Source: Glutamicibacter soli
GTDB taxonomy: Bacteria; Actinomycetota; Actinomycetes; Actinomycetales; Micrococcaceae
Direction of reading: 5' to 3'
Assembly (NCBI RefSeq): GCF_003309065.1
Contig: NZ_POAF01000001.1
Location: 496,001-560,000 of the forward strand
Length of the DNA: 64,000 bases
A model generated the notes under the pieces. That model saw only the letters and a program-made list of their open reading frames with translations. It made no database searches and had not been told where the DNA came from. A program made the position numbers and the translations under genes. This document shows positions 1 to 64,000 of the stretch, piece after piece (position 1 is the first letter of the stretch; each line of letters opens with the position of its first letter).

Positions 1-469
1 CCAGCAGGTAGCCGCCGCTGATCAGGAAGCCGGGCACGTAGTAGTCGCGGGCGTTGCCCGAGGTGCGGGCCACCAGCGCGCAGATCAGGATGCCGACCAG
101 GCCGCTGGCCGACTGCACCAGCGTTGACTTGTTCAGCAGCCGCAGCACCATGAAAACCACACCCAGCCCGATCGAGGACAGCAGCGCCCAGGACAGCTCG
201 TTGGTCAGCGCGTAGACCAGCACGAACACGAAGCCCGGGACCACGGTTTCCAGGATGCCGCGCACCCCGCCCACGGTGGAGAGCACGTCGATGCCGCCGT
301 CGGCGTTCTGCGCGACCTTGGCGCTGGCGCCGATCGCCTCGGCCAGGCTCGGCTTCTTCTCCGGCCTAGGCTGCTCGCCGGCTGGTGGATTCTCGTTCAC
401 GGTATTCTCGCTTCTGCCCAGTGCGGGCTCATCCGGCAGGCGCTGCGGCCGGCGGCGTTCGGCGTTCAC
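1..469 (-). CDS. DUF3159 family membrane protein, 3' end outside window
   Basis: The reading frame runs off the left edge, so the C-terminus is missing. The visible part has a charged, proline-rich N-terminus, then a conserved-looking block (LAEAIGASAKVAQNADGG) followed by hydrophobic segments typical of the actinobacterial DUF3159 membrane family, whose function is unknown. The chosen GTG start (467-469) overlaps the TGA stop of the upstream OB-fold gene, which would couple their translation. A second in-frame GTG at 398-400 would give a shorter N-terminus closer to the usual family start, so the start is uncertain. It lies last in the visible dut-DUF3710-OB-fold-DUF3159 row. Family call from recognition; no biochemical role can be inferred. 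Confidence 0.8.
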   Translation of the reverse strand, partial: MNAERRRPQRLPDEPALGRSENTVNENPPAGEQPRPEKKPSLAEAIGASAKVAQNADGGIDVLSTVGGVRGILETVVPGFVFVLVYALTNELSWALLSSIGLGVVFMVLRLLNKSTLVQSASGLVGILICALVARTSGNARDYYVPGFLISGGYLL

Positions 470-840
470 CCGCGGGGAACGGGAACGATGACGTAACGCG
501 GATTATAGATGGTGGGGATCTGGTCGACAGGCGCGACCATCCCCGCGTATTGGATCTTCACCCCGGGCTTGATGCCCGGGACGTTCTTCTGGCCCATGAA
601 CCGCAGCCGCACGTGCGGCACGGTGCCCCGGCGCGGAGCCCCGGTTCCCAGCCGGTCGACCACCACCGCGGTCAGCAGCGGCGCCTGGTGGGGCGCCGAA
701 TAGCTGACCGACTGGATGTAGCCGGTGTGCTCCACCCTGCCCTTGGCCGGCAGCTGCGCCAGTGACTTCAGCCGGGTGAAGCTGCGCGCCGCTTGCGTGC
801 CCTCGATTTTCGGGGTGACCGGCTTGGATTCGAGGGGCAT
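466..840 (-). CDS. OB-fold nucleic acid binding domain protein
   Basis: A 124-residue protein without a signal peptide or membrane segment. The pattern of short strands (GRVEHTGYIQSVSYS, APLLTAVVVDRLG, HVRLRFMGQKNVPGIKPG, KIQYAGMVAP) and the closing NPRYVIV match the small OB-fold proteins found next to DUF3710 in Arthrobacter and relatives. Such proteins are thought to bind single-stranded nucleic acid, but the substrate is unknown. It starts 4 bases after the DUF3710 stop and its stop overlaps a possible GTG start of the DUF3159 gene, so these are almost certainly co-transcribed and coupled. Family assignment is by recognition; the cellular role is open. Confidence 0.8.
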   Translation of the reverse strand: MPLESKPVTPKIEGTQAARSFTRLKSLAQLPAKGRVEHTGYIQSVSYSAPHQAPLLTAVVVDRLGTGAPRRGTVPHVRLRFMGQKNVPGIKPGVKIQYAGMVAPVDQIPTIYNPRYVIVPVPRG

Positions 841-844
841 CCGG

Positions 845-1609
845 CTAGCCGATCTGGGTGATTTCCGGTCCGCGTTCCGGACGCTGCGGCGCCTGGCCGG
901 CGGCCTCGGTCTCGCCCTGCGCCTCGGCGTCCGGGCGCGTCTGGGCGTTGCGCGGGACGTTCAGCGGCAGCAATTCCTGCGGAGGCAGCGGCTTGTCGCC
1001 GCGGTTCACCACGACGCCTCGCACCAGGTCGTCGATGGCCTTGGAGGCCTCCTCGTCGCCGATGGCGGCGCCCCCGATGACGGCGCGCAGGAACCAGCGC
1101 GGACCGTCGATGCCCACGAAGCGCAGCGCAACATGCCCGGCGCGGCCGTCGGGCAGCTGCTGCGGAACCTGGGCCAGCAGCTCCTGGCCGTATTCGCCGT
1201 CGCGCTGGTAGATCTCGCCGTTCTGGCTGGCGATGTCCTCGCGGATCTTGTCGCTGATGCCCGGCCACAGCGAGGTGGACTTGGAGGCGGAGAATGCCAT
1301 CAGCTGGACGCGGGACTCGGCCAGTTCCAGGGAGACGGCGATGACGCGCTGGTTGGACTGTTCGACGTCCATGCGTACCTTCAGTCCGGCGACCGGCTTG
1401 ACCAGGATGGAGCCGAAGTCGAGGTATTCGTCGGTGTTCTCGATGTCCGCGTAGTCGAACGGGCCGTTGAGCACCGGCTTCTTGGCTGGTTGCTGCTCGG
1501 CGGAAGTCCCGGTCGCCTGCTCGGTGGGGGTTTCGGCCACCGGTTCGGTGGCGCCGGCAGCCTGCTCGGCTGCTGGCTCGGCGTTCGCCTTCTTGCGCTT
1601 GAAAATCAT
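845..1609 (-). CDS. DUF3710 domain-containing protein
   Basis: A 254-residue actinobacterial protein of unknown function. It opens with a basic patch (MIFKRKKA), followed by an Ala/Glu/Pro/Thr-rich linker to about residue 50, then the DUF3710 core starting near NGPFDYADIE and including LDFGSILVKP, RVQLMAFSAS, GPRWFLRAVIGG and DDLVRGVVVNRG. The start at 1609 is chosen because AAGGA lies a few bases upstream (CTAAGGACATC); the frame stays open further upstream but that extension is composition-biased and overlaps the dut end. DUF3710 commonly sits between dut and the OB-fold/DUF3159 genes, as here. No catalytic motif is evident. Confidence 0.85.
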   Translation of the reverse strand: MIFKRKKANAEPAAEQAAGATEPVAETPTEQATGTSAEQQPAKKPVLNGPFDYADIENTDEYLDFGSILVKPVAGLKVRMDVEQSNQRVIAVSLELAESRVQLMAFSASKSTSLWPGISDKIREDIASQNGEIYQRDGEYGQELLAQVPQQLPDGRAGHVALRFVGIDGPRWFLRAVIGGAAIGDEEASKAIDDLVRGVVVNRGDKPLPPQELLPLNVPRNAQTRPDAEAQGETEAAGQAPQRPERGPEITQIG

Positions 1610-1646
1610 GATGTCCTTAGAGAGTTTCGCTTGGCGCCAAGCGTGC

Positions 1647-2105
1647 TTAGTTGGCGCTGAATCCACCGGTCGAGCCGAAGCCGCCGGTTCCGCGGGCCGA
1701 GTCCTCCAGGGAGTCAACCTGAACGAATGCCGCCTGTTCGACCTTCTGGATCACCAGCTGCGCGATGCGGTCGCCTCGGGTGATTTCGAATGCCTGGTCC
1801 CTGTCGGTATTCAGCAGGGTGACCATGATCTCACCACGATATCCGGCATCGACGGTTCCCGGGGCATTAACGATGGTGATGCCGTGCTTGGTGGCCAAGC
1901 CGCTGCGCGGGTGCACCAGCCCGACATAGCCGTGCGGCAACGCCAGGGCGATGCCGGTCGGCACCAGGGCGCGCTGGCCCGGTTCGAGCACCAGCGAGGT
2001 GCGTGCATGCAGGTCAGCACCCGCATCCGAAGGATGGGCATAGCTTGGAACGGGCAGTTCGCTATCGAGCATCTTGATGGAGATTGAGATCGTAGGCTCG
2101 CTCAT
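1647..2105 (-). CDS. dut: dUTP diphosphatase (dUTPase)
   Basis: Hydrolyses dUTP to dUMP and pyrophosphate, which keeps uracil out of DNA and feeds thymidylate synthesis. The 152 residues match the trimeric dUTPase family: motif 1 around [12 protein letters not shown], motif 2 [11 protein letters not shown], motif 3 [14 protein letters not shown], motif 4 [11 protein letters not shown], and the glycine-rich C-terminal motif 5 [10 protein letters not shown] that closes over the active site. The start at 2105 is used because the family begins just before ISIKMLD and GGGGGATGA precedes it; the frame stays open for 92 codons upstream without family similarity. It is divergent from DUF3093 and leads the DUF3710 row. 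Confidence 0.96.
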
Positions 2106-2243
2106 CGTGGTTTGGTCATCCCCCGGAACTCTAGGAAGTTGCAGCTGGTCTGCATTTACCTGCACAACTCTATCGCGCCCGGCCCGTCTGCGGACCCACA
2201 GCCGACCCACAGCCGGCCGTTCGGCGCCTACCGAAAGATTGCC

Positions 2244-2249
2244 TAGACT
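2244..2249 (+). promoter_or_regulatory. -10 element (TAGACT) for leaderless DUF3093 mRNA
   Basis: TAGACT lies 7 bases before the ATG at 2257 and no Shine-Dalgarno sequence fits in between. This spacing puts the expected transcription start on or next to the start codon. Confidence 0.5.
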
Positions 2250-2256
2250 AGGACTC

Positions 2257-2787
2257 ATGAGTAATACCAGCCCAGAGGCTTCCAACGTCCTGTTCCGCGA
2301 AAAGATCTGGCCATCGTTCGGATCATGGATGTGGCCGCTGCTGATTGCCATCACCGCTGGTATCGCCGTGGCCCCGATCAATATCGCTGCGGGCTACGCC
2401 ACCGGCATCATCGTGCTGCTGGCTCTGGCAGTCATCATGCTCTTGCGTGTGCCGGTCATCGAAGTCACTGACAAGACCCTCACCGTCGGCCGCGCCACCA
2501 TCGAGCGCCGCTACATCGGGCAGGTTGTCGGCTACCGCGGTGAGGAAGCGTTCAAGCAGCGCGGGCAGAAGCTGCACGGGATGGCCTTCATGCTGCTGCG
2601 CGGCTACCTCGACGCAGTGGTCCGCATGGAGGTCACCGACGAGCGCGACGCCACCCCGTACTGGTTGGCTTCGACCCGACGCCCCGAGGAACTGACCGCC
2701 GCGCTGGGCGGCATCATGTACGAGTTCACCGATGAAGGCCGCCAGGCGACTGCCGAGGCGGACGAGGAGCACCCCCAGGAGCCCTAG
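2257..2787 (+). CDS. DUF3093 domain-containing membrane protein
   Basis: A 176-residue protein with two hydrophobic segments near the N-terminus (about residues 28-45 and 50-66, [14 protein letters not shown]), then a soluble domain with [25 protein letters not shown] and [13 protein letters not shown]. This matches actinobacterial DUF3093, a family of unknown function almost always found beside dut. The C-terminus is acidic. The ATG at 2257 is preceded 7 bases upstream by TAGACT, consistent with a leaderless message. A hairpin terminator follows at 2807. It is transcribed divergently from dut with about 150 bp between the starts. Confidence 0.87.
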
Positions 2788-2806
2788 TCTCCTCCGGAAC
2801 GAATCA

Positions 2807-2842
2807 AACCCCGGAACCTGCCGCACGGCGGGTTCCGGGGTT
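2807..2842. terminator. Intrinsic terminator between DUF3093 and DUF4193
   Basis: A perfect 12-bp inverted repeat (AACCCCGGAACC / GGTTCCGGGGTT) with a 12-base loop followed by TTCTTTC, located between two convergent genes; it could serve both strands. Confidence 0.8.
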
Positions 2843-2890
2843 CTTTCATGCGCTGCAGGTTGCGGCGCCCAGGGGGCAGAGCCCGGCCGG

Positions 2891-3193
2891 TCAGCCCTCG
2901 CATTCGGCGCAGAACTTCTGCCCGCCCGCTTCGCGCACCAGCTGGGTGCGGTGGCGCACCATGAAGCAGGAGGCGCAGGTGAATTCGTCGGCCTGCTCCG
3001 GCACGAAGTCGACGCTGGCCTCTTCGGCCTGGGCTTCTCCCCCGGGCAGGATGAACAGCTCGGCCAGCTCGGATTCCGACTCATCGATCAGGTTCGCCAT
3101 TGCCGCGGTTTTCCCGGCTTTGAGCGCGGCGATTTCCCGGGCTCGGGCCTTCTCGGCTTCGCTCGGGTGGACGGCGGCAGACTGTGTGGCCAT
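2891..3193 (-). CDS. DUF4193 family zinc-ribbon-like protein
   Basis: A 100-residue protein. The C-terminal third (QADEFTCASCFMVRHRTQL then QKFCAECEG) carries two CxxC pairs spaced like a small zinc ribbon and matches the DUF4193 family of actinobacteria. The N-terminal half is helical and charged (EAEKARAREIAALKAGK) and differs from the commonest family members, which begin MATDYDAPR. It probably binds zinc; no DNA-binding or catalytic motif is visible. It is convergent with DUF3093 and divergent from sepH. Function unknown. Confidence 0.82.
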   Translation of the reverse strand: MATQSAAVHPSEAEKARAREIAALKAGKTAAMANLIDESESELAELFILPGGEAQAEEASVDFVPEQADEFTCASCFMVRHRTQLVREAGGQKFCAECEG

Positions 3194-3454
3194 GGTGGTT
3201 GTCAGCTCTTTTCTGCAGGCGATGAAGTGGGTGGAAATCCGCGCAGGGGATTTTCATTCCGGCATAGAAGTATAACGCCCGGCGGACCCGGATTCTGCCC
3301 GAGCCCGGCGCGCTATGCCCACGGCGGAAGCCCGAAGGCAACTTTCTGGGTGAGCTTGACGACTAATCTTGCGCCACGCCCCGCCCGGTGGTAGGAAAAT
3401 CGGGCGACAAGTGGCAAAGTTTTATTCAGTAAATGAACCGTGTGGAGGGTAGTA

Positions 3455-4507
3455 ATGCGTCAGCTGAGACTGGTAGGAATTCATGAAAATGGTTCCAGTC
3501 TGCAGGTCAGCAGCGACGACGGGATGAGCTTCGAGCTGCCCGTTGACGATGCCCTGCGCAGTGCCATGGCCGAAATCGCGCGCTCCCGCGCGCCGCGCAA
3601 CCGCGACGAGTCCTCGGTTCACACCCCCCGGGAGATCCAGGCCCGCGTGCGCGCCGGTGCTTCAGCCTACGATTTGGCGCTGGAGTGGGACGTCCCGGTC
3701 GAGTCGATCGTCAAGTACGAGGGGCCAGTGCTGGCCGAGCGCGAGCACATCGCCGAGCTCGCCCGCCGCGTAGAGGTCTCCGGACCGCAGACCGACGCCG
3801 AGTACCGCGAAGTCTTCGGCGAGGAACCCGCAGACCTGGGCTCGATGGTCGCCCACCGCCTGCACCAGCTGAACATCGATCCGCTCACGGCCCGCTGGAA
3901 CTCGTGGAAGGATCCCGAGGGCCAGTGGATCGTCACCGTCGAATTCGATTCGCCACTGCCGGCCGAGAACGTGGAAAAGCTGGACAGCTCCCTGCCGCAG
4001 CCGGATAACGTGGCCCGTTGGTCCTTCTCCCCGGCCCGCAAGACCCTGAGCAACCTAAACCGCTGGGCGCAGACGCTCAGCGAGCAGGTCGCGCCCGAAT
4101 ACTTCCGACCAGTCTCGGCCATCTCGCAGGTTGAGGAACCTGCGGCCCCGGCCGCCCCGGAACCCGATGAGACCGAAGAACTGGTCTCCCTGCTGAACGC
4201 ACGCCGCGGCCAGCGTCCCCAGGACCAGGATCCGGATCGCGAGGCCCGCTACAACGACATCATCGAGCGCGGCATGAGCAAGTACGACGCCGAAGAGGAC
4301 GAGTCGCTGCCGCATCTGCCGCAGGGCATCTCGCCGCGCACCTCGCAGCTGGTGGTCGTCACCGATGCCGAGAAGTCCTCCGGCACCGCCGCGAAGCCTG
4401 CCGACGAGCCCGCCGAGGACGGCTCCGGCCGCAAGGCCAAGCGCTCCTCCGTGCCGAGCTGGGACGACATCATGTTCGGCAAGCGCAAAAAGGACACCGA
4501 CTCCTAA
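3455..4507 (+). CDS. sepH: Septation protein SepH (DUF3071)
   Basis: SepH promotes FtsZ assembly at division sites in actinobacteria. The 350-residue product has the family N-terminus MRQLRLVGIHENGSSLQV, a helix-turn-helix-like segment within the DUF3071 domain (TPREIQARVRAGASAYDLA, about 57-75) and a long variable acidic C-terminal half ending in a basic stretch (KAKRSSVPSWDDIMFGKRKK), the conserved terminal motif of SepH. The start at 3455 has a strong GGAGGG ribosome site 6 bases upstream. A hairpin terminator follows at 4533. Its partner ftsZ is at the other end of this window. The DUF3071 name and position beside DUF4193 support the call. Confidence 0.93.
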   Translation: MRQLRLVGIHENGSSLQVSSDDGMSFELPVDDALRSAMAEIARSRAPRNRDESSVHTPREIQARVRAGASAYDLALEWDVPVESIVKYEGPVLAEREHIAELARRVEVSGPQTDAEYREVFGEEPADLGSMVAHRLHQLNIDPLTARWNSWKDPEGQWIVTVEFDSPLPAENVEKLDSSLPQPDNVARWSFSPARKTLSNLNRWAQTLSEQVAPEYFRPVSAISQVEEPAAPAAPEPDETEELVSLLNARRGQRPQDQDPDREARYNDIIERGMSKYDAEEDESLPHLPQGISPRTSQLVVVTDAEKSSGTAAKPADEPAEDGSGRKAKRSSVPSWDDIMFGKRKKDTDS

Positions 4508-4532
4508 TCCAGCCTCCGAGCGGAACTGGATC

Positions 4533-4573
4533 AAAAAATCCGGGCGCAGCCAGCTGGCTGCCCCCGGATTTTC
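4533..4573. terminator. Intrinsic terminator after sepH
   Basis: AAAATCCGGG pairs with CCCGGATTTT around an inner GCAGCC/GGCTGC stem; A-run on one side and T-run on the other make it a bidirectional terminator between convergent sepH and the phosphodiesterase gene. Confidence 0.85.
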
Positions 4574-4589
4574 TGCTTGCGGCTGCGCG

Positions 4590-5762
4590 CTAGGCGGTGC
4601 GGTGCACGAACAGCGGCACGAAACGCTCCGCCGCGGTGAGCGAGCCGTGCTGCCCTACCATCTCGAAGGCCATGGGCTTGACCCGGCGGCCGTCGTAGAA
4701 CGCGATGGCCTCGGCGGCCAGGATCATCAGATCGCCAAGCCGCGGCAGGAATTCGGGACGGACCGCACCGAAGTAGCCGAGCTCCACGGCTTCCTCGCGG
4801 CTCAGGATCCACGCTTTGGACCCGTAGGCGCGCTGCCAGGCTTCGCGGACCTTGGCCCGCTGGGCCGCATCGGTGCCCTCGGCGAAGGTCAGCTGCACAC
4901 CGCGCGGCTCGCCGCTGGTCAGTTCAACCCCCTCGATGAGTTCGGGCTGCAGGCTGTAGTCGATGCGCTGCGAGGCGGGCACGTCCACCATGCCGTGATC
5001 ACCGGTGATCAGGACCGTGGTCTGCTCCGGAAGGCGCGAGACCAGGGTCTTGATGACGTAGTCAAGCTCTTCGAGCGTGTCCCGCCACTGCGGGGAATCG
5101 ACGCCGAACTTGTGCCCGGCCTTGTCCAGCTCGTTGAAGTAGGTGTAGACCAGCGCGTTGCGCTGCGCGGCGAACACCTCGGCGGTGGCGCGGGCGCGGG
5201 CCGCCGGCTGGCGCGCGGCGACGAACTTCGGTCCGCGCAGCGCCGCGCGGGTCAGCGAGGAGTCGGAGAACTGGGCGATGGACACCGTCGCGGTGTGGAT
5301 GCCGTGCTCCGCGGCCTTCTCGAAGACCGTGGGCAGCGGCTGCCACGAGAGCGGGTCCAGGTCGCCGGGCCATCCGCCCAGCTGGTTGACCACGCGCCGG
5401 CGGGCGGGGTCGATGACGTCGTAGCCGAGCATCCCGTGCTCGCCAGGCGCCGCGCCAATGGCGAGGCTGGACAGCGAGGTCGCGGTGGTGGACGGGAAGC
5501 CGGTGCCCAGCTTCTGCGCGCGCTCGAACAGCGGGCGCAGGAACGGCGCGTGCCCGAGGTGGGATTTGAGCTGGTTCCAGCCCAGGCCGTCGACCATGAT
5601 CACGGCGACGCGCTTGGTTGGCGCCAGGCCCAGCGGGTTCGCGTAGCCGGGGATCCCCAGCGCGCGGGCCGCCGAGGGTAGGATCTCGGACAGGGTGGCC
5701 GCTCCGTAGGCCGGCGCGGCGGGGATTTTCTGGCTGGGGACGGGCAGCGAAGAGTCAGTCAC
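4590..5762 (-). CDS. Alkaline phosphatase superfamily protein (nucleotide pyrophosphatase/phosphodiesterase)
   Basis: A 390-residue predicted metal-dependent phosphodiesterase. It shows the superfamily pattern: VAVIMVDGLGWNQL (first metal aspartate), GFPSTTATSLSSL (nucleophile threonine in the PSTTAT motif), DKAGHKFG (metal Asp/His) and TTVLITGDHGMVDV (metal Asp-His), then a C-terminal His region (VGQHGSLT). No signal peptide is evident, so it is probably cytoplasmic. Its substrate cannot be told from sequence. It lies 15 bases downstream of DUF5998 on the same strand, a pairing seen in many Micrococcaceae, so co-transcription is likely. Confidence 0.85.
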   Translation of the reverse strand: MTDSSLPVPSQKIPAAPAYGAATLSEILPSAARALGIPGYANPLGLAPTKRVAVIMVDGLGWNQLKSHLGHAPFLRPLFERAQKLGTGFPSTTATSLSSLAIGAAPGEHGMLGYDVIDPARRRVVNQLGGWPGDLDPLSWQPLPTVFEKAAEHGIHTATVSIAQFSDSSLTRAALRGPKFVAARQPAARARATAEVFAAQRNALVYTYFNELDKAGHKFGVDSPQWRDTLEELDYVIKTLVSRLPEQTTVLITGDHGMVDVPASQRIDYSLQPELIEGVELTSGEPRGVQLTFAEGTDAAQRAKVREAWQRAYGSKAWILSREEAVELGYFGAVRPEFLPRLGDLMILAAEAIAFYDGRRVKPMAFEMVGQHGSLTAAERFVPLFVHRTA

Positions 5763-5777
5763 GTTGGCTTGGCGTCC

Positions 5778-6365
5778 CTAGGCGATCGTCGCCAGGCGCA
5801 GGCGCACCGCGAATTCGCGGGCCTTGTCCACCGCTCGCTGGCCGTCGGCCTCGGAGCTGACGCGCAGCACCAGGTCCTCGGGCTGCGAGGTGCCGTTCAG
5901 GCCGTGGTCGGCGTCGCACTGCGGGTCGGCACATTCGGCCGGGGCCAGGTCGATGCGCTTGGTGCCGTCCCAGGACATGCCGAAGGTCAGCTCGCGCACC
6001 AGATCGGTGCCGCTGTAGTGCTGCGGCTGGTGGTAGACGTAGCTGGTGGCCACCGACTCGATCCGCGCCAGGCTGACCATTTCCACCGAAACCTGGGCCA
6101 TCACGTCGTGGCCGTGGTCGTCCAGCTGCTGGTCGTCGACGTGCACGATGAACAGCACCTTCTCGCTTCGGACCATGACGGTGATGTGGCGGTGGACCTC
6201 GGTGTGGTCGAAATGGGTCTCCAGATGCAGGAAGTGGTCAACTACCGGCAGATCCAGCATCGCTTCGGCCAGCACGTCCTGGACCATTTGCGGGTAGAAT
6301 CCCGCGCGGACCAGGTCATGCTGGAGGTCGGCACCGGCAGTCGTCGAATACGTTGCAGAGCTCAT
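5778..6365 (-). CDS. DUF5998 family protein
   Basis: A 195-residue soluble protein matching DUF5998, a conserved actinobacterial family of unknown function normally placed beside an alkaline phosphatase-type gene. Typical segments are LVRAGFYPQMVQDVL, HFDHTEVHRHITVMV, DLVRELTFGMSWDG and the C-terminal DLVLRVSSEADGQRAVDKA. No membrane segment or catalytic signature is visible. The ATG at 6365 is preceded by TAGAAT six bases upstream with no ribosome site, consistent with a leaderless mRNA that would also carry the downstream phosphodiesterase gene. Confidence 0.82.
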   Translation of the reverse strand: MSSATYSTTAGADLQHDLVRAGFYPQMVQDVLAEAMLDLPVVDHFLHLETHFDHTEVHRHITVMVRSEKVLFIVHVDDQQLDDHGHDVMAQVSVEMVSLARIESVATSYVYHQPQHYSGTDLVRELTFGMSWDGTKRIDLAPAECADPQCDADHGLNGTSQPEDLVLRVSSEADGQRAVDKAREFAVRLRLATIA

Positions 6366-6371
6366 GATCCA

Positions 6372-6377
6372 ATTCTA
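6372..6377 (-). promoter_or_regulatory. -10 element (TAGAAT) for leaderless DUF5998 mRNA
   Basis: On the minus strand TAGAAT is followed by 6 bases (TGGATC) and then the ATG at 6365; no Shine-Dalgarno sequence is present. Confidence 0.6.
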
Positions 6378-6417
6378 CCCAGTGCGCCGCCGTCTTTCAG
6401 GTTTCGTGTCCTTGGGC

Positions 6418-9078
6418 TCAGCCGCGCAGCGCCCGGCGGATGCTGTCGGTGCGCCGCTCGGCATTGCCGATGCTCAGCTTGACCCCGAGCACGCTGAGCG
6501 AATCGGTGGACACCGACACCGGGGCGAACTGCGCAATGGTGACTTCGGGGTGGTTGTCCTTGAACAGCGAGACCCGGGTGATGAAGTCCCGCAACGCGTC
6601 CAGGTCCACCGCCGGCAGTCCCTGGTAGCCGAAGAGCCGGGCGCTGCTGCGCGGCCGGTGCATCAGCCGGGCCAGGTCCGTGGCGGAGAACGGGGCGACC
6701 CCGTGCGCCCAGTCGTCGAGCAGGTTCACCGCGTCCCCGCTGAGCCCGAAGGAGACCACCGGGCCCAGCAGCGGGTCTTCCATGGCCTTCACCACGCAGG
6801 CCTGCCCGGCCGAAGCCATGGACTGCACCTCCAGCGAGTTGACGCCGTACTGCCGCATCAGCGCGCTCATGTGGGTGAAGTCAGCGCGCAGGGATTCGGC
6901 ATCGGGGATGTTCAGGCGCACCCCGCCCAGGTCCAGGCGTTGGCGCAGATCCGGGTCGTTGGCCTTGAGCACCACCGGCCAGCCCAGCTCGTCGGCGGCG
7001 TCGACCGCCTCCTGCGCGGTATGCACCACCTGGGAGGGGAAGATGTTGATGCCGTAGAAGCCCAGCAGCTTCGTGGTCTGCTCGGTGCTCAGCTGGCGCA
7101 GCTCCGTGCCGGGGATCCCGGCGGAGAGCTCGTGCAGGTAGTCCGCGGCGGCCTCGACCTGCAGCCCCTCGGGCTCGACCAGCGGCTCGAAGGGGATGTC
7201 GAGCCATTGGCGATAGCCGTGGGCCTTGCCCAGCGCCCCGGCGGCGGAGGTCGGCGAGGTGTAGACCGGCACCCCGTGGTGCACTCCCCCAGCGATCTTC
7301 CGGTCGATCTGCCCAGGCAGCACGGTGATGACCGGCTTGGGCTGGGTGGAGAATTCCCTGAGCACCTCAAGCACCGCGTCGGTGGAGATGCCCGAGTAGG
7401 ACAGGTGGGCGAGGATCACCGAGTGCACGTCGGGATTCGCGACCAATTCGGCGACCCGTTCGCGCAGCTTCGGCAGCACCCGCGACTGGCCCAGCGTGTA
7501 GTCCAGTTCCCGGGGTTCGGCGGTGGCATTCAAATTGCAGGCCTCCGCGACGTCGCAGACCACCTCGGCCAAGGTCAGCGAGTTGGAGAGCACCGCGACA
7601 TTCGGCCCGGCCGGTGCCTTGTAGACCGAGAGCAGGCCGGCCACGTCCATGAGCTCTTCCACGGACTGCACGCGAATCACCCCGGATTGGCGCAGCATCG
7701 CGTTCAGGGCGCCAGGCGGAGCCTGGCCCACGCGCACCGAGTGCCCCGGCGGCAGGCGGCGGCCCAGCAGGTCCGACTTGGCCACGATGACCGGCTTGCT
7801 GCGGGCCAGGCGACGGGCGATGCGGGCGAACTTGCGCGGGTTGCCGAAGGATTCAAGGTGCATGGCGACCAGGTCGGTGCGCGGGTCGTCCTCGAAGTAC
7901 TGCATGGCGTCGTTGCCGGAGACGTCGGCGCGCAGCCCGGCTGAGATGGAGCTGCTCACGCCCACTCCGTGCTGCACGCTGACCCCCTGGAGGATCGCGC
8001 CCATGGAGGCGGACTGGCTGAACAGGCCCACGTTGCCGGCGGTGGGCTGCACCGTGGTGCCGGTGATGGCCATGCGGACCTCGGGGGCCGTGTTGATCAG
8101 GCCCAGCGAGGCCGGGCCCACCACACGCATGCCGTTGGCGCGCGCCAGCGAGACCAGCTCGCGCTGGGCGGCCAGCCCGTCGGCGTTCTCGTAGCCTGCG
8201 GTCATCAGCACCAGGCCCTTGACCCCGTGGGCGCCGCAGTCCTCGATGACGCCGGTGACCTGGTCGCGCGGCACGCAGATGACGGCCAGGTCCACCGGGC
8301 CGGGGATCTCGCTGACCTTGCCGTAGGCCATGTGGCCGCCGACTTCCAGCGCAGCGTCGTTCACCGCGTAGGTGGCCCCGGTGTAGCCGCCCTCGACCAG
8401 GCGGTCCAGCACGCTGTGCCCCAGCTTGCCCCAGGTCCGGCTGGCGCCGACCACCGCGATGGACTTCGGAGCCAGCAGGCCTGCCACCGAGCTGGCCTCG
8501 GCGCGGTGCTCGCGGGCCTCGGTCACCTCGCGGGAGCGTTCGGTCGGGTTGATCGGGAATTCGAGCATGACCACGCCGTCTTCGAAGTGGCGGGCCACCG
8601 CGTAGCCGGCCTCGGAGAAGACCGTAAGCATCTTGCGGTTCTCCGGGAGCACCTCGGCGGTGAAGCGGGTGATGTCGTTCTCGCGGGCCGCAGCGGCCAG
8701 GTGCTCAAGCAGGACCGATCCGATGCCGGTGCCTTGGTAGGCGTCGGACACGTTGAACGCGACTTCGGCTTCGGTGGGGTCGTCGAGCCGGTCGTAGCGG
8801 CCCACGCCAATGATGTTGCTGCCGCGGAAAACCGTAAAGGCGACGCGGTTCACATGGTCGACATTCGTGAACCGCTCAAGCTCTTTCGCGGTGAGCGCTG
8901 ACTTGTACGTAAAATAGCGTAGGTAAACCGAGGTTTCGGACTGCTTTTGATGCATGTCCTGCAAGGCCTGCGCATCAGCCGGGGTTATGGGCCGAAGATG
9001 TGCCGTAGTGCCATCCCGGAGCACCACGTCTGCTTCCCAATGGGCCGGATATGCCACCGAAAGTTTACGATCCACCAT
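6418..9078 (-). CDS. GNAT acetyltransferase fused to NDP-forming acyl-CoA synthetase domains (Pat-like)
   Basis: An 886-residue fusion related to protein lysine acetyltransferases of the Pat/PatZ type. An N-terminal GNAT domain (about 20-175) has the acetyl-CoA loop QGTGIG at 115-120. It is followed by a CoA-binding Rossmann domain (SIAVVGASRTWGKLG from about 206), two ligase-CoA domains (about 330-620), and a C-terminal ATP-grasp domain (about 650-885, with VVLKANDPDLRQRLDLGGV). The order GNAT first, synthetase last is the actinobacterial arrangement, inverted relative to Salmonella Pat. A histidine (H446) occurs where active synthetases carry the phosphohistidine loop, but the surrounding motif is changed. 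Likely role: acetyl-CoA-dependent control of metabolic enzymes. Leaderless-type start at 9078. Confidence 0.88.
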   Translation of the reverse strand: MVDRKLSVAYPAHWEADVVLRDGTTAHLRPITPADAQALQDMHQKQSETSVYLRYFTYKSALTAKELERFTNVDHVNRVAFTVFRGSNIIGVGRYDRLDDPTEAEVAFNVSDAYQGTGIGSVLLEHLAAAARENDITRFTAEVLPENRKMLTVFSEAGYAVARHFEDGVVMLEFPINPTERSREVTEAREHRAEASSVAGLLAPKSIAVVGASRTWGKLGHSVLDRLVEGGYTGATYAVNDAALEVGGHMAYGKVSEIPGPVDLAVICVPRDQVTGVIEDCGAHGVKGLVLMTAGYENADGLAAQRELVSLARANGMRVVGPASLGLINTAPEVRMAITGTTVQPTAGNVGLFSQSASMGAILQGVSVQHGVGVSSSISAGLRADVSGNDAMQYFEDDPRTDLVAMHLESFGNPRKFARIARRLARSKPVIVAKSDLLGRRLPPGHSVRVGQAPPGALNAMLRQSGVIRVQSVEELMDVAGLLSVYKAPAGPNVAVLSNSLTLAEVVCDVAEACNLNATAEPRELDYTLGQSRVLPKLRERVAELVANPDVHSVILAHLSYSGISTDAVLEVLREFSTQPKPVITVLPGQIDRKIAGGVHHGVPVYTSPTSAAGALGKAHGYRQWLDIPFEPLVEPEGLQVEAAADYLHELSAGIPGTELRQLSTEQTTKLLGFYGINIFPSQVVHTAQEAVDAADELGWPVVLKANDPDLRQRLDLGGVRLNIPDAESLRADFTHMSALMRQYGVNSLEVQSMASAGQACVVKAMEDPLLGPVVSFGLSGDAVNLLDDWAHGVAPFSATDLARLMHRPRSSARLFGYQGLPAVDLDALRDFITRVSLFKDNHPEVTIAQFAPVSVSTDSLSVLGVKLSIGNAERRTDSIRRALRG

Positions 9079-9084
9079 AGGCTT

Positions 9085-9090
9085 AGGATA
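9085..9090 (-). promoter_or_regulatory. -10 element (TATCCT) for the GNAT/acyl-CoA synthetase gene
   Basis: TATCCT is followed by 6 bases (AAGCCT) and the ATG at 9078 on the minus strand; no ribosome site fits between them. Confidence 0.55.
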
Positions 9091-9177
9091 GTCGCGACTT
9101 CGACGTTGTGCCCAGCAGGAACACGAACAGCCGGCGACTTAAGCAAAAAGTTATGCAGATGAAGGAATTACAGGTTC

Positions 9178-11808
<2,631 letters not shown>

Positions 11809-11848
11809 CGGTTTCCGCCGGCCAACGGTGGTTGGCCCCCGGCAGCAG

Positions 11849-11891
11849 ACAAGCCCGGGACCGGTTCGCGCTGAACCGGTCCCGGGCTTGT
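11849..11891. terminator. Strong bidirectional terminator between parC and cydDC
   Basis: A perfect 19-bp inverted repeat (arms 11849-11867 and 11873-11891) around a 5-base loop GCGCT, placed between convergent parC and cydDC. No long T-run follows, but the stem is very stable. Confidence 0.8.
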
Positions 11892-11926
11892 CCGCGTTGT
11901 GGCTGGCCACTCGGAGCCGCGAGCCG

Positions 11927-14900
11927 TCAGCTGGCGGGAGCCAGCTTGGCCTGCAGCCGGATCTGTCCTTGGCATTCGCGGGCGAGCTGCTCGTCATGGG
12001 TGATCAGCACGACGGTGCGCCCTTCGAGCGCGCCGCGCAGGGTCTGCATCAATTCCACGGATTCGTCTTGGCCCAGGTGCGCGGTGGGCTCGTCCAGCAG
12101 GATCACCTGGTGCCCGCCCACCAGGGCGCGGGCCACGGCGAGCTTGCAGCGTTGGCCGCCGGAAAGCCGGTGGCCCCCGGAGCCGATACGCGTGTCCAGT
12201 CCCCCGGGCTGCTCGGCAAGCCAGCCGCCCAGGCCCACCTGCTGCAGCACGTCCTGGAGCTGGTCGTCGGAAACCTGCACCTCGTCCGCGGCGCCCAAGA
12301 GCAGGTTGCGGCGCAGCGTGGAGTCGAACAGGTGCGCTTCCTGCGGGCACCAGGCCACCGAATCCAGGTTCGCCGCGGCGAACTGGTGTTCCCGGCCGTC
12401 CGCATCCAGCGCGGCCAGGCGCCCGCCCTCCAGCGGCAGCGCCCCGAGCAGCGCGGTTAGCACCGTGGACTTGCCCGAGCCGGACGGCCCGGTCAGCGCG
12501 GTCCACTGGCCCGGTTCGATGCGGGCGGTCAGCTGCTCGATCACCGGGGCCTGCGGCCCGTAACCAAGCGACACGTCCTCCAGCACGAAGCCGCGGACAG
12601 CTGGCGCGCCGGCCGGGGAGGTCTCCCGCAGCCCGGCCTGGCCTTCGGCTGCGCTGCCCCCGACTCCGCGCGAGGCGAGGGTCGTGGTCAGTTCCTTCAG
12701 CGCCCTGCCCTGCTGCACGGCGCTCAGCGCGGCGGTGGCGGATTCGCCCAGGGCCAGGGCCATGAGCACGGCGAGCGCGGTGAAGGAGGCCGAGCTGGTG
12801 GATAGCTCCGCGAAGGCGACGGCCAGCGCGCCGGTCAGCAGCGCACCCAGGGCCGGGGCGAGGCCCTGGCCGAGCGCGTGGCGCCGGGCAGCCGAGGTGT
12901 TCTCGGATTCGGCGATGGCAAGCTTGTCCAGCACCCGGGCCAGCGACCCATAGGCGCGCAGCGCGCCCTGGTTGCGCAGGATGCCCAGCACGGCTTGGTT
13001 CACATTCAGCCGGTGGGCCAGCTGCCGGGCCAGGTGCAGGCCTTCGACTCGGCGCACGAGCCAGCGGCCTGGGAAGGCCAGCAGCAGTCCGGCGGCCAGC
13101 GCGGCCCAGCCGAAAGCGGGCTGGATGTAGAACAACACAGCGATGCCGGCGGCCCAGACGGCGACGGCCTGGATCGGCGGGAAGAGCACGCGGGCCAGCA
13201 GGTCGCGCAGCTCGTCGACCTCAGCCAGCAGGAAGCGCAGCACCACCGAGGAGCGGCTGACCAGTCCCCAGCGGGCGGGGTTGGCGACCATGGAGGTCCA
13301 GATCTTCTCACGCAGCGCCCCGGCGTAGCCGAGCACGGCGTCGTGGATGGCCAGCTGTTCCAGGTAGCGGAAGGCGGCGCGGCCGATGCCCAGGGTGCGG
13401 ACCATGACGAAGGCGACGGTCAAGTGCAAGATGGCCGGCTGGTAGCTGGATTCGACGATCAGCCATCCACTCAGTGCGGACAGGGCCACGGCGCACAGGA
13501 TGCCGAGGGTGCCGTAGACCGCTGCCTTGCGGGCCGGGGCGTAGCCGGAGAACAGCTCGCGCAGCGGATTGAAGCGCGGTGCGGGGCCGGCTGAAGCCGT
13601 TGGCGCAGCGGACGCCTGGGCTGACGGGGCCGCAGCCTGCCGGTTCACGAAGTCCCGGGCAGGCTGCGAAGCCTGCGGCGCGCCCTTCTCGCTGGCCTGC
13701 GACGGGTTGGCGGCCAGCAGCGGGTCGTGGCTGGCAACCAGCACGGCGGTGCCGGCCGGAAGCTCGGCCAGCACCTGGCGTACGGCAGCGGCGTTGGCCA
13801 TATCCAGATGGGCGGTGGGCTCGTCGGCCAGCAGCAGGCGGCAGTCTGGCACGCTGTGCAGGCGCAGCACGGCGCGCAGCACCTCCAGCCGGCGCAGCTC
13901 GCCCGGCGAGTATTCGGCGATCTGCCGCGGCAGCATGGTCTCGAGTTCCAGCCGGGCCGCCAGCTCGGCGACCAGCCGCTCCTCGGCGTCCGGGACGTCC
14001 TGGGCCAGCTGGGCCTCGCCGGTGGCGGCGTTGAACTGCGGGTGCTGGCTGATGACTGCCAGCTGGCTGCCCACATAGACCTGGCCGCTGACGCGGGCCG
14101 CATCGAAGCTGTTGTCGCTAGTGGAGGCCTCGGCGACCAGGCGCAGCACGGTGGTCTTGCCGGTGCCGCTGGCGGTGGACAGCAGCTTGCGCTCCCCCGG
14201 CATCAGGGTGAGGTCCAGGTGCTCGTGCACCGGTTCTCCCGCGCGGTAGCCGATGGACACGTCGCGCAGTTCCAGCAGGCTGCCCGGGGTCGCGGGTACC
14301 AGCGAGAGGATCTGGTGGTTTTCCTGTTCGGCGGTGATGGCCTGGTAGCGCTGGTAGGAGGCCAGCCCGTCGTCGGCGGCGTGGTAGGCGGAGCCGACCT
14401 CGCGCAGCGCGGAAAACAGCTCCGGGGCGAGGATCAGGATGATCAGGCCCGGAGCCAGGTCCATGCTGCCGCCGACCAGGCGCACGCCGATCATCACTGC
14501 CAGCACCGCCACTGACAGGGTGGAGATCAGTTCCAGCCAGAAGCTGGAGAGGAACACGGTTTTGAGATTGGCCATGGTGGCCTGGCGGTACTTTTCGCTG
14601 ACCGCGGCGATGGCGTTGCCGTGGCGGCGGGCGCGGCCCAGGCCCAGCAGGGCGGGCAGGCCCTGGGCCAGCTCGTACATCTGGTGGGCCAGCGCGTCGA
14701 GCTTGGACTGCGAGGCGGCCAGGGTGTCCTGGGTGTGCAGGCCGATCAGGGCCATGAACACCGGGACCAGCGGGATGGTCAGCAGCAGCACCACCGCGCT
14801 GATCCAGTCCAGGGACAGGATGTAGATGCCCAGCAGCGCTGGGAGCACCATGGCTCCGATGAGCGCCGGGATGAATTTGGTGAAGTAGTCGTCGAGCTTG

Positions 14901-15271
14901 TCGATGCCGTGGCTTGCCAGGGTTGCGGTGACCGGCACCGAGTGGTCGGCCGAGTCGGCCGGGACGATGCCCGGCCGGCTCGCCGCGGTGCGCACCAAGG
15001 TGGCGCGCATCCGCTCCTTGGCACCCAGCCCCATGCGCCGCGCCCCGGTGTTCAGGCCCCATACCCCGGCGGCGCGGCCCAGCACGCCGGCGGCGGCCAG
15101 AACCAGCAGCGCCGGGGTATTGCCGGTGCCGGAGGCCATGTTCGCGATCCACTGGCCCAGGCCGTAGGCGGCGAGCACCAGTCCGGCGGTCTTGAGCACC
15201 GAGAACACGGTGAGGACCACGATCTGGCGTGGAGCGATCAGCTCTCGGGGCAGGAAGCGCGGTGTGCGCAT
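11927..15271 (-). CDS. cydDC: Fused thiol-reductant ABC exporter CydDC
   Basis: A single 1114-residue protein joining CydD and CydC, the ABC exporter that moves cysteine/glutathione-type reductants out of the cytoplasm and is needed to assemble cytochrome bd. Each half has a membrane domain followed by an ATPase. Half 1: Walker A SGTGKTT near 367-374 and Walker B LLLADEPTAHLD near 480-490, with the signature changed to YSPGE. Half 2 starts after an Ala/Pro linker near 540-560: Walker A GPSGSGKST near 928-936, signature LSGGQ, Walker B ILLDEPTAHLG near 1060. The gene lies 36 bases behind cydB in the same operon. Fusion of the two subunits is known in actinobacteria. Confidence 0.93.
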   Translation of the reverse strand: MRTPRFLPRELIAPRQIVVLTVFSVLKTAGLVLAAYGLGQWIANMASGTGNTPALLVLAAAGVLGRAAGVWGLNTGARRMGLGAKERMRATLVRTAASRPGIVPADSADHSVPVTATLASHGIDKLDDYFTKFIPALIGAMVLPALLGIYILSLDWISAVVLLLTIPLVPVFMALIGLHTQDTLAASQSKLDALAHQMYELAQGLPALLGLGRARRHGNAIAAVSEKYRQATMANLKTVFLSSFWLELISTLSVAVLAVMIGVRLVGGSMDLAPGLIILILAPELFSALREVGSAYHAADDGLASYQRYQAITAEQENHQILSLVPATPGSLLELRDVSIGYRAGEPVHEHLDLTLMPGERKLLSTASGTGKTTVLRLVAEASTSDNSFDAARVSGQVYVGSQLAVISQHPQFNAATGEAQLAQDVPDAEERLVAELAARLELETMLPRQIAEYSPGELRRLEVLRAVLRLHSVPDCRLLLADEPTAHLDMANAAAVRQVLAELPAGTAVLVASHDPLLAANPSQASEKGAPQASQPARDFVNRQAAAPSAQASAAPTASAGPAPRFNPLRELFSGYAPARKAAVYGTLGILCAVALSALSGWLIVESSYQPAILHLTVAFVMVRTLGIGRAAFRYLEQLAIHDAVLGYAGALREKIWTSMVANPARWGLVSRSSVVLRFLLAEVDELRDLLARVLFPPIQAVAVWAAGIAVLFYIQPAFGWAALAAGLLLAFPGRWLVRRVEGLHLARQLAHRLNVNQAVLGILRNQGALRAYGSLARVLDKLAIAESENTSAARRHALGQGLAPALGALLTGALAVAFAELSTSSASFTALAVLMALALGESATAALSAVQQGRALKELTTTLASRGVGGSAAEGQAGLRETSPAGAPAVRGFVLEDVSLGYGPQAPVIEQLTARIEPGQWTALTGPSGSGKSTVLTALLGALPLEGGRLAALDADGREHQFAAANLDSVAWCPQEAHLFDSTLRRNLLLGAADEVQVSDDQLQDVLQQVGLGGWLAEQPGGLDTRIGSGGHRLSGGQRCKLAVARALVGGHQVILLDEPTAHLGQDESVELMQTLRGALEGRTVVLITHDEQLARECQGQIRLQAKLAPAS

Positions 15272-15307
15272 GGGGTGCGTTCCTTTCGGTCGCCGCGGTG
15301 GGGTGTG

Positions 15308-16333
15308 CTACTTGACGATCGGTTCCGGGTGGTGCGCCTCGGGGATGTGCTCCTCCTTGACGCGCTTGCGGAAGACCCAGTAGCTCCAGGACTGGTAGGC
15401 CAGCACCAGCGGGACGCCGAAGGCCGCCACGATGCTCATCAGCTTCAGCGTGTAGGCCGAGCTGGAGGCCGTGTAGATCGTCAGGTCGAAGGCCGGGTCC
15501 AGGGTGGAGGGCAGCACGACGGGGAACGCCGCAGTGAAGATCGCCGCCACCCCGGCGGCGAGCATCACGCCCAAAGCGATGAACGAGACGCCTTCGCGTC
15601 CGGCGCGGGCGGTGACGATGCTGACGACCAGGGCTAGCGCCGCGGCGGCCAGCAGGGCCCAAGCCACTGCCGAGTCATTGTCCAGCAGCACCATCAATAC
15701 CCAGGCCACCAGCGGCAGCACGGCCAGCGGCAGCCAGCGGGTGAACAGCCTGCCGGCGCGTTCGCGGACCGGGCCGTCGGTCTTCAGCCGGACGAAGGCC
15801 AGCGCGTGGATCCAGCAGAAGGCCACGACCGCCACGCCGCCGAGCACTGCGTACCAGGTCAACCACGCGAACGGTCCGCCCACGCGGTCGCCGTTCTCGT
15901 TCAGCGGCAGGCCCAGGGTGGTCAGCGCCAGCATGGCGCCCACGCCGAAGGCCGCGACCAGCGAGCCGTAGCCTAGGGCTGCGTCCCACAGCTTGCGCGA
16001 GCGTTCGGTCTTCGCCTTGCCGCGGTACTCGATGGACACGGCGCGGAAGATCAGCGCCACGAGCACGAGCGTCAGCGGGATGTACAGTGCCGAGAACAGC
16101 GAGGCGTACCAGTGAGGGAATGCAGCGAAGGTGGCGCCGCCGGCGGTGAGCAGCCAGACTTCGTTGCCGTCCCAGACCGGGCCGATGGTGTTCAGCAGGA
16201 CGCGCTTGCGCTTCTCGCTGTTCCTGCCCAGGCCGATGAGCATGCCCACGCCCAGGTCGAAGCCTTCCAGGAAGAGGTAGCCGCACCAGAGCACAGCGAT
16301 GAGGATGAACCAGAGAGCTGGTAGCCAATCCAT
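15308..16333 (-). CDS. cydB: Cytochrome bd ubiquinol/menaquinol oxidase subunit II
   Basis: The 341-residue second subunit of the membrane-bound bd-type terminal oxidase, which passes quinol electrons to oxygen with high affinity. The N-terminus matches the family (LPALWFILIAVLWCGYLFLEGFDLGVG), with conserved acidic residues D26 and the WDGNEVW motif (D55, E58) of the proton route. About eight to nine hydrophobic segments follow, ending in LMSIVAAFGVPLVLAYQSWSYWVF. It starts 27 bases after the cydA stop and is followed by cydDC, giving a complete cydAB-DC operon. Confidence 0.96.
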   Translation of the reverse strand: MDWLPALWFILIAVLWCGYLFLEGFDLGVGMLIGLGRNSEKRKRVLLNTIGPVWDGNEVWLLTAGGATFAAFPHWYASLFSALYIPLTLVLVALIFRAVSIEYRGKAKTERSRKLWDAALGYGSLVAAFGVGAMLALTTLGLPLNENGDRVGGPFAWLTWYAVLGGVAVVAFCWIHALAFVRLKTDGPVRERAGRLFTRWLPLAVLPLVAWVLMVLLDNDSAVAWALLAAAALALVVSIVTARAGREGVSFIALGVMLAAGVAAIFTAAFPVVLPSTLDPAFDLTIYTASSSAYTLKLMSIVAAFGVPLVLAYQSWSYWVFRKRVKEEHIPEAHHPEPIVK

Positions 16334-16360
16334 GGTGTTTCTCCTATGTTCTGCGCGGGT

Positions 16361-17962
16361 CTAGTAGGCGAAGGCGAGCACGTCGCCGTCGTCGTTCTTG
16401 TCGTGTGCCGGGCCGTCGGCGTCATCCTTGTCGGAGGCCGCGTTCAGCTCCGGCATGGCCGAGCCGACGCCGCCCCGGATGTACCGGGTGAGCAGGACCA
16501 GTTCAACTACCAGCAGCACGCCGTAGACGAGGGTCAGGGTGATCAGCGAGAAGAGCATCTCCCCGGCGCTGACCGTCGGCGAAACCGAGGCCGCGGTGTA
16601 CATGAAGACCTGGTCGATGCCGCCCATCTGCGGGTTCGGCGCCACGGTGAAGGGCTGGCGTCCCATTTCGGTGAAGATCCAGCCTGCCGAGTTCGCACCA
16701 AACGGGGCCGCGATGCTCAGCAGCGCCAGGCGGGAGAGCCACTTGCTCTGCGGCACGGTGCCCTTGCGGGTCAGCCACAGGGCCAGAGCCGCGGTGAGCG
16801 CGGACAGACCGCCCAGGGTGATCATCAGACGGAAGCCCCAGTAGGTGACTTCCATGACCGGCAGGTAATTGATCTCCTGGCCTGCGTACGGGCCGAAGTT
16901 CGGGTCCTCCGGATAGTACTTGCCGTATTTCTCCTGGTATTCGGGGATCAGTGTGTTCACGCCCTTGACCTCAGTGGTGAAGTCGCCGTTGGCCAGGAAG
17001 GACAGCAGGCCAGGCAGTTCAAAGGTGGCCACGATGTCTGCACAGTTGGTGGAGCCCGGAGAGGTGATATCTCCCAGGGTGAGCACCGAGAAGCCGGTGC
17101 CGTCATGGCAGGCTGCTTCGGCGGAAGCCATCTTCATTGGCTGCTGCTCGAACATGAGCTTGGCCTGTTCGTGGCCGGTCAGTGCCACGCCGAGGAACGA
17201 GACCATGGCGACGACGGCGCCGATGCGCAGCGACTTGATCCACACGTGGTAGTCGGTCTTGTCGCGGCTCTTGCCCTTGCTCAGGTCCTGCCCGACGACA
17301 ACGCGTCCCTGGGAGTCGACGGAATCGATGCCTTCCTTGCGGCGGCGGTAGAGGTGGAACCAGGAGATGCCCAGCAGGAAACCGCCGGCGACGGCGAATG
17401 CGCCGAAGAGCGTGTGCGGGAAGGTGATCAGCGCGGTGTTGTTGGTGAAGACCGCCCAGGCGTCGGTCATGACGGCCTTGCCGTCGATGATCTCAGCGCC
17501 GACCGGGTGCTGCATCCACGAGTTGGCGACCAGGATGAAGTAGGCCGAGAGCAGCGAAGCCAGCGCCGCGGCCCAGATCGTGGCAAGGTGGGCCAGCTTG
17601 GGAAGCTTCTTCCAGCCGAAGATCCATAACCCGAGGAAGGTCGATTCGACGAAGAAAGCCAGGAGGGCTTCCATGGCCAGCGGAGCGCCGAACACGTCGC
17701 CGACATAGCGGCTGTATTCGCTCCAGGCCATGCCGAACTGGAATTCCTGGACGATGCCGGTGGCAACGCCCATGATGAAGTTGATCAGGAACAGCTTGCC
17801 CCAGAACTTGGTCATGCGCAGCCACTGCTCGTTGCCCGTGCGGTACCAGACGGTTTGAAGCACCGCCACGGTCAAGCCCAGGCCCAGCGTCAAGGGCACC
17901 ATCAAGAAGTGGTACACGGTTGTAATGCCAAATTGCCACCGGGCAATCTCTAATGCATCCAT
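16361..17962 (-). CDS. cydA: Cytochrome bd ubiquinol/menaquinol oxidase subunit I
   Basis: The 533-residue haem-bearing subunit of the bd oxidase. Visible features are the haem ligand H18 (ARWQFGITTVYHF), conserved acidic residues E98 and E106 (MEALLAFFVES), H183 in FPHTLFGAF, the GRQPF motif in the quinol region, and many membrane helices. The periplasmic Q-loop is of the short type. The tail is acidic and Asp-rich (DKDDADGPAHDKNDDGD). It is the first gene of the cyd operon. The 419-bp gap to the divergent blaI gene contains a predicted promoter bracketed by two palindromes, suggesting repression by the neighbouring BlaI-family protein. Confidence 0.96.
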   Translation of the reverse strand: MDALEIARWQFGITTVYHFLMVPLTLGLGLTVAVLQTVWYRTGNEQWLRMTKFWGKLFLINFIMGVATGIVQEFQFGMAWSEYSRYVGDVFGAPLAMEALLAFFVESTFLGLWIFGWKKLPKLAHLATIWAAALASLLSAYFILVANSWMQHPVGAEIIDGKAVMTDAWAVFTNNTALITFPHTLFGAFAVAGGFLLGISWFHLYRRRKEGIDSVDSQGRVVVGQDLSKGKSRDKTDYHVWIKSLRIGAVVAMVSFLGVALTGHEQAKLMFEQQPMKMASAEAACHDGTGFSVLTLGDITSPGSTNCADIVATFELPGLLSFLANGDFTTEVKGVNTLIPEYQEKYGKYYPEDPNFGPYAGQEINYLPVMEVTYWGFRLMITLGGLSALTAALALWLTRKGTVPQSKWLSRLALLSIAAPFGANSAGWIFTEMGRQPFTVAPNPQMGGIDQVFMYTAASVSPTVSAGEMLFSLITLTLVYGVLLVVELVLLTRYIRGGVGSAMPELNAASDKDDADGPAHDKNDDGDVLAFAY

Positions 17963-18005
17963 CGGGTCCTCTGTATATATGTGTCGCGAGTTGGTTGATT
18001 GCCAA

Positions 18006-18024
18006 CTTCTACGCCCCGTAGAAA
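18006..18024. promoter_or_regulatory. Palindrome 1 (candidate BlaI operator)
   Basis: CTTCTACG-CCC-CGTAGAAA: the arms match at 7 of 8 positions around a 3-base centre. It lies immediately downstream of the predicted cydA -10 on the minus strand, where a bound repressor would block initiation. Confidence 0.6.
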
Positions 18025-18051
18025 TTAGCTCCCGTGATCACCATAGTTCAA
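18024..18051 (-). promoter_or_regulatory. Predicted cydA promoter
   Basis: On the minus strand TTGAAC (18046-18051) is followed by 16 bases and GCTAAT (18024-18029), a fair match to a vegetative promoter. Palindromes 1 and 2 abut it on either side. Confidence 0.5.
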
Positions 18052-18070
18052 TTTCGACAACATGTAGAAA
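18052..18070. promoter_or_regulatory. Palindrome 2 (candidate BlaI operator)
   Basis: TTTCGACA-ACA-TGTAGAAA: arms match at 7 of 8 positions with the same 3-base spacer as palindrome 1. It directly abuts the predicted cydA -35 element; its centre is 46 bases from that of palindrome 1. Confidence 0.6.
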
Positions 18071-18258
18071 TCGCGTCGGCCATGTCACTCGCGCGGCCCG
18101 GAAATCTGGGAAGCAGCCCTTAAAAATCAGGTTCGGGCGATTCTAAACCCGTAAACCGTTTCACGTCCACGGAAATTAAATTCCCCAAGTCAGCAAAAAG
18201 TACCCTTCATAACTTCAGCCGGAACGCCGCAAATAGGAAACGGCGTGCTCACAGAGCT

Positions 18259-18277
18259 CTTTTACGGTACGTAGAAA
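18259..18277. promoter_or_regulatory. Palindrome 3 (candidate BlaI operator, autoregulation)
   Basis: CTTTTACG-GTA-CGTAGAAA: the right arm is identical to that of palindrome 1 and the left arm matches at 6 of 8 positions. It occupies the -35 region of the presumed blaI promoter. Confidence 0.55.
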
Positions 18278-18294
18278 TATTGGTCAAATGCCGC

Positions 18295-18300
18295 TACAAT
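18295..18300 (+). promoter_or_regulatory. Candidate blaI -10 element
   Basis: TACAAT lies 17 bases beyond palindrome 3, whose right arm fills the -35 position; no canonical -35 hexamer is present. Confidence 0.45.
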
Positions 18301-18311
18301 GAGATTTCCAA

Positions 18312-18350
18312 GCACCAGATTTCACGTCGTTACGACGGGAGGCCTGGTGC
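18312..18350 (+). other. Nested inverted repeat in the blaI leader
   Basis: GCACCAG (18312-18318) pairs with CTGGTGC (18344-18350), and inside is the 6+6 palindrome CGTCGT-T-ACGACG (18325-18337). It lies between the presumed transcription start and the blaI start codon, so it could fold in the RNA or act as a DNA site. Confidence 0.4.
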
Positions 18351-18381
18351 GCAGCAACTAAAGCAAGTGAGGTACTACCTA

Positions 18382-18753
18382 GTGGCCAGCCTTGGCGATC
18401 TGGAACGCTCCGTCATGGACCTGCTGTGGGATTCCGCAGAACCACTCACCGCAAACGACCTCCGGGACGATCTTGCGGCACTTGGTACCGATGCAAAGGA
18501 ACTCGCAGTCACCACGGTTCTCACCGTGTTGGCACGACTGGAGAAGAAGGGCCTCGTGATACGCGAACGTACCACCCGCCCTCACCGTTACACCGCGTCC
18601 TCCACCCGCGAGGATCACACTGTGGGATTGCTCAACGACGCCCTGGGGACCGCCCAGGACCGCGAAGCAGTTCTCGCCCGCTTTATCGGCGGCATTTCAG
18701 CAGATGAAGCAGCATCCCTTCGTGCTATCTTGGACACTGTAAAGTCCGCCTAA
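18382..18753 (+). CDS. BlaI/MecI/CopY family transcriptional regulator
   Basis: A 123-residue winged-helix repressor of the BlaI (Penicillinase_R) family. The N-terminus (LGDLERSVMDLLWDSAEPLT) and recognition-helix region (ELAVTTVLTVLARLEKKGLV) are diagnostic, followed by the dimerisation half ending AASLRAILDTVKSA. Such repressors bind palindromes and are inactivated when cleaved after a partner M56 protease senses a signal. The GTG at 18382 is preferred because family members start right there; the frame stays open upstream to a TTG at 18280, but that would translate the leader. A gene for an M56 protease starts 23 bases after the stop. Divergent from cydA. Confidence 0.92.
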   Translation: MASLGDLERSVMDLLWDSAEPLTANDLRDDLAALGTDAKELAVTTVLTVLARLEKKGLVIRERTTRPHRYTASSTREDHTVGLLNDALGTAQDREAVLARFIGGISADEAASLRAILDTVKSA

Positions 18754-18776
18754 TTTACACGAACTTCGGGGACTGA

Positions 18777-19742
18777 GTGCTTCTCACCTCATATTTCCTA
18801 GCGGCGTTGGCTATCGCATTGGCGTGGCCAACGCCGCTGGCGTTGTCCAAGGCAAAATGGACCTCCCGTGCTCCCGTGCAAGCTGTCCTGCTCTGGCAGG
18901 CCATCGCACTTGGCGGTGGCTTGTCCATGATCGGCTCCATGCTGGTCTGGGGCCTGGCGCCACTGGGGAACGACCTGATCTCGGCGCTGATTGCCGGCTG
19001 GGGCTTGATCACCGGCGAACCCGGTGTCGCCTATCCCGGCGTCGTGCACCTTTTCGCCTTGAGCACCGCCCTGCTGTTCGGCTTCCATCTGGTGCTCACC
19101 CTGGCCCGCGCCGCATGGCGCACCACCAGACAGCGCGCCAAGCATCGGCAGCTGCTCCGCCTGCTAAGCAACCCTTCCGAGACCCGGCCCAATACCCTGG
19201 TGCTGGATCACGACATGCCGGTCGCCTATTGCGTACCGGGGATCGCCCAATCCGTCACCGTGCTCTCCCGCGGGCTGCTCACCAAGCTCTCCCCCGAGGA
19301 ACAGGCTGCGGTGATCGCCCATGAAAGCTCGCATCTGGACCAGCGGCACGATCTGCTGATCCTGGCGTTCACCGCATGGAACGAGGCGCTGCCCTGGCTT
19401 CCGACGTCCCGGCTGTCGCTGGACGCGGTGCGCCAGCTGATCGAGATGCTGGCCGATGACAAGGCTCTGGAACAGGTCAGACGCCAAACCCTGCTCAAGG
19501 CCATCGTCACCGTCGCGGCGGCCGCCGCCCCCGAGGCTCCGGGCTCCGCCGCCGCAGGTTCATCCAACGCGCAGCAGGTAGGGATGCCCGGCGGCGAAGT
19601 CTCCTCCCGTCGCCTGCAACGGCTGCTCACCCCCGAGGAACCGCTGGCTAAACCGCAGCGCGGCCTGGTCCTTGCCTGCACCGTGCTGCTCATGGTGTGC
19701 CCGACCGTCCTGCTGATCGCTCCGCGCCTGCTGGCTTGGTAG
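18777..19742 (+). CDS. M56 family (BlaR1-like) membrane metallopeptidase
   Basis: A 321-residue integral membrane zinc protease. Hydrophobic segments occur near residues 4-20, 33-60, 65-75, 90-112 and a terminal one at about 298-318. The zinc motif HESSH is at 182-186 and the likely third ligand is E223 in LIEMLADDKALE. There is no C-terminal penicillin-binding sensor domain as in BlaR1, so the signal is unknown. The start is GTG at 18777. With the upstream BlaI regulator it forms the usual repressor/anti-repressor pair, here placed against the cytochrome bd operon rather than a beta-lactamase. Inference: it cleaves or triggers loss of the BlaI protein. Confidence 0.88.
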   Translation: MLLTSYFLAALAIALAWPTPLALSKAKWTSRAPVQAVLLWQAIALGGGLSMIGSMLVWGLAPLGNDLISALIAGWGLITGEPGVAYPGVVHLFALSTALLFGFHLVLTLARAAWRTTRQRAKHRQLLRLLSNPSETRPNTLVLDHDMPVAYCVPGIAQSVTVLSRGLLTKLSPEEQAAVIAHESSHLDQRHDLLILAFTAWNEALPWLPTSRLSLDAVRQLIEMLADDKALEQVRRQTLLKAIVTVAAAAAPEAPGSAAAGSSNAQQVGMPGGEVSSRRLQRLLTPEEPLAKPQRGLVLACTVLLMVCPTVLLIAPRLLAW

Positions 19743-19765
19743 CCGCCGGCCCCGCCAACAACGAA

Positions 19766-19810
19766 GTCCGCCGCCGCCAGCCCACGATACGTGGGCTGGC
19801 GGCGGCGGAC
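19766..19810. terminator. Strong bidirectional terminator between M56 gene and parE
   Basis: A perfect 20-bp GC-rich inverted repeat (arms 19766-19785 and 19791-19810) with loop GATAC, followed by TCGGTTTTC, between two convergent genes. Confidence 0.85.
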
Positions 19811-19826
19811 TCGGTTTTCGCTGGTT

Positions 19827-21980
19827 TTACACGTCGATGCGTTCGCGCTCCAGGTCTTCGGCTCCGGCGATGATGAAGCTCTTGCGCGGCGCGACGTCCG
19901 AACCCATCAGCAGGTCGAAGATCTCCTCTGCCTGCTGGGCGTGCTCGATGTTCACCCGGCGCAGCATGCGGTGGCGCGGATCCATGGTGGTTTCGGCCAA
20001 CTGGTCCGCATCCATCTCACCCAGGCCCTTATAGCGCTGGATCGGTTCCTTGTAGCGCCGCCCCTCGGCTTCGATCTTGGCCAGCAGGCGCTGCATCTCG
20101 GCTTCGGAATAGGTGTACACCACTTCGTTCTGCTTGGATCCGGGGTTGATGATCTCGATGCGGTGCAGCGGGGGAACCGCCGCGTACACGCGCCCATGCT
20201 CGATCATCGGCCGCATGTAGCGGTAGAACAAGGTCAGCAGCAGGGTTCGGATGTGCGCGCCGTCGACGTCGGCATCGGTCATCAGGATGATCTTGCCGTA
20301 GCGGGCCTGCTCGATGTCGAAGCTGCGGCCCGACCCTGCGCCGATCACCTGGATCATCGCCGCGCATTCGGCGTTCGAGAGCATGTCGGAGACCGAGGCC
20401 TTCTGCACGTTCAGGATCTTGCCGCGGATCGGCAGCAGCGCCTGGAATTCGCTGGAGCGAGCCAAGCGGGCGGTGCCCAGGGCGCTATCGCCCTCGACGA
20501 TGAACATTTCGGAACGGCCGACTTCCTTGCTGCGGCAGTCCAGCAGCTTGGTTGGCAGCGACGAGGATTCCAGCGCGGTCTTGCGCCGTTGGGTTTCCTT
20601 GTGCATGCGGGCCGAGACGCGGGATTTCATCTCGTTGACGACCTTCTCCAGCAAGGAGGAAGCCTCGGCCTTCTCACTGCGCTTGCTGGAGCCGAGGCGT
20701 TCGTTCATGGCCTTTTCCAGAACCTTGGAAACCACCTGGCGCACCTGGGGCGTGCCCAGGATTTCCTTGGTCTGGCCCTCGAACTGCGGCTCGGCCAGGC
20801 GCACGGTGAGCACTGCGGTCATGCCGGCCAGGACGTCATCCTTCTCCAGCTTGTCCTTCTGGCCGAACTTCAGCTTGCGGGCGTTGGCCTCGACGTTCTT
20901 GCGGAACGACTTCAGCAGGGCCTGCTCGAAACCGGTCGTATGGGTTCCGCCCTTGGGGGTGGCGATGATGTTGACGAAGCTGCGCAGCGTGGTGTCGTAG
21001 CCAATCCCCCAGCGCAGCGCGACGTCGACTTCGCACACGCGCTGCACGTCCTCGATGTGGCTGCGGCCGTTCTCGTCGATCACCGGGACCTTCTCGTGGA
21101 AGGAGCCGCTGCCGTGGAAACGCCAGATATCAGTCACCGGCGAATCGCTGCTCAAGAAGTCGACGAACTCGCTGATGCCGCCGTCATGCTGGAAGACCTC
21201 TTCGTGAGGCCCTTCGGCCCCGGGGGTGCCGGGCAGGCCGCGCTCGTCGCGCAGGGTGATGCGCAGTCCTGGAACCAGGAACGACGTCTGGCGCGCCCGG
21301 TCCTGGAGGTCGGTATAGGAAAATTTCGCGTCCGGAGTGAAAATGTAGTTATCCGCCCAGTAGCGAATGCGCGTTCCGGTGACTCCGCGTTTAGCCTTGC
21401 CGATGACCTCCGGCGGGGTGGCCTTTTCGTGCGGGATGAATTCCGCATCGAACTTCTTGCGGCCCTTGTCCACGAAGGCTCCAGGCTCGCCACGGCGGAA
21501 CTGCATGGCGTAGGTCTTGCCGCCGCGGTCCACTTCGACATCGAGCCGGGAGGATAGCGCGTTGACCACCGAGGCGCCCACGCCGTGCAGGCCGCCGGAG
21601 GCGCTGTAGGAACCGCCGCCGAACTTGCCACCAGCGTGCAGCTTGGTGAAAACGACCTCTAGGCCGCTCAATCCGGTTTTTGGTTCAACGTCTACCGGAA
21701 TGCCTCGGCCGTCATCCTGGACCTCGACCGATCCGTCGCTATGCAGGATCACGTTGATCGATTGGCCGAAGCCGCCCAGGGCTTCGTCAACCGAGTTGTC
21801 GATGATTTCCCACAGGCAATGCATCAGGCCGCGGGAATCGGTGGAACCGATGTACATACCCGGCCGCTTGCGCACGGCCTCCAGGCCTTCAAGAACCGAG
21901 AGGTGGCGGGCGTTGTAATTTTCGGATGAGGCCACTGGGCTGCTGTCTCCTACTGACGCGAGAAAAGAACTACTTTGCAT
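19827..21980 (-). CDS. parE: DNA topoisomerase IV / type IIA topoisomerase subunit B
   Basis: The 717-residue ATPase subunit. GHKL motifs are EIIDNSVDEALGG, DDGRGIPVD and GGLHGVGASVVNALS; the TOPRIM metal motifs are EGDSALGTAR and MTDADVDGAHIR; the C-terminus has YKGLGEMDADQL and ends with DVAPRKSFI. The sequence EGDSALGTARLAR...LPIRGKILNV with Leu after EGDSA is typical of actinobacterial ParE, while gyrase usually reads EGDSAGGSAK. It converges on the M56 gene; its partner parC lies about 8 kb away on the other strand with the cyd block between. The start at 21980 is the family-plausible ATG; the first 20 residues are variable. Confidence 0.92.
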   Translation of the reverse strand: MQSSSFLASVGDSSPVASSENYNARHLSVLEGLEAVRKRPGMYIGSTDSRGLMHCLWEIIDNSVDEALGGFGQSINVILHSDGSVEVQDDGRGIPVDVEPKTGLSGLEVVFTKLHAGGKFGGGSYSASGGLHGVGASVVNALSSRLDVEVDRGGKTYAMQFRRGEPGAFVDKGRKKFDAEFIPHEKATPPEVIGKAKRGVTGTRIRYWADNYIFTPDAKFSYTDLQDRARQTSFLVPGLRITLRDERGLPGTPGAEGPHEEVFQHDGGISEFVDFLSSDSPVTDIWRFHGSGSFHEKVPVIDENGRSHIEDVQRVCEVDVALRWGIGYDTTLRSFVNIIATPKGGTHTTGFEQALLKSFRKNVEANARKLKFGQKDKLEKDDVLAGMTAVLTVRLAEPQFEGQTKEILGTPQVRQVVSKVLEKAMNERLGSSKRSEKAEASSLLEKVVNEMKSRVSARMHKETQRRKTALESSSLPTKLLDCRSKEVGRSEMFIVEGDSALGTARLARSSEFQALLPIRGKILNVQKASVSDMLSNAECAAMIQVIGAGSGRSFDIEQARYGKIILMTDADVDGAHIRTLLLTLFYRYMRPMIEHGRVYAAVPPLHRIEIINPGSKQNEVVYTYSEAEMQRLLAKIEAEGRRYKEPIQRYKGLGEMDADQLAETTMDPRHRMLRRVNIEHAQQAEEIFDLLMGSDVAPRKSFIIAGAEDLERERIDV

Positions 21981-22054
21981 TCCATTCTAATCGTTACTTT
22001 GTTCGAATTGGCGGCATTTGGCGGTAATGCGGTTGCCGGTCCGGCCGTGAGAGC

Positions 22055-22063
22055 TTATCCACA
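22055..22063 (+). promoter_or_regulatory. DnaA-box match (TTATCCACA)
   Basis: A perfect TTATNCACA consensus site in the gap between divergent parE and the small zinc-finger-like gene. A single box can occur by chance. Confidence 0.3.
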
Positions 22064-22158
22064 CTCGCTACGCGGTGAGCGAAAGCGCGGCCCTTTCGGG
22101 ATAAAGTCAGGGGCAAAGCTGGTTGTATAGAGTAACCATCTATTTAGGGAGGCTGGCG

Positions 22159-22383
22159 ATGACTACTACAACACCTAGTCGTGAACTCAACGCCCTCGAC
22201 CGGTGCGACCGCTGCGGTGCACAGGCCTACGTACGGGCTGTGCTAGCTTCTACCGGCGGCGAGCTGCTCTTCTGCGCTCACCATGCACGGGACGTGGAAC
22301 CAAAACTGCGCCCACAGACTTCCGTGTGGCATGACGAGTCCTCGCGGCTCCACGAAAAGCCGAAGGTCGACATCAACGACTGA
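22159..22383 (+). CDS. Small DUF7455-like protein with CxxC motif
   Basis: A 74-residue actinobacterial protein of unknown function. It has CDRCGAQAYVRA (two cysteines 3 apart) followed by LLFCAHHARD, a CxxC...CxxH pattern that suggests a small zinc site. Sequences of this kind, ending PKLRPQTSVWHDESSRL, are regularly found between sigA and parE in Arthrobacter-like genomes. The ATG at 22159 has GGGAGG about 8 bases upstream. A classic terminator follows at 22413. No functional assignment is possible from sequence. Confidence 0.8.
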   Translation: MTTTTPSRELNALDRCDRCGAQAYVRAVLASTGGELLFCAHHARDVEPKLRPQTSVWHDESSRLHEKPKVDIND

Positions 22384-22412
22384 TCGTAACTTGTCCCGCG
22401 AGGGATGCACCG

Positions 22413-22454
22413 CAGGCGGTCCCATCACTGGATGGGACCGCCTGTGGTTTTTTG
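22413..22454 (+). terminator. Intrinsic terminator after the DUF7455-like gene
   Basis: CAGGCGGTCCCATC pairs with GATGGGACCGCCTG around loop ACTG, followed by GTGG and six T residues. Textbook rho-independent terminator. Confidence 0.92.
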
Positions 22455-22509
22455 TGCCGCCAAGCTGCCGGCCGAGCCAGTCGCGCTGGCCGCGCTTGGG
22501 TGGTTAAGC

Positions 22510-22553
22510 AGCTGTGGCCGGGACGATCCTTGCGGATCGGCCCGGCCACAGCT
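22510..22553 (-). terminator. Hairpin terminator after sigA
   Basis: AGCTGTGGCCGGG pairs with CCCGGCCACAGCT, with an inner ATCC/GGAT stem, 11 bases beyond the sigA stop. No T-run follows on the minus strand, so termination strength is uncertain. Confidence 0.65.
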
Positions 22554-22563
22554 CACTAACGAC

Positions 22564-23772
22564 TTAGTCGAGGTAGTCCCGAAGCACCTGTGAACGCGAC
22601 GGGTGGCGCAGCTTCGACATGGTCTTCGACTCGATCTGGCGGATACGCTCACGGGTCACGCCGTAGACCTTGCCGATTTCGTCCAGGGTCTTGGGCTGTC
22701 CGTCGGTCAGGCCGAAGCGCATGGCGACAACGCCGGCCTCGCGCTCAGATAGGGTGTCGAGCACCGAGTGCAGCTGCTCCTGCAGCAGGGTGAAGGAAAC
22801 CGCATCGGCTGGCACGACGGCCTCGGAGTCTTCGATCAGGTCGCCGAACTCGGAATCGCCGTCCTCGCCCAACGGGGTGTGCAGCGAAATCGGTTCGCGG
22901 CCGTACTTCTGGACCTCGACCACCTTTTCCGGGGTCATGTCCAGTTCCTTGGCCAGCTCTTCCGGGGTTGGTTCGCGGCCCAGGTCCTGCAGCATCTGGC
23001 GCTGGACGCGTGCCAGCTTGTTGATCACTTCAACCATGTGGACCGGGATGCGAATGGTACGCGCCTGGTCAGCCATGGCACGGGTAATCGCCTGGCGGAT
23101 CCACCAGGTCGCGTAGGTGGAGAACTTGAAGCCCTTGGTGTAGTCGAACTTCTCCACGGCGCGGATCAGGCCCAAGTTGCCTTCCTGGATCAGGTCCAGG
23201 AAAAGCATGCCGCGGCCGGTGTAGCGCTTGGCCAGCGAGACCACAAGGCGGAGGTTGGCCTCCAAAAGGTGGTTCTTGGCGATCTTGCCGTCGTGGATGA
23301 TCTGCTCGTAGTCCCAGCGCAGTCGCTGGTCGATGCCTTCGCTGTGGTGATCCAGCTTGTCCTGCGCGAACAGGCCGGCTTCGATACGCAGCGCGAGATC
23401 GACTTCCTGTTCCGCGTTCAGCAGGGCAACCTTGCCGATCTGCTTCAGGTAGTCCTTAACCGGGTCCGCGGTAGCGCCGGCAACCATGACCTGTTGCTGC
23501 GGGGCGTCGTCGTCGGTGGTCGAGAGGGTAAAGCCCTTGGACTCTTCCTCTGGCTTCTCTCCGGCCTTTGCTTCGGCGTTTGCCTCGGCATCGTCGTCGA
23601 GTTCCTCGGGCTCGGTGGCCTCTTCGGTCTGATCTGCGGAGTCGGCTGCTGCCTTCTTGGTACGGGCCTTGGTAGCGCGCTTCTTCGCTACAGGCTTGGA
23701 TACCGATTCCTCGGCGACGTCGACCTCAGCCTCGGTTGCCTTGCGATTAGCGTTCGTCTCAGAAGATGACAC
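22564..23772 (-). CDS. sigA: Primary RNA polymerase sigma factor (SigA/RpoD)
   Basis: The 402-residue housekeeping sigma-70. After an Ala/Lys/Glu-rich N-terminus (to about residue 100) come region 1.2 ([21 protein letters not shown]), region 2 ([20 protein letters not shown], then [15 protein letters not shown]) that recognises and melts the -10 element, region 3 ([19 protein letters not shown]) and region 4 ([20 protein letters not shown]) for the -35. The GTG at 23772 follows AAAGG. The gene stands alone between the DUF7455-like gene and DUF4192, the normal Micrococcaceae order. The 255-bp upstream gap contains a TTGACA (23831-23836, minus strand) but no clear matching -10. Confidence 0.96.
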
Positions 23773-24027
23773 GAATAACCTTTCTAACGATGCGTTCCGG
23801 ATGCACCTGCCGGTAACACCACTATGACCCTGTCAAGTCCGATAGCAATTCGTACACGACGAATCACCGTAAGTTGGCACGTCCTTTACAACGCACCAGC
23901 TCCGCCAAATGTTCCCAAAATCAGTGACTTTGAGGCATAGGCGCTTTCGAACCTAACCGGGTCTGTGGAACCATTATCCATGAATTGATGCCCGGACACC
24001 ACTTGGAGGGCGCAAAGGCGCATCGTG

Positions 24028-25131
24028 TCATGCGAAATGGGCCCTCCAAGCCCTCAGCTGGTCGGTGGCCCAATGCGGCATGATGCCCTGATTGAGCATT
24101 TCCTTCAGCAGCTTCGCCAGATTGTAGTCCGGGCATTCGCGCAACACCTGGTCCAACAGCGTCATGGCCAGGGATCCCCTTCCCTTGGCCCATTCAATCC
24201 AGCCGAGCACACACATCAGCGCGTAGCGCTGGTGGTTCTGCGCAATGCCCAGCAGATCGCGGGCCAGGTACCACAACCTCTCGGTGCGCTCCCAATCGGG
24301 ACTGCGCCACCCTTGGCCCAGCAGGAACTGGCCCAGTTCCGGCACTTCCTCCCCCGGTTCGCGTTCGGACAACTTGACCAGAACATCAACCGTTTCCCCA
24401 TGGCTGGTACCGGCAAGATAGGGAAGGATGTCGCGCACGACTTTCCAACGCAACGAGTCGATCAGTTCGGCCGCGCAGGTTGGGTCCTCATGGATTTCCC
24501 GGGCAGCAAGTTCCGGCGGCAACTCCAGTAGCTTCGCCCAGCGGGCGATTCCTTCGACAGAATTCCCTCTGAGCGCGTCCGCCAGCTCCCTGACGTTCTC
24601 CGCGTTGGGCCATGGCTCCATGCCGCACCCGTCCCAGGGCTTGTCCAGCGGCGCCGATCCTGCCAGCACCATCGACAGGTGCGTCTCGTTTCCGTCGGTC
24701 TGCGGCCTTGGCAGCCAGGCCTCGACGCTTTCCGCATGGTAGTCCCAGATGCACCGGGGCCCCAGGCACCAGGCATGGCGCAGCTCGATGCCCCGCAGCT
24801 GCAGCCGGTCGCGGAGTTTCTCGTGCATCGCCCGGTAGGGAATTTCGCGGCAACTTCCGAGCCCTGACGGCGCGTAGACCACGGCGACAACACTGCGCAC
24901 TTCGGGCATCCGGCGCAGGAGGTTTGTCACCTGCAACACCCAGGCATTCAGCCCTTCCTCCGGTTGCATGGCGGGCAGGTCGACGCGCAGCGTTGCTTCC
25001 AGCCGTTGTTCCTGGACCAGCAGGAGCACCACCGAATCGACGGGGTGGAATCCCAAAGCGTGCGGGATGTAGGCGAGGATGTCTTCAACATCCGCGAGGG
25101 ACAGCGGGTGGCGTTCAGGTGTAGTAGTCAT
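24028..25131 (-). CDS. DUF4192 domain-containing protein
   Basis: A 367-residue cytoplasmic protein of the actinobacterial DUF4192 family, function unknown. The N-terminal part is the recognisable one: LSLADVEDILAYIPHALGFHPVDSVVLLLVQ, then LRVDLP and SVVAVVYAPSG. The C-terminal half is helical and reminiscent of repeat proteins (ALMCVLGWIEWAKGRGSLAMTLLDQVL). The ATG at 25131 is chosen because the family begins there; the frame is open for another 45 codons but without family similarity and overlapping the next gene. Adjacent to sigA, as in related genomes. Confidence 0.83.
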   Translation of the reverse strand: MTTTPERHPLSLADVEDILAYIPHALGFHPVDSVVLLLVQEQRLEATLRVDLPAMQPEEGLNAWVLQVTNLLRRMPEVRSVVAVVYAPSGLGSCREIPYRAMHEKLRDRLQLRGIELRHAWCLGPRCIWDYHAESVEAWLPRPQTDGNETHLSMVLAGSAPLDKPWDGCGMEPWPNAENVRELADALRGNSVEGIARWAKLLELPPELAAREIHEDPTCAAELIDSLRWKVVRDILPYLAGTSHGETVDVLVKLSEREPGEEVPELGQFLLGQGWRSPDWERTERLWYLARDLLGIAQNHQRYALMCVLGWIEWAKGRGSLAMTLLDQVLRECPDYNLAKLLKEMLNQGIMPHWATDQLRAWRAHFA

Positions 25132-25222
25132 GAACCCACGGTGAAGCACCGGGCCCGTGTCCTTTCCCGATGCCTGGCGAACTGTGGAGAACCAAAGGGG
25201 CAGGCCGGCGAAGGACGCGGAG

Positions 25223-26491
25223 CTAGCCGTTTTCGGCCAGGAATCGCCTGGCCTTACCCCGTTCAATCAGCATGAAGGACACCCCGATGACCATCATGAC
25301 GAACTGGAAGGACAGCGCGACGCGGAATGCCGGGAGGTTGTAGAGCTCCCCGGTCGAGCCGCCGGCTTTGTAGGCCCAGTCCATGATGAATCCGATGACG
25401 TAGATCGTGATGAAGGCGCCGATGAAGCCGCCGGTGTTCACCACGCCGGTTGCGGTTCCCTGCAGGTGGGGCGGATTGAACGTGCGGGCGAAGTCGAAGC
25501 CGATCACCGACGCCGGGCCACCGGCGGCGACTGCAACCATGAGGATGATCAGCACCCACATCGGCGCCTGTCCCGGCCACAGCAGCACGATAGCCCACAT
25601 CACGACCATCCCGGCGATGATTCCCAGCGCGAAGAAGGAGCGCTTGCCCGGATGCCGAGATGTCAAGGCGCCAAGCAGCGGACCGACCAGCACTGCGACC
25701 ACGACGAACACCGACATCAGGCTCGAAGCCAGTGCGCTGTCGATCCCTTGGCCTTGGACCAGGAACGGGTAGCCCCAGGTCATCATGAACGTATTGATCA
25801 TGAATGCGGTGGAGAAGTGGGTCCAGAATCCGAGCCTGGTGCCGGGCTGCCGCAAGGCCGCCAGTAGGCGCGATCCCTGGTGCGTTCCGGCGCCCTGCTT
25901 GGCGTGCGCCCAGCTGTCGCCGTTGCGGACAAAGGCGATGGTGGTAATCAGCGTCGCGAAGGCAAAGGCCGAGAGGACCGAGAAGGCGGGAGTCCATCCG
26001 CGGGCCACGAGGATCATGTGGAACGGGAAGATGCTGATCAGCTGCCCCAACTGGCCGAACGTTCCCGTCAGCTGGGTCAGGATGGGGATCCGCGATCCGG
26101 AGAACCACAGCGGCAGCAGCTTCAGCACCGAGACGAAAACCATGGCATCACCCATGCCGACCATGACACGGCCGACAAGTCCCATGGGGACGTTGGTTGA
26201 AATGGCGAGGAACGCTTGGCCGGCGGTCATCAGCATCGCGCCGGTGGTAATCAGGATGCGCGGGCCGAAACGGTCCAAGAGCAACCCGACCGGGACTTGC
26301 GCCCCGGCATAGACCACCAGCTGGACCACCGAGAAGGTGGCCATGATCTGCGCGTTGGCGTCGAAGCGCTCGGTGGCTTCAAGTCCGGCCACGCCGAAGC
26401 TGGTGCGCTGCGCAATGGCCGAAATGTAGGTAAGTATTGCGAAACCGTAGACGAGCCACGATTTTTTCGAGTTCAGGTGGGAAGTGCTCAC
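25223..26491 (-). CDS. Major facilitator superfamily transporter
   Basis: A 422-residue membrane carrier with about twelve hydrophobic segments and MFS signature loops: LLDRFGPRILITTGA after helix 2 and GVVNTGGFIGAFITIYVIG in the second half. The general shape is that of the sugar-phosphate/NarK-like MFS groups, but the substrate cannot be read from sequence. Its GTG start overlaps the TGA of the upstream PAC2 gene (GTGA at 26488-26491), so the two are translationally coupled. It ends about 90 bases before the DUF4192 start. Confidence 0.85.
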   Translation of the reverse strand: MSTSHLNSKKSWLVYGFAILTYISAIAQRTSFGVAGLEATERFDANAQIMATFSVVQLVVYAGAQVPVGLLLDRFGPRILITTGAMLMTAGQAFLAISTNVPMGLVGRVMVGMGDAMVFVSVLKLLPLWFSGSRIPILTQLTGTFGQLGQLISIFPFHMILVARGWTPAFSVLSAFAFATLITTIAFVRNGDSWAHAKQGAGTHQGSRLLAALRQPGTRLGFWTHFSTAFMINTFMMTWGYPFLVQGQGIDSALASSLMSVFVVVAVLVGPLLGALTSRHPGKRSFFALGIIAGMVVMWAIVLLWPGQAPMWVLIILMVAVAAGGPASVIGFDFARTFNPPHLQGTATGVVNTGGFIGAFITIYVIGFIMDWAYKAGGSTGELYNLPAFRVALSFQFVMMVIGVSFMLIERGKARRFLAENG

Positions 26492-27450
26492 TGTTCCGTT
26501 TCACCCGGGAACGGGTCATTCTCGGAATTGTTCAGCCAGTCCTGCGTGTCTTCGATCGTCGCCAGGAAGTCTTCAACGCGGGTGCCCAGTTCCTCGGCAT
26601 CCGGCATGTCTTCCCCCTCGTCGAGCAGCAGCGAACGGCGCTCGTGCTCCTGGGCGTGCGCGTCGAATCGCTGTTCGAAGCCGTCGACCATCTGGCGCAC
26701 GTCGGTGCTGCTTTCGAGCTGCTCGGCCAGTTGCGTGTCGACCAGCCGGCCCGCTTCGCGCAGGTTGTCCGTCGGCAGGGCGAGCTTCAGCGCGGCGCCG
26801 ACATGCTCCAAGGCGGCCACCGCCACCGCCGGGTACTCAGATTCGGCGAGGTAGTGCGGGGTGTGCAGCGAATAGCCGACCACGTCGCGCCCTGCGTCGT
26901 TGAGGCGGATCTCCATCAGCGAGGTCAGTCCCGCCGGGGATTCCACGGTGGGGCTCCAGGTCGAGATGTTTTCGATCAGGTCCTTGCGGTTGCCGTGGGC
27001 GGTGACCCCGACCGGGCGGGTGTGCGGCACCGGCATCGGCAGGGACGCGGTGCTGACCACGAGGCAGATGTTGAACGCCTCGATGAAGCCGAGCAGCTCG
27101 GCAACCAGCCGCTCCCATTTCAGGTCCGGTTCCACGCCGGTCAGCAGCCAGAACTTGCGTTCAAGCTCGTCGGTCATGAGATACATCTCCAAGCGCGGGG
27201 CCTGGTAGCCGGCGAAATGGTCGCCCAGGAAGGTCACCCGCGGCCGCTGGGAGGTGTAGGCCACCAACTCGTCGGCGTCGAAGGTCGCGAACAACTCGGA
27301 GTCCAGGCGGCCGAACAGCTCGTTGGCCACCTGCGAGTGGGCATGGCCTGCATCTGACATTCCGCGCAGCGCCACGTACATGCCCAGGCCCTGAAGTCGG
27401 GCGTCGTCCACCTCGGACGCGACCAACGTCATCAACGGTTCCCTGGACAT
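26488..27450 (-). CDS. PAC2 family protein
   Basis: A 320-residue protein of the PAC2 (proteasome assembly chaperone-like) family that is common in actinobacteria; its bacterial role is not established. Family-like segments are YTSQRPRVTFLGDHFAGY, ICLVVSTASLPMPVPHTRPVGVTAHG and DVVGYSLHTPHYLAESEYPAVAVAAL. The C-terminal about 60 residues are acidic and helical. The ATG at 27450 has AGAGGTGG upstream; an open extension of 44 codons before it is not used. The stop overlaps the MFS transporter start. Confidence 0.85.
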   Translation of the reverse strand: MSREPLMTLVASEVDDARLQGLGMYVALRGMSDAGHAHSQVANELFGRLDSELFATFDADELVAYTSQRPRVTFLGDHFAGYQAPRLEMYLMTDELERKFWLLTGVEPDLKWERLVAELLGFIEAFNICLVVSTASLPMPVPHTRPVGVTAHGNRKDLIENISTWSPTVESPAGLTSLMEIRLNDAGRDVVGYSLHTPHYLAESEYPAVAVAALEHVGAALKLALPTDNLREAGRLVDTQLAEQLESSTDVRQMVDGFEQRFDAHAQEHERRSLLLDEGEDMPDAEELGTRVEDFLATIEDTQDWLNNSENDPFPGETEQ

Positions 27451-27601
27451 GTCCACCTCTCTACTGACCACACTGGAAAGAATTCCTGCCCCGCCACGAT
27501 GCTCCTGGCACACGGCATCCGGACACAGCTCAATCATCAATCCTAGCGCGTGCGGGCTTTCGCTCGCTGTGAAGTATCGCACGCCGACGCCGGACCTCGG
27601 A

Positions 27602-27607
27602 TAACAT
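27602..27607 (+). promoter_or_regulatory. Candidate -10 element (TAACAT) upstream of pepA
   Basis: TAACAT lies 5 bases before an ATG at 27613 that opens a 27-codon frame ending just ahead of pepA. It is the best -10 candidate in the PAC2-pepA gap. Confidence 0.4.
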
Positions 27608-27612
27608 CGTCT

Positions 27613-27696
27613 ATGGGAGATACGCAGCCCACCGGCATCACCGTTTCCGGCATTGAACTCTGGGCTGTCTCGTCCTTAGACCCTACAAAGGCATAG
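27613..27696 (+). CDS. Possible 27-residue leader peptide upstream of pepA
   Basis: A short frame (ATG to TAG, begins MGDTQPTGITVSGIELW) starting 5 bases after a TAACAT -10 candidate, the same geometry as the leaderless genes in this window. It ends 13 bases before the pepA GTG start, so it could be coupled to pepA translation. There is no similarity I recognise, and so short a frame could be chance. Confidence 0.3.
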   Translation: MGDTQPTGITVSGIELWAVSSLDPTKA

Positions 27697-27709
27697 AAGG
27701 AATGATTTT

Positions 27710-29224
27710 GTGATCAACTCCAGTGATCTCACACTGACTGCCATCGGCACCGACATCAAGCGCAAGAGCGCCGATACCCTGGTGCTGGGCGTACTGAAGA
27801 ACGGCGACAAGGTGTCAATTGCCGCGTCCCCGTTCTCCGCGGACGTCACCACCGAACTTGAGAAGTCGCTGACCCTGATCGGCGTCGGCGGCAAGGCCGA
27901 CGAGGTGGCGCTGCTGCCAGCCGTCGAGGAGACCAAGGCCAAGGTCCTGATGTTCATCGGCCTAGGCGTCAAAGAACTGTCGGAGCTGGATGCAGAGACC
28001 CTGCGCCGCGCCGCCGGTTCGGCCGCCCGCCAGATGTCCAACGCCAAGAGCGCGATCTACGCGCTGCCTGCCGACACCACCGAACGCGTCGCGGCGATCG
28101 CCGAGGGCATCGCCCTGGGCTCCTACCGCTACGAGAACCTGCGCACCGCCGCCAACGACAAGCCGGTGCTCGCCGAAGCCATGGTCGCCACCGACGCAGC
28201 GACCTCCAAGGACTTGCCGGACGCCCTCAAGCGCGCCGCGATCCTCGGCCGCGCCGTGCGCGCTACCCGCGATTTGATCAACACCCCGGCGAACCTGCTT
28301 TACCCGGAGTCCTTCGCCCAGGCGGTCAAGGACTACACCAAGCCGCTGCCGCTGAAGGTCACCGTCATGGACGAGAAGCGCCTGGCCAAGGACGGCTTCG
28401 GCGGCCTGATCGGCGTGGGCGGCGGCTCAGCCCGCCAGCCGCGCATGGTCAAGGTGGAGTACTCGCCGGCCAAGGCCCAGAAGCACCTGGCGCTGATCGG
28501 CAAGGGCATCACCTTCGACACCGGCGGCATCTCGCTGAAGCCGCCTGCAGGCATGCACGCCATGAAGTCGGACATGTCCGGCGCCGCCGCGATGTTCCAG
28601 ACCATCTGCGCCGTGGCCGAGCTGGGCCTGGACCTGAAGGTCACCGCATGGCTGTGCCTGGCCGAGAACATGCCAGGCGGGGCCTCGACCCGTCCGGGCG
28701 ACGTCATCACCATGTTCGGCGGCAAGACCGTCGAGGTGCTGAACACCGACGCCGAGGGCCGCCTGGTGATGGCCGACGGCCTGGCCGCAGCCAGCGAGGA
28801 AAAGCCTGACGTGATGATCGACATGGCCACCCTGACCGGCGCGCAGATGCTGGCACTTGGCCTGCGCACCGCCGGCATCATGGGCAACGAGCAGGTCCGC
28901 GACGACCTGGTCGCCGCGTCCGACGAAGCCGGCGAGCTGGCCTGGGCCATGCCGCTGCCCGAGGAGCTGCGCCCGAGCCTCGACTCGCAGGTGGCAGACC
29001 TGGCGAACATCGGCGAACGCATGGGCGGCATGATGACCGCCGCCGTCTTCCTGGAGGAGTTCGTCGGAGAGGTCGACGGCGCCAAGATCCCTTGGGCCCA
29101 CATCGACTTCGCCGGTCCCGCCTTCAACGAGGGCCAGGCCTGGGGCTACACCCCGAAGAACGGCACCGGCTCGCAGGTCCGCACGCTGGTTGCCTACGCT
29201 GAAAAGCTGGCCGGCACCCGCTAG
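27710..29224 (+). CDS. pepA: Leucyl aminopeptidase (M17)
   Basis: A 504-residue cytosolic zinc/manganese aminopeptidase that removes N-terminal residues from peptides. The C-terminal catalytic domain shows the M17 pattern: KGITFDTGGISLKPP (metal Lys and Asp), HAMKSDMSGAAAM, and NTDAEGR at 345-351 (metal Asp/Glu and catalytic Arg). The N-terminal domain is variable. The GTG at 27710 follows AGAAGGA. Some M17 proteins (PepA in E. coli) also bind DNA, which sequence cannot tell here. A hairpin follows the stop. Confidence 0.95.
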   Translation: MINSSDLTLTAIGTDIKRKSADTLVLGVLKNGDKVSIAASPFSADVTTELEKSLTLIGVGGKADEVALLPAVEETKAKVLMFIGLGVKELSELDAETLRRAAGSAARQMSNAKSAIYALPADTTERVAAIAEGIALGSYRYENLRTAANDKPVLAEAMVATDAATSKDLPDALKRAAILGRAVRATRDLINTPANLLYPESFAQAVKDYTKPLPLKVTVMDEKRLAKDGFGGLIGVGGGSARQPRMVKVEYSPAKAQKHLALIGKGITFDTGGISLKPPAGMHAMKSDMSGAAAMFQTICAVAELGLDLKVTAWLCLAENMPGGASTRPGDVITMFGGKTVEVLNTDAEGRLVMADGLAAASEEKPDVMIDMATLTGAQMLALGLRTAGIMGNEQVRDDLVAASDEAGELAWAMPLPEELRPSLDSQVADLANIGERMGGMMTAAVFLEEFVGEVDGAKIPWAHIDFAGPAFNEGQAWGYTPKNGTGSQVRTLVAYAEKLAGTR

Positions 29225-29230
29225 GACTAT

Positions 29231-29268
29231 CCGTGGCGCATGGAATTTATCAATTTCATGCGCCACGG
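29231..29268 (+). terminator. Hairpin after pepA
   Basis: CCGTGGCGCATG pairs perfectly with CATGCGCCACGG (12 bp) around a 14-base A/T-rich loop, 7 bases after the pepA stop. No T-run follows. Confidence 0.65.
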
Positions 29269-29466
29269 CCGGTTCAGGGCAACGAGACATACCCTACTTT
29301 TGGGCGCGCGAAGGTGACTGCACCGCGCCGACGGTACTAAGGTAAGTTTTGAAACATCACTGCGGATTGCTGGCGCGCGCCTACCAGCACAAACCATCGA
29401 TCCGCGACCCGATCCCCTGGCCGACCAAAGTCGGCCTCACTAAGCTAATAACGAGGGAGCGTTCAC

Positions 29467-30846
29467 GTGGCCGATTCGGCAGCAACGCAAGAATTTGATG
29501 TCCTCATCCTCGGCGGTGGATCCGCTGGATACTCGGCAGCATTGCGCGCCATCCAGCTGGGCTACACCGTCGGTCTGATCGAGAAGGAGAAGCTGGGCGG
29601 CACCTGCCTGCACACCGGCTGCATCCCGACCAAGGCTTACCTGCATGCCGCAGAACTTGCCGAGAACGCACGTGAGGGTGCCAAGTACGGTATCAACTCC
29701 TCGCTGCAGTCGATCGACCTGGCTGGCGTCCGCACCTACAAGGACGGCATCGTCGCCGGCAAGCATAAGGGCCTGCAGGGCCTGCTGAAGATGAAGAAGG
29801 TCAACGTTATCACCGGTAACGGCCGCCTCGTCTCGCAGGATTCCATCGATGTTGATGGCACCGTTTACAAGGGCAAGTACATCGTGCTCGCCACCGGTTC
29901 CGAGTCCAAGACCTTCGGCCTGGAAATCGGCGGCCGCGTCCTGACCAGCACCGAAGCCCTGAACATGGAAGACCTGCCGAAGAGCGCCATCGTCCTTGGC
30001 GGCGGCGTCATCGGCGTCGAGTTCGCCTCGGTCTGGAAGTCCTTCGGCGTGGACGTCACCATCGTCGAGGGCCTGCCGTCGCTGGTTCCGAACGAGGATC
30101 CTGCCATCATCAAGAACCTGGAGCGCGCATTCAAGAAGCGCGGCATCAAGTTCAACACCGGTGTCTTCTTCGAAAAGGTCGAGCAGGATGCCAACGGCGT
30201 TAAGGTCTCCCTGGCCGACGGCAAGACCCTGGAAGCAGAAATCGTCCTGGTTGCAGTAGGCCGCGGTCCGGTCACCGCGAACCTGGGCTACGAGGAGCAG
30301 GGCATCACCATCGATCGCGGCTTCGTGATCACCGATGAGCGCCTGCACACCGGCGTTGGAAACATCTACGCCATCGGCGATATCGTGCCAGGCCTCCAGC
30401 TGGCGCACCGCGGCTACCAGCATGGCCGCTTCGTCGCCGAGGAAATCGCCGGCAAGAAGCCGACCATCATCGAGGACATCAACATCCCGAAGGTGACCTA
30501 CTGCGAGCCAGAGATCGCCTCCGTCGGCTACACGGAGCCCAAGGCCAAGGAGAAGTTCGGCGCCGATTCGATCGAGACCACCGAGTACAACCTGGCCGGC
30601 AACGGCAAGTCCTCGATCCTGGGCACCAGCGGCATCATCAAGATGGTACGTGTCAAGAACGGCCCTATCGTCGGCGTGCACGGCATCGGTGGCCGCATTG
30701 GCGAGCAGATCGGCGAAGCACAGCTCATCGTGAACTGGGAAGCCTACCCAGAGGACGTTGCACAGCTGATCCACGCGCACCCGACCCAGAACGAAGCCCT
30801 GGGCGAAGCCGCAATGGCTCTGGCCGGCGCTCCTCTGCACGGCTAA
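29467..30846 (+). CDS. lpdA: Dihydrolipoyl dehydrogenase (E3)
   Basis: A 459-residue flavoprotein that reoxidises dihydrolipoamide in 2-oxoacid dehydrogenase complexes, passing electrons to NAD+. It has the FAD-binding GGGSAGYSAALRA near 17-29, the redox-active disulfide C47/C52 in GTCLHTGCIPTK, the NAD-binding GGGVIGVEFASVW, a second FAD motif (NIYAIGDIVPG), and the C-terminal catalytic dyad HAHPTQNE. The GTG at 29467 follows GAGGGAG. It is followed by the E2 gene, with a hairpin between them, and by lipB/lipA nearby, forming a lipoate-dependent metabolism group. Confidence 0.96.
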   Translation: MADSAATQEFDVLILGGGSAGYSAALRAIQLGYTVGLIEKEKLGGTCLHTGCIPTKAYLHAAELAENAREGAKYGINSSLQSIDLAGVRTYKDGIVAGKHKGLQGLLKMKKVNVITGNGRLVSQDSIDVDGTVYKGKYIVLATGSESKTFGLEIGGRVLTSTEALNMEDLPKSAIVLGGGVIGVEFASVWKSFGVDVTIVEGLPSLVPNEDPAIIKNLERAFKKRGIKFNTGVFFEKVEQDANGVKVSLADGKTLEAEIVLVAVGRGPVTANLGYEEQGITIDRGFVITDERLHTGVGNIYAIGDIVPGLQLAHRGYQHGRFVAEEIAGKKPTIIEDINIPKVTYCEPEIASVGYTEPKAKEKFGADSIETTEYNLAGNGKSSILGTSGIIKMVRVKNGPIVGVHGIGGRIGEQIGEAQLIVNWEAYPEDVAQLIHAHPTQNEALGEAAMALAGAPLHG

Positions 30847-30859
30847 CAGCGCATCAAGT

Positions 30860-30898
30860 CATGCGGGCGGCGCAGGTTTCGGCCGCGCCGCCCGCATG
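30860..30898 (+). terminator. Hairpin between lpdA and the E2 gene
   Basis: CATGCGGGCGGCGC pairs perfectly with GCGCCGCCCGCATG (14 bp, loop 11) shortly after the lpdA stop. It probably terminates or attenuates lpdA transcription before the E2 gene; no T-run follows. Confidence 0.65.
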
Positions 30899-30908
30899 GT
30901 CTAGGCTC

Positions 30909-30923
30909 GGAGGCAACGCCTCC
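30909..30923 (+). other. Short inverted repeat upstream of the E2 gene
   Basis: GGAGGC-AAC-GCCTCC lies just downstream of a TAGGCT element (30902-30907) and 40 bases before the E2 start. It may be an operator or leader hairpin. Confidence 0.3.
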
Positions 30924-30962
30924 TACAAAATTCAAGTTTTATAAACGAGGAGATACGGGAAG

Positions 30963-32690
30963 ATGTCTGAAACCGTAAACCTGCCCGCACTGGGTGAAAG
31001 TGTTACCGAAGGTACGGTAACCCGCTGGCTGAAGCAGGTCGGCGACCGCGTAGAGGTCGACGAGCCGTTGGTGGAAGTTTCCACCGACAAGGTTGATACC
31101 GAGGTTCCTTCGCCTGTTGCCGGAGTCATCGAGGAAATTTTTGTCGCCGAGGACGAGGAAGCCGAAGTCGGCGCTCCCCTGGTCCGCATTGGCGACGGTT
31201 CGGGTGCCGGCGAGTCCGCTGCCCCTGCTGCTCCTGCCGCCGAAGAGGCATCCGCAGAGGCGCCTGCCGCTGAAGAAGCACCAGCACCTGCCGAGTCTGC
31301 TCCTGCGGCTCCTGCCGCCGGCTCCGCTTCCGGCACCGAGGTCACCCTGCCTGCCCTGGGCGAGTCGGTCACCGAGGGTACCGTCACCCGCTGGCTGAAG
31401 GAAGTCGGCGAGGAAGTCGCCGTCGACGAGCCGCTGCTGGAAGTTTCCACCGACAAGGTCGACACCGAGGTTCCGTCCCCAGTGGCCGGCACCCTGCTGG
31501 AAATCCGCGTTCCGGAAGACGAGACCGCTGAGGTCGGCGCAGTCCTGGCCGTCATCGGTTCGGCAGATGCAGCCCCGGCAGCTCCTGCTGCTCCAGCCGA
31601 GCCAGCTCCGGAAGCCAAGGAAGAAGCTCCGGCCACCAAGGAGGAAGCACCGGCTGCCAAGGAAGAAGCTCCGGCCCCCGCTCCTGCAGCCCCGGCCGCT
31701 CCGGCACCTGCTGCCGCTCCGGCTCCGGCCGCACCAGCTGCTCCAGCCGCCGAGTCGAACGATTCGGGTTATGTCACCCCACTGGTTCGCCGCCTGGCCA
31801 ACCAGCACGGCATCGACATCGCCTCGGTCAAGGGCACCGGTGTTGGCGGACGCATCCGCAAGCAGGACGTGCTTGACGCAGTTGCCGCCAAGGAAGCAGC
31901 TGCTCCAGCCGCTGCCGCCGCTCCTGCTGCCGCCAAGCCAGCCGCCCCGGCAGTCGAAGCTTCGAGCCTGCGCGGCACCACCGAGAAGGCTCCGCGCATC
32001 CGCCAGGTCATCGCCCGCCGCATGCGCGAATCGCTGGACGTTTCGACTCAGCTGACCCAGGTCCACGAGATCGACATGACCCGCATCGTGAAGCTGCGCG
32101 GCTCGGCCAAGAGCAACTTCAAGGCAGTCAACGGTGTGAACCTGACCTACCTGCCGTTCATCGCCAAGGCTGTTGCCGAGGCTCTGAAGGCCCACCCGAA
32201 GCTGAACGCCGAGTACAACGAAGAGACTCAGCAGATCACCTACCACAATGCCGAGCACCTGGCATTCGCGGTGGATACCGACAAGGGACTGCTGGTTCCT
32301 GTGGTTTCCAACGCTGGCGATCTGAACCTTGCTGGTCTGGCCAACAAGATCGCTGATGTCGCTGCCCGTACCCGCAGCAACAAGATCGGTCCGGACGAGC
32401 TGTCCGGTGGCACCTTCTCGATCACTAACATCGGTTCGGTTGGCGCCCTGTTCGACACCCCGATCATCAACCAGCCACAGGTTGCCATCCTCGGCACCGG
32501 TGCAATCGTCAAGCGCCCAATGGTCGTCACCGACGCCGAGGGTAATGACTCGATTGCCATCCGCCACATGATGTACCTGTGCCTGACCTACGATCACCGT
32601 CTGGTAGACGGTGCCGATGCCGGTCGCTTCCTGCAGACCGTCAAGGCACGTCTTGAAGGCGGCGCATTCGAGGGCGATCTGGGCCTGTAA
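30963..32690 (+). CDS. sucB: Dihydrolipoamide acyltransferase (E2), two lipoyl domains
   Basis: The 575-residue E2 core of a 2-oxoacid dehydrogenase complex. Two nearly identical lipoyl domains are visible, with lipoyl lysines K43 and K165 in STDKVDTE. They are separated and followed by long Ala/Pro/Glu linkers. Then come the peripheral subunit-binding domain ([20 protein letters not shown], about 265-302) and the acyltransferase domain ending in the catalytic DHRLVDG (H545, D549). Actinobacteria use this protein, often labelled SucB, with pyruvate dehydrogenase and also with a fused 2-oxoglutarate dehydrogenase, so the acyl specificity is not certain. It sits after lpdA and near lipB/lipA. 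Confidence 0.93.
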
Positions 32691-32715
32691 GGCCGGGACG
32701 CTTCAGCGCTTCTAG

Positions 32716-32764
32716 CAAGGGGAAGCTTTCACGTTGGTTCGCCGGCGGTAGAAGCTTCCCCTTG
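32716..32764 (+). terminator. Terminator after the E2 gene
   Basis: CAAGGGGAAGCTT pairs perfectly with AAGCTTCCCCTTG (13 bp) across a 23-base loop, followed by TCGTTTCT. Confidence 0.75.
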
Positions 32765-32767
32765 TCG

Positions 32768-32786
32768 TTTCTACAATGCGTCGAAC
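32768..32786. promoter_or_regulatory. Palindrome 4 (weaker match to the cydA-blaI palindromes)
   Basis: TTTCTACA-ATG-CGTCGAAC: the left arm is exactly the reverse complement of the right arm of palindrome 2, and the right arm matches the consensus at 6 of 8 positions. It covers the -35 position of the TACTCT element for the small membrane protein gene. Confidence 0.35.
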
Positions 32787-32792
32787 CTCGAC

Positions 32793-32798
32793 TACTCT
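32793..32798 (+). promoter_or_regulatory. -10 element (TACTCT) for the small membrane protein gene
   Basis: TACTCT, then 6 bases (GGAGAT), then the ATG at 32805. The GGAG could also act as a ribosome site, so leaderless initiation is likely but not certain. Confidence 0.45.
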
Positions 32799-32804
32799 GG
32801 AGAT

Positions 32805-33155
32805 ATGACTTTTGCAATCTCTTTCCTCGTATTCCTGCACATCCTGGGTGCGGCAGCGATCTTCGGCGGCTGGCTGGCCAACTTCAAGACCCCTACTGTC
32901 AACGTGTGGCAGTGGTACGGCGCGCTGCTGCAGGTGATCACCGGCCTGGCTCTGGTAGGCATCTACGAAGCGCAGGACGCTGACGTCAACCACATCAAGA
33001 TCGGCGTGAAGGTCGTCATCGCCCTGGGCATCGCCGTGGCCGCCTTCATCGGCCGTAAAAAGGTCAAGGCAGGCCAAGAAGTCTCCACCGGCATCGCCCA
33101 CGCAGTCGGTGGGCTGGCACTGGTCAACATTGCCGTCGCAGTGCTCTGGAGCTAA
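32805..33155 (+). CDS. Small integral membrane protein, function unknown
   Basis: A 116-residue protein with four hydrophobic segments (about 4-25, 37-55, 63-82, 92-115). The first helix contains histidine in FLVFLHILGAAAIFGGW, a pattern seen in small haem- or redox-linked membrane proteins as well as in uncharacterised DUF families. Homologues are common in Arthrobacter, but I cannot name a function. A weak copy of the cydA-blaI palindrome precedes it. A perfect hairpin terminator separates it from the convergent kinase gene. Confidence 0.78.
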   Translation: MTFAISFLVFLHILGAAAIFGGWLANFKTPTVNVWQWYGALLQVITGLALVGIYEAQDADVNHIKIGVKVVIALGIAVAAFIGRKKVKAGQEVSTGIAHAVGGLALVNIAVAVLWS

Positions 33156-33184
33156 TCGCCCAACACGCTGTTGCGTCCGCTCAC

Positions 33185-33218
33185 CGGCCGTTCTCCCTGA
33201 TTCCTGGGAGAACGGCCG
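33185..33218. terminator. Terminator between small membrane protein and kinase genes
   Basis: CGGCCGTTCTCCC pairs perfectly with GGGAGAACGGCCG (13 bp, loop 8), followed by TTTGCAG; between convergent genes. Confidence 0.8.
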
Positions 33219-33243
33219 TTTGCAGTTTAACGGGCGCTGATTC

Positions 33244-34764
33244 TCAGTCGCTGCGACTGAGCACCGTCCCGAGGAACCACTGGCCGTCAACAAGCTCGAC
33301 CTCGACCTGGATCCGTTCGGGGTCGCCCGCGCCCACCTGGTGCCGCAACGTGCCGGCTGCATCAACGTAGGTATAGGAACTGTGCGTCGAAAGGGCCTGA
33401 AGGATCACGGTGTCTGCGGAGCCGCGAGCCTGGATCGAGACATCCTCCAATTTCGTTTCGAGGCCATTGAACCGCAATTTCAGCTTGCGCATCGAGTCCA
33501 GGGTTTCACGGTCCCTCTGCAGTTGCTCCGAGTCCTCGACGTAGATTTTTCGCAGCGCCGAGGAATCGCCTGAGTTCATGGCCCGGTCACGCGCGGCGGA
33601 CAGTGCCAGGAAGCTTGCAATGACTGTATCGGCTTCGAAGGAGCAGGCTGGGACCTCCCCGACGTCCAGGATCCGGCAGCCTGGCGTCTCGCCCGGTACT
33701 GCGCCCTGTGCCGCCGGGTCCGGCGGTTGGCCGGGCAACAGGTATTTCACCCCTAGGAAGCTGGCCGCAATCGCGATGCCTCCGATCGCGAGCGCGGCAA
33801 CGACCTTCGCGCCTCCGGGGGTGCGGCGTAGACGGTGCCCGTGCCAGCTGCCGCTATCTCCCGGAATGACGGTGCTGGTCTTTCCTGCTTTCCGACGTGA
33901 CCCGGCTCGACGGTGTTTCGTCCGTGCCGCCACGTCAGGGTGGATCGTATCCATCAGCTGGTTGCTGTCAGTGTCGATGAACCCTTCCCAGTGGATCGGC
34001 GCGGCCGGAATGCTGGAGAACAGCGTCCGGGCGAATTGGTCCGCGGTGGGGCGCTGCAGTGGATCTTCGTCCAACGAGTCGGCCAGGAGCTCCTGGATGA
34101 TCTCGGGAACGCCGGGAAACTGGACCCTGACCGGCGGGCGGTAATGCGGCTCGTCCGGTGGTTCGCCGTCCAGAAGGTACCAGAGGCAGCTTCCCAGCGC
34201 GAAGACGTCCCGGGCGCCGAGCTCCTCCTCCCCTGCGCCTGTGAACGTCTCGGGTGCGATGAATCCGGGCGTCCCGGCGACTTCAGCCGCATCCTGGCTC
34301 AAAGAGGCTTCCTGGAAGTCGATGATCTTCGGCATGCCCTGTGCCGTGAGCATGATGTTGGACGGCGAAATGTCCCCGTGCCGCATCCCTGCTGCATGAA
34401 GTCCCGCAATGGCCTGGGCGATGGGGGCCAGAGCTGTCACGCATTCGGCGAGCGTGAAGTTCGAGCGCCGAGCCATGAGCGCAGCGAGGCTGCCACCCGG
34501 GCAGTACTCCATCAGCAGCCCGTCGCCTAGCTGGGTGCTGAGCATGCCGTAAGAATCGACGACATATTTCCTCGCGGCATTGACATTGTGAATCCTCTGC
34601 GACGCCACATTTTCCATAGTCAGACTAAGTTTCAGCACCATATATTGCTGGTCCGACTCTCGTCGAATGAGCCAAACTTTACATGGTGACTTGGTACTTA
34701 AGGGTTTCACTGTCATGTAACCGGGGCACGTTGGCCAGGCCAGCACATTCGTTGATTCATCCAT
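33244..34764 (-). CDS. Atypical serine/threonine protein kinase-like membrane protein
   Basis: A 506-residue protein with an N-terminal protein-kinase fold (about 15-255), a basic linker, one transmembrane helix (about 321-343) and a C-terminal extracytoplasmic domain of about 160 residues. The likely ATP lysine K45 (VLKL), catalytic loop HGDISPSN at 129-136, D149 and the APE-type motif (IAPET, 169-173) are present. However, the glycine loop is degenerate, HRDLKPEN became HGDISPSN and DFG became DFQ. It may be a weak or regulatory kinase, or a pseudokinase. The extracytoplasmic domain has no recognised motif. Divergent from lipB; start has leaderless geometry. Confidence 0.82.
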   Translation of the reverse strand: MDESTNVLAWPTCPGYMTVKPLSTKSPCKVWLIRRESDQQYMVLKLSLTMENVASQRIHNVNAARKYVVDSYGMLSTQLGDGLLMEYCPGGSLAALMARRSNFTLAECVTALAPIAQAIAGLHAAGMRHGDISPSNIMLTAQGMPKIIDFQEASLSQDAAEVAGTPGFIAPETFTGAGEEELGARDVFALGSCLWYLLDGEPPDEPHYRPPVRVQFPGVPEIIQELLADSLDEDPLQRPTADQFARTLFSSIPAAPIHWEGFIDTDSNQLMDTIHPDVAARTKHRRAGSRRKAGKTSTVIPGDSGSWHGHRLRRTPGGAKVVAALAIGGIAIAASFLGVKYLLPGQPPDPAAQGAVPGETPGCRILDVGEVPACSFEADTVIASFLALSAARDRAMNSGDSSALRKIYVEDSEQLQRDRETLDSMRKLKLRFNGLETKLEDVSIQARGSADTVILQALSTHSSYTYVDAAGTLRHQVGAGDPERIQVEVELVDGQWFLGTVLSRSD

Positions 34765-34770
34765 GGTTTC

Positions 34771-34776
34771 GTTCTA
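34771..34776 (-). promoter_or_regulatory. -10 element (TAGAAC) for the kinase-like gene
   Basis: On the minus strand TAGAAC is followed by 6 bases (GAAACC) and the ATG at 34764; no ribosome site is present. Confidence 0.5.
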
Positions 34777-34802
34777 CCGAATAATCCCGAATTGCAAATT
34801 CG

Positions 34803-34811
34803 TTATCCACA
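34803..34811 (+). promoter_or_regulatory. DnaA-box match (TTATCCACA)
   Basis: A second perfect TTATNCACA site, in the 105-bp gap between the divergent kinase-like gene and lipB. Significance unproven. Confidence 0.3.
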
Positions 34812-34856
34812 TGTACAGCGGGTGGTGGCGAATTAGCGACCGCCGGTTCAACGGCG

Positions 34857-34862
34857 TAGGGT
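34857..34862 (+). promoter_or_regulatory. -10 element (TAGGGT) for leaderless lipB
   Basis: TAGGGT lies 7 bases before the lipB ATG at 34870, and the spacer AACCCCC contains no ribosome site. Confidence 0.5.
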
Positions 34863-34869
34863 AACCCCC

Positions 34870-35517
34870 ATGGCGATCGAATTCGAAAGAGTCGGACTCG
34901 GCACAGAATACATTCCGTACATGCAGGCTTGGGACTACCAGATCCAGCTGCATGATGCGGTGGCCGCGGACGAACAAACCCCAAAAGTCCTCTTCCTCGA
35001 ACATGCAGCCGTTTACACGGCTGGCAAACGAACTGAACCCGAAGATCTTCCCCTCGACGGCACCCCCGTTGTTGACGTTGACCGCGGAGGCAAACTCACC
35101 TGGCACGGCCCAGGACAACTCATTGGCTATCCCATCGTCAAGCTGCGCAAGATCAGCGCAATCAGGCTATACGTGGAAACCCTCGAACAAGCGCTGATCA
35201 ACGTGGTCGACGAGTACGGCATCCCCACCGCGCAGGTGAAAGGACGCTCCGGGGTGTGGGTTCCAGGTGCGGAGGGCGAGCAGGACCGCAAGATCGCCGC
35301 CATCGGAATTCGAATCAACCACGGCGTGACCATGCACGGTTTCGCCTTGAATTGCTCGAATGATCTCAACGCCTATGACCAGATCATCCCGTGCGGCATC
35401 ACGGATGCCGGCGTCACCACGATTTCCAAGGAACTGGGCCGCGAAATCTCCCCCAGCGACGTGGTCGATCGCGTCCAGCAGGAGCTTGAGCGTCTCCTCA
35501 CCCCTCAAGTCGTCTAG
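34870..35517 (+). CDS. lipB: Lipoyl(octanoyl) transferase LipB
   Basis: Transfers octanoyl groups from acyl carrier protein to the lipoyl domains of 2-oxoacid dehydrogenases, the first step of lipoate synthesis. The 215-residue product has the family motifs RGGKLTWHGPGQLIGYP, GRSGVW, the active-site lysine K141 (RKIAAIGIR) and the nucleophile C175 in IIPCGI. It is followed 33 bases later by lipA, which inserts the sulfurs, and the substrate E2 with its two lipoyl domains is encoded 2 kb upstream. Confidence 0.96.
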   Translation: MAIEFERVGLGTEYIPYMQAWDYQIQLHDAVAADEQTPKVLFLEHAAVYTAGKRTEPEDLPLDGTPVVDVDRGGKLTWHGPGQLIGYPIVKLRKISAIRLYVETLEQALINVVDEYGIPTAQVKGRSGVWVPGAEGEQDRKIAAIGIRINHGVTMHGFALNCSNDLNAYDQIIPCGITDAGVTTISKELGREISPSDVVDRVQQELERLLTPQVV

Positions 35518-35550
35518 ACAACCACTCCCTTCCTTTAGAAAGAGCAGTCA

Positions 35551-36552
35551 ATGAGCATCGAGCCAGAAGGCCGTCGACTACTGCGCGTTGAAAAGCGCAA
35601 CGCCGCCGTACCCGTGGAGCGCAAGCCCGAGTGGATCAAGGCGAAACTCAACATCGGTCCTGAATACGTGGGGCTGAAAAACCTGGTGCAGTCCGAGGGA
35701 CTGCACACCGTCTGCGAAGAAGCCGGCTGCCCGAACATCTTCGAGTGCTGGGAAGACCGCGAGGCCTCATTCCTCATCGGCGGTTCCGAGTGCACCCGCC
35801 GCTGCGACTTCTGCCAGATCGACACAGGCAAGCCGGCGGCGCTGGACCGCTCCGAGCCGTTCAAGGTCGCCATGAGCGTGAAGAAGATGGACCTGCGCTA
35901 CGCCACCGTGACTGGAGTCGCCCGCGACGATCTCGAAGACGAGGGTGTCTGGCTGTACGCGGAAACCGTGCGCCGCATCCACCAATTCAACGAGAACACC
36001 GGCGTGGAACTGCTGATCCCGGACTTCTCCGGCAAGCCGGAGAACCTGGACGCGATCTGCGACTCCGCTCCGGAGGTCTTCGCGCACAACGTGGAAACCG
36101 TGCCGCGCATCTTCAAGCGCATCCGCCCGGCGTTCCGCTACGAGCGCTCTCTGGGCGTCATCACCCATGGCCACCAGCGCGGCATGATCACCAAGTCGAA
36201 CCTGATCCTGGGCATGGGCGAGACCCGCGAGGAAATCTCGGAGGCCATGCGCGACCTGCACGAGGCTGGCTGCGACCTGCTGACCATTACCCAGTATCTG
36301 CGCCCGACCGAACGTCACCTGCCTGTTGACCGCTGGGTGAAGCCGCAGGAATTCCTGGAGCTGCAGCAGGAAGCCGAAGAGCTCGGCTTCGCCGGGGTCA
36401 TGTCCGGGCCGCTGGTGCGCTCGTCGTACCGGGCCGGGCGACTGTGGGCAGGAGCCATGCGCAAGAAGGGCCGCGAGATCCCCGAGGCGCTCGCGCACAT
36501 CGAATCCTCCGGCGACACCCGTCAGGAAGCTGCCTCGCTGATCGGAAGCTAG
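35551..36552 (+). CDS. lipA: Lipoyl synthase LipA
   Basis: A 333-residue radical-SAM enzyme that inserts two sulfur atoms into protein-bound octanoyl groups. Both iron-sulfur cluster motifs are visible: the auxiliary cluster cysteines C55, C60 and C66 ([15 protein letters not shown]) and the radical-SAM triad C81, C85 and C88 ([10 protein letters not shown]). The closing serine motif region (VRSSYRAG) that ligates the auxiliary cluster is present. The ATG at 35551 follows AGAAAGAG. It forms an operon with lipB. Confidence 0.97.
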
Positions 36553-36567
36553 GCAACGCCGCCGGAA

Positions 36568-36614
36568 ATGTCCCGGCCCGAATGGTACACTCCGGACCAT
36601 TTGGGCCGGGACAT
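36568..36614 (+). terminator. Hairpin between lipA and DUF4191
   Basis: ATGTCCCGGCCC pairs perfectly with GGGCCGGGACAT (12 bp), extended by a partly paired inner stem (AATGG/CCATT). It is 16 bases after the lipA stop and lacks a T-run; likely terminator. Confidence 0.6.
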
Positions 36615-36706
36615 CGTGCGTTGGCCCTCCCCCGCAGCCGTACGGGACTGGCAATTTCCCGCACTGGATTAGATCTCATAGATTCATCGCGTAGAATTGA
36701 GGCACT

Positions 36707-37456
36707 ATGGCCAAAAACTCCGACAACGACGCTGCCTCGCAATCAAAGCGTGGGCTTTTTTCGCGTAAACCAAAAGCTGAGAAGCAGAACAAAGAGCCCG
36801 GTCGCCTAAAGCAGATCGGCCAGGTCTTCCAGATGACCCGCCGCCACGACCCGATGGTCGTCTGGTGGATGGCTCTGGCTGCCTTGGGAATCATCGCCGT
36901 GGGCCTGGTCATCGGCTTGCTGATCCGCAACTGGGTCACCATGCTGATCATCTCGATCCCGCTGGCCCTGCTCGCTGCTATGTACATCATGTCCCGCCGC
37001 GCCGAGAAGGCCGCCTTCTCGCAGCTGGTCGGACGACCGGGTGCTGTCGGCGCAGCGATGAGCGTACTGCGTCGCGGTTGGATCCTGAAAGAGGAACCGG
37101 TTGCCTACAACCGCCACCAGGACCTCGTGTTCATGGCCATTGGCCGCGCCGGCGTGGTGCTGGTCTCCGAAGGCCCCAAGTCCCGCGTGCGCGATCTGGT
37201 GATCTCCGAGCGCAAACGAGTCGGCCGCGTACTGCCGAACGTTCCGATCCACGTGATCAACGCCGGCCAGGACGAAGACCAGGTGGCCTTGGAAGACGTC
37301 GCCAAGAAGATGAAGAAGCTTCCGAAGTCGATCACCAAGCTTGAGGTCAGCGCAGTCGAGAAGCGTCTGAGCACCCTGACCGCGAATCGCCTGCCGATCC
37401 CCAAGGGCATCGACCCGAACCGCGTTCGCCCGAACCGCCGCGCCATGCGAGGCTAG
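36707..37456 (+). CDS. DUF4191 domain-containing membrane protein
   Basis: A 249-residue actinobacterial DUF4191 protein. A basic N-terminus is followed by two adjacent membrane helices (about 51-72 and 75-95: WWMALAALGIIAVGLVIGLL and MLIISIPLALLAAMYIM). After these comes a soluble domain with AEKAAFSQLVGRPGAVGAAM, LVFMAIGRAGVVLVSEG and a basic tail (RPNRRAMRG). Function unknown; it is usually next to lipA and glnA in this group, as here. The ATG at 36707 has GAGG 5 bases upstream and TAGAAT 9 bases upstream. Confidence 0.88.
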   Translation: MAKNSDNDAASQSKRGLFSRKPKAEKQNKEPGRLKQIGQVFQMTRRHDPMVVWWMALAALGIIAVGLVIGLLIRNWVTMLIISIPLALLAAMYIMSRRAEKAAFSQLVGRPGAVGAAMSVLRRGWILKEEPVAYNRHQDLVFMAIGRAGVVLVSEGPKSRVRDLVISERKRVGRVLPNVPIHVINAGQDEDQVALEDVAKKMKKLPKSITKLEVSAVEKRLSTLTANRLPIPKGIDPNRVRPNRRAMRG

Positions 37457-37464
37457 GACCGGAT

Positions 37465-37501
37465 AAAAAGAAACCGCATCGTTCGATGCGGTTTCTTTTT
37501 T
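37465..37501. terminator. Intrinsic terminator between DUF4191 and RDD genes
   Basis: A perfect 17-bp stem (AAAAAGAAACCGCATCG with CGATGCGGTTTCTTTTT, loop TT) with T-runs readable on both strands. A textbook bidirectional terminator. Confidence 0.93.
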
Positions 37502-37559
37502 GTCTTGATTCTGTGCAGCGCCACGGGCCTCGTGCCCGGGCCAAGGGAGCCTGCTCTTG

Positions 37560-37997
37560 CTAGCGGATGTTGACTAGGATGCTCTTGGCCAGTCGGTCGT
37601 GCAGTCCGCGCTGGTCCTTGTCGGCAATCAGTACCGGGATGAAAAGGCAGAGCAGCACCGAGCGAATCAGTCCCTGCAACGGCGTGACCGCAGTGCCGTC
37701 CGTCGACTGGACCTGCATCCTAAAGACCCGATGGCCGATGGTATGCCCGGTGATGCCTACTCCGATGATCTGGCCCAGGCCGAACAGCGCCAACGTTGCC
37801 CAGTCGTTCAGGTCGAAAAGCCACCAGCTGAGCAGCATCGACAGCCCCCAGTCGATGCTGATTGCCCCGAGCCGGCGCGGCAGGCGCCCAATCGAGCCGG
37901 GGCCCTTCTCTGGACGGCCCATGTGCTCCCCCGGCCAATGCTGGGAATTAAGCTGGGGCGGGCCTTCAAGCCACGAACTAAAGTCTTTGCGTTCCAC
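37560..37997 (-). CDS. RDD family membrane protein
   Basis: A 145-residue membrane protein with the RDD signature: LPRRLGAISIDWGLSMLLSW (Arg and Asp in the first helix), a middle helix ATLALFGLGQIIGVGI, then GHTIGHRVFRMQV and the C-terminal helix RSVLLCLFIPVLI followed by DQRGLHDRLAKSI. RDD proteins are thought to be transporters or sodium/proton antiporter-like, but the role here is unknown. The GTG start at 37997 has TAGACT six bases upstream on the minus strand and no ribosome site. Divergent from glnA. Confidence 0.87.
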   Translation of the reverse strand: MERKDFSSWLEGPPQLNSQHWPGEHMGRPEKGPGSIGRLPRRLGAISIDWGLSMLLSWWLFDLNDWATLALFGLGQIIGVGITGHTIGHRVFRMQVQSTDGTAVTPLQGLIRSVLLCLFIPVLIADKDQRGLHDRLAKSILVNIR

Positions 37998-38003
37998 CCC
38001 TCT

Positions 38004-38009
38004 AGTCTA
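38004..38009 (-). promoter_or_regulatory. -10 element (TAGACT) for leaderless RDD gene
   Basis: TAGACT on the minus strand, then 6 bases (AGAGGG), then the GTG start at 37997. Confidence 0.55.
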
Positions 38010-38119
38010 TCCGCGCACCCTGTGTAAACATTTTTCACTGATTTTCCGCACGGATTTGTTTGTTACACCCGTGCTTTCACACTGATCAGAGACGTACGAC
38101 ACGCCCGAACATGTTGTTT

Positions 38120-38135
38120 GTAACGCGGACGAAAC
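38120..38135 (+). promoter_or_regulatory. GlnR-type box upstream of glnA
   Basis: GTAAC-GCGGAC-GAAAC is an exact match to the published actinobacterial GlnR half-pair pattern gTnAc-n6-GaAAc. It lies 126 bases before the glnA start, in the promoter region. A partial GTTAC (38062-38066) upstream lacks a good partner. Confidence 0.6.
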
Positions 38136-38260
38136 AATAGAGACACCAATAAGAAACGGATCCTAGGTAAGCTTGATGGGTAAGCAAGAGAACAGCTCAG
38201 ATCATTTCGTGTGATCGTTCCGTTTACCAAACCTAAATCTCACCAGGGAGTAACCTGCAC

Positions 38261-39685
38261 ATGTTTAAGAGTCCAGAAGAAGCTTTGGCCTACATTGCCG
38301 AAGAGGACGTCAAGTTCGTCGACATTCGATTCACTGACCTTCCAGGTGTCCAGCAGCACTTCAATGTTCCAGCCAAGTCGGTCGACGCGGACTTCTTCGT
38401 CAACGGCCAGCTCTTCGATGGTTCCTCCATTCGCGGATTCGCAGGTGTTTCTGATTCCGACATGCAGCTTATCCCGGATGTCAGCACCGCGTTCATCGAT
38501 CCATTCCGTATCGAGAAGACCCTGGCCATGAACTTCTCGATCATCAACCCTCGCACCGGCGAGCCGTACCACCGCGATCCGCGTGGCGTGGCCGAGCGTG
38601 CCGAGGCCTACCTGGAATCGACCGGCATCGCCGACACCGCATTCTTCGCTCCGGAAGCAGAATTCTTCATCTTCGAAGACGTCCGCTACGAGTCCAAGCC
38701 GCAGGGTGCGTTCTACAAGATCGACTCTGACGAAGCGCCATGGAACACCGGTCGCAAGGAAGAGGGCGGCAACCAGGGTTACAAGACCCCGTTCAAGGGC
38801 GGCTATTTCCCTGTCTCCCCAACCGACAAGCAGGCTGACCTGCGCGATGCCATCTGCGTCGAGCTGGATGCAGCAGGCTTAGAAGTCGAGCGCAGCCACC
38901 ACGAGGTTGGCGCTGCCGGCCAGGCTGAAATCAACTACAAGTTCAACACCATGGTGCATGCCGCCGATGAACTGATGCTGTTCAAGTACATCGTGAAGAA
39001 CGTGGCCGACGCCTGGGGCAAGTCCGCAACCTTCATGCCGAAGCCGGTCTTCGGCGACAATGGCTCGGGCATGCACGTGCACCAGTCGCTGTGGAGCAAC
39101 GGCGATCCGCTGTTCTACGACGAGAAGGGCTACGCCGGCCTGTCCGACACCGCCCGCTGGTACATCGGCGGCCTGCTGAAGCACGCAGATGCGGTGCTTG
39201 CCTTCACCAACCCGACCGTGAACTCCTACCGCCGCCTGGTCAAGGGCTTCGAGGCACCGGTCAACATGGTGTACTCGCAGGGCAACCGCTCGGCCGGTAT
39301 CCGCATCCCGATCACCGGTTCGAACCCGAAGGCAAAGCGCATCGAGTTCCGCGCTCCAGATGCTTCCTCGAACCCGTACCTGGCCTTCGCAGCCCAGCTG
39401 ATGGCTGGCCTGGATGGCATCAAGAACCGCATCGAGCCTGCAGACCCGATCGACAAGGACCTCTACGAGCTTCCTGCCGAAGAGGCCAAGGACATCCAGC
39501 GTGCTCCTGAAACCCTTGAGGAGGCGCTCAAGGCCTTGGAAGCCGACCATGAGTTCCTGCTCGAGGGCGGCGTGTTCACCGAGGACCTGATCCAGACCTG
39601 GATCGAGTACAAGCGCGAATACGAAATCAAGCCACTGAGCCTGCGCCCGAACCCATACGAGTTCGAGCTGTACTACGGCTGCTAA
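38261..39685 (+). CDS. glnA: Glutamine synthetase type I
   Basis: A 474-residue ATP-dependent enzyme that joins ammonium to glutamate. GS-I motifs include [10 protein letters not shown], the metal-site [10 protein letters not shown], the ammonia/glutamate loop [12 protein letters not shown], the ATP loop [17 protein letters not shown] and the adenylylation site Y402 ([13 protein letters not shown]). Y402 means it can be controlled by GlnE, which is encoded 1.6 kb downstream. The upstream region carries a GlnR-type box. The ATG at 38261 has GGGAG upstream. It is the main assimilatory enzyme; the other glutamine synthetase (glnA2) in this window lacks the tyrosine. Confidence 0.97.
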
Positions 39686-39711
39686 TCCCCGCCCTGCGGG
39701 GTGACAGCACT

Positions 39712-39745
39712 ACGCCGGGTTCCACCAACAGGTGGAACCCGGCGT
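39712..39745 (+). terminator. Intrinsic terminator after glnA
   Basis: ACGCCGGGTTCCACC pairs perfectly with GGTGGAACCCGGCGT (15 bp, loop AACA), followed by TATTTCG. Confidence 0.85.
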
Positions 39746-39760
39746 TATTTCGTTCCGGGG

Positions 39761-39766
39761 TACGCT
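39761..39766 (+). promoter_or_regulatory. -10 element (TACGCT) for leaderless orphan gene
   Basis: TACGCT, then 6 bases (GGCGTC), then the ATG at 39773; no ribosome site. Confidence 0.5.
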
Positions 39767-39772
39767 GGCGTC

Positions 39773-40120
39773 ATGGACTTTTCCACCCGGGTCGGCGTGC
39801 AGCGCGAAGACGGCGAAACCGTGGGTCATCTCGACCCTGCGGATCCCGACTACAAACTGGTGACCCCGCGCAACGTCCTGAGCCACGCACTGGCGGATGC
39901 CTGCGGATACGTGGACGGCGAGCAGCTGCTGGTGGATCGCGGCATCAGCGAGGTGATGACCACCTGGGTGCTGGATGCCGGCTCCCGCGATGCCGCCGAG
40001 GTGCTGAACATACTGGAAATCTCACCCCACGGCATCGTCCTGGCCAATGCGCTGCGCACCAAGGCCCTGCAGCCCACCGAACGCTTCCGCGTGGCTTGGC
40101 CGGACGTGGAACACCGCTAA
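39773..40120 (+). CDS. Hypothetical protein, no family recognised
   Basis: A 115-residue acidic soluble protein (begins MDFSTRVGVQREDGETVG) with no signal peptide or membrane segment and no motif I can match. It reads HLDPADPDYKLVTPRNVLSHALADACGYVDGE followed by helical and strand-like segments (GISEVMTTWVLD, EVLNILEISPHGIVLANAL). Codon composition resembles neighbours, so it is probably a genuine native gene. Its start has a TACGCT element six bases upstream. It lies between glnA and a convergent guanine deaminase gene; no functional inference is justified. Confidence 0.7.
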   Translation: MDFSTRVGVQREDGETVGHLDPADPDYKLVTPRNVLSHALADACGYVDGEQLLVDRGISEVMTTWVLDAGSRDAAEVLNILEISPHGIVLANALRTKALQPTERFRVAWPDVEHR

Positions 40121-40149
40121 TCGCCAAGCCAACCCTGAATCAGCGGCGG

Positions 40150-40617
40150 CTAGTATTCCTGCTTGTCTACCTTGGCGGTCCACGCTTCGAAGGCCCCCAG
40201 AGCCGAGGCCAGCTCGACCTTGGTGAACGGGATGCGCCGTTCGCTCATGGGAAGCTCCAGTTCGGTGTAGATGAAGTTGTCGTCGAAGCCGATGTTCGCC
40301 GCGTCCTGCCGGTCGTTCGCGTAGTAGACGTGCTTGAATCGCGCCCAGTAGATGGCGCCGAGGCACATGGGGCACGGCTCGCAGCTGGTGTAGAGCTCGC
40401 ACTGTGACAGGTCGAAGGTTCCCAGAGCCTGTCCGGCCTTGCGGATCACGTTGACCTCCGCGTGGGCCGTCGGATCCGAATCATGCACCACGGTGTTGTA
40501 TCCGGTGGCAATGACCTTGCCGTCCAGTACCACGACCGCCCCGAACGGGCCGCTGTCGTTGCTTTCCAGCGCCAGTACCGACTGGTCGACCGCTGCCTGC
40601 ATTAACTGCGGATCCAT
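40150..40617 (-). CDS. guaD: Guanine deaminase (cytidine deaminase fold)
   Basis: A 155-residue zinc deaminase. The HAEVN motif gives zinc ligand H52 and catalytic E54, and PCPMC gives ligands C82 and C85. The C-terminal segment DDNFIYTELELPMSERRIPF closely follows Bacillus subtilis GuaD, where this tail closes over the active site, so guanine to xanthine conversion is favoured over cytosine or tRNA adenosine deamination. It would release ammonium for the nearby glutamine synthetases. The ATG at 40617 has AAAAGGA upstream. Confidence 0.85.
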   Translation of the reverse strand: MDPQLMQAAVDQSVLALESNDSGPFGAVVVLDGKVIATGYNTVVHDSDPTAHAEVNVIRKAGQALGTFDLSQCELYTSCEPCPMCLGAIYWARFKHVYYANDRQDAANIGFDDNFIYTELELPMSERRIPFTKVELASALGAFEAWTAKVDKQEY

Positions 40618-40776
40618 GTCCTTTTCCCCCTCAAACCATCGGCGCTGCCGGGCAATCCGGGGGCGCCGAACCGAAATTTGGAACTGCCTGCCCAGCCTAT
40701 CCCCTGATGAGGCGCGGGTGCGAGGGTCGAAATGAAATTCATGGTCTTGCCGCCGTCCCGCCGATGCAGATGCAGG

Positions 40777-41268
40777 TCAGGACGTGCGCTGGCGCATCAC
40801 CCGCAGATAGCGCCACCGGATGAACCGCTGCGCTCCCAGCAGCAGCCAGAAGACCGAACGCCAGGTCCAGCGGTCCGAAGCGGCGGTGAGCGAGCGGATC
40901 TTCAGGAACACCGCTGGCCCCATCCGGCGCAGGATGAAGGCTTCTTCGCCGCAGACCGGGTGTCCCGGCAGGGTTCGATAGGCGAATCCGGCCAGGTTGC
41001 CGCATTCAACGACATCCACCACCTCGACAGGTTCGTGGATCGACGCCGGTCCCACGGGGACGATGATCTGCGGCTTGGCTCCGCTGCGGACTTTGTCCTG
41101 CGTGCTGATGCGGAATCCGCTGCGGGTTTTCACTTCCCCGTGCAGCAGCGCTGCCGCCGACTGCTCCCAGAACGCGTGGCCCGAGCCGAGGTAGACTTGG
41201 CGCCTCCACACACGCCAGCCTCCGGGCTCCGGGCTCCAGCGCTCCTCGCGGATCTGCGTCCGGGACAT
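40777..41268 (-). CDS. DUF1990 domain-containing protein
   Basis: A 163-residue protein matching DUF1990, a family of unknown function. The recognisable segments are the N-terminal QIREERWSPEPGG and the C-terminal FAYRTLPGHPVCGEEAFILR, followed by FLKIRSLTAASDRW. It ends with a hydrophobic, basic stretch (FWLLLGAQRFIRWRYLRVMR) that may be membrane-associated. It starts 5 bases after the glnE stop on the same strand, so it is probably co-transcribed with glnE. No catalytic motif is visible. Confidence 0.8.
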   Translation of the reverse strand: MSRTQIREERWSPEPGGWRVWRRQVYLGSGHAFWEQSAAALLHGEVKTRSGFRISTQDKVRSGAKPQIIVPVGPASIHEPVEVVDVVECGNLAGFAYRTLPGHPVCGEEAFILRRMGPAVFLKIRSLTAASDRWTWRSVFWLLLGAQRFIRWRYLRVMRQRTS

Positions 41269-41273
41269 CAAGG

Positions 41274-44200
41274 CTAGTCTTCGAAGCCGTAGAACAGCTG
41301 CTCGAACAACGCCCGGGAGTGCCGGGTGGCGCGCAGGTAGTCTTCTTCCAGTTCCATGCCGGTGTTCGCCTCGTAGCCGCACCAGCGGGCCACGGCTTCC
41401 ATGTCCCTCGCGGAGCTGGGCAGCACGTCGCTGGAACGACCCGAGGTGATGATCTCGGCGGAACGGATGCGGGTGGCCAGGCGCCAGGCGATGTCCAGCA
41501 CCTCGGCCTGCTCTTCCGTGATGATTTCCAAGGCCGCCAGCTGGTCCAGCGCGACGAGCGTGGACGGCGTGCGCAGCTCATGGTGTTTCCAGGCGTAGCG
41601 CAGCTGGTAGAACTGCACCAGCCATTCGACGTCGGACAGCGATCCCCGGCCGAGTTTCAGATGCCGGTTCGGATCCGCTCCGCGCGGCAGCCGTTCTGCC
41701 TCTACGCGCGCCTTGATCTTGCGGATCTCCTTGATCTCCGCCTCGTCCAGGCCGCGGCCGTAGCGGATCGGCTCGATCAGCTCCATGAAGTCCTGGCCCA
41801 GCTGCTCGTCGCCGGCGAACGGCCGGGCGCGCTGCAGCGCCTGCCGTTCCCAGACTTCCACCCAGCGCTCATAATAGGCGGCATAGGAATCGAAGGAGCG
41901 CACCAGAGCGCCCTGGCGCCCCTCGGGGCGCAGGTCCGAGTCGATCTTCAACTTCACCTCGGCCGGGATGGCCGGCTTCAACGGCTTGGAGCTCCACGAC
42001 ATCAGCTCGGTGACCACACGCGAGGCCTGCTCCTGGGCCTGCTGGTCGGTCGCGCCTGCAACCGGGCGCTGGACATAGAGCACGTCCGCGTCGGAGCCGT
42101 AGCCGATCTCCTGCCCGCCTTGGCGGCCCATGGCGATCACCGCGATGCGCGCCTGCTCCCCGTGAACCGCCTGGTCGGCGGCCAGCAGCACGGTGAGGAT
42201 CCCGTCGATCATGACCCCGTCGATGTCCGACAGGGCCCGGCCCACCTGGTCCACCCGCAGCAGGCCCGCGCCGTCGGCGAGCGCGACGCGCAGGATCTCG
42301 CGGCGGCGCACGAGCCTGATCTGCCGGATGGCGGCTTCGGGTGCCTTGGTGCGCTGGATGATGGAGGTGTTCTGCTGCGCCAGGCTTTCTCGGCTCAGCG
42401 GCATCAACGAGCTGTCGGTGCCCAGCCAGGCGGCGGCGGCCGGCTCATTGGCCAGCAGGTCGGTGAGGAAGCGCGTATTGGACAGCAGGTGGCTCAGGCG
42501 CTCGGCGGCGGCGTTGGTGTCGCGCAGCATGCCCAGGAACCAGTGGGTCTTGCCCAGGGACTCGCTGAGGCGGCGGAAGCCGAGCAGCCCGGCGTCCGGG
42601 TCGACGCCGCGGGCGAACCAGTCAAGCAGCACCGGCAGCAGCTGGCGTTGCAGGGCCGCGCGGCGGGAGACTCCCCCGGTGAGCGCCTCGATGTGGCGCA
42701 TCGCGGCCTTGGGGTCCAGATAGCCCAGGGCTCGCAGCCGGGCCTGCGCGGATTCCGCGGTGAGCCGGACGTCGTCCGCCGAGAGATTGGAACTGCTGAC
42801 GAGCAGCGGGCGGTAGAAGATGCGTTCGTGCAGCGAGCGGACCAGGCGCTTGGTTTCGTTCCAGCGGCGCAGCAGCTTTTCCGGGCTCGTGGCTTGCAGG
42901 TCCCCGGCGCCGCGGATGGCGCGGGCCAGCACGCGCTGGGCGTTTTCGTTGCGCGGCATCAGGTGCGTGCGGCGCAGCTGGCTGAGCTGGATGCGGTGCT
43001 CCAGCAGGCGCAGGAAACGGTAGGAGCCATCGAAGTTGGTGGCGTCCTCGCGGCCGATGTAGCCGGTCTCGCTCATCGCGTGGATGGCCAGGGTGGTGGT
43101 GGGCACCTGGATGGAAGGCTCCACCCGTCCGTGGACCAGCTGCAGCAGCTGCACGGTGAACTCCACGTCGCGCAGCCCGCCCGGGCCCAGCTTGATCTGC
43201 CAGGGCACGTCGTCCTTGGAGATGTTGTCGCTCACCCGCCGGCGCATGGCCTGCACGGATTCCACGAATCCGTCGCGTTCGGAGCTGGACCAGACCATGG
43301 GCGAGACCATGCGCTCGTAGGCTGCGCCCAGGTCCTTGTCGCCGGCGATGGCGCGCGCCTTGAGCAGCGCCTGGAACTCCCAGGAGTGCGCCCAGCGCCG
43401 GTAATAGGCCTCATGCGAGGACAGGGTGCGGGTCAGCGCGCCGTCCTTGCCTTCGGGGCGAAGGTTGGCGTCCACTTCCCAGAGCATCGGCTCGGGGCCG
43501 GGAACCATCAGCGCGCGGGCGGCGTTGCCGCACAGCACCGTGGCGACGGCGCCGGCCAGATCTTCCTCGATGCCCGGCAGCGAACCATGCACGTAGATCA
43601 CGTCCACGTCGGAGATGTAGTTCAGCTCGCGGGCGCCGCACTTGCCCATACCGATCACGGCCAGCTTCACCTGGTCGACCTGTTCGGGGGTGTACTGTTC
43701 GCCGGCTTCGGCGCGGGCCACGGCCAGGGCGCCTTCCAGGGCTGCCGCGGCCATGTCAGCCAGTTCGGCGGCGACCTGCGGCATGACCCATTGCGGCTGG
43801 GCCGATCCCAGGTCGCGGTAGGCCAGCGAGAGCAGCGCCATCCGGTAGCTGACGCGCAGCTTCTGCCGCGCCTCGGCCCCCGTGCACGAGGCGACCCAGT
43901 GGCCGTTCGGAGTCTGCACCGCGCCGACCGCTGCAAGCATGTCGTTGCGCAGCTGGTCTGCGGGCACATTGGTGAAGCTGGTGGACGGTGCCTGCGCAAC
44001 GACCTGCAGCGCGTCCTCGCATCGGATCAGGAATTCGCCCAGTGCCGCGGAACTGCCCAGCAGCCGGATCAGCGCCTGGCAGCTCTCGGCCTGCAGGAAG
44101 ATCTCCGCCGCCTGCGGGTGGCGGTCCACCAGGCGCAGGGCAAGCAGCAGGGCTTGGTCGGGGTCCGGCGCGTGCGCCATCATCTTCACGATCAGTTCCG

Positions 44201-44300
44201 GGTCCAAGGTGGACAGTTCCGTGGAATCGAGGAACTTCTTGGCCCGTTCAACATCGGAGAACCCGGCGTTGATCAGGGATCGCGAGGAAATTTCTGTCAT
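41274..44300 (-). CDS. glnE: Bifunctional glutamine synthetase adenylyltransferase/deadenylyltransferase
   Basis: A 1008-residue enzyme that adds and removes AMP on the glutamine synthetase tyrosine to control its activity. It has two nucleotidyltransferase domains: GMGKCGARELNYISDVDVIYVH in the N-terminal half and MGRQGGQEIGYGSDADVLYV in the C-terminal half, each with the DxD metal pair. Each is followed by the helical PII-uridylyltransferase-type region (LGPGGLRDVEFTVQLLQL and LGRGSLSDVEWLVQFYQL). It lies 54 bases after glnA2. Its target by sequence is the GlnA with Y402, not GlnA2. Confidence 0.95.
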   Translation of the reverse strand: MTEISSRSLINAGFSDVERAKKFLDSTELSTLDPELIVKMMAHAPDPDQALLLALRLVDRHPQAAEIFLQAESCQALIRLLGSSAALGEFLIRCEDALQVVAQAPSTSFTNVPADQLRNDMLAAVGAVQTPNGHWVASCTGAEARQKLRVSYRMALLSLAYRDLGSAQPQWVMPQVAAELADMAAAALEGALAVARAEAGEQYTPEQVDQVKLAVIGMGKCGARELNYISDVDVIYVHGSLPGIEEDLAGAVATVLCGNAARALMVPGPEPMLWEVDANLRPEGKDGALTRTLSSHEAYYRRWAHSWEFQALLKARAIAGDKDLGAAYERMVSPMVWSSSERDGFVESVQAMRRRVSDNISKDDVPWQIKLGPGGLRDVEFTVQLLQLVHGRVEPSIQVPTTTLAIHAMSETGYIGREDATNFDGSYRFLRLLEHRIQLSQLRRTHLMPRNENAQRVLARAIRGAGDLQATSPEKLLRRWNETKRLVRSLHERIFYRPLLVSSSNLSADDVRLTAESAQARLRALGYLDPKAAMRHIEALTGGVSRRAALQRQLLPVLLDWFARGVDPDAGLLGFRRLSESLGKTHWFLGMLRDTNAAAERLSHLLSNTRFLTDLLANEPAAAAWLGTDSSLMPLSRESLAQQNTSIIQRTKAPEAAIRQIRLVRRREILRVALADGAGLLRVDQVGRALSDIDGVMIDGILTVLLAADQAVHGEQARIAVIAMGRQGGQEIGYGSDADVLYVQRPVAGATDQQAQEQASRVVTELMSWSSKPLKPAIPAEVKLKIDSDLRPEGRQGALVRSFDSYAAYYERWVEVWERQALQRARPFAGDEQLGQDFMELIEPIRYGRGLDEAEIKEIRKIKARVEAERLPRGADPNRHLKLGRGSLSDVEWLVQFYQLRYAWKHHELRTPSTLVALDQLAALEIITEEQAEVLDIAWRLATRIRSAEIITSGRSSDVLPSSARDMEAVARWCGYEANTGMELEEDYLRATRHSRALFEQLFYGFED

Positions 44301-44354
44301 GGCGTGAACGTCGGCTCCTGACTGTGTGACGCGCGTCGGCGCGCCGGGGTCCTC

Positions 44355-45695
44355 CTAGAGGATCCCCAGGTATTTATCCAGCTCGTACGGGGTGATGATC
44401 TGTCGGTACTCTTCCCATTCGGCACGCTTGTTGGCCAGGAACGAGTTGAACACCTGCTCACCGAGGATCTCGGCCATGAGCTCGGACTCCTCCATGGCGC
44501 GCAGGGCGTCGTGCAGGCTGCCCGGCAACGGCACGTGGCCCGAAGCCCGGCGCTCGGCGGTGGACAGGCTCCAGACGTCGTCCTCGGTCGGGTCTTCCAG
44601 CTCGTAGCCTTCGCGAATGCCCTTCAGGCCGGCGCCCAGCAGGCAGGCGTAGGCGAGGTACGGGTTGGCGGCTGAATCGATGCCGCGGTACTCCACACGC
44701 GCGCTTTGGCCCTTGCCCGGCTTGTACAGCGGCACGCGCACCAGGGCGGAGCGGTTGTTGTGCCCCCATGACCGGTGGCTCGGGGCTTCTCCCCCGCCCC
44801 ACAGGCGCTTGTAGGAGTTCACGAACTGGTTGGTGATCGCGGTCATTTCCTGCGCATGGTGCAGGATGCCGGCAATGAACGACCTGGCGACGTCGGAGAG
44901 CTGGTACTCGCGGCCGGCCTCGAAGAATGCGTTGACATCGCCTTCGAACAAGGAGAAGTGGGTGTGCATGCCGCTGCCCGGATGCTCGGCGAAGGGCTTG
45001 GGCATGAAGGTGGCGTGGATGCCCTTCTGCATGGCCATTTCCTTGATGACGGTGCGGAAGGTCATGATGTTGTCCGCAGTCTGCAGGGCATCGGCGTAGC
45101 GCAGGTCGATTTCGTTCTGGCCCGGTCCGGTCTCGTGGTGGGAGAACTCCACCGAGATGCCCAGGGCTTCGAGCGTGGTGACCGAGGCGCGGCGGAAGTC
45201 CTGGCCGACGCCGTCCGGCACATGGTCGAAGTACCCGCCGTTGTCAATCGGCTGCGGACGCCCTTCGGCATCCAGCTCGGAGTTCTTCAACAGGTAGAAC
45301 TCGATCTCCGGGTGGGTGTAGCAGGTGAAGCCCATATTGGCCGCTTCGGTGAGCTGGCGCTTGAGCACCTGGCGCGGGTCGGCGTTCGAGGGCTGGCCTT
45401 CGGGGGTGAGGATGTCGCAGAACATGCGGGAGGTCGGCTCGACCTCACCGCGCCACGGAAGCAGCTGGAAGGTGGCCGGATCGGGTTGCAGGAGCATGTC
45501 TGATTCGGAGATCCGGGACAGGCCGTCGATCGAGGAACCGTCGAAGCCAAGACCTTCTTCAAAGGCGTCCTCGACTTCTGCGGGTGCCAGCGCCACAGAT
45601 TTCAGTGAACCAACCACATCGGTAAACCACATGCGCACAAATCGAACGTCACGTTCTTCAATGGTGCGCAGCACGAATTCCTGCTGACGATCCAT
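44355..45695 (-). CDS. glnA2: Glutamine synthetase type I, second copy (GlnA2)
   Basis: A 446-residue GS-I family enzyme. Motifs are FDGSSIDGLSRISESDM, HPEIEFYLLKNSE, the glutamate/ammonia loop PGSGMHTHFSLFEGD and SARVEYRGIDSAANPYLAYA. At the position of the adenylylation tyrosine it reads DDVWSLSTAERRA, so tyrosine is replaced by tryptophan and GlnE cannot modify it there. Relatives in other actinobacteria have been linked to nitrogen or polyamine metabolism, so the substrate may not be ammonium and glutamate alone. The ATG at 45695 has AAGGCGGTGG upstream; an open extension of 65 codons is ignored. Upstream of glnE in the same operon. Confidence 0.92.
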   Translation of the reverse strand: MDRQQEFVLRTIEERDVRFVRMWFTDVVGSLKSVALAPAEVEDAFEEGLGFDGSSIDGLSRISESDMLLQPDPATFQLLPWRGEVEPTSRMFCDILTPEGQPSNADPRQVLKRQLTEAANMGFTCYTHPEIEFYLLKNSELDAEGRPQPIDNGGYFDHVPDGVGQDFRRASVTTLEALGISVEFSHHETGPGQNEIDLRYADALQTADNIMTFRTVIKEMAMQKGIHATFMPKPFAEHPGSGMHTHFSLFEGDVNAFFEAGREYQLSDVARSFIAGILHHAQEMTAITNQFVNSYKRLWGGGEAPSHRSWGHNNRSALVRVPLYKPGKGQSARVEYRGIDSAANPYLAYACLLGAGLKGIREGYELEDPTEDDVWSLSTAERRASGHVPLPGSLHDALRAMEESELMAEILGEQVFNSFLANKRAEWEEYRQIITPYELDKYLGIL

Positions 45696-45818
45696 ATTCC
45701 ACCGCCTTATAAATGCTAGAGTCCGGCGCCCATCAGGCCCGTAGTTATGTTGACCTGTTGCAAGACTATAACGTTTCGACCTCTTTAGCCGTGCAAGCAC
45801 CGCCTGCGCCAAGTGCGA

Positions 45819-45824
45819 TAAAGT
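45819..45824 (+). promoter_or_regulatory. -10 element (TAAAGT) for leaderless panB
   Basis: TAAAGT, 6 bases (CGTTTC), then the panB ATG at 45831; no ribosome site. Confidence 0.6.
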
Positions 45825-45830
45825 CGTTTC

Positions 45831-46667
45831 ATGCCTCAACCATACGTAGCGAACCCTGAAAAAGGCCCGTCCCGCATCCGGGTTCACCATCTACAGCAAG
45901 CCAAAGAACAAGGCGAAAAATTCGCCATGTTAACCGCATATGACGTCATGATGGCCGAAATTTTCGATGAAGCGGGAATCGAGATCCTGCTCGTGGGCGA
46001 TTCAGCCGCCAACACCGTCATCGGTTACGAATCCACGCTTCCCATCAGCATCGATGAAATGATCATCTTCACCAAGGCCGTTGCCAACGGAAGCAAGCGC
46101 GCCATGGTTGTCGCCGACCTCCCGTTCGGCAGCTACGAGCAGTCCCCTGCCCAGGCCGTGGACACCGCTGTCCGTCTGATGAAGGAGGGACATGCGCACG
46201 CCGTGAAGATGGAAGGCACCGCCGCCTACGCCGACCACGTGCGCGCCATGGTCCTGGCCGGGGTTCCGGTCATCGGGCACATCGGCTTCACCCCGCAGTC
46301 TGAGCACGCCCTGGGCGGCTACCGCATCCAGGGCCGCGGCGACGCCGTGGAGGGCATGAAAGCCGATGCGTTGGCCCTGCAGGACGCCGGCGCGTTCTGC
46401 ATCCTGATGGAAATGGTTCCGAGCCCTGCCGCCAAGCTGATCGACGAGGCACTGGTGGTGCCGACCATCGGCATCGGCGCCGGGGCCTCGACCACCGGCC
46501 AGGTGCTGGTCTGGCAGGATATGCTGGGACTGGGGGGACGCCGCACCCCGAAGTTCGTCAAGAAGTACGCCGATTTGCGCACGACGGTCTCCGAGGCGGT
46601 CAGCGCCTACCACCAGGACGTCTTGGCCGGCACCTTCCCGTCGGCCGAGTACGAGTTCGACAAGTAG
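45831..46667 (+). CDS. panB: 3-methyl-2-oxobutanoate hydroxymethyltransferase
   Basis: The first committed enzyme of pantothenate (coenzyme A) synthesis, adding a hydroxymethyl group from methylenetetrahydrofolate to 2-oxoisovalerate. The 278-residue product has the decameric PanB TIM-barrel motifs MLTAYDVMMAEIFDEAGIEI, LVGDSAANTVIGYEST, VVADLPFGSYE, KMEGTAAYA, VIGHIGFTPQSEH and TIGIGAGASTTGQVLVWQDMLGL. It stands as a single gene between divergent glnA2 and a terminator. The start has leaderless geometry. Confidence 0.96.
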   Translation: MPQPYVANPEKGPSRIRVHHLQQAKEQGEKFAMLTAYDVMMAEIFDEAGIEILLVGDSAANTVIGYESTLPISIDEMIIFTKAVANGSKRAMVVADLPFGSYEQSPAQAVDTAVRLMKEGHAHAVKMEGTAAYADHVRAMVLAGVPVIGHIGFTPQSEHALGGYRIQGRGDAVEGMKADALALQDAGAFCILMEMVPSPAAKLIDEALVVPTIGIGAGASTTGQVLVWQDMLGLGGRRTPKFVKKYADLRTTVSEAVSAYHQDVLAGTFPSAEYEFDK

Positions 46668-46697
46668 CGTTTCGTCGGCCCACGCCGCGGCAAAGAG

Positions 46698-46746
46698 GAA
46701 ACCGGTGCCAGCGGCCCCGTGCAGGGGCTGCTCGCACCGGTTTTCT
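46698..46746. terminator. Intrinsic terminator after panB
   Basis: GAAACCGGTGC pairs with GCACCGGTTTTC around an inner GGCCCC/GGGGCTG stem; T-run on the plus strand. Between convergent genes. Confidence 0.8.
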
Positions 46747-46766
46747 TGTGCGCGGACGCAGGAGAA

Positions 46767-46961
46767 CTAGTCGTCTTCTTCGTCTTCCGCATCCCAGGCG
46801 TCGTTGCGCGCCTGCACTTTTTCCAGCGCGGTGCGGGCTTCAGCCTCGGTGTCGTACGGGCCCAGCAGCTGGGACCAGTCCGACTGCGCGCCCTTCTCGA
46901 TGCTCTTCGTGTTCACGTTGTACCAGTACTTCCCCTCACCGGGGGTTCCTTCTGAGCTCAT
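46767..46961 (-). CDS. Small SPOR-like protein
   Basis: A 64-residue soluble acidic protein (begins MSSEGTPGEGKYWYNVNTKSIEKG) with GPYDTEAEARTALEKVQARN and an Asp/Glu tail. The pattern resembles the short SPOR-type or SPOR-domain-containing proteins found throughout actinobacteria near map or panB; the family name is uncertain and function unknown. The ATG at 46961 has AAGGAGC upstream, a good ribosome site. It is convergent with panB and divergent from map. Confidence 0.75.
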   Translation of the reverse strand: MSSEGTPGEGKYWYNVNTKSIEKGAQSDWSQLLGPYDTEAEARTALEKVQARNDAWDAEDEEDD

Positions 46962-47082
46962 CGCCTGCTCCTTCAGATGGTTCTATGGCTGCCTAGCTCA
47001 ACGCTAGCGCACCGGGATAGTTTTCGGTGTGAAATGCGTTCGGCTCTCAGCTCATCCACAAATCCGGGGGCCAGCCGGGCGA

Positions 47083-47088
47083 TAGAAT
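47083..47088 (+). promoter_or_regulatory. -10 element (TAGAAT) for leaderless map
   Basis: TAGAAT, 6 bases (ATCTTC), then the map ATG at 47095; no ribosome site. Confidence 0.6.
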
Positions 47089-47094
47089 ATCTTC

Positions 47095-47970
47095 ATGGCT
47101 ACTGTTGCAACTGCACCAATCGGAAATCTCACCGCGGGCGTGGTCTCCCCCCAGCTCCCGGTGCCCAAGAACATTGAACGTCCGGAGTACGTGGGCAAGC
47201 GCGAACCGGCCAAGAACACCGCATCCGAGGTCAAGAGCCCCGAGGTCATCGAACGCATCCGCATTGCCTCACGCATCGCGGCGCAGGCGCTGGCCGAAGT
47301 CGGCAAGGCCTGCCAGCCAGGGATCACCACCGACGAGCTGGACCGCATCGGCCACGAGTTCCTCCTGGACCACAACGCCTACCCGTCCACCCTGGGCTAC
47401 CGCGGCTTCCCGAAGTCGTTGTGCACCTCGCTGAACGAAGTGATCTGCCACGGCATCCCCGACTCCACGGTCCTGCAGGACGGGGACATCATCAACATCG
47501 ACATCACCGCCTTCATCGGAGGGGTGCACGGCGACAACAACGCCACCTTCCTGGTGGGCGACGTGGACGAGGAATCCCGCCTGCTGGTCGAGCGCACCGA
47601 GAACTCGCTCAAGCGCGCTATCAAGGCGGTCATGCCGGGCCGCGAGATCAACGTCATCGGCCGCACCATCGAAAGCTACGCCAAGCGCTTCGGCTACGGC
47701 GTGGTCCGCGACTTCACCGGCCACGGCGTGGGCGAGGCCTTCCACTCGGGCTTGATCATCCCCCACTACGATGCGGCGCCGGGCTACAACACGCTGATCG
47801 AGACGGGCATGGTCTTCACCATCGAGCCGATGCTCACCCTGGGCACCGTTGAATGGGACATGTGGGCCGACGACTGGACTGTCACCACGCGGGACAAGAA
47901 GCGCACCGCGCAGTTCGAGCACACTTTGCTGGTCACCGACTCGGGCGCCGAGATCCTCACCCTGCCATAG
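47095..47970 (+). CDS. map: Methionine aminopeptidase type I
   Basis: Removes the initiator methionine from new proteins. The 291-residue product has an N-terminal extension of about 50 residues with a proline-rich segment ([17 protein letters not shown]) typical of the actinobacterial MAP with an SH3-binding-like tail, followed by the catalytic fold. Metal and catalytic residues lie in [53 protein letters not shown] and FEHTLLVT. The start has leaderless geometry. A bidirectional terminator separates it from nrdR. Confidence 0.95.
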
Positions 47971-47997
47971 GGCGCGGCGCCGACGCGGCGCGCAAAA

Positions 47998-48048
47998 ACC
48001 AGAGGCGTTGGCCTGGTCCCTGAAAAGGGCCGGGCCAACGCCTCTGGT
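47998..48048. terminator. Terminator between map and nrdR
   Basis: ACCAGAGGCGTTGGCC pairs with GGCCAACGCCTCTGGT (16 bp), with an inner TCCCT/AGGGC stem; between convergent genes. Confidence 0.85.
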
Positions 48049-48061
48049 GTATCCCGAAGGG

Positions 48062-48550
48062 TCAGTCTGCGGTCAGTGGTCGTTGGGTCCCCTGCGGAGC
48101 CTTGCCGCGCTGTTCGCGTAGCTTCTCCATCGCCGCCTCGAAATCCTGCAGCGACTGGAAATTGTGGTAGACACTGGCAAAACGCAAGTATGCCACCTCG
48201 TCCAGGCGCGAGAGCGGGTCGAGGATTGCCAGTCCCACCTGGTGCGCCGGGATCTCCGCGGCGCCCGAGGTGCGCACGGCTTCCTCGACTTCCTGCGCCA
48301 GAATCGCCAGGTCGTGGTCTGTGACCGGCCGTCCCTGGCAGGCCTTGCGCACGCCGTTGATCACCTTGTTGCGGGAGAACGGTTCAACCGCACCGGACTG
48401 CTTCAAGACGCTCAGGCTTGCGGTTTCGATCGTCGTGAAACGACGGGAGCACGCGGTGCACTGCCGGCGCCGGCGGATGGAGACGCCATCATCAGCAACT
48501 CGGCTATCGACCACACGCGAATCGGGGTTGCGGCAATAAGGGCAGTTCAT
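48062..48550 (-). CDS. nrdR: Transcriptional repressor NrdR
   Basis: A 162-residue zinc-ribbon/ATP-cone repressor of ribonucleotide reductase genes. The zinc site cysteines are C3, C6, C31 and C34 ([10 protein letters not shown]... [12 protein letters not shown]), followed by the ATP-cone core ([21 protein letters not shown]) with the basic region VRKACQGRP. It senses dATP/ATP levels. The ATG at 48550 has GGAGGTG upstream, the strongest ribosome site in the region. Upstream gene hisD is 70 bases away. Confidence 0.97.
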
Positions 48551-48620
48551 GACACCTCCAACTCAGTGCTAAAACTGGATTCCACAAAGCGTACCTTCCG
48601 AAATCCACACATGTCATGTA

Positions 48621-49985
48621 TTAGTTTAGCGCTTTGTGCGCCTTTCGCACGGCGACCGCGTCGCCGTGGGCCGGAAGGTCCTCGGCAGTCGCCAGATTAA
48701 TCACGTGCGCCGCGACATCGCCCAACGCCGACTTGTCGTAGCTGATGACCTGCACGGCCTTCAGGAACGTGTTCACGTTCAGCCCCGAGGCGTGCAACGC
48801 GGTGCCGCTGGTCGGCAGCACGTGGTTGGACCCGGCGCAGTAGTCGCCAAGCGACACCGGGGCATAGTCGCCCACGAAAATCGCGCCGGCGGCGGTGATG
48901 CGGGCGGCGTCCTGCGCGGCGTTGCCGGTCATGATTTCCAGGTGCTCCGCCGCATAGGCGTTGCAGACATCCACGCCCTGGTCCAGGTCCTTGACCAGGA
49001 TGATCGCGGACTGGCTGCCGCTCAGCGCCTCGCGGACGCGTTCGCTGTGCTTGGTGGCCGCGACCTGGACGTCCAGCTGCTCGCGCACGGCCTGAGCCAG
49101 TGCCGGCGAGTCGGTGACCAGCACCGCGGCGGCGTTGGCATCATGCTCGGCCTGCGAGATCATGTCGGCGGCCACGAAGTCCGCCTTTGCCGTGCTGTCG
49201 GCCAGGATCGCGATCTCGGTGGGCCCTGCCTCGGCGTCGATGCCCACGACGCCCTTGACCAGCCGCTTGGCGGTAGCGACGAAGACGTTGCCCGGACCGG
49301 AGATCACGTCCACCGGCTCGATGCCGCCGCGCGGGTCCCCCGGCACGTCCACGCCATAGGCGAAGGCCGCCACGGCCTGGGCGCCGCCCATGGCGTGCAC
49401 CTCCTCGATGCCCAGCAGCTTCGCGGCAGCCAGGATGGTGGGGTGCGGCAGTCCGCCGAACTCCTTCTGCGGCGGGCTGGCCAAGGCCAGGGACTTCACG
49501 CCCGCGGCCTGGGCCGGGACGGTGTTCATGATGACCGAGGACGGGTAGACGGCCAGTCCACCAGGCACGTAGAGGCCCACGCGGCGCACCGGCACCCAGC
49601 GCTGGGTGACGGATCCGCCGTTGCTGTAGTCGACCACGGCGTCGGCCGGCACCTGGGCGGCGGCGAAGAGCCGAGCGCGGGAGATCGATTCCTCCAGCGC
49701 CAAGCGGACCGCGGGATCAAGTTCGGCCAGCGCCTTGTCCAGTTCCGCCTGCGCAACCCTTGTATGATCCAGCTCCACCTGGTCGAATCGCCGGGCCAGG
49801 TCCTTGAGCGTGCCCATGCCGTGGGCACGCACATCATCGATAATCTGCTGCACGGTTTCAGCGGCGGTCTGCGAGTTCATGGCAGGGCGCGGCAGGTTGG
49901 CCTTGAGCTGGGCGTAGCTGAAGTCCTCGGCGCGCCAGTCGAGGGTTGCGAGTTCGGAAAAGACGGTTACTGGATTGGAAGTCAC
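48621..49985 (-). CDS. hisD: Histidinol dehydrogenase
   Basis: A 454-residue zinc enzyme that oxidises histidinol to histidine in two NAD-dependent steps. Family motifs include the substrate loop YVPGGLAVYPSSVIMNTVPA, LASPPQKEFGGLPHPTILAAA, GGAQAVAAFAYG, GPGNVFVATAKR and the zinc-binding AEHLEIMTGN followed by GAIFVGDYAPVSLGDYCAGSNHVLPT. The other his genes are not in the window. The GTG at 49985 has TAAAAT six bases upstream, the leaderless geometry, so hisD may have its own transcript despite lying behind dnaE. Confidence 0.96.
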   Translation of the reverse strand: MTSNPVTVFSELATLDWRAEDFSYAQLKANLPRPAMNSQTAAETVQQIIDDVRAHGMGTLKDLARRFDQVELDHTRVAQAELDKALAELDPAVRLALEESISRARLFAAAQVPADAVVDYSNGGSVTQRWVPVRRVGLYVPGGLAVYPSSVIMNTVPAQAAGVKSLALASPPQKEFGGLPHPTILAAAKLLGIEEVHAMGGAQAVAAFAYGVDVPGDPRGGIEPVDVISGPGNVFVATAKRLVKGVVGIDAEAGPTEIAILADSTAKADFVAADMISQAEHDANAAAVLVTDSPALAQAVREQLDVQVAATKHSERVREALSGSQSAIILVKDLDQGVDVCNAYAAEHLEIMTGNAAQDAARITAAGAIFVGDYAPVSLGDYCAGSNHVLPTSGTALHASGLNVNTFLKAVQVISYDKSALGDVAAHVINLATAEDLPAHGDAVAVRKAHKALN

Positions 49986-49991
49986 GTACCC

Positions 49992-49997
49992 ATTTTA
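49992..49997 (-). promoter_or_regulatory. -10 element (TAAAAT) for leaderless hisD
   Basis: On the minus strand TAAAAT, 6 bases (GGGTAC), then the hisD GTG at 49985. Confidence 0.6.
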
Positions 49998-50073
49998 ACG
50001 CCGAAGACCGGGTGCGGCACCCATTGGTTACCTCACCCGGTCATCTGCGGCTGCGCCGCAATGCTCCGGAGCG

Positions 50074-53000
50074 CTACACGTCCAGGCAATTGGGGCCGAG
50101 CAGGACCTTCAGGTCGCCGAACAAGGCGGGGTTAGGGTTCACCCGGAAGTTCATGCCCAGGCGCAGCAGCGAGGTGCCGCGGCTGCCGGTGAGCTTCACC
50201 CGGACCTCGGTGTTGCCGCTGTGGGTGCGCAGCACGTCGCCGAGTTTCTGCACCAGGGATTCGGTGGCCTTGTGAGTCGGGATGCCGATGACCACCGGGC
50301 CGCCGTTGGCGTCCTCGGACAATTCGGGGATCATCATTTCCTGGGCGTTGAGGGTGATGGACCCGTCGTCGCGGCGCTGTACGCGCCCCTTGATGACCAC
50401 GATCAGGTCGTCGGCCAGCACCTCGGCGATCGGCTGGTAGGCCTGTCCGAAGAACATGACCTCCATGGAACCGGAGAGGTCCTCCACCTCGCAGCGCGCG
50501 TACGGGTTGCCGCTCTTCTTGGCGATGCGCCGCTGCAACCCGGAGATCATGCCTGCGATGGAGATGATATGCCCGTCCTGCGGCCCGTCGTCGGACAGCA
50601 CATGGGTCACGGACATGTCGGCATACTGCTCCAGCGCGGAACCCAGGCCCTGCAGCGGGTGGTCGGAAACGTACAGCCCGAGCATGTCCCGCTCGTAGGC
50701 CAGCTTTTCCTTCTTGTCCCAGTCCGGGAGGTCCGGGATGGCCACGGTCATGGCATCCGAGGCCTCGGAGGGATCCAGGGCGCTGAACAGGTCGAACTGG
50801 TTGGCCGCCTCGTTGCGCTTGAGCTGGATGACCGAGTCCACGGCTTCTTCGTGGATCGCGACCAGCGCGCGGCGGGGGTGGCCCATGGAGTCGAAGGCTC
50901 CGGCCTTGATCAGCGATTCGATGGTGCGCTTGTTGCAGACCACCGCGGGGACCTTGTTCAGGAAGTCGCTGAAGTCGGTGTAGGCGCCCTTTTCCTGGCG
51001 CGCCTGCACCATGCCGTCCACGACGTTGGAGCCGACGTTGCGGATGGCGCCCATGCCGAAGCGGATATCGTTGCCCACAGGGGTGAAGGTCAGGGCCGAT
51101 TCGTTGACGTCCGGAGGCAGCACGGTGATGCCCAGATGGCGGCACTCGTTGAGGTACAGCGCGAGCTTGTCCTTGTCGTCGCCCACCGAGGTGAGCAGCG
51201 CGGCCATGTACTCGGCCGTGTAGTGCTCCTTGAGGTAGGCGGTCCAGTAGGACACCACGCCGTAGGCCGCCGAGTGGGCCTTGTTGAACGCGTAGTCGGA
51301 GAAGGGCAGCAGGATGTCCCAGAGGGCCTGCACGGCTTCCATCGTGAAGCCGTTGTCCATCATGCCCTTGGAGAAGCCGGCGAACTGCTTGTCCAGCTCG
51401 GACTTCTTCTTCTTGCCCATGGCGCGGCGCAGGATGTCCGCCTGGCCCAGCGAGAAGCCTGCAAGCTTCTGCGCGATGGACATGACCTGTTCCTGGTACA
51501 CGATCAGGCCGAAGGTCCCCCCGAGGATCTCCCGCAGCGGCTCTTCCAGTGTCGGGTGGATCGGGGTTTCTTCCTGCAGCTTATTCTTGCGCAACGCGTA
51601 GTTGGTGTGCGAGTTCGCGCCCATGGGGCCCGGGCGGTAGAGCGCGAGCACCGCGGAAATGTCTTCGAAGTTATCCGGGCGCATCATCTTCAGCAGCGAG
51701 CGCATCGGACCGCCATCGAGCTGGAATACGCCCAGCGTGTCGCCGCGGGCCAGCAGCTGGTAGGTTGCCGCGTCGTCCAGCGGCAGGGTCTCCAGGTCCA
51801 GCTCCACGCCCTTGTTGGCCTTCACATTGGCCAGGGCGTCGGAGATGATGGTGAGGTTTCGCAGACCGAGGAAGTCCATCTTGATCAGCCCCAGGCCTTC
51901 ACAGGTTGGGTAGTCGAACTGGGTGATGACCTGCCCGTCCTGGATGCGCCGCATGATCGGCACGACATCGATGATCGGGTCCGAGCTCATGATCACGCCG
52001 GCGGCGTGCACGCCCCACTGGCGCTTCAAGCCTTCGAGCCCCTTGGCGGTTTCGAAGACACGCTTGGCCTCGGGGTCGTTAGCCACGAGGTTGCGGAAAT
52101 CCCCGGCCTCCGAGTAGCGCTTGGACTCCGGGTTCTCGATGTCGTTGAGCGGGATGTCCTTGGCCATGACTGCCGGCGGCAGCGCCTTGGTGAGGGACTC
52201 GCCCATGGAGAAGGGGTAGCCCAGCACGCGTGATGAGTCCTTCAGCGCCTGCTTCGTCTTGATCGATCCATAGGTCACGATCATTGCCACACGCTCATCG
52301 CCGTACTTCTCGGTGACGTAGTGGATCACTTCGGAGCGGCGGCGATCATCGAAGTCGACGTCGAAGTCGGGCATGGAAACACGTTCCGGGTTCAGGAAGC
52401 GCTCGAAGATCAGGCCATGAACCAGCGGGTCCAGGTCGGTAATGCGCATGGCGTAGGCAACCATGGAGCCTGCGCCGGAACCGCGGCCCGGGCCGACGCG
52501 GATGCCGTGGTCCTTGGACCAGTTGATGAAGTCCGCCACGACTAGGAAGTAGCCGGGGAAACCCATCTTGATGATGACGTCCAGCTCGAAGTCCGCCTGC
52601 TTGCGCGAAGCCTCCGGGATGCCGTTCGGGTAGCGGTAGTGCAGACCCTTGTCGACTTCCTTGATCAGCCAGCTCGTCTCGTCCTCGCCGGGAGGGCAGG
52701 GGAACTTCGGCATGTAGTTGGCGCTGGTGTCGAAGGTGAGGTCCACGCGGTCCGCAATATGCAGCGTGTTGTCGCAGGCCTCGGGGAGTTCCTTGAACAA
52801 CTCGCGCATTTCGCGCGAGCTCTTCAGGTAGTAGCCGGTGCCGCTGAAGGCGAAGCGGCTGCCGCCCTGGTCGTAGGTCGGCTCATCCAGCGTGGAGCCC
52901 GAGTTGATGGCCAGCAGCGCTTCGTGGGCCTTGGCATCGGCCTCGTGGGTGTAGTGCAGGTCATTGGTGGCGACCAGCGGAATGGCAAGTTCCTTGGCCA

Positions 53001-53637
53001 GCCGCAGCAGGTCCTTGGTGATTCGGCGTTCGATTTCCAGGCCGTGGTCCATGATTTCGCAGAAGTAGTTCTCCTTGCCGAACAGGTCCTGGAATTCGGC
53101 GGCTGCGGCCTTCGCGGCATCGTACTGCCCCAAGCGCAGCTTCGTCTGCACCTCGCCCGAGGGGCAGCCGGTGGTGGCGATCAGGCCCTCGTGGTGGTCG
53201 TTGAGCAGCTCGCGGTCCCAGCGCGGGTACTTGCCGAACACGGAGTCCAGCGAGGCGCGCGAGGAGCCCTTGAAGAGGTTGTCCATGCCCTTGTTGTTGT
53301 AGGACAACAGGGTCATGTGGTTGTACAGGCCGCCGCCCGAGACGTCGTCGCCCTTCTGGCGTTCCTCGGTGCGCCACTTGACGCGGGTCTTGTCGGTGCG
53401 GTGGGTACCCGGGGTGACATAGGCTTCCACGCCGATGATCGGCTTGATGCCGGCACCGGTGGCTTGGCGCCAGAAGTCGAAGGCTCCGAAGAGGTAGCCA
53501 TGGTCGGTGATCGCCATGGCTTCCATGCCCTGCCGGTCGGCCTCGGCGAACAGTTCGCCTAGCCGGGCCGCCCCGTCCAGCATGGAGTATTCGGTGTGTG
53601 TATGAAGATGGACAAATCCGTCACGTGTCGCGCTCAC
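50074..53637 (-). CDS. dnaE: DNA polymerase III alpha subunit (DnaE1)
   Basis: The 1187-residue replicative polymerase catalytic subunit. It begins with the PHP domain (FVHLHTHTEYSMLDG and ITDHGYLFGAF), then the Pol III palm with GPGRGSGAGS and the catalytic PDFDVDFDDRRR, the fingers (NKAHSAAYGVVSYWTAYLKEHY), helix-hairpin-helix and a C-terminal OB-fold region (IISIAGMISGLQRR, ARCEVEDLSGSMEVM, IVVIKGRVQRR). The GTG at 53637 is preferred over the TTG one codon upstream because TAGACT lies six bases before it. Downstream of the rluD/lspA genes. Confidence 0.97.
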   Translation of the reverse strand: MSATRDGFVHLHTHTEYSMLDGAARLGELFAEADRQGMEAMAITDHGYLFGAFDFWRQATGAGIKPIIGVEAYVTPGTHRTDKTRVKWRTEERQKGDDVSGGGLYNHMTLLSYNNKGMDNLFKGSSRASLDSVFGKYPRWDRELLNDHHEGLIATTGCPSGEVQTKLRLGQYDAAKAAAAEFQDLFGKENYFCEIMDHGLEIERRITKDLLRLAKELAIPLVATNDLHYTHEADAKAHEALLAINSGSTLDEPTYDQGGSRFAFSGTGYYLKSSREMRELFKELPEACDNTLHIADRVDLTFDTSANYMPKFPCPPGEDETSWLIKEVDKGLHYRYPNGIPEASRKQADFELDVIIKMGFPGYFLVVADFINWSKDHGIRVGPGRGSGAGSMVAYAMRITDLDPLVHGLIFERFLNPERVSMPDFDVDFDDRRRSEVIHYVTEKYGDERVAMIVTYGSIKTKQALKDSSRVLGYPFSMGESLTKALPPAVMAKDIPLNDIENPESKRYSEAGDFRNLVANDPEAKRVFETAKGLEGLKRQWGVHAAGVIMSSDPIIDVVPIMRRIQDGQVITQFDYPTCEGLGLIKMDFLGLRNLTIISDALANVKANKGVELDLETLPLDDAATYQLLARGDTLGVFQLDGGPMRSLLKMMRPDNFEDISAVLALYRPGPMGANSHTNYALRKNKLQEETPIHPTLEEPLREILGGTFGLIVYQEQVMSIAQKLAGFSLGQADILRRAMGKKKKSELDKQFAGFSKGMMDNGFTMEAVQALWDILLPFSDYAFNKAHSAAYGVVSYWTAYLKEHYTAEYMAALLTSVGDDKDKLALYLNECRHLGITVLPPDVNESALTFTPVGNDIRFGMGAIRNVGSNVVDGMVQARQEKGAYTDFSDFLNKVPAVVCNKRTIESLIKAGAFDSMGHPRRALVAIHEEAVDSVIQLKRNEAANQFDLFSALDPSEASDAMTVAIPDLPDWDKKEKLAYERDMLGLYVSDHPLQGLGSALEQYADMSVTHVLSDDGPQDGHIISIAGMISGLQRRIAKKSGNPYARCEVEDLSGSMEVMFFGQAYQPIAEVLADDLIVVIKGRVQRRDDGSITLNAQEMMIPELSEDANGGPVVIGIPTHKATESLVQKLGDVLRTHSGNTEVRVKLTGSRGTSLLRLGMNFRVNPNPALFGDLKVLLGPNCLDV

Positions 53638-53643
53638 CAAACC

Positions 53644-53649
53644 AGTCTA
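53644..53649 (-). promoter_or_regulatory. -10 element (TAGACT) for leaderless dnaE
   Basis: On the minus strand TAGACT, 6 bases (GGTTTG), then the GTG at 53637. Confidence 0.6.
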
Positions 53650-53765
53650 GCGACAGCCGGCACGGAAGTCCTCGAGCCTGAACCAGGTGTGGGAAGAGAT
53701 ACAGCCGCCCGGAAAATTTCCGGGCCGCGCCGGCGCTTACAGGTGCACCCCGTTCCATGGTGTTC

Positions 53766-54713
53766 CTAGAAGGTTCCCTCGCGCAGCAGCTCCAGCGCGC
53801 CGGACAGGTCCGAGGGGTATTCGCTCTCGTATTCCATCCACTGCCCGGTGACCGGGTGTTCGAAGCCCAGGCGCTTGGCGTGCAGCCACTGCCTGGTCAG
53901 CCCAAGCGCGGCCCCCAGCTTCGGGTCGGCGCCGTAGGTCTGGTCGCCGGCACAGGGATGGCCGAATGCGGAGAAGTGCACGCGGATCTGGTGGGTGCGC
54001 CCGGTTTCCAGGTGCACCTCCACCAAGCTGGCGCGGCCGAAGGCCTCGATGACCTTGTAGTGGGTGACCGAGTTTCGTCCGCCGTCCAGCACGGCGAATT
54101 TCCAGTCGTGCCCTGGATGCCTGCCGATGGGTGCGTCGATGGTGCCTTCCAGCGGATCGGGCAGGCCTTGGACGACTGCGTGGTAGATCTTCTTCGGAGT
54201 GCGTTCCTTGAAGGCGCGCTTCAGGGCGGTGTAGGCGCGTTCGGACTTCGCCACCACCATCAGTCCGCTGGTGCCCACGTCGAGCCGGTGCACGATGCCC
54301 TGACGCTCGGAAGCTCCGGAGGTGGAGATCGTGTAGCCTTCGGCCATCAGCGCCCCGACCACGGTCGGACCGACCCAGCCCGGCGACGGGTGGGCGGCGA
54401 CGCCCACGGGCTTGTCGATGACAACGTAGTCGTCATCGTCGGCGATGATCGTCAGGTCTTTCACGGCTTCCACCCTGATTTCCAGCGGGTCGGCTTGGGC
54501 CGGTATGGTCACCGACAGCCTGTCCCCCGCTTTGAGCTTTAGTGACTTGGCAATAGTTTTCCCGTTGACCTGCACCTGTGAGTCCTTGCACAGGCTGGAG
54601 GCCAGGGTGCGGGGAATCTGCAGTACGCGGGCCAGGTAAGCATCCAGCCGGGATCCGGCGTCGGCCTCGTCGACCGAGAGGGCATGGTGCGATGCGTCCA
54701 TCAGGGGGCTCAT
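53766..54713 (-). CDS. rluD: RluA/RluD-family 23S rRNA pseudouridine synthase
   Basis: A 315-residue pseudouridine synthase acting on rRNA (RluD class by length and N-terminal S4 domain; the exact uridines are not deducible). The S4 RNA-binding part (about 20-80, RLDAYLARVLQIPRTLASSL and VQVNGKTIAKSLKLKAGD) precedes the catalytic domain with the aspartate motif HRLDVGTSGLMVVAKS. Conserved GRTHQIRVH and LHAKRLGFEHP follow. The ATG at 54713 overlaps the lspA stop (ATGA), so the genes are translationally coupled. Confidence 0.9.
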   Translation of the reverse strand: MSPLMDASHHALSVDEADAGSRLDAYLARVLQIPRTLASSLCKDSQVQVNGKTIAKSLKLKAGDRLSVTIPAQADPLEIRVEAVKDLTIIADDDDYVVIDKPVGVAAHPSPGWVGPTVVGALMAEGYTISTSGASERQGIVHRLDVGTSGLMVVAKSERAYTALKRAFKERTPKKIYHAVVQGLPDPLEGTIDAPIGRHPGHDWKFAVLDGGRNSVTHYKVIEAFGRASLVEVHLETGRTHQIRVHFSAFGHPCAGDQTYGADPKLGAALGLTRQWLHAKRLGFEHPVTGQWMEYESEYPSDLSGALELLREGTF

Positions 54714-55300
54714 GAAGCAGGCTTCTGCGGGTCGTCGCCCTGGGCTGCGGAGCCGCTGTCCTTCGGCTTGTCCCCGATGGTGCCGTCCAGATTGATGCCG
54801 CGGATGAGCATGTAGGCGACCACGATCATGGAGCACACGATGAACGAATCGGCGACGTTGAAGATCGCGAAGTTCGTCACCGAGAACATGTCGACCACGT
54901 GGCCGAAACCGAAGGCAGGTTCGCGGAACAATCGGTCGCCCAGGTTGCCGAGCACGCCGCCCAGCAGGCAGCCGAGGACAATGGACCAACTGCGGATCTT
55001 GACCCGGCGGAACAACAGGTAGGTGACGACCACGGCCACCGTGGCCTGCAGGATGGTGAACACAACGGTGAAGTTCTCGCCCATGGAGAACGCGGCGCCC
55101 GGGTTCAGGATGTAGTGGATGTCGAAGAACCCCGGGATCACCTCGAAGGACTCTCCCAGCTCCATGCTGTTTTCGACCCAGAGCTTCACGCCCTGGTCAA
55201 GGACCAGGGCAATCAGGGCGATGATCAGGCCGAGTCCGGTGTAGCGTTTGGCCTTCGCGGCGGCGCTGCCCGCTTGTGGTTCACTCACGGTGTTACCCAT
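54710..55300 (-). CDS. lspA: Lipoprotein signal peptidase (signal peptidase II)
   Basis: A 196-residue inner-membrane aspartic protease that cleaves lipoprotein signal peptides. Four hydrophobic segments carry the catalytic aspartates in GNLGDRLFRE and IFNVADSFIVCS. The N- and C-termini are longer than the roughly 160-residue E. coli enzyme, with an acidic, low-complexity C-terminal tail (GDKPKDSGSAAQGDDPQKP). The ATG at 55300 follows AAAAGGAATTA. Coupled to the downstream rluD-type gene. Confidence 0.95.
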   Translation of the reverse strand: MGNTVSEPQAGSAAAKAKRYTGLGLIIALIALVLDQGVKLWVENSMELGESFEVIPGFFDIHYILNPGAAFSMGENFTVVFTILQATVAVVVTYLLFRRVKIRSWSIVLGCLLGGVLGNLGDRLFREPAFGFGHVVDMFSVTNFAIFNVADSFIVCSMIVVAYMLIRGINLDGTIGDKPKDSGSAAQGDDPQKPAS

Positions 55301-55318
55301 TAATTCCTTTTAAACGTC

Positions 55319-55354
55319 ATCGGTGGTGCCGGAAAGAATCCGTGCACCACCGAT
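55319..55354 (-). terminator. Hairpin between divIVA and lspA
   Basis: ATCGGTGGTGC pairs with GCACCACCGAT (11 bp, loop 14). It probably ends divIVA transcription, since lspA starts just beyond. Confidence 0.6.
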
Positions 55355-55396
55355 GATCTTACTTTATGACCAGTTCAAGCGTGGAACCGCAGGCAG

Positions 55397-56122
55397 CTAG
55401 TTGGCCTTGCCTGCTGCGCCATCGATCGAACCCTGCGACTCGAGGTCGCGCAGCTGTCCTTCGATGTAGGTCTTCAGGCGAGCACGGTAGTCGCGCTCGA
55501 AGCCGCGCAGCTGCTCGAGCTTGCGTTCGAGGACGGACTTCTGCTGCTCCAGGGCAGACAGGGTCTTGCGGCTCTTCTCTTCTGCCGAGGTGACCAAGGA
55601 GTTTGCCTCGGTCTTGGCATCGGAGATGATCTTGTCGCGCTGCTCAACACCGGATGCGACGTATTCGTCGTGCAGGCGCTGGGCCATGGCAAGAACGTTG
55701 GCAGCCGATTCGGCGGAAGGAGCGACGGCCGGTGCTGCTGCAGGAGCTGCTTCGACCTTCTTCTCGGCAGGCTTGGCAGCCGGAGCTGGCTCGGCCTTCT
55801 TCTCTTCTGCCGGCTTGGCAGCTGGAGCCGGAGCAGCCTTGGCTTCTTCGGCAGGCTTGGTTTCAGCCTTCTTATCCTCGGCTGGCTTGGCAGCCGGAGC
55901 AGCGGATACTGGAGCCGGAACAGCCTGTTCCTTGGCTACAACGTTTGCGTCTTCGCCAAGTTCGCTCAGACGGCGGCGGAGAGTCTCGTTTTCACCGGTT
56001 AGGCGACGCAGCTCCACCACGATCTCGTCGAGGAAGTCATCTACCTCGTCCTGGTCGTAGCCTTCACGGAACTTGGTCGGCTGAAAGCGCTTATTGACTA
56101 CGTCTTCTGGCGTCAAAGCCAT
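55397..56122 (-). CDS. divIVA: Cell-pole and tip-growth scaffold DivIVA (Wag31)
   Basis: A 241-residue coiled-coil protein that marks poles and septa and organises cell-wall growth in actinobacteria. The N-terminal membrane-binding domain MALTPEDVVNKRFQPTKFREGYDQDEVDDFLDEIV is diagnostic. After it comes an Ala/Pro/Lys-rich linker (about 65-135) with near repeats of PAAKPAEEKKAE, then a second coiled coil (about 145-230). The linker is longer than in many relatives. It starts 227 bases before yggT. The ATG at 56122 has TTGAGGTG upstream. Confidence 0.96.
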   Translation of the reverse strand: MALTPEDVVNKRFQPTKFREGYDQDEVDDFLDEIVVELRRLTGENETLRRRLSELGEDANVVAKEQAVPAPVSAAPAAKPAEDKKAETKPAEEAKAAPAPAAKPAEEKKAEPAPAAKPAEKKVEAAPAAAPAVAPSAESAANVLAMAQRLHDEYVASGVEQRDKIISDAKTEANSLVTSAEEKSRKTLSALEQQKSVLERKLEQLRGFERDYRARLKTYIEGQLRDLESQGSIDGAAGKAN

Positions 56123-56301
56123 TGGGTCACCTCAATGCTGGGATCATTTCCGCAAGGCCTTTGGTTGCCCTGCGAAACACTTACCGTTCTTCAGTGTCGC
56201 GACCGGTGAAGTCGGAGCACTATTTCCTAAAGGATATAACGATTTGGACACTAAATACGAAATCGGGTCTTCACCCGAGTCTCTTTTTCTTTGAATCTAC
56301 C

Positions 56302-56322
56302 TTGTAGGCGCTATGCCTACAA
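56302..56322 (-). other. Hairpin downstream of yggT
   Basis: TTGTAGGC-GCTAT-GCCTACAA, perfect 8-bp stem in the gap between yggT and divIVA. Likely a weak terminator; no T-run. Confidence 0.4.
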
Positions 56323-56349
56323 TCCCCTAGCTGGAGGAGAAACTCCTAC

Positions 56350-56646
56350 TCAGATACCTGTGCTCGCCCCCAGATTGCCGACGATGACCTTCGCGATCAT
56401 GACGACGATGAAGAAAATCAAAAAGGACAGGTCAAGGCGGATTCCGCCGAGATCCAGGGGTTTGATTTTCCCGCGGAGCCACCGCAGCGGCGGATCGGTG
56501 ATCGACACGACAAACGACGCGACGACCAGCGCGATGCCCTTGGGACGCCAGTGGCGGGCAAAGTTTTCAGTTATATCCAGCACAATTCGCATCAGAAGCA
56601 GAATTTGCAGGATCGCTAAGGCGAGATAAATAATCCCGAACACCAT
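56350..56646 (-). CDS. yggT: YggT family membrane protein
   Basis: A 98-residue membrane protein with two hydrophobic helices (about 2-22 and 72-92) and the YggT-type pairing of arginine-rich (DITENFARHWRP) and DPPLRWLRGKIKPLD segments. Its molecular role is unknown; it always sits in the sepF/divIVA neighbourhood of the cell-division cluster, as here. It follows sepF by 24 bases in the same operon. Confidence 0.9.
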   Translation of the reverse strand: MVFGIIYLALAILQILLLMRIVLDITENFARHWRPKGIALVVASFVVSITDPPLRWLRGKIKPLDLGGIRLDLSFLIFFIVVMIAKVIVGNLGASTGI

Positions 56647-56670
56647 TTTTGTGCGCTCGCTCCTGGCGTC

Positions 56671-57222
56671 TTAGCTCTGGTTGAAGAAGGTTGCCTGGGC
56701 TTCGGACTGCTTGCGGTCCTCGCCCAGCACCTCGACGGTGGACGGCGAGAGCAGGAACACCTTGTTGGTGACTCGCTCAATCGATCCGTGCAGCGCGAAG
56801 ACGAGGCCAGCGGAGAAGTCCACCAAACGCTTGGCGTCGGTTTCACCCATGTCGGTGACGTTCATAATCACCGGAATGCCGTCACGGAAGTTCTCACCGA
56901 TGATTTTGGCATCGTTGTAAGAACGAGGGTGCACGGTTGTAATCTGACGCAATTCGGAATCCTCATCCCTCACTGAAGGGGCACGCTTGATGGGGGTTAC
57001 CGGTGCACGGTATTCGGCATCCGGTTCTGTGGCTGTTGGTTGCGGAGCGGCCGCGCGAACGACTGGCTGCGGGCGCGGGGATTCGGCGGGACGCTTCGGA
57101 GCAGGGTCTTCGACGACGCGAACCGGAGGTTTCGGTTCTGCCTTATCTACCACAGCCTCTTCGTGCTCGACGGCGTCCGCCAAGCCGAGATAGACCATTG
57201 CTTTGCGCAGTCCGTCAGCCAC
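56671..57222 (-). CDS. sepF: Cell division protein SepF
   Basis: A 183-residue FtsZ-binding membrane anchor for division in actinobacteria. An amphipathic N-terminus ([19 protein letters not shown]) binds the membrane, a proline/acid-rich linker (about 22-95) follows, and the C-terminal DUF552 core (about 98-175) contains [38 protein letters not shown] and [11 protein letters not shown]. It is in the row with yggT and divIVA downstream of ftsZ. No yggS gene separates it from pgeF here. Confidence 0.95.
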
Positions 57223-57348
57223 GATAATTCTCCTAGTTTGTCCCGTTCATGCACCCCATGCATGATTCCGCTACTTCGACGCTACCGCACAGAATTCAGG
57301 TAGCAATGTTCATTCGAGATTTTCTCACCGGTGTGTCGCACACGGGTG

Positions 57349-58068
57349 TTAATCGCGCCAAATAAGTCCTGCAAGTCGGCCCGAGTCAGTAGATCTGCGG
57401 TATGAAAAAAATCGTTCATCTTCCAAGGTGCAGACCCCGCTGAGCTGGACTTGGACGTCCAGTTCCGCCAGCTCCCGGGCCGCGGAGGCCGGAAGATCCA
57501 GCGCCTCGGTTCCCCAGGAAGTCCGGGTGCGGATTCCCGGACGCAGCTGCTCGGATTCCTCGGCCATCTGCTGCGGCACTTCGTAGCAGTTTCCGCAGAT
57601 CGAAGGGCCGATGACGGCCTCGATCTGCACCGCGCCGTGGAAACGCAGCTGGTGTACGGTCTTGGACAGTATTCCGTCCAGCAGTCCGCGGCGTCCGGCG
57701 TGGGCAGCGGCCGTGAGGCTGCCGCCGGATTCCGGATTGCGCCCCACGAAAAGCACCGGCAGGCAGTCCGCGACCATGACCGCCAGCGGTTCAAGCCCTG
57801 AGGGGTCGACCAGCGCATCGCAGGTCGGAGCCTCCGGGTCGCTCCACGAGGTGCGTTGCGCACCGTCGACCGCATGGATCAGCGTGGAGTGGATCTGGTT
57901 CATGAAATTCAGGGAAAAACGTCGAACCCCGATCGAGTCCTCCAGCCTGGCACGATTCTCCGCCACGAGGCGGGGATCGTCATTCACATGCAGGGCGAGG
58001 TTTCCCTCGGCCTGCGTCGTGAAGGCCAGCTGGATGCTCGGATCGAGGTTCGACGCGAAATGTAGCAC
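57349..58068 (-). CDS. pgeF: Peptidoglycan editing factor PgeF (laccase-domain, YfiH-type)
   Basis: A 239-residue multicopper-polyphenol-oxidase-domain protein of the PgeF/YfiH family, implicated in clearing incorrectly built cell-wall precursors; purine nucleoside activities have also been reported for the family. Zinc/active-site residues are in FMNQIHST, VMVADCLPVL and AAAHAGRRGLLDG. The start is the GTG at 58068. It follows ftsZ closely and is separated from sepF by 126 bp that contain no gene. Confidence 0.88.
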   Translation of the reverse strand: MLHFASNLDPSIQLAFTTQAEGNLALHVNDDPRLVAENRARLEDSIGVRRFSLNFMNQIHSTLIHAVDGAQRTSWSDPEAPTCDALVDPSGLEPLAVMVADCLPVLFVGRNPESGGSLTAAAHAGRRGLLDGILSKTVHQLRFHGAVQIEAVIGPSICGNCYEVPQQMAEESEQLRPGIRTRTSWGTEALDLPASAARELAELDVQVQLSGVCTLEDERFFSYRRSTDSGRLAGLIWRD

Positions 58069-58088
58069 TGCTCAGCTTCCTGCTGTTC

Positions 58089-59270
58089 TTACTTCAGGAA
58101 GTCCGGGACGTCGAGGTCGTCGTTGGAGCCGTTCAGGTCCGAATCGACAACGTCTGGCAGGTCCTGGAAAGGGTTCTGCTCTGCGGCAGGCTTCTCTGCA
58201 GGTGCCGGGGCGGCCGGCGGGACAACGGCGGGAGCAGCAGGCGCGGCAGGTGCAGCTGGCTCTGCTGCACGGCTGACGGCTGGCTTGGACACGGCCGGTG
58301 CGGACATCGGCTTGCTGGTCACGTCCGGCTCGTCGAAGCCGGCGGCGATCACGGTCACGCGGGCTTCATCACCCAGTGCGTCGTCGATGACGGCGCCGAA
58401 GATGATATTTGCTTCCGGGTGGGCGACTTCCTGGACCAGGCGGGCGGCTTCGTTGATCTCGAACAGGCCGAGATCCGAACCACCCTGGATGGACAGCAGC
58501 ACACCGTGCGCGCCGTCGATGGAGGCTTCCAGCAGCGGCGAGGCGATGGCCAGTTCGGCCGCCTTCACCGCGCGGTCCTCGCCGCGGGCCGAGCCGATGC
58601 CCATCAGTGCGGAGCCAGCGCCCTGCATGACGGACTTCACGTCGGCGAAGTCGAGGTTGATCAAGCCCGAGGTGGTGATCAGGTCGGTGATGCCCTGGAC
58701 ACCGGAGAGCAGGACCTGGTCGGCCTGGCGGAATGCGTCCAGAACGGACACGTTGCGGTCCGAAATGGACAGCAGACGATCGTTAGGGATGACGATCAGG
58801 GTGTCGACCTCGTCACGCAGCGCCTCGATGCCGGACTCTGCCGAGTTGGCACGGCGGCGGCCTTCGAAGGTGAACGGGCGGGTGACCACACCAATGGTCA
58901 GCGCGCCCAGGGAGCGTGCGATGCGGGCAACGACAGGGGCGCCACCGGTACCGGTGCCGCCGCCTTCGCCTGCGGTGACGAAGACCATGTCGGCGCCGCG
59001 CAGGACGTCCTCGATCTCCTCGACGTGGTCCTCGGCTGCCTGGCGTCCAACTTCAGGGTTGGCGCCTGCACCCAGACCGCGAGTCAGCTCACGTCCAACA
59101 TCCAACTTGACGTCGGCGTCGCTCATGAGCAGTGCCTGAGCGTCGGTGTTGATGGCGATAAATTCAACGCCCTTCAAACCGACTTCGATCATACGATTGA
59201 CTGCGTTTACACCGCCACCGCCGATACCGACGACTTTAATGACCGCGAGGTAGTTCTGTGGAGCTGCCAC
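58089..59270 (-). CDS. ftsZ: Cell division protein FtsZ
   Basis: The 393-residue tubulin-like GTPase that forms the division ring. The nucleotide loops are [16 protein letters not shown] and [10 protein letters not shown] (103-109 is GGGTGTG), with the catalytic [11 protein letters not shown] helix. A variable Ala/Pro linker (about 320-375) separates the core from the conserved C-terminal peptide [10 protein letters not shown] that binds partners. A TTGACA promoter and palindrome lie upstream. The gene is downstream of ftsQ in the standard cell-wall cluster. Confidence 0.97.
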
Positions 59271-59319
59271 GTCCCGCTTCCCTTGTTAGATGTGCTACAT
59301 GAATCCGACCCATGCCGAA

Positions 59320-59342
59320 ACCTTCACCCTTAGCCTGAAGGT
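59320..59342. promoter_or_regulatory. Inverted repeat over the ftsZ promoter
   Basis: ACCTTCA-N9-TGAAGGT, perfect 7-bp arms with the -10 element in the spacer. A candidate operator for control of ftsZ; no known regulator matches. Confidence 0.4.
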
Positions 59343-59356
59343 CAGGTTTCTGTCAA
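59327..59356 (-). promoter_or_regulatory. Predicted ftsZ promoter
   Basis: On the minus strand TTGACA (59351-59356) is followed by 18 bases and TAAGGG (59327-59332), about 50 bases before the ftsZ start. Confidence 0.55.
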
Positions 59357-59487
59357 GCGATCGTTATTAAGAACGCTATGAGTCGTATGGTCTTTGTGCA
59401 ACGACCGCCTAGGCGTGTCGCTACTTCAAACCTATCTTTCCAGAATTTTGGCTCAGAATGTTCATCCCGCGCCCAAGTCTGACGTAC

Positions 59488-60222
59488 TTAATAGGTCACC
59501 GGATTTTCCGGATTGGAGACGTCGATGGTCTTCTTCGCCTCCGGGCTGTCCTTTGAATTATTCAGGAAAATCTGTGTCACCTGATTTTTCAACGCCGCCT
59601 TCTCCCCGTTGCCCCAAATCAGTGTACGCTTCTGCGGCAAAGCAAGTTCCATGAATCCCGCTTCGGTCAACGAAGCGGTGGAAACCTGCTCCAGCACCTT
59701 GGCGTCGACCCCGCTGAGAATCGAGGTCAGCAACTTGAACTGCTCTGGATCCTTGGTGGCATCCGAGGCCTTGATCTTCGGCAACTTGGTTTTGTCCTTG
59801 GCGCCGAGCTTCTTCAGCTTGGCGCCGGTGTCGGACACCAGGAAGTTGGATTTGCCGTCCACCAGGATCGCCACCGGAACCTCCTCATGGATCTCCACCA
59901 CCAGGGTGTTGGGCATCTGGGCCCGAACCACGACGCTGTCGATCGCCGGCTGCTCACCGAGCAGCTCTTCGACCTTGGCTTCGGAAATCCGCGGAAGCGG
60001 CGTGCCTTCCAAGGGCGCCAGCGACTCGAGCAGCTGCTTTTCGCTCAGCAGCTTGGTCCCGGTCACCTCGATCTTCTTGGCTGCCAGCACCGGGGAAAAA
60101 CTCAGCACCAAGACCACGACCAGGCTGAGCACCACGATGGCGGCTGCGCCGATGAGCATGATCTTGCGCCGCCTCTTCTCCGGGCTGGGCGGAAGTTCAA
60201 CGACCTTGGCTTTTTCGTCCAT
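59488..60222 (-). CDS. ftsQ: Cell division protein FtsQ/DivIB
   Basis: A 244-residue bitopic membrane protein of the divisome. A short basic N-terminus (PPSPEKRRRK) is followed by one transmembrane helix (about 23-47), a POTRA domain (about 50-115: KKIEVTGTKLLSEKQLLESL, GTPLPRI, AIDSVVVRAQMPNTLVVEIHEEVPVA) and the beta domain. Low similarity between FtsQ proteins makes motif support limited, but position between murC and ftsZ is decisive. It starts 32 bases after murC ends. Confidence 0.93.
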   Translation of the reverse strand: MDEKAKVVELPPSPEKRRRKIMLIGAAAIVVLSLVVVLVLSFSPVLAAKKIEVTGTKLLSEKQLLESLAPLEGTPLPRISEAKVEELLGEQPAIDSVVVRAQMPNTLVVEIHEEVPVAILVDGKSNFLVSDTGAKLKKLGAKDKTKLPKIKASDATKDPEQFKLLTSILSGVDAKVLEQVSTASLTEAGFMELALPQKRTLIWGNGEKAALKNQVTQIFLNNSKDSPEAKKTIDVSNPENPVTY

Positions 60223-60254
60223 TGGTTCCTAGGGTTGCGTTCGTCGAGCGGGTC

Positions 60255-61652
60255 TCAGGACAAAGCGTCGAGCAGCCGGCCGCCGAGGTAGGTGACGTCT
60301 CCTGCTCCCACGGTCATGATCACGTCGCCGGGCTCGGCGTTTTCCACCACATGGGCCACCGCGGCCTCCGGCGCGAACACATGGGCCGGCACTTCGACGC
60401 GTTCGGCGATCAGCTCGCTGGCGACACCCTCGATGGGCTCCTCGCGGGCGGGATAGATCTCCAGCAGGGTCACCGTGTCCGCGAGCGAGAGCGCGCTGGC
60501 GAACTGGCGGTAGAACTCCTTGGTGCGGGAGAACAGGTGCGGCTGGAAGAGCACGTGCAGCTTGCCCTCCCCCGCCATCACGCGGCCGGCCTTCAGCGCG
60601 GCGGTGACTTCGGTGGGATGGTGGGCGTAGTCGTCGTACACCCGCACACCGTCGGCTTCGCCCTTGAACTCGAAGCGGCGGGCCGCGCCGGTGAAGCCGG
60701 CCAGGGCTTCGAGCGCGTCGTCCACGTCCACGCCGGCGTCGATGCCCACCGAGAGCGCCGCGGCGGCGTTGAGCAGGTTGTGCTGGCCGGGCACCGCGAG
60801 GTTCAGGATGTGCTCCTGTCCGCTGCCCCATTCGATGGTGGCGGCAAAGCGGCCGTTGTCCAGAGCGCGGGCATCGCTCAGCCGGCGGTCTGCATGATCG
60901 GAGAAACCGTAGGTCTGCACCCGCAGGTCGCTGCGGCTCTGGCGCATCTTGTGCGCGAGCTCGTTGGCGCCGGGATCGTCGGCGCAGCAGATCAGCAGCC
61001 CGTCCTCGGGCAGCAGCTGGGCGAAGTCGACGAAGGCCTGGTGCACTGCTTCGGCGGTGCCGTAGTGATCAAGGTGGTCCGCCTCGACGTTGGTCACGAT
61101 GATGACGTCCGGGCGGTAGTTCAGGAACGATGCGTCGGATTCGTCGGCCTCGGCCACGAAGTAGCCTCCGTTGCCCAGTTCCGCGTTGGTGCCCAGGCTC
61201 GGGATGTTGGCGCCCACCGCGAAGCTCGGCACGGCCCCGACGGACTTGAGCATGTGGGCGGTCAGCGAGGTGGTGGTGGTCTTGCCGTGGGTTCCGGCGA
61301 TCGCCACGACGCGGTCATGGCCGCGCATGGTCGCTTCAAGCCCCTGGGAGCGGTGCAGGATGCGCAGTCCGCGGCGCACTGCCTCGTCGTATTCGGGATT
61401 GCCCGGCTTGATGATCGAGGAGATCACCACGGTGTCCGCGTCGCCCAGGTTCTCCGGCGCATAGCCGACATGAATGCGGGCCCCGCGTTCGCGCAACCCG
61501 TCCATCACCGGCAGGTCCTTGGCGTCGGATCCCGAAACGCTCAGCCCGTAGTCCAGCATGAGCCGGGCCACGGCCGAGACTCCGACACCGCCAACACCCA
61601 TGAGGTGTACCTTGCCCAATTCGGCATTGAGCTCGTCGGCTCGCTTCGACAT
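60255..61652 (-). CDS. murC: UDP-N-acetylmuramate-L-alanine ligase
   Basis: A 465-residue ATP-dependent ligase that adds L-alanine to UDP-MurNAc, the first amino acid of the peptidoglycan stem. The N-terminal UDP-binding VHLMGVGGVGVSAVARLM, the P-loop IAGTHGKTTTTSLTAHML, the DEADESDASFL region (YFVAEADESDASF) and YDDYAHHPTEV are Mur-ligase signatures. It starts 3 bases after the murG stop, so co-translation is likely. Confidence 0.96.
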   Translation of the reverse strand: MSKRADELNAELGKVHLMGVGGVGVSAVARLMLDYGLSVSGSDAKDLPVMDGLRERGARIHVGYAPENLGDADTVVISSIIKPGNPEYDEAVRRGLRILHRSQGLEATMRGHDRVVAIAGTHGKTTTTSLTAHMLKSVGAVPSFAVGANIPSLGTNAELGNGGYFVAEADESDASFLNYRPDVIIVTNVEADHLDHYGTAEAVHQAFVDFAQLLPEDGLLICCADDPGANELAHKMRQSRSDLRVQTYGFSDHADRRLSDARALDNGRFAATIEWGSGQEHILNLAVPGQHNLLNAAAALSVGIDAGVDVDDALEALAGFTGAARRFEFKGEADGVRVYDDYAHHPTEVTAALKAGRVMAGEGKLHVLFQPHLFSRTKEFYRQFASALSLADTVTLLEIYPAREEPIEGVASELIAERVEVPAHVFAPEAAVAHVVENAEPGDVIMTVGAGDVTYLGGRLLDALS

Positions 61653-61655
61653 GTT

Positions 61656-62777
61656 CTAGCCTTCCTGTCCCGGCAGTGCCCGGGATGAAACTTCGGTGAT
61701 GATCTTCCGTGCCATGATCTGCGCGGCGTCGCGCCGTCCCAGTGAGGAGGCGGCCTGCGACATCTCTTCCAGTTTATGCCGATCGCCCAGCAATGGGATG
61801 ACATGCTCGGCGATGTAGCCGGCGGAGAAGTCCTTGTCCGCGACCAGCAGCGCGCCGCCGGCCTGGACCAGTTCGCGGGCGTTGAGCTTCTGCTCGCCGT
61901 TGCCGATCGGCAGCGGGACCAGCACCGAGGGGGTGCCTGCCACTTCGAGTTCGCAGACGGTTCCGGCGCCCGAGCGGCAGACCATCAGGTCCGCCGCGGC
62001 GTAGGCGTAGTCCATGCGGTCAACGTATTCGACCTGGGTATAGCCCTCGTGGGCCAGCAGCGCGCCGGAGTCGTCGGTGAGCTGCTTGCCGCGGCCGGTG
62101 ATATGCACGGTGCGGATGCCGGCGGCGTTCAGCTGCTGGAGGGACTGGGCGACGGCGTTGTTCAGGCTCAGCGCGCCCGAGGAGCCGCCGGTGACCAGCA
62201 GCACCGGGCGGTCGTCGGTCAGCCCGAAGTGGGCCCGGGCCTCGTCGCGCAGCGCGGCGCGGTCCATGGTGGCCACGTTGGAGCGCATGGGCATGCCGAC
62301 CTGTTCCTCGCCGGGCAGCCCGGTGCCGGCGAAGGTGGTACCCACGGCGGCAGCGTGCTTGGCGCCGAGCTTGTTGGCCATGCCGGCCTTCGAGTTCGCT
62401 TCGTGCACGAAGATCGGGACACCGAGCTTCCTGGCGGCCAGGTAGGCCGGGGTGCAGACGTAGCCGCCAACTCCCAGCAGCGCCTGCGCGTTGCTCCGGC
62501 GCAGCACCGCCTTGGCCTGGTTCACTGCTTTGGCGAAGCGGAAGGGGAACTTCAGCAGGTCGAGATTGATGCTGCGCGGCATCGGGGCCTTGGGAATCAG
62601 TTCCAGCGGGTAGCCGGCTTCCGGCACCAGCCGGGTTTCCAGTCCCCCGGGCGAGCCCAGCGCGGTGATCTGCGCGGCCGGGTTTTCGACCTTCACCGCG
62701 TCGGCGATCGCCAGCATGGGCGAGATGTGCCCGGCCGTGCCGCCGCCGGCGACTACCAGTCGAATCGGTTCGCTCAT
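61656..62777 (-). CDS. murG: UDP-GlcNAc:undecaprenyl-diphospho-MurNAc-pentapeptide GlcNAc transferase
   Basis: A 373-residue peripheral membrane glycosyltransferase that makes lipid II from lipid I. It has the N-terminal VVAGGGTAGHISPMLAIAD glycine loop, LGVGGYVCTPAYLAA, HEANSKAGMANKLGA, LVTGGSSGALSLN and the C-terminal UDP-GlcNAc pocket VCRSGAGTVCELEVAGTPSVLVPLP. It is in the row ftsW-murG-murC-ftsQ-ftsZ. About 100 bp separate it from ftsW. Confidence 0.97.
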   Translation of the reverse strand: MSEPIRLVVAGGGTAGHISPMLAIADAVKVENPAAQITALGSPGGLETRLVPEAGYPLELIPKAPMPRSINLDLLKFPFRFAKAVNQAKAVLRRSNAQALLGVGGYVCTPAYLAARKLGVPIFVHEANSKAGMANKLGAKHAAAVGTTFAGTGLPGEEQVGMPMRSNVATMDRAALRDEARAHFGLTDDRPVLLVTGGSSGALSLNNAVAQSLQQLNAAGIRTVHITGRGKQLTDDSGALLAHEGYTQVEYVDRMDYAYAAADLMVCRSGAGTVCELEVAGTPSVLVPLPIGNGEQKLNARELVQAGGALLVADKDFSAGYIAEHVIPLLGDRHKLEEMSQAASSLGRRDAAQIMARKIITEVSSRALPGQEG

Positions 62778-62882
62778 GGTGCTGGTGTACTCCTTGGGTT
62801 GGTCGGCAGCGGGTGCCGTTGGTAATTCTGTGGTGCGCTCGGTGAGAACCGTCCGCGGGGGTGCCGGGCCCGGTCCGTGGGC

Positions 62883-64000
62883 TCAGCGCTTGGGCTTGGG
62901 TTTGGCCGCCGGCTTGGTGGAAGGAACGACGGAGACCACTTGGTCTTGCTTCTGCTGGCGGGCCGAGGAGAGCACGAAGCCCATGGCAAGCATGACCGCG
63001 AGCATCGCGGAACCGCCGGAGGAAATGAAAGGCAGCGGCACGCCGATGACCGGCAGCACGCCGGAAACGGTGCCCAGGTTCACGAAGGTCTGGCCGATGA
63101 TCCAGGACATCAGGCAGCCCATGAGGACGCGGGTGTACAGGTCGGTGGCGCGCATGGCGATGCGGTACATGGCCAGGGCGAGGATGGCGAACAAGGCGAG
63201 CACGAAGATCACGCCGATGAAGCCGAACTCTTCACCGAGGATGGAGAAGATGAAGTCGTTCTGCGCTTCGGGTACGTAGGACCATTTCATGCGGGACTGG
63301 CCTGGGCCGACGCCGAACCAGCCGCCGGAGGCGAAGGCGTGCATACCCATGTTCGACTGGTAGCACTGGTCTCCGCTGCCGCAGTCGATGCCCAGCCATG
63401 CCTTGATGCGTCCGCGGCGGTTGGCCGAGGCCATGACCAGGACGGTCAGCAGCGCGAACCCTGCGGCGCCCAAGCCCAGCAGCCATTTCATGCGCAGGCC
63501 GCCCAGGAACATCGCGGTGGCCAGGATCATGATGAGCACCAGGGCGGTGCCCACGTCCTTGCCGAGCACCACAAGCAAAAGAATGATGGCGCCGACCGGT
63601 GCCAGGATCGGAATCATCAGGTGCTTCATGTCGCCCAGCAGGTGCTGCTTCTTCTCGAGCATGAAGGCGGAGAACACCGCCAAGGCGAGCTTGGCGAATT
63701 CGCTGGGCTGCAGGCCGAATCCACCGATCTTGATCCAGTTGCGGTTGCCGAGGACTTCATGTCCCAGCGGCGTGAACGCCACCAGGAACAGCAGCGCCAT
63801 CGCGGCACCCACGGCGATCCACGCGAGGCGTTTGAGCTTGGAGGGGTGGATGAACTGCATGATCAGCATGCAGACGATGCCGACCCCTGCGAACATCGCC
63901 TGGGACAGGGCCACGGTGAAACCGTTGCGTCCGGCCGCGATTGCTTCGACGGAGGCGGAGGACTGCACCATGATGACGCCGAACACCGACAGGAAGATCG
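62883..64000 (-). CDS. ftsW: Peptidoglycan glycosyltransferase FtsW, 5' end outside window
   Basis: The coding frame continues past the right edge, so the N-terminus is missing (the visible GTG at 63986 lies inside the first helix). The SEDS-family polymerase shows GHEVLGNRNWIKIGGFGLQPSEFAKLALAVF, DVGTALVLIMI, MHAFASGGWFGVGPGQSRMKW, QNDFIFSILGEEFGFIG and the C-terminal PVIGVPLPFISSGGSAMLAVM. It is a multipass membrane enzyme that polymerises septal peptidoglycan with a class B PBP, and heads the visible part of the cell-wall cluster. The C-terminus is basic. Confidence 0.96.
   Translation of the reverse strand, partial: IFLSVFGVIMVQSSASVEAIAAGRNGFTVALSQAMFAGVGIVCMLIMQFIHPSKLKRLAWIAVGAAMALLFLVAFTPLGHEVLGNRNWIKIGGFGLQPSEFAKLALAVFSAFMLEKKQHLLGDMKHLMIPILAPVGAIILLLVVLGKDVGTALVLIMILATAMFLGGLRMKWLLGLGAAGFALLTVLVMASANRRGRIKAWLGIDCGSGDQCYQSNMGMHAFASGGWFGVGPGQSRMKWSYVPEAQNDFIFSILGEEFGFIGVIFVLALFAILALAMYRIAMRATDLYTRVLMGCLMSWIIGQTFVNLGTVSGVLPVIGVPLPFISSGGSAMLAVMLAMGFVLSSARQQKQDQVVSVVPSTKPAAKPKPKR

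Follow-up and report, generated by a model that had tools for sequence, protein, structure and literature searches.

The question raised by this locus is what a BlaI-family repressor and an M56 membrane protease, whose family names suggest beta-lactam resistance, control beside the genes of cytochrome bd oxidase. The initial annotation, made from one 64-kb stretch of DNA (the window), read the pair as a repressor/anti-repressor circuit acting on the oxidase through a repeated palindrome. Here this reading is assessed by profile searches, structure prediction and comparison with related genomes.

Organization of the locus

The cyd/blaI-M56 module is flanked by a gyrA/parC-type gene (9178-11808) and a gyrB/parE-type gene (19827-21980). 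Its genes are:

11927..15271, minus strand: cydDC, a fused ABC exporter gene; one 1114-aa ORF above the cut-off of both NCBIfam CydD and NCBIfam CydC
15308..16333, minus strand: cydB, cytochrome bd subunit II (Pfam PF02322; TIGR00203)
16361..17962, minus strand: cydA, cytochrome bd subunit I (Pfam PF01654, 503.6 bits)
18382..18753, plus strand: blaI, Penicillinase_R/BlaI-family repressor, 123 aa, GTG start (Pfam PF03965, 71.5 bits)
18777..19742, plus strand: M56 membrane protease gene, 321 aa, HExxH at residues 182-186, without a sensor domain (Pfam PF05569)

These coordinates and the Pfam and NCBIfam matches agree with the divergent arrangement of blaI-M56 and cydABDC described initially. The blaI start is best taken as the GTG at 18382 because the conserved N-terminus opens with MASLGDLERSVMDLLW. 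The remark that no beta-lactamase lies nearby can be extended to the whole genome, in which a search with PF13354 detected no class A beta-lactamase.

The BlaI and M56 proteins

The PF03965 score of BlaI lies well above the family cut-off of 22.6 bits, and Foldseek matches the protein to 2g9w, MecI and BlaI. The nearest solved structure is 2g9w, the M. tuberculosis BlaI (Rv1846c), with an E value of 2.5e-29 and 41% identity over the Foldseek alignment. BlaI F101, kept in every one of 22 orthologues, lines up with MecI F102; in S. aureus, cleavage falls at the Asn-Phe bond N101-F102 of the C-terminal domain. BlaI of this locus contains no cysteine.

The M56 protein carries the zinc-protease residues H182, E183, H186, E223 and D227, which are invariant in 41 sequences. 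Its predicted structure has a pLDDT of 91.7, and the top Foldseek match is S. aureus BlaR1. The model shows only about four helical membrane stretches and ends in a membrane-type helix. The proposal that this protease lacks a penicillin-binding sensor domain is borne out by the Pfam search, which gives only M56/M48 over the 321 residues. No metal-binding motif was identified in either BlaI or M56.

A second BlaI-M56 pair, at locus L319 (G000:C19, ~396124), adjoins DsbA-like and DsbD_TM/CcdA genes and has its own repeated dyad, ACTATG-N3-CATAGT, ~90 bp upstream.

Operator sequences between cydA and blaI

The three 19-base palindromes of the initial annotation are present at the positions claimed in the 419-bp cydA-blaI gap. 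They differ from its 19-mer by one (O1), three (O2) and two (O3) mismatches, and the whole 64-kb window contains only 4 matches to that 19-mer, compared with 0.06 expected. Two or more palindromes were obtained in 0 of 2000 shuffles of the gap. The 187 copies found in relatives define a 17-bp consensus, TTCTAC-R-NNN-Y-GTAGAA, in which the 5-base CTAC-to-GTAG spacing was correctly given; this gives TAC-N5-GTA and does not match the canonical BlaI/MecI operator TACA-NN-TGTA (TAC-N4-GTA). The elements of the gap are:

18007..18023 (19-mer 18006-18024), no strand: operator O1, TTCTACGCCCCGTAGAA; exact, upstream of cydA, conserved in relatives
18053..18069 (19-mer 18052-18070), no strand: operator O2, TTCGACAACATGTAGAA; one mismatch, found in all 8 sampled genomes of the genus
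18260..18276 (19-mer 18259-18277), no strand: operator O3, TTTTACGGTACGTAGAA; one mismatch, upstream of blaI, found in all 8 sampled genomes of the genus
18272..18300, plus strand: promoter-like TAGAAA-17-TACAAT for blaI; a consensus match only, its first hexamer overlapping O3

The overlap of O3 with the first hexamer of the promoter-like sequence suggests autorepression of blaI. Two inverted repeats unrelated to the operator also occur, AGTTGG..CCAACT upstream of cydA (window 17989-18007) and TCACGTCG..CGACGGGA in the blaI leader (window 18322-18340).

Conservation in related genomes

A search for BlaI over 149 genomes of the family gave a match in 131, and the orthologue set comprised the 83 loci whose BlaI shows 50% identity or more. 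In 75 of these 83 loci cydA is divergent to blaI, and exact TTCTAC-N5-GTAGAA is found in 74 of the 75 divergent gaps, in one to three copies that are often 21-26 bp apart; among shuffled gaps no dyad was common to more than four. Chance palindromes are ruled out by this conservation together with the window expectation and the gap shuffles given above. An organism-named set of 80 loci, which overlaps the first set and includes Arthrobacter, Pseudarthrobacter, Kocuria, Sinomonas, Nesterenkonia, Micrococcus and others, shows the divergent order in 70 loci, an exact operator in 76 and an M56 gene in all 80. Gene order and palindrome, first noted in a single genome, are thus strongly retained among its relatives.

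The cydA-blaI gene order reaches other families of the order, several of which have the same operator. In more distant families the divergence and the 5-bp spacing are kept and the half-sites drift, for example to TACGAC-N5-GTAGTA in L363. Across the phylum, the exact 17-mer occurs at background level outside the order.

The operator follows BlaI

A site serving only local autoregulation of blaI is ruled out, because cydA keeps operators when it lies away from blaI: in three genomes with the two genes apart, cydA has two or three operators and blaI has its own. Conversely, in 11 genomes without BlaI no operator was found upstream of cydA (0/11), even when two mismatches were allowed. Genera g6 and g15 each include genomes of both kinds, and in them operator and BlaI are missing together inside a single genus. 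Genome-wide, exact sites average 5.35 per genome in 127 genomes with a BlaI orthologue and 0.11 in 18 genomes without one, the reversed pattern giving 0.46 per genome as a control; p-values on these site counts overstate independence because the sampled genomes share ancestry. The pairing is imperfect, since cydA has an operator in four genomes, all of one genus, whose only BlaI is distant (~40%).

Two genera show further variants. In genus g12 (L081 3873-7713) a distant BlaI and an M48/M56-type protease adjoin genes for a DyP peroxidase, PCu(A)C and CopC; CTAC-N5-GTAG sites precede blaI and copC, and cydA lies elsewhere in these genomes with an exact operator. In genus g13 (L156, L157) a diverged cydA (~41%) has two operators, and four of the six genomes of this genus are without cydA yet contain up to 15 operator sites.

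Candidate regulon beyond cyd

Exact sites outside the cyd-blaI gap lie mostly shortly upstream of genes, many of them respiratory by Pfam and NCBIfam annotation. In relatives, the genes that follow exact sites include hmp (flavohaemoglobin), hemQ, a His_Phos gene paired with YceI, ResA-like thioredoxins, SURF1, the UbiA-family ctaB, COX2 (ctaC), qcrC, CtaG/CopD, SufR with an ABC transporter, isocitrate lyase, a universal stress protein and a Pyridox_ox_2 protein. In one genome the operator accompanies a Cg1360-like ATP-synthase-associated gene, whose family match is below cut-off.

Two of these genes illustrate the dependence on BlaI. An exact operator lies 50-82 bp upstream of hmp in 9 of 9 close orthologues from BlaI-containing genomes, compared with 0 of 8 from genomes without BlaI; two distant hmp-like genes (~40% identical) in BlaI-containing genomes have no operator. 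A site accompanies 13 of 22 hemQ orthologues from BlaI-containing genomes, being exact in 9 and having one mismatch in 4, compared with 0 of 8 from genomes lacking BlaI; hemQ of the window's own genome has no site.

The pattern search of the window's genome gave four places with exact sites: the cyd-blaI gap, hmp, a CopC operon and a Pyridox_ox_2 gene. Nine of the 13 one-mismatch sites outside the cyd gap were examined. Five of the nine precede ferrochelatase (hemH), ctaE (COX3), ctaB, SufR/ABC and a 116-aa membrane protein; of the remaining four, two are within genes and two precede other genes. The site before the 116-aa protein lies within the window:

32769..32785, no strand: further operator TTCTACAATGCGTCGAA, one mismatch; 19 bp before a conserved membrane-protein gene
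32805..33155, plus strand: 116-aa membrane protein (MTFAISFLVFLHILGAAA...), candidate regulon member; no Pfam family

This type of protein is also found downstream of exact operators in other genomes (L181, L185, L189, L191, L132 and L134). A family of 115-142-aa membrane proteins (VKGPLMFSAFWAV.../VKAPLIFS...), with no Pfam match, follows operators in many genomes (L166, L179, L200, L211 and others). Judged from the distribution of sites, the circuit probably extends well beyond the cyd operon, a feature missed initially.

Proposed mechanism and alternatives

We propose that the pair is a BlaR1-type switch, made of a repressor and a sensorless M56 protease, that is dedicated to respiration, not penicillin resistance, and is released when the bc1-aa3 branch fails; we assign this reading a probability of roughly 0.78. 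BlaI dimers would bind the 17-bp operator and repress cydABDC, their own operon and further operator-bearing genes of heme, copper and respiratory function. Failure or inhibition of the main bc1-aa3 (heme-copper) branch would activate the M56 protease, which would cleave BlaI, and loss of BlaI would derepress the bd oxidase, which needs no copper, together with the flavohaemoglobin that detoxifies NO and the genes for oxidase assembly. Comparative sequence evidence shows the operator and its BlaI dependence, the candidate regulon members and the predicted fold and active site of M56. The finding that the operator follows a displaced cydA and disappears with BlaI favors the circuit first suggested for cyd. 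Direct binding by BlaI, repression as the sign of control and proteolysis by M56 are inferred; operator position would also be compatible with activation at some promoters. The inducing signal can only be guessed from what the regulon contains: its combination of an oxidase that needs no copper with NO detoxification, heme synthesis and assembly of the heme-copper oxidase suggests bc1-aa3 failure as the trigger.

The best rival concerns this signal and leaves the wiring intact. Low copper, acting through M56, would induce genes for copper uptake (CopC/CopD, PCuAC) and for assembly of the oxidase, as well as the bd oxidase that works without copper. CopC, CtaG/CopD, SURF1 and ctaB are among the candidate targets, and in one genus CopC and PCuAC genes accompany a distant BlaI and its M48/M56-type protease. 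The M. tuberculosis gene sigC, reported to belong to the BlaI regulon, protects against copper starvation, and cyd and atp genes are raised in a sigC mutant when copper in the medium is scarce (PMC7924339). However, hmp, hemQ, ferrochelatase and the ATP-synthase-linked target suit a broader respiratory signal, and neither protein has an identified metal-binding motif. A copper trigger is considered rather unlikely.

That the operator belongs to another regulator, such as an unlinked redox, NO or oxygen sensor, with blaI as a mere target, is less probable still. Such a regulator would account for the cydA site kept in the four genomes with only a distant BlaI, but the number of operators tracks the presence of BlaI, also inside the two mixed-state genera, and the site precedes blaI wherever blaI sits. 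An ordinary beta-lactam-responsive BlaI/BlaR pair, lying near cyd by chance and directed mainly at a beta-lactamase or cell-wall gene, fits the family names and the control of blaC by M. tuberculosis BlaI (PMC8265638; PMC5473688), but is highly improbable given the conserved gene order, the operator at respiratory genes across genera and the M56 protein without a penicillin-binding domain, and beta-lactamase control is rejected for the window's genome by the empty PF13354 search.

Comparison with known systems

The respiratory switch proposed here shares with the CopY/CopR copper repressors its Pfam family and a palindromic TAC/GTA operator. However, BlaI scores only 25.5 bits against the NCBIfam CopY_TcrY model, for which the cut-off is 121.95, and CopY recognizes the operator RNYKACANNYGTMRNY with TAC-N4-GTA spacing and senses copper through a C-terminal CxC (PMC7253601), whereas the BlaI of this locus is cysteine-free. 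S. aureus BlaI/MecI and BlaR1/MecR1 likewise combine a winged-helix repressor with an M56 protease, and Phe is retained at the MecI F102 position. Unlike the S. aureus systems, the pair has no extracellular penicillin-binding domain and no beta-lactamase target, and its operator spacing is TAC-N5-GTA; the canonical BlaI/MecI-type form is TACA-NN-TGTA (PMC7253601).

The closest parallel is M. tuberculosis BlaI/BlaR (Rv1846c/Rv1845c), with which the pair shares the nearest BlaI structure, a sensorless protease and a probable link to cytochrome bd. According to Sala 2009, as cited in PMC5473688, M. tuberculosis BlaI binds the cytochrome bd and ATP synthase promoters and the mycobacterial BlaR (Rv1845c) has no sensor domain; the link to the ATP synthase operon is also given in PMC12565901. 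Respiratory control by BlaI is therefore not new in kind, and the initial annotation had missed the M. tuberculosis BlaI-cytochrome bd link as PMC5473688 relates it. M. tuberculosis BlaI differs in that it also represses blaC, whereas no class A beta-lactamase is present here and blaI is divergent from cyd. In the literature searched, in which Sala 2009 is represented by citing papers, no earlier BlaI-cyd report outside mycobacteria was found, nor any report of this operator and the wider hmp/heme/cta regulon. As far as this literature goes, the novelty lies in the divergent placing of cyd and blaI that Micrococcaceae conserve, in a 17-bp operator whose half-sites are 5 bp apart and which is missing where there is no BlaI, and in a respiratory regulon of this breadth in a genome free of class A beta-lactamase.

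It is possible, and we suggest it tentatively, that actinobacterial BlaI-M56 pairs are at root membrane sensors of heme-copper branch failure, with the M56 membrane core doing the sensing and mycobacterial beta-lactamase control added later. The activation of the sensorless M. tuberculosis BlaR-type protease is given as unknown (PMC5473688); the Micrococcaceae pair is of the same kind, and its broad respiratory regulon and clear operator point to respiration as the signal. The operator together with blaI offers a simple genomic read-out of how cytochrome bd, which contributes to tolerance of respiratory drugs, is controlled, and the Micrococcaceae pair provides a harmless, culturable system in which sensorless BlaR-type activation can be tested.
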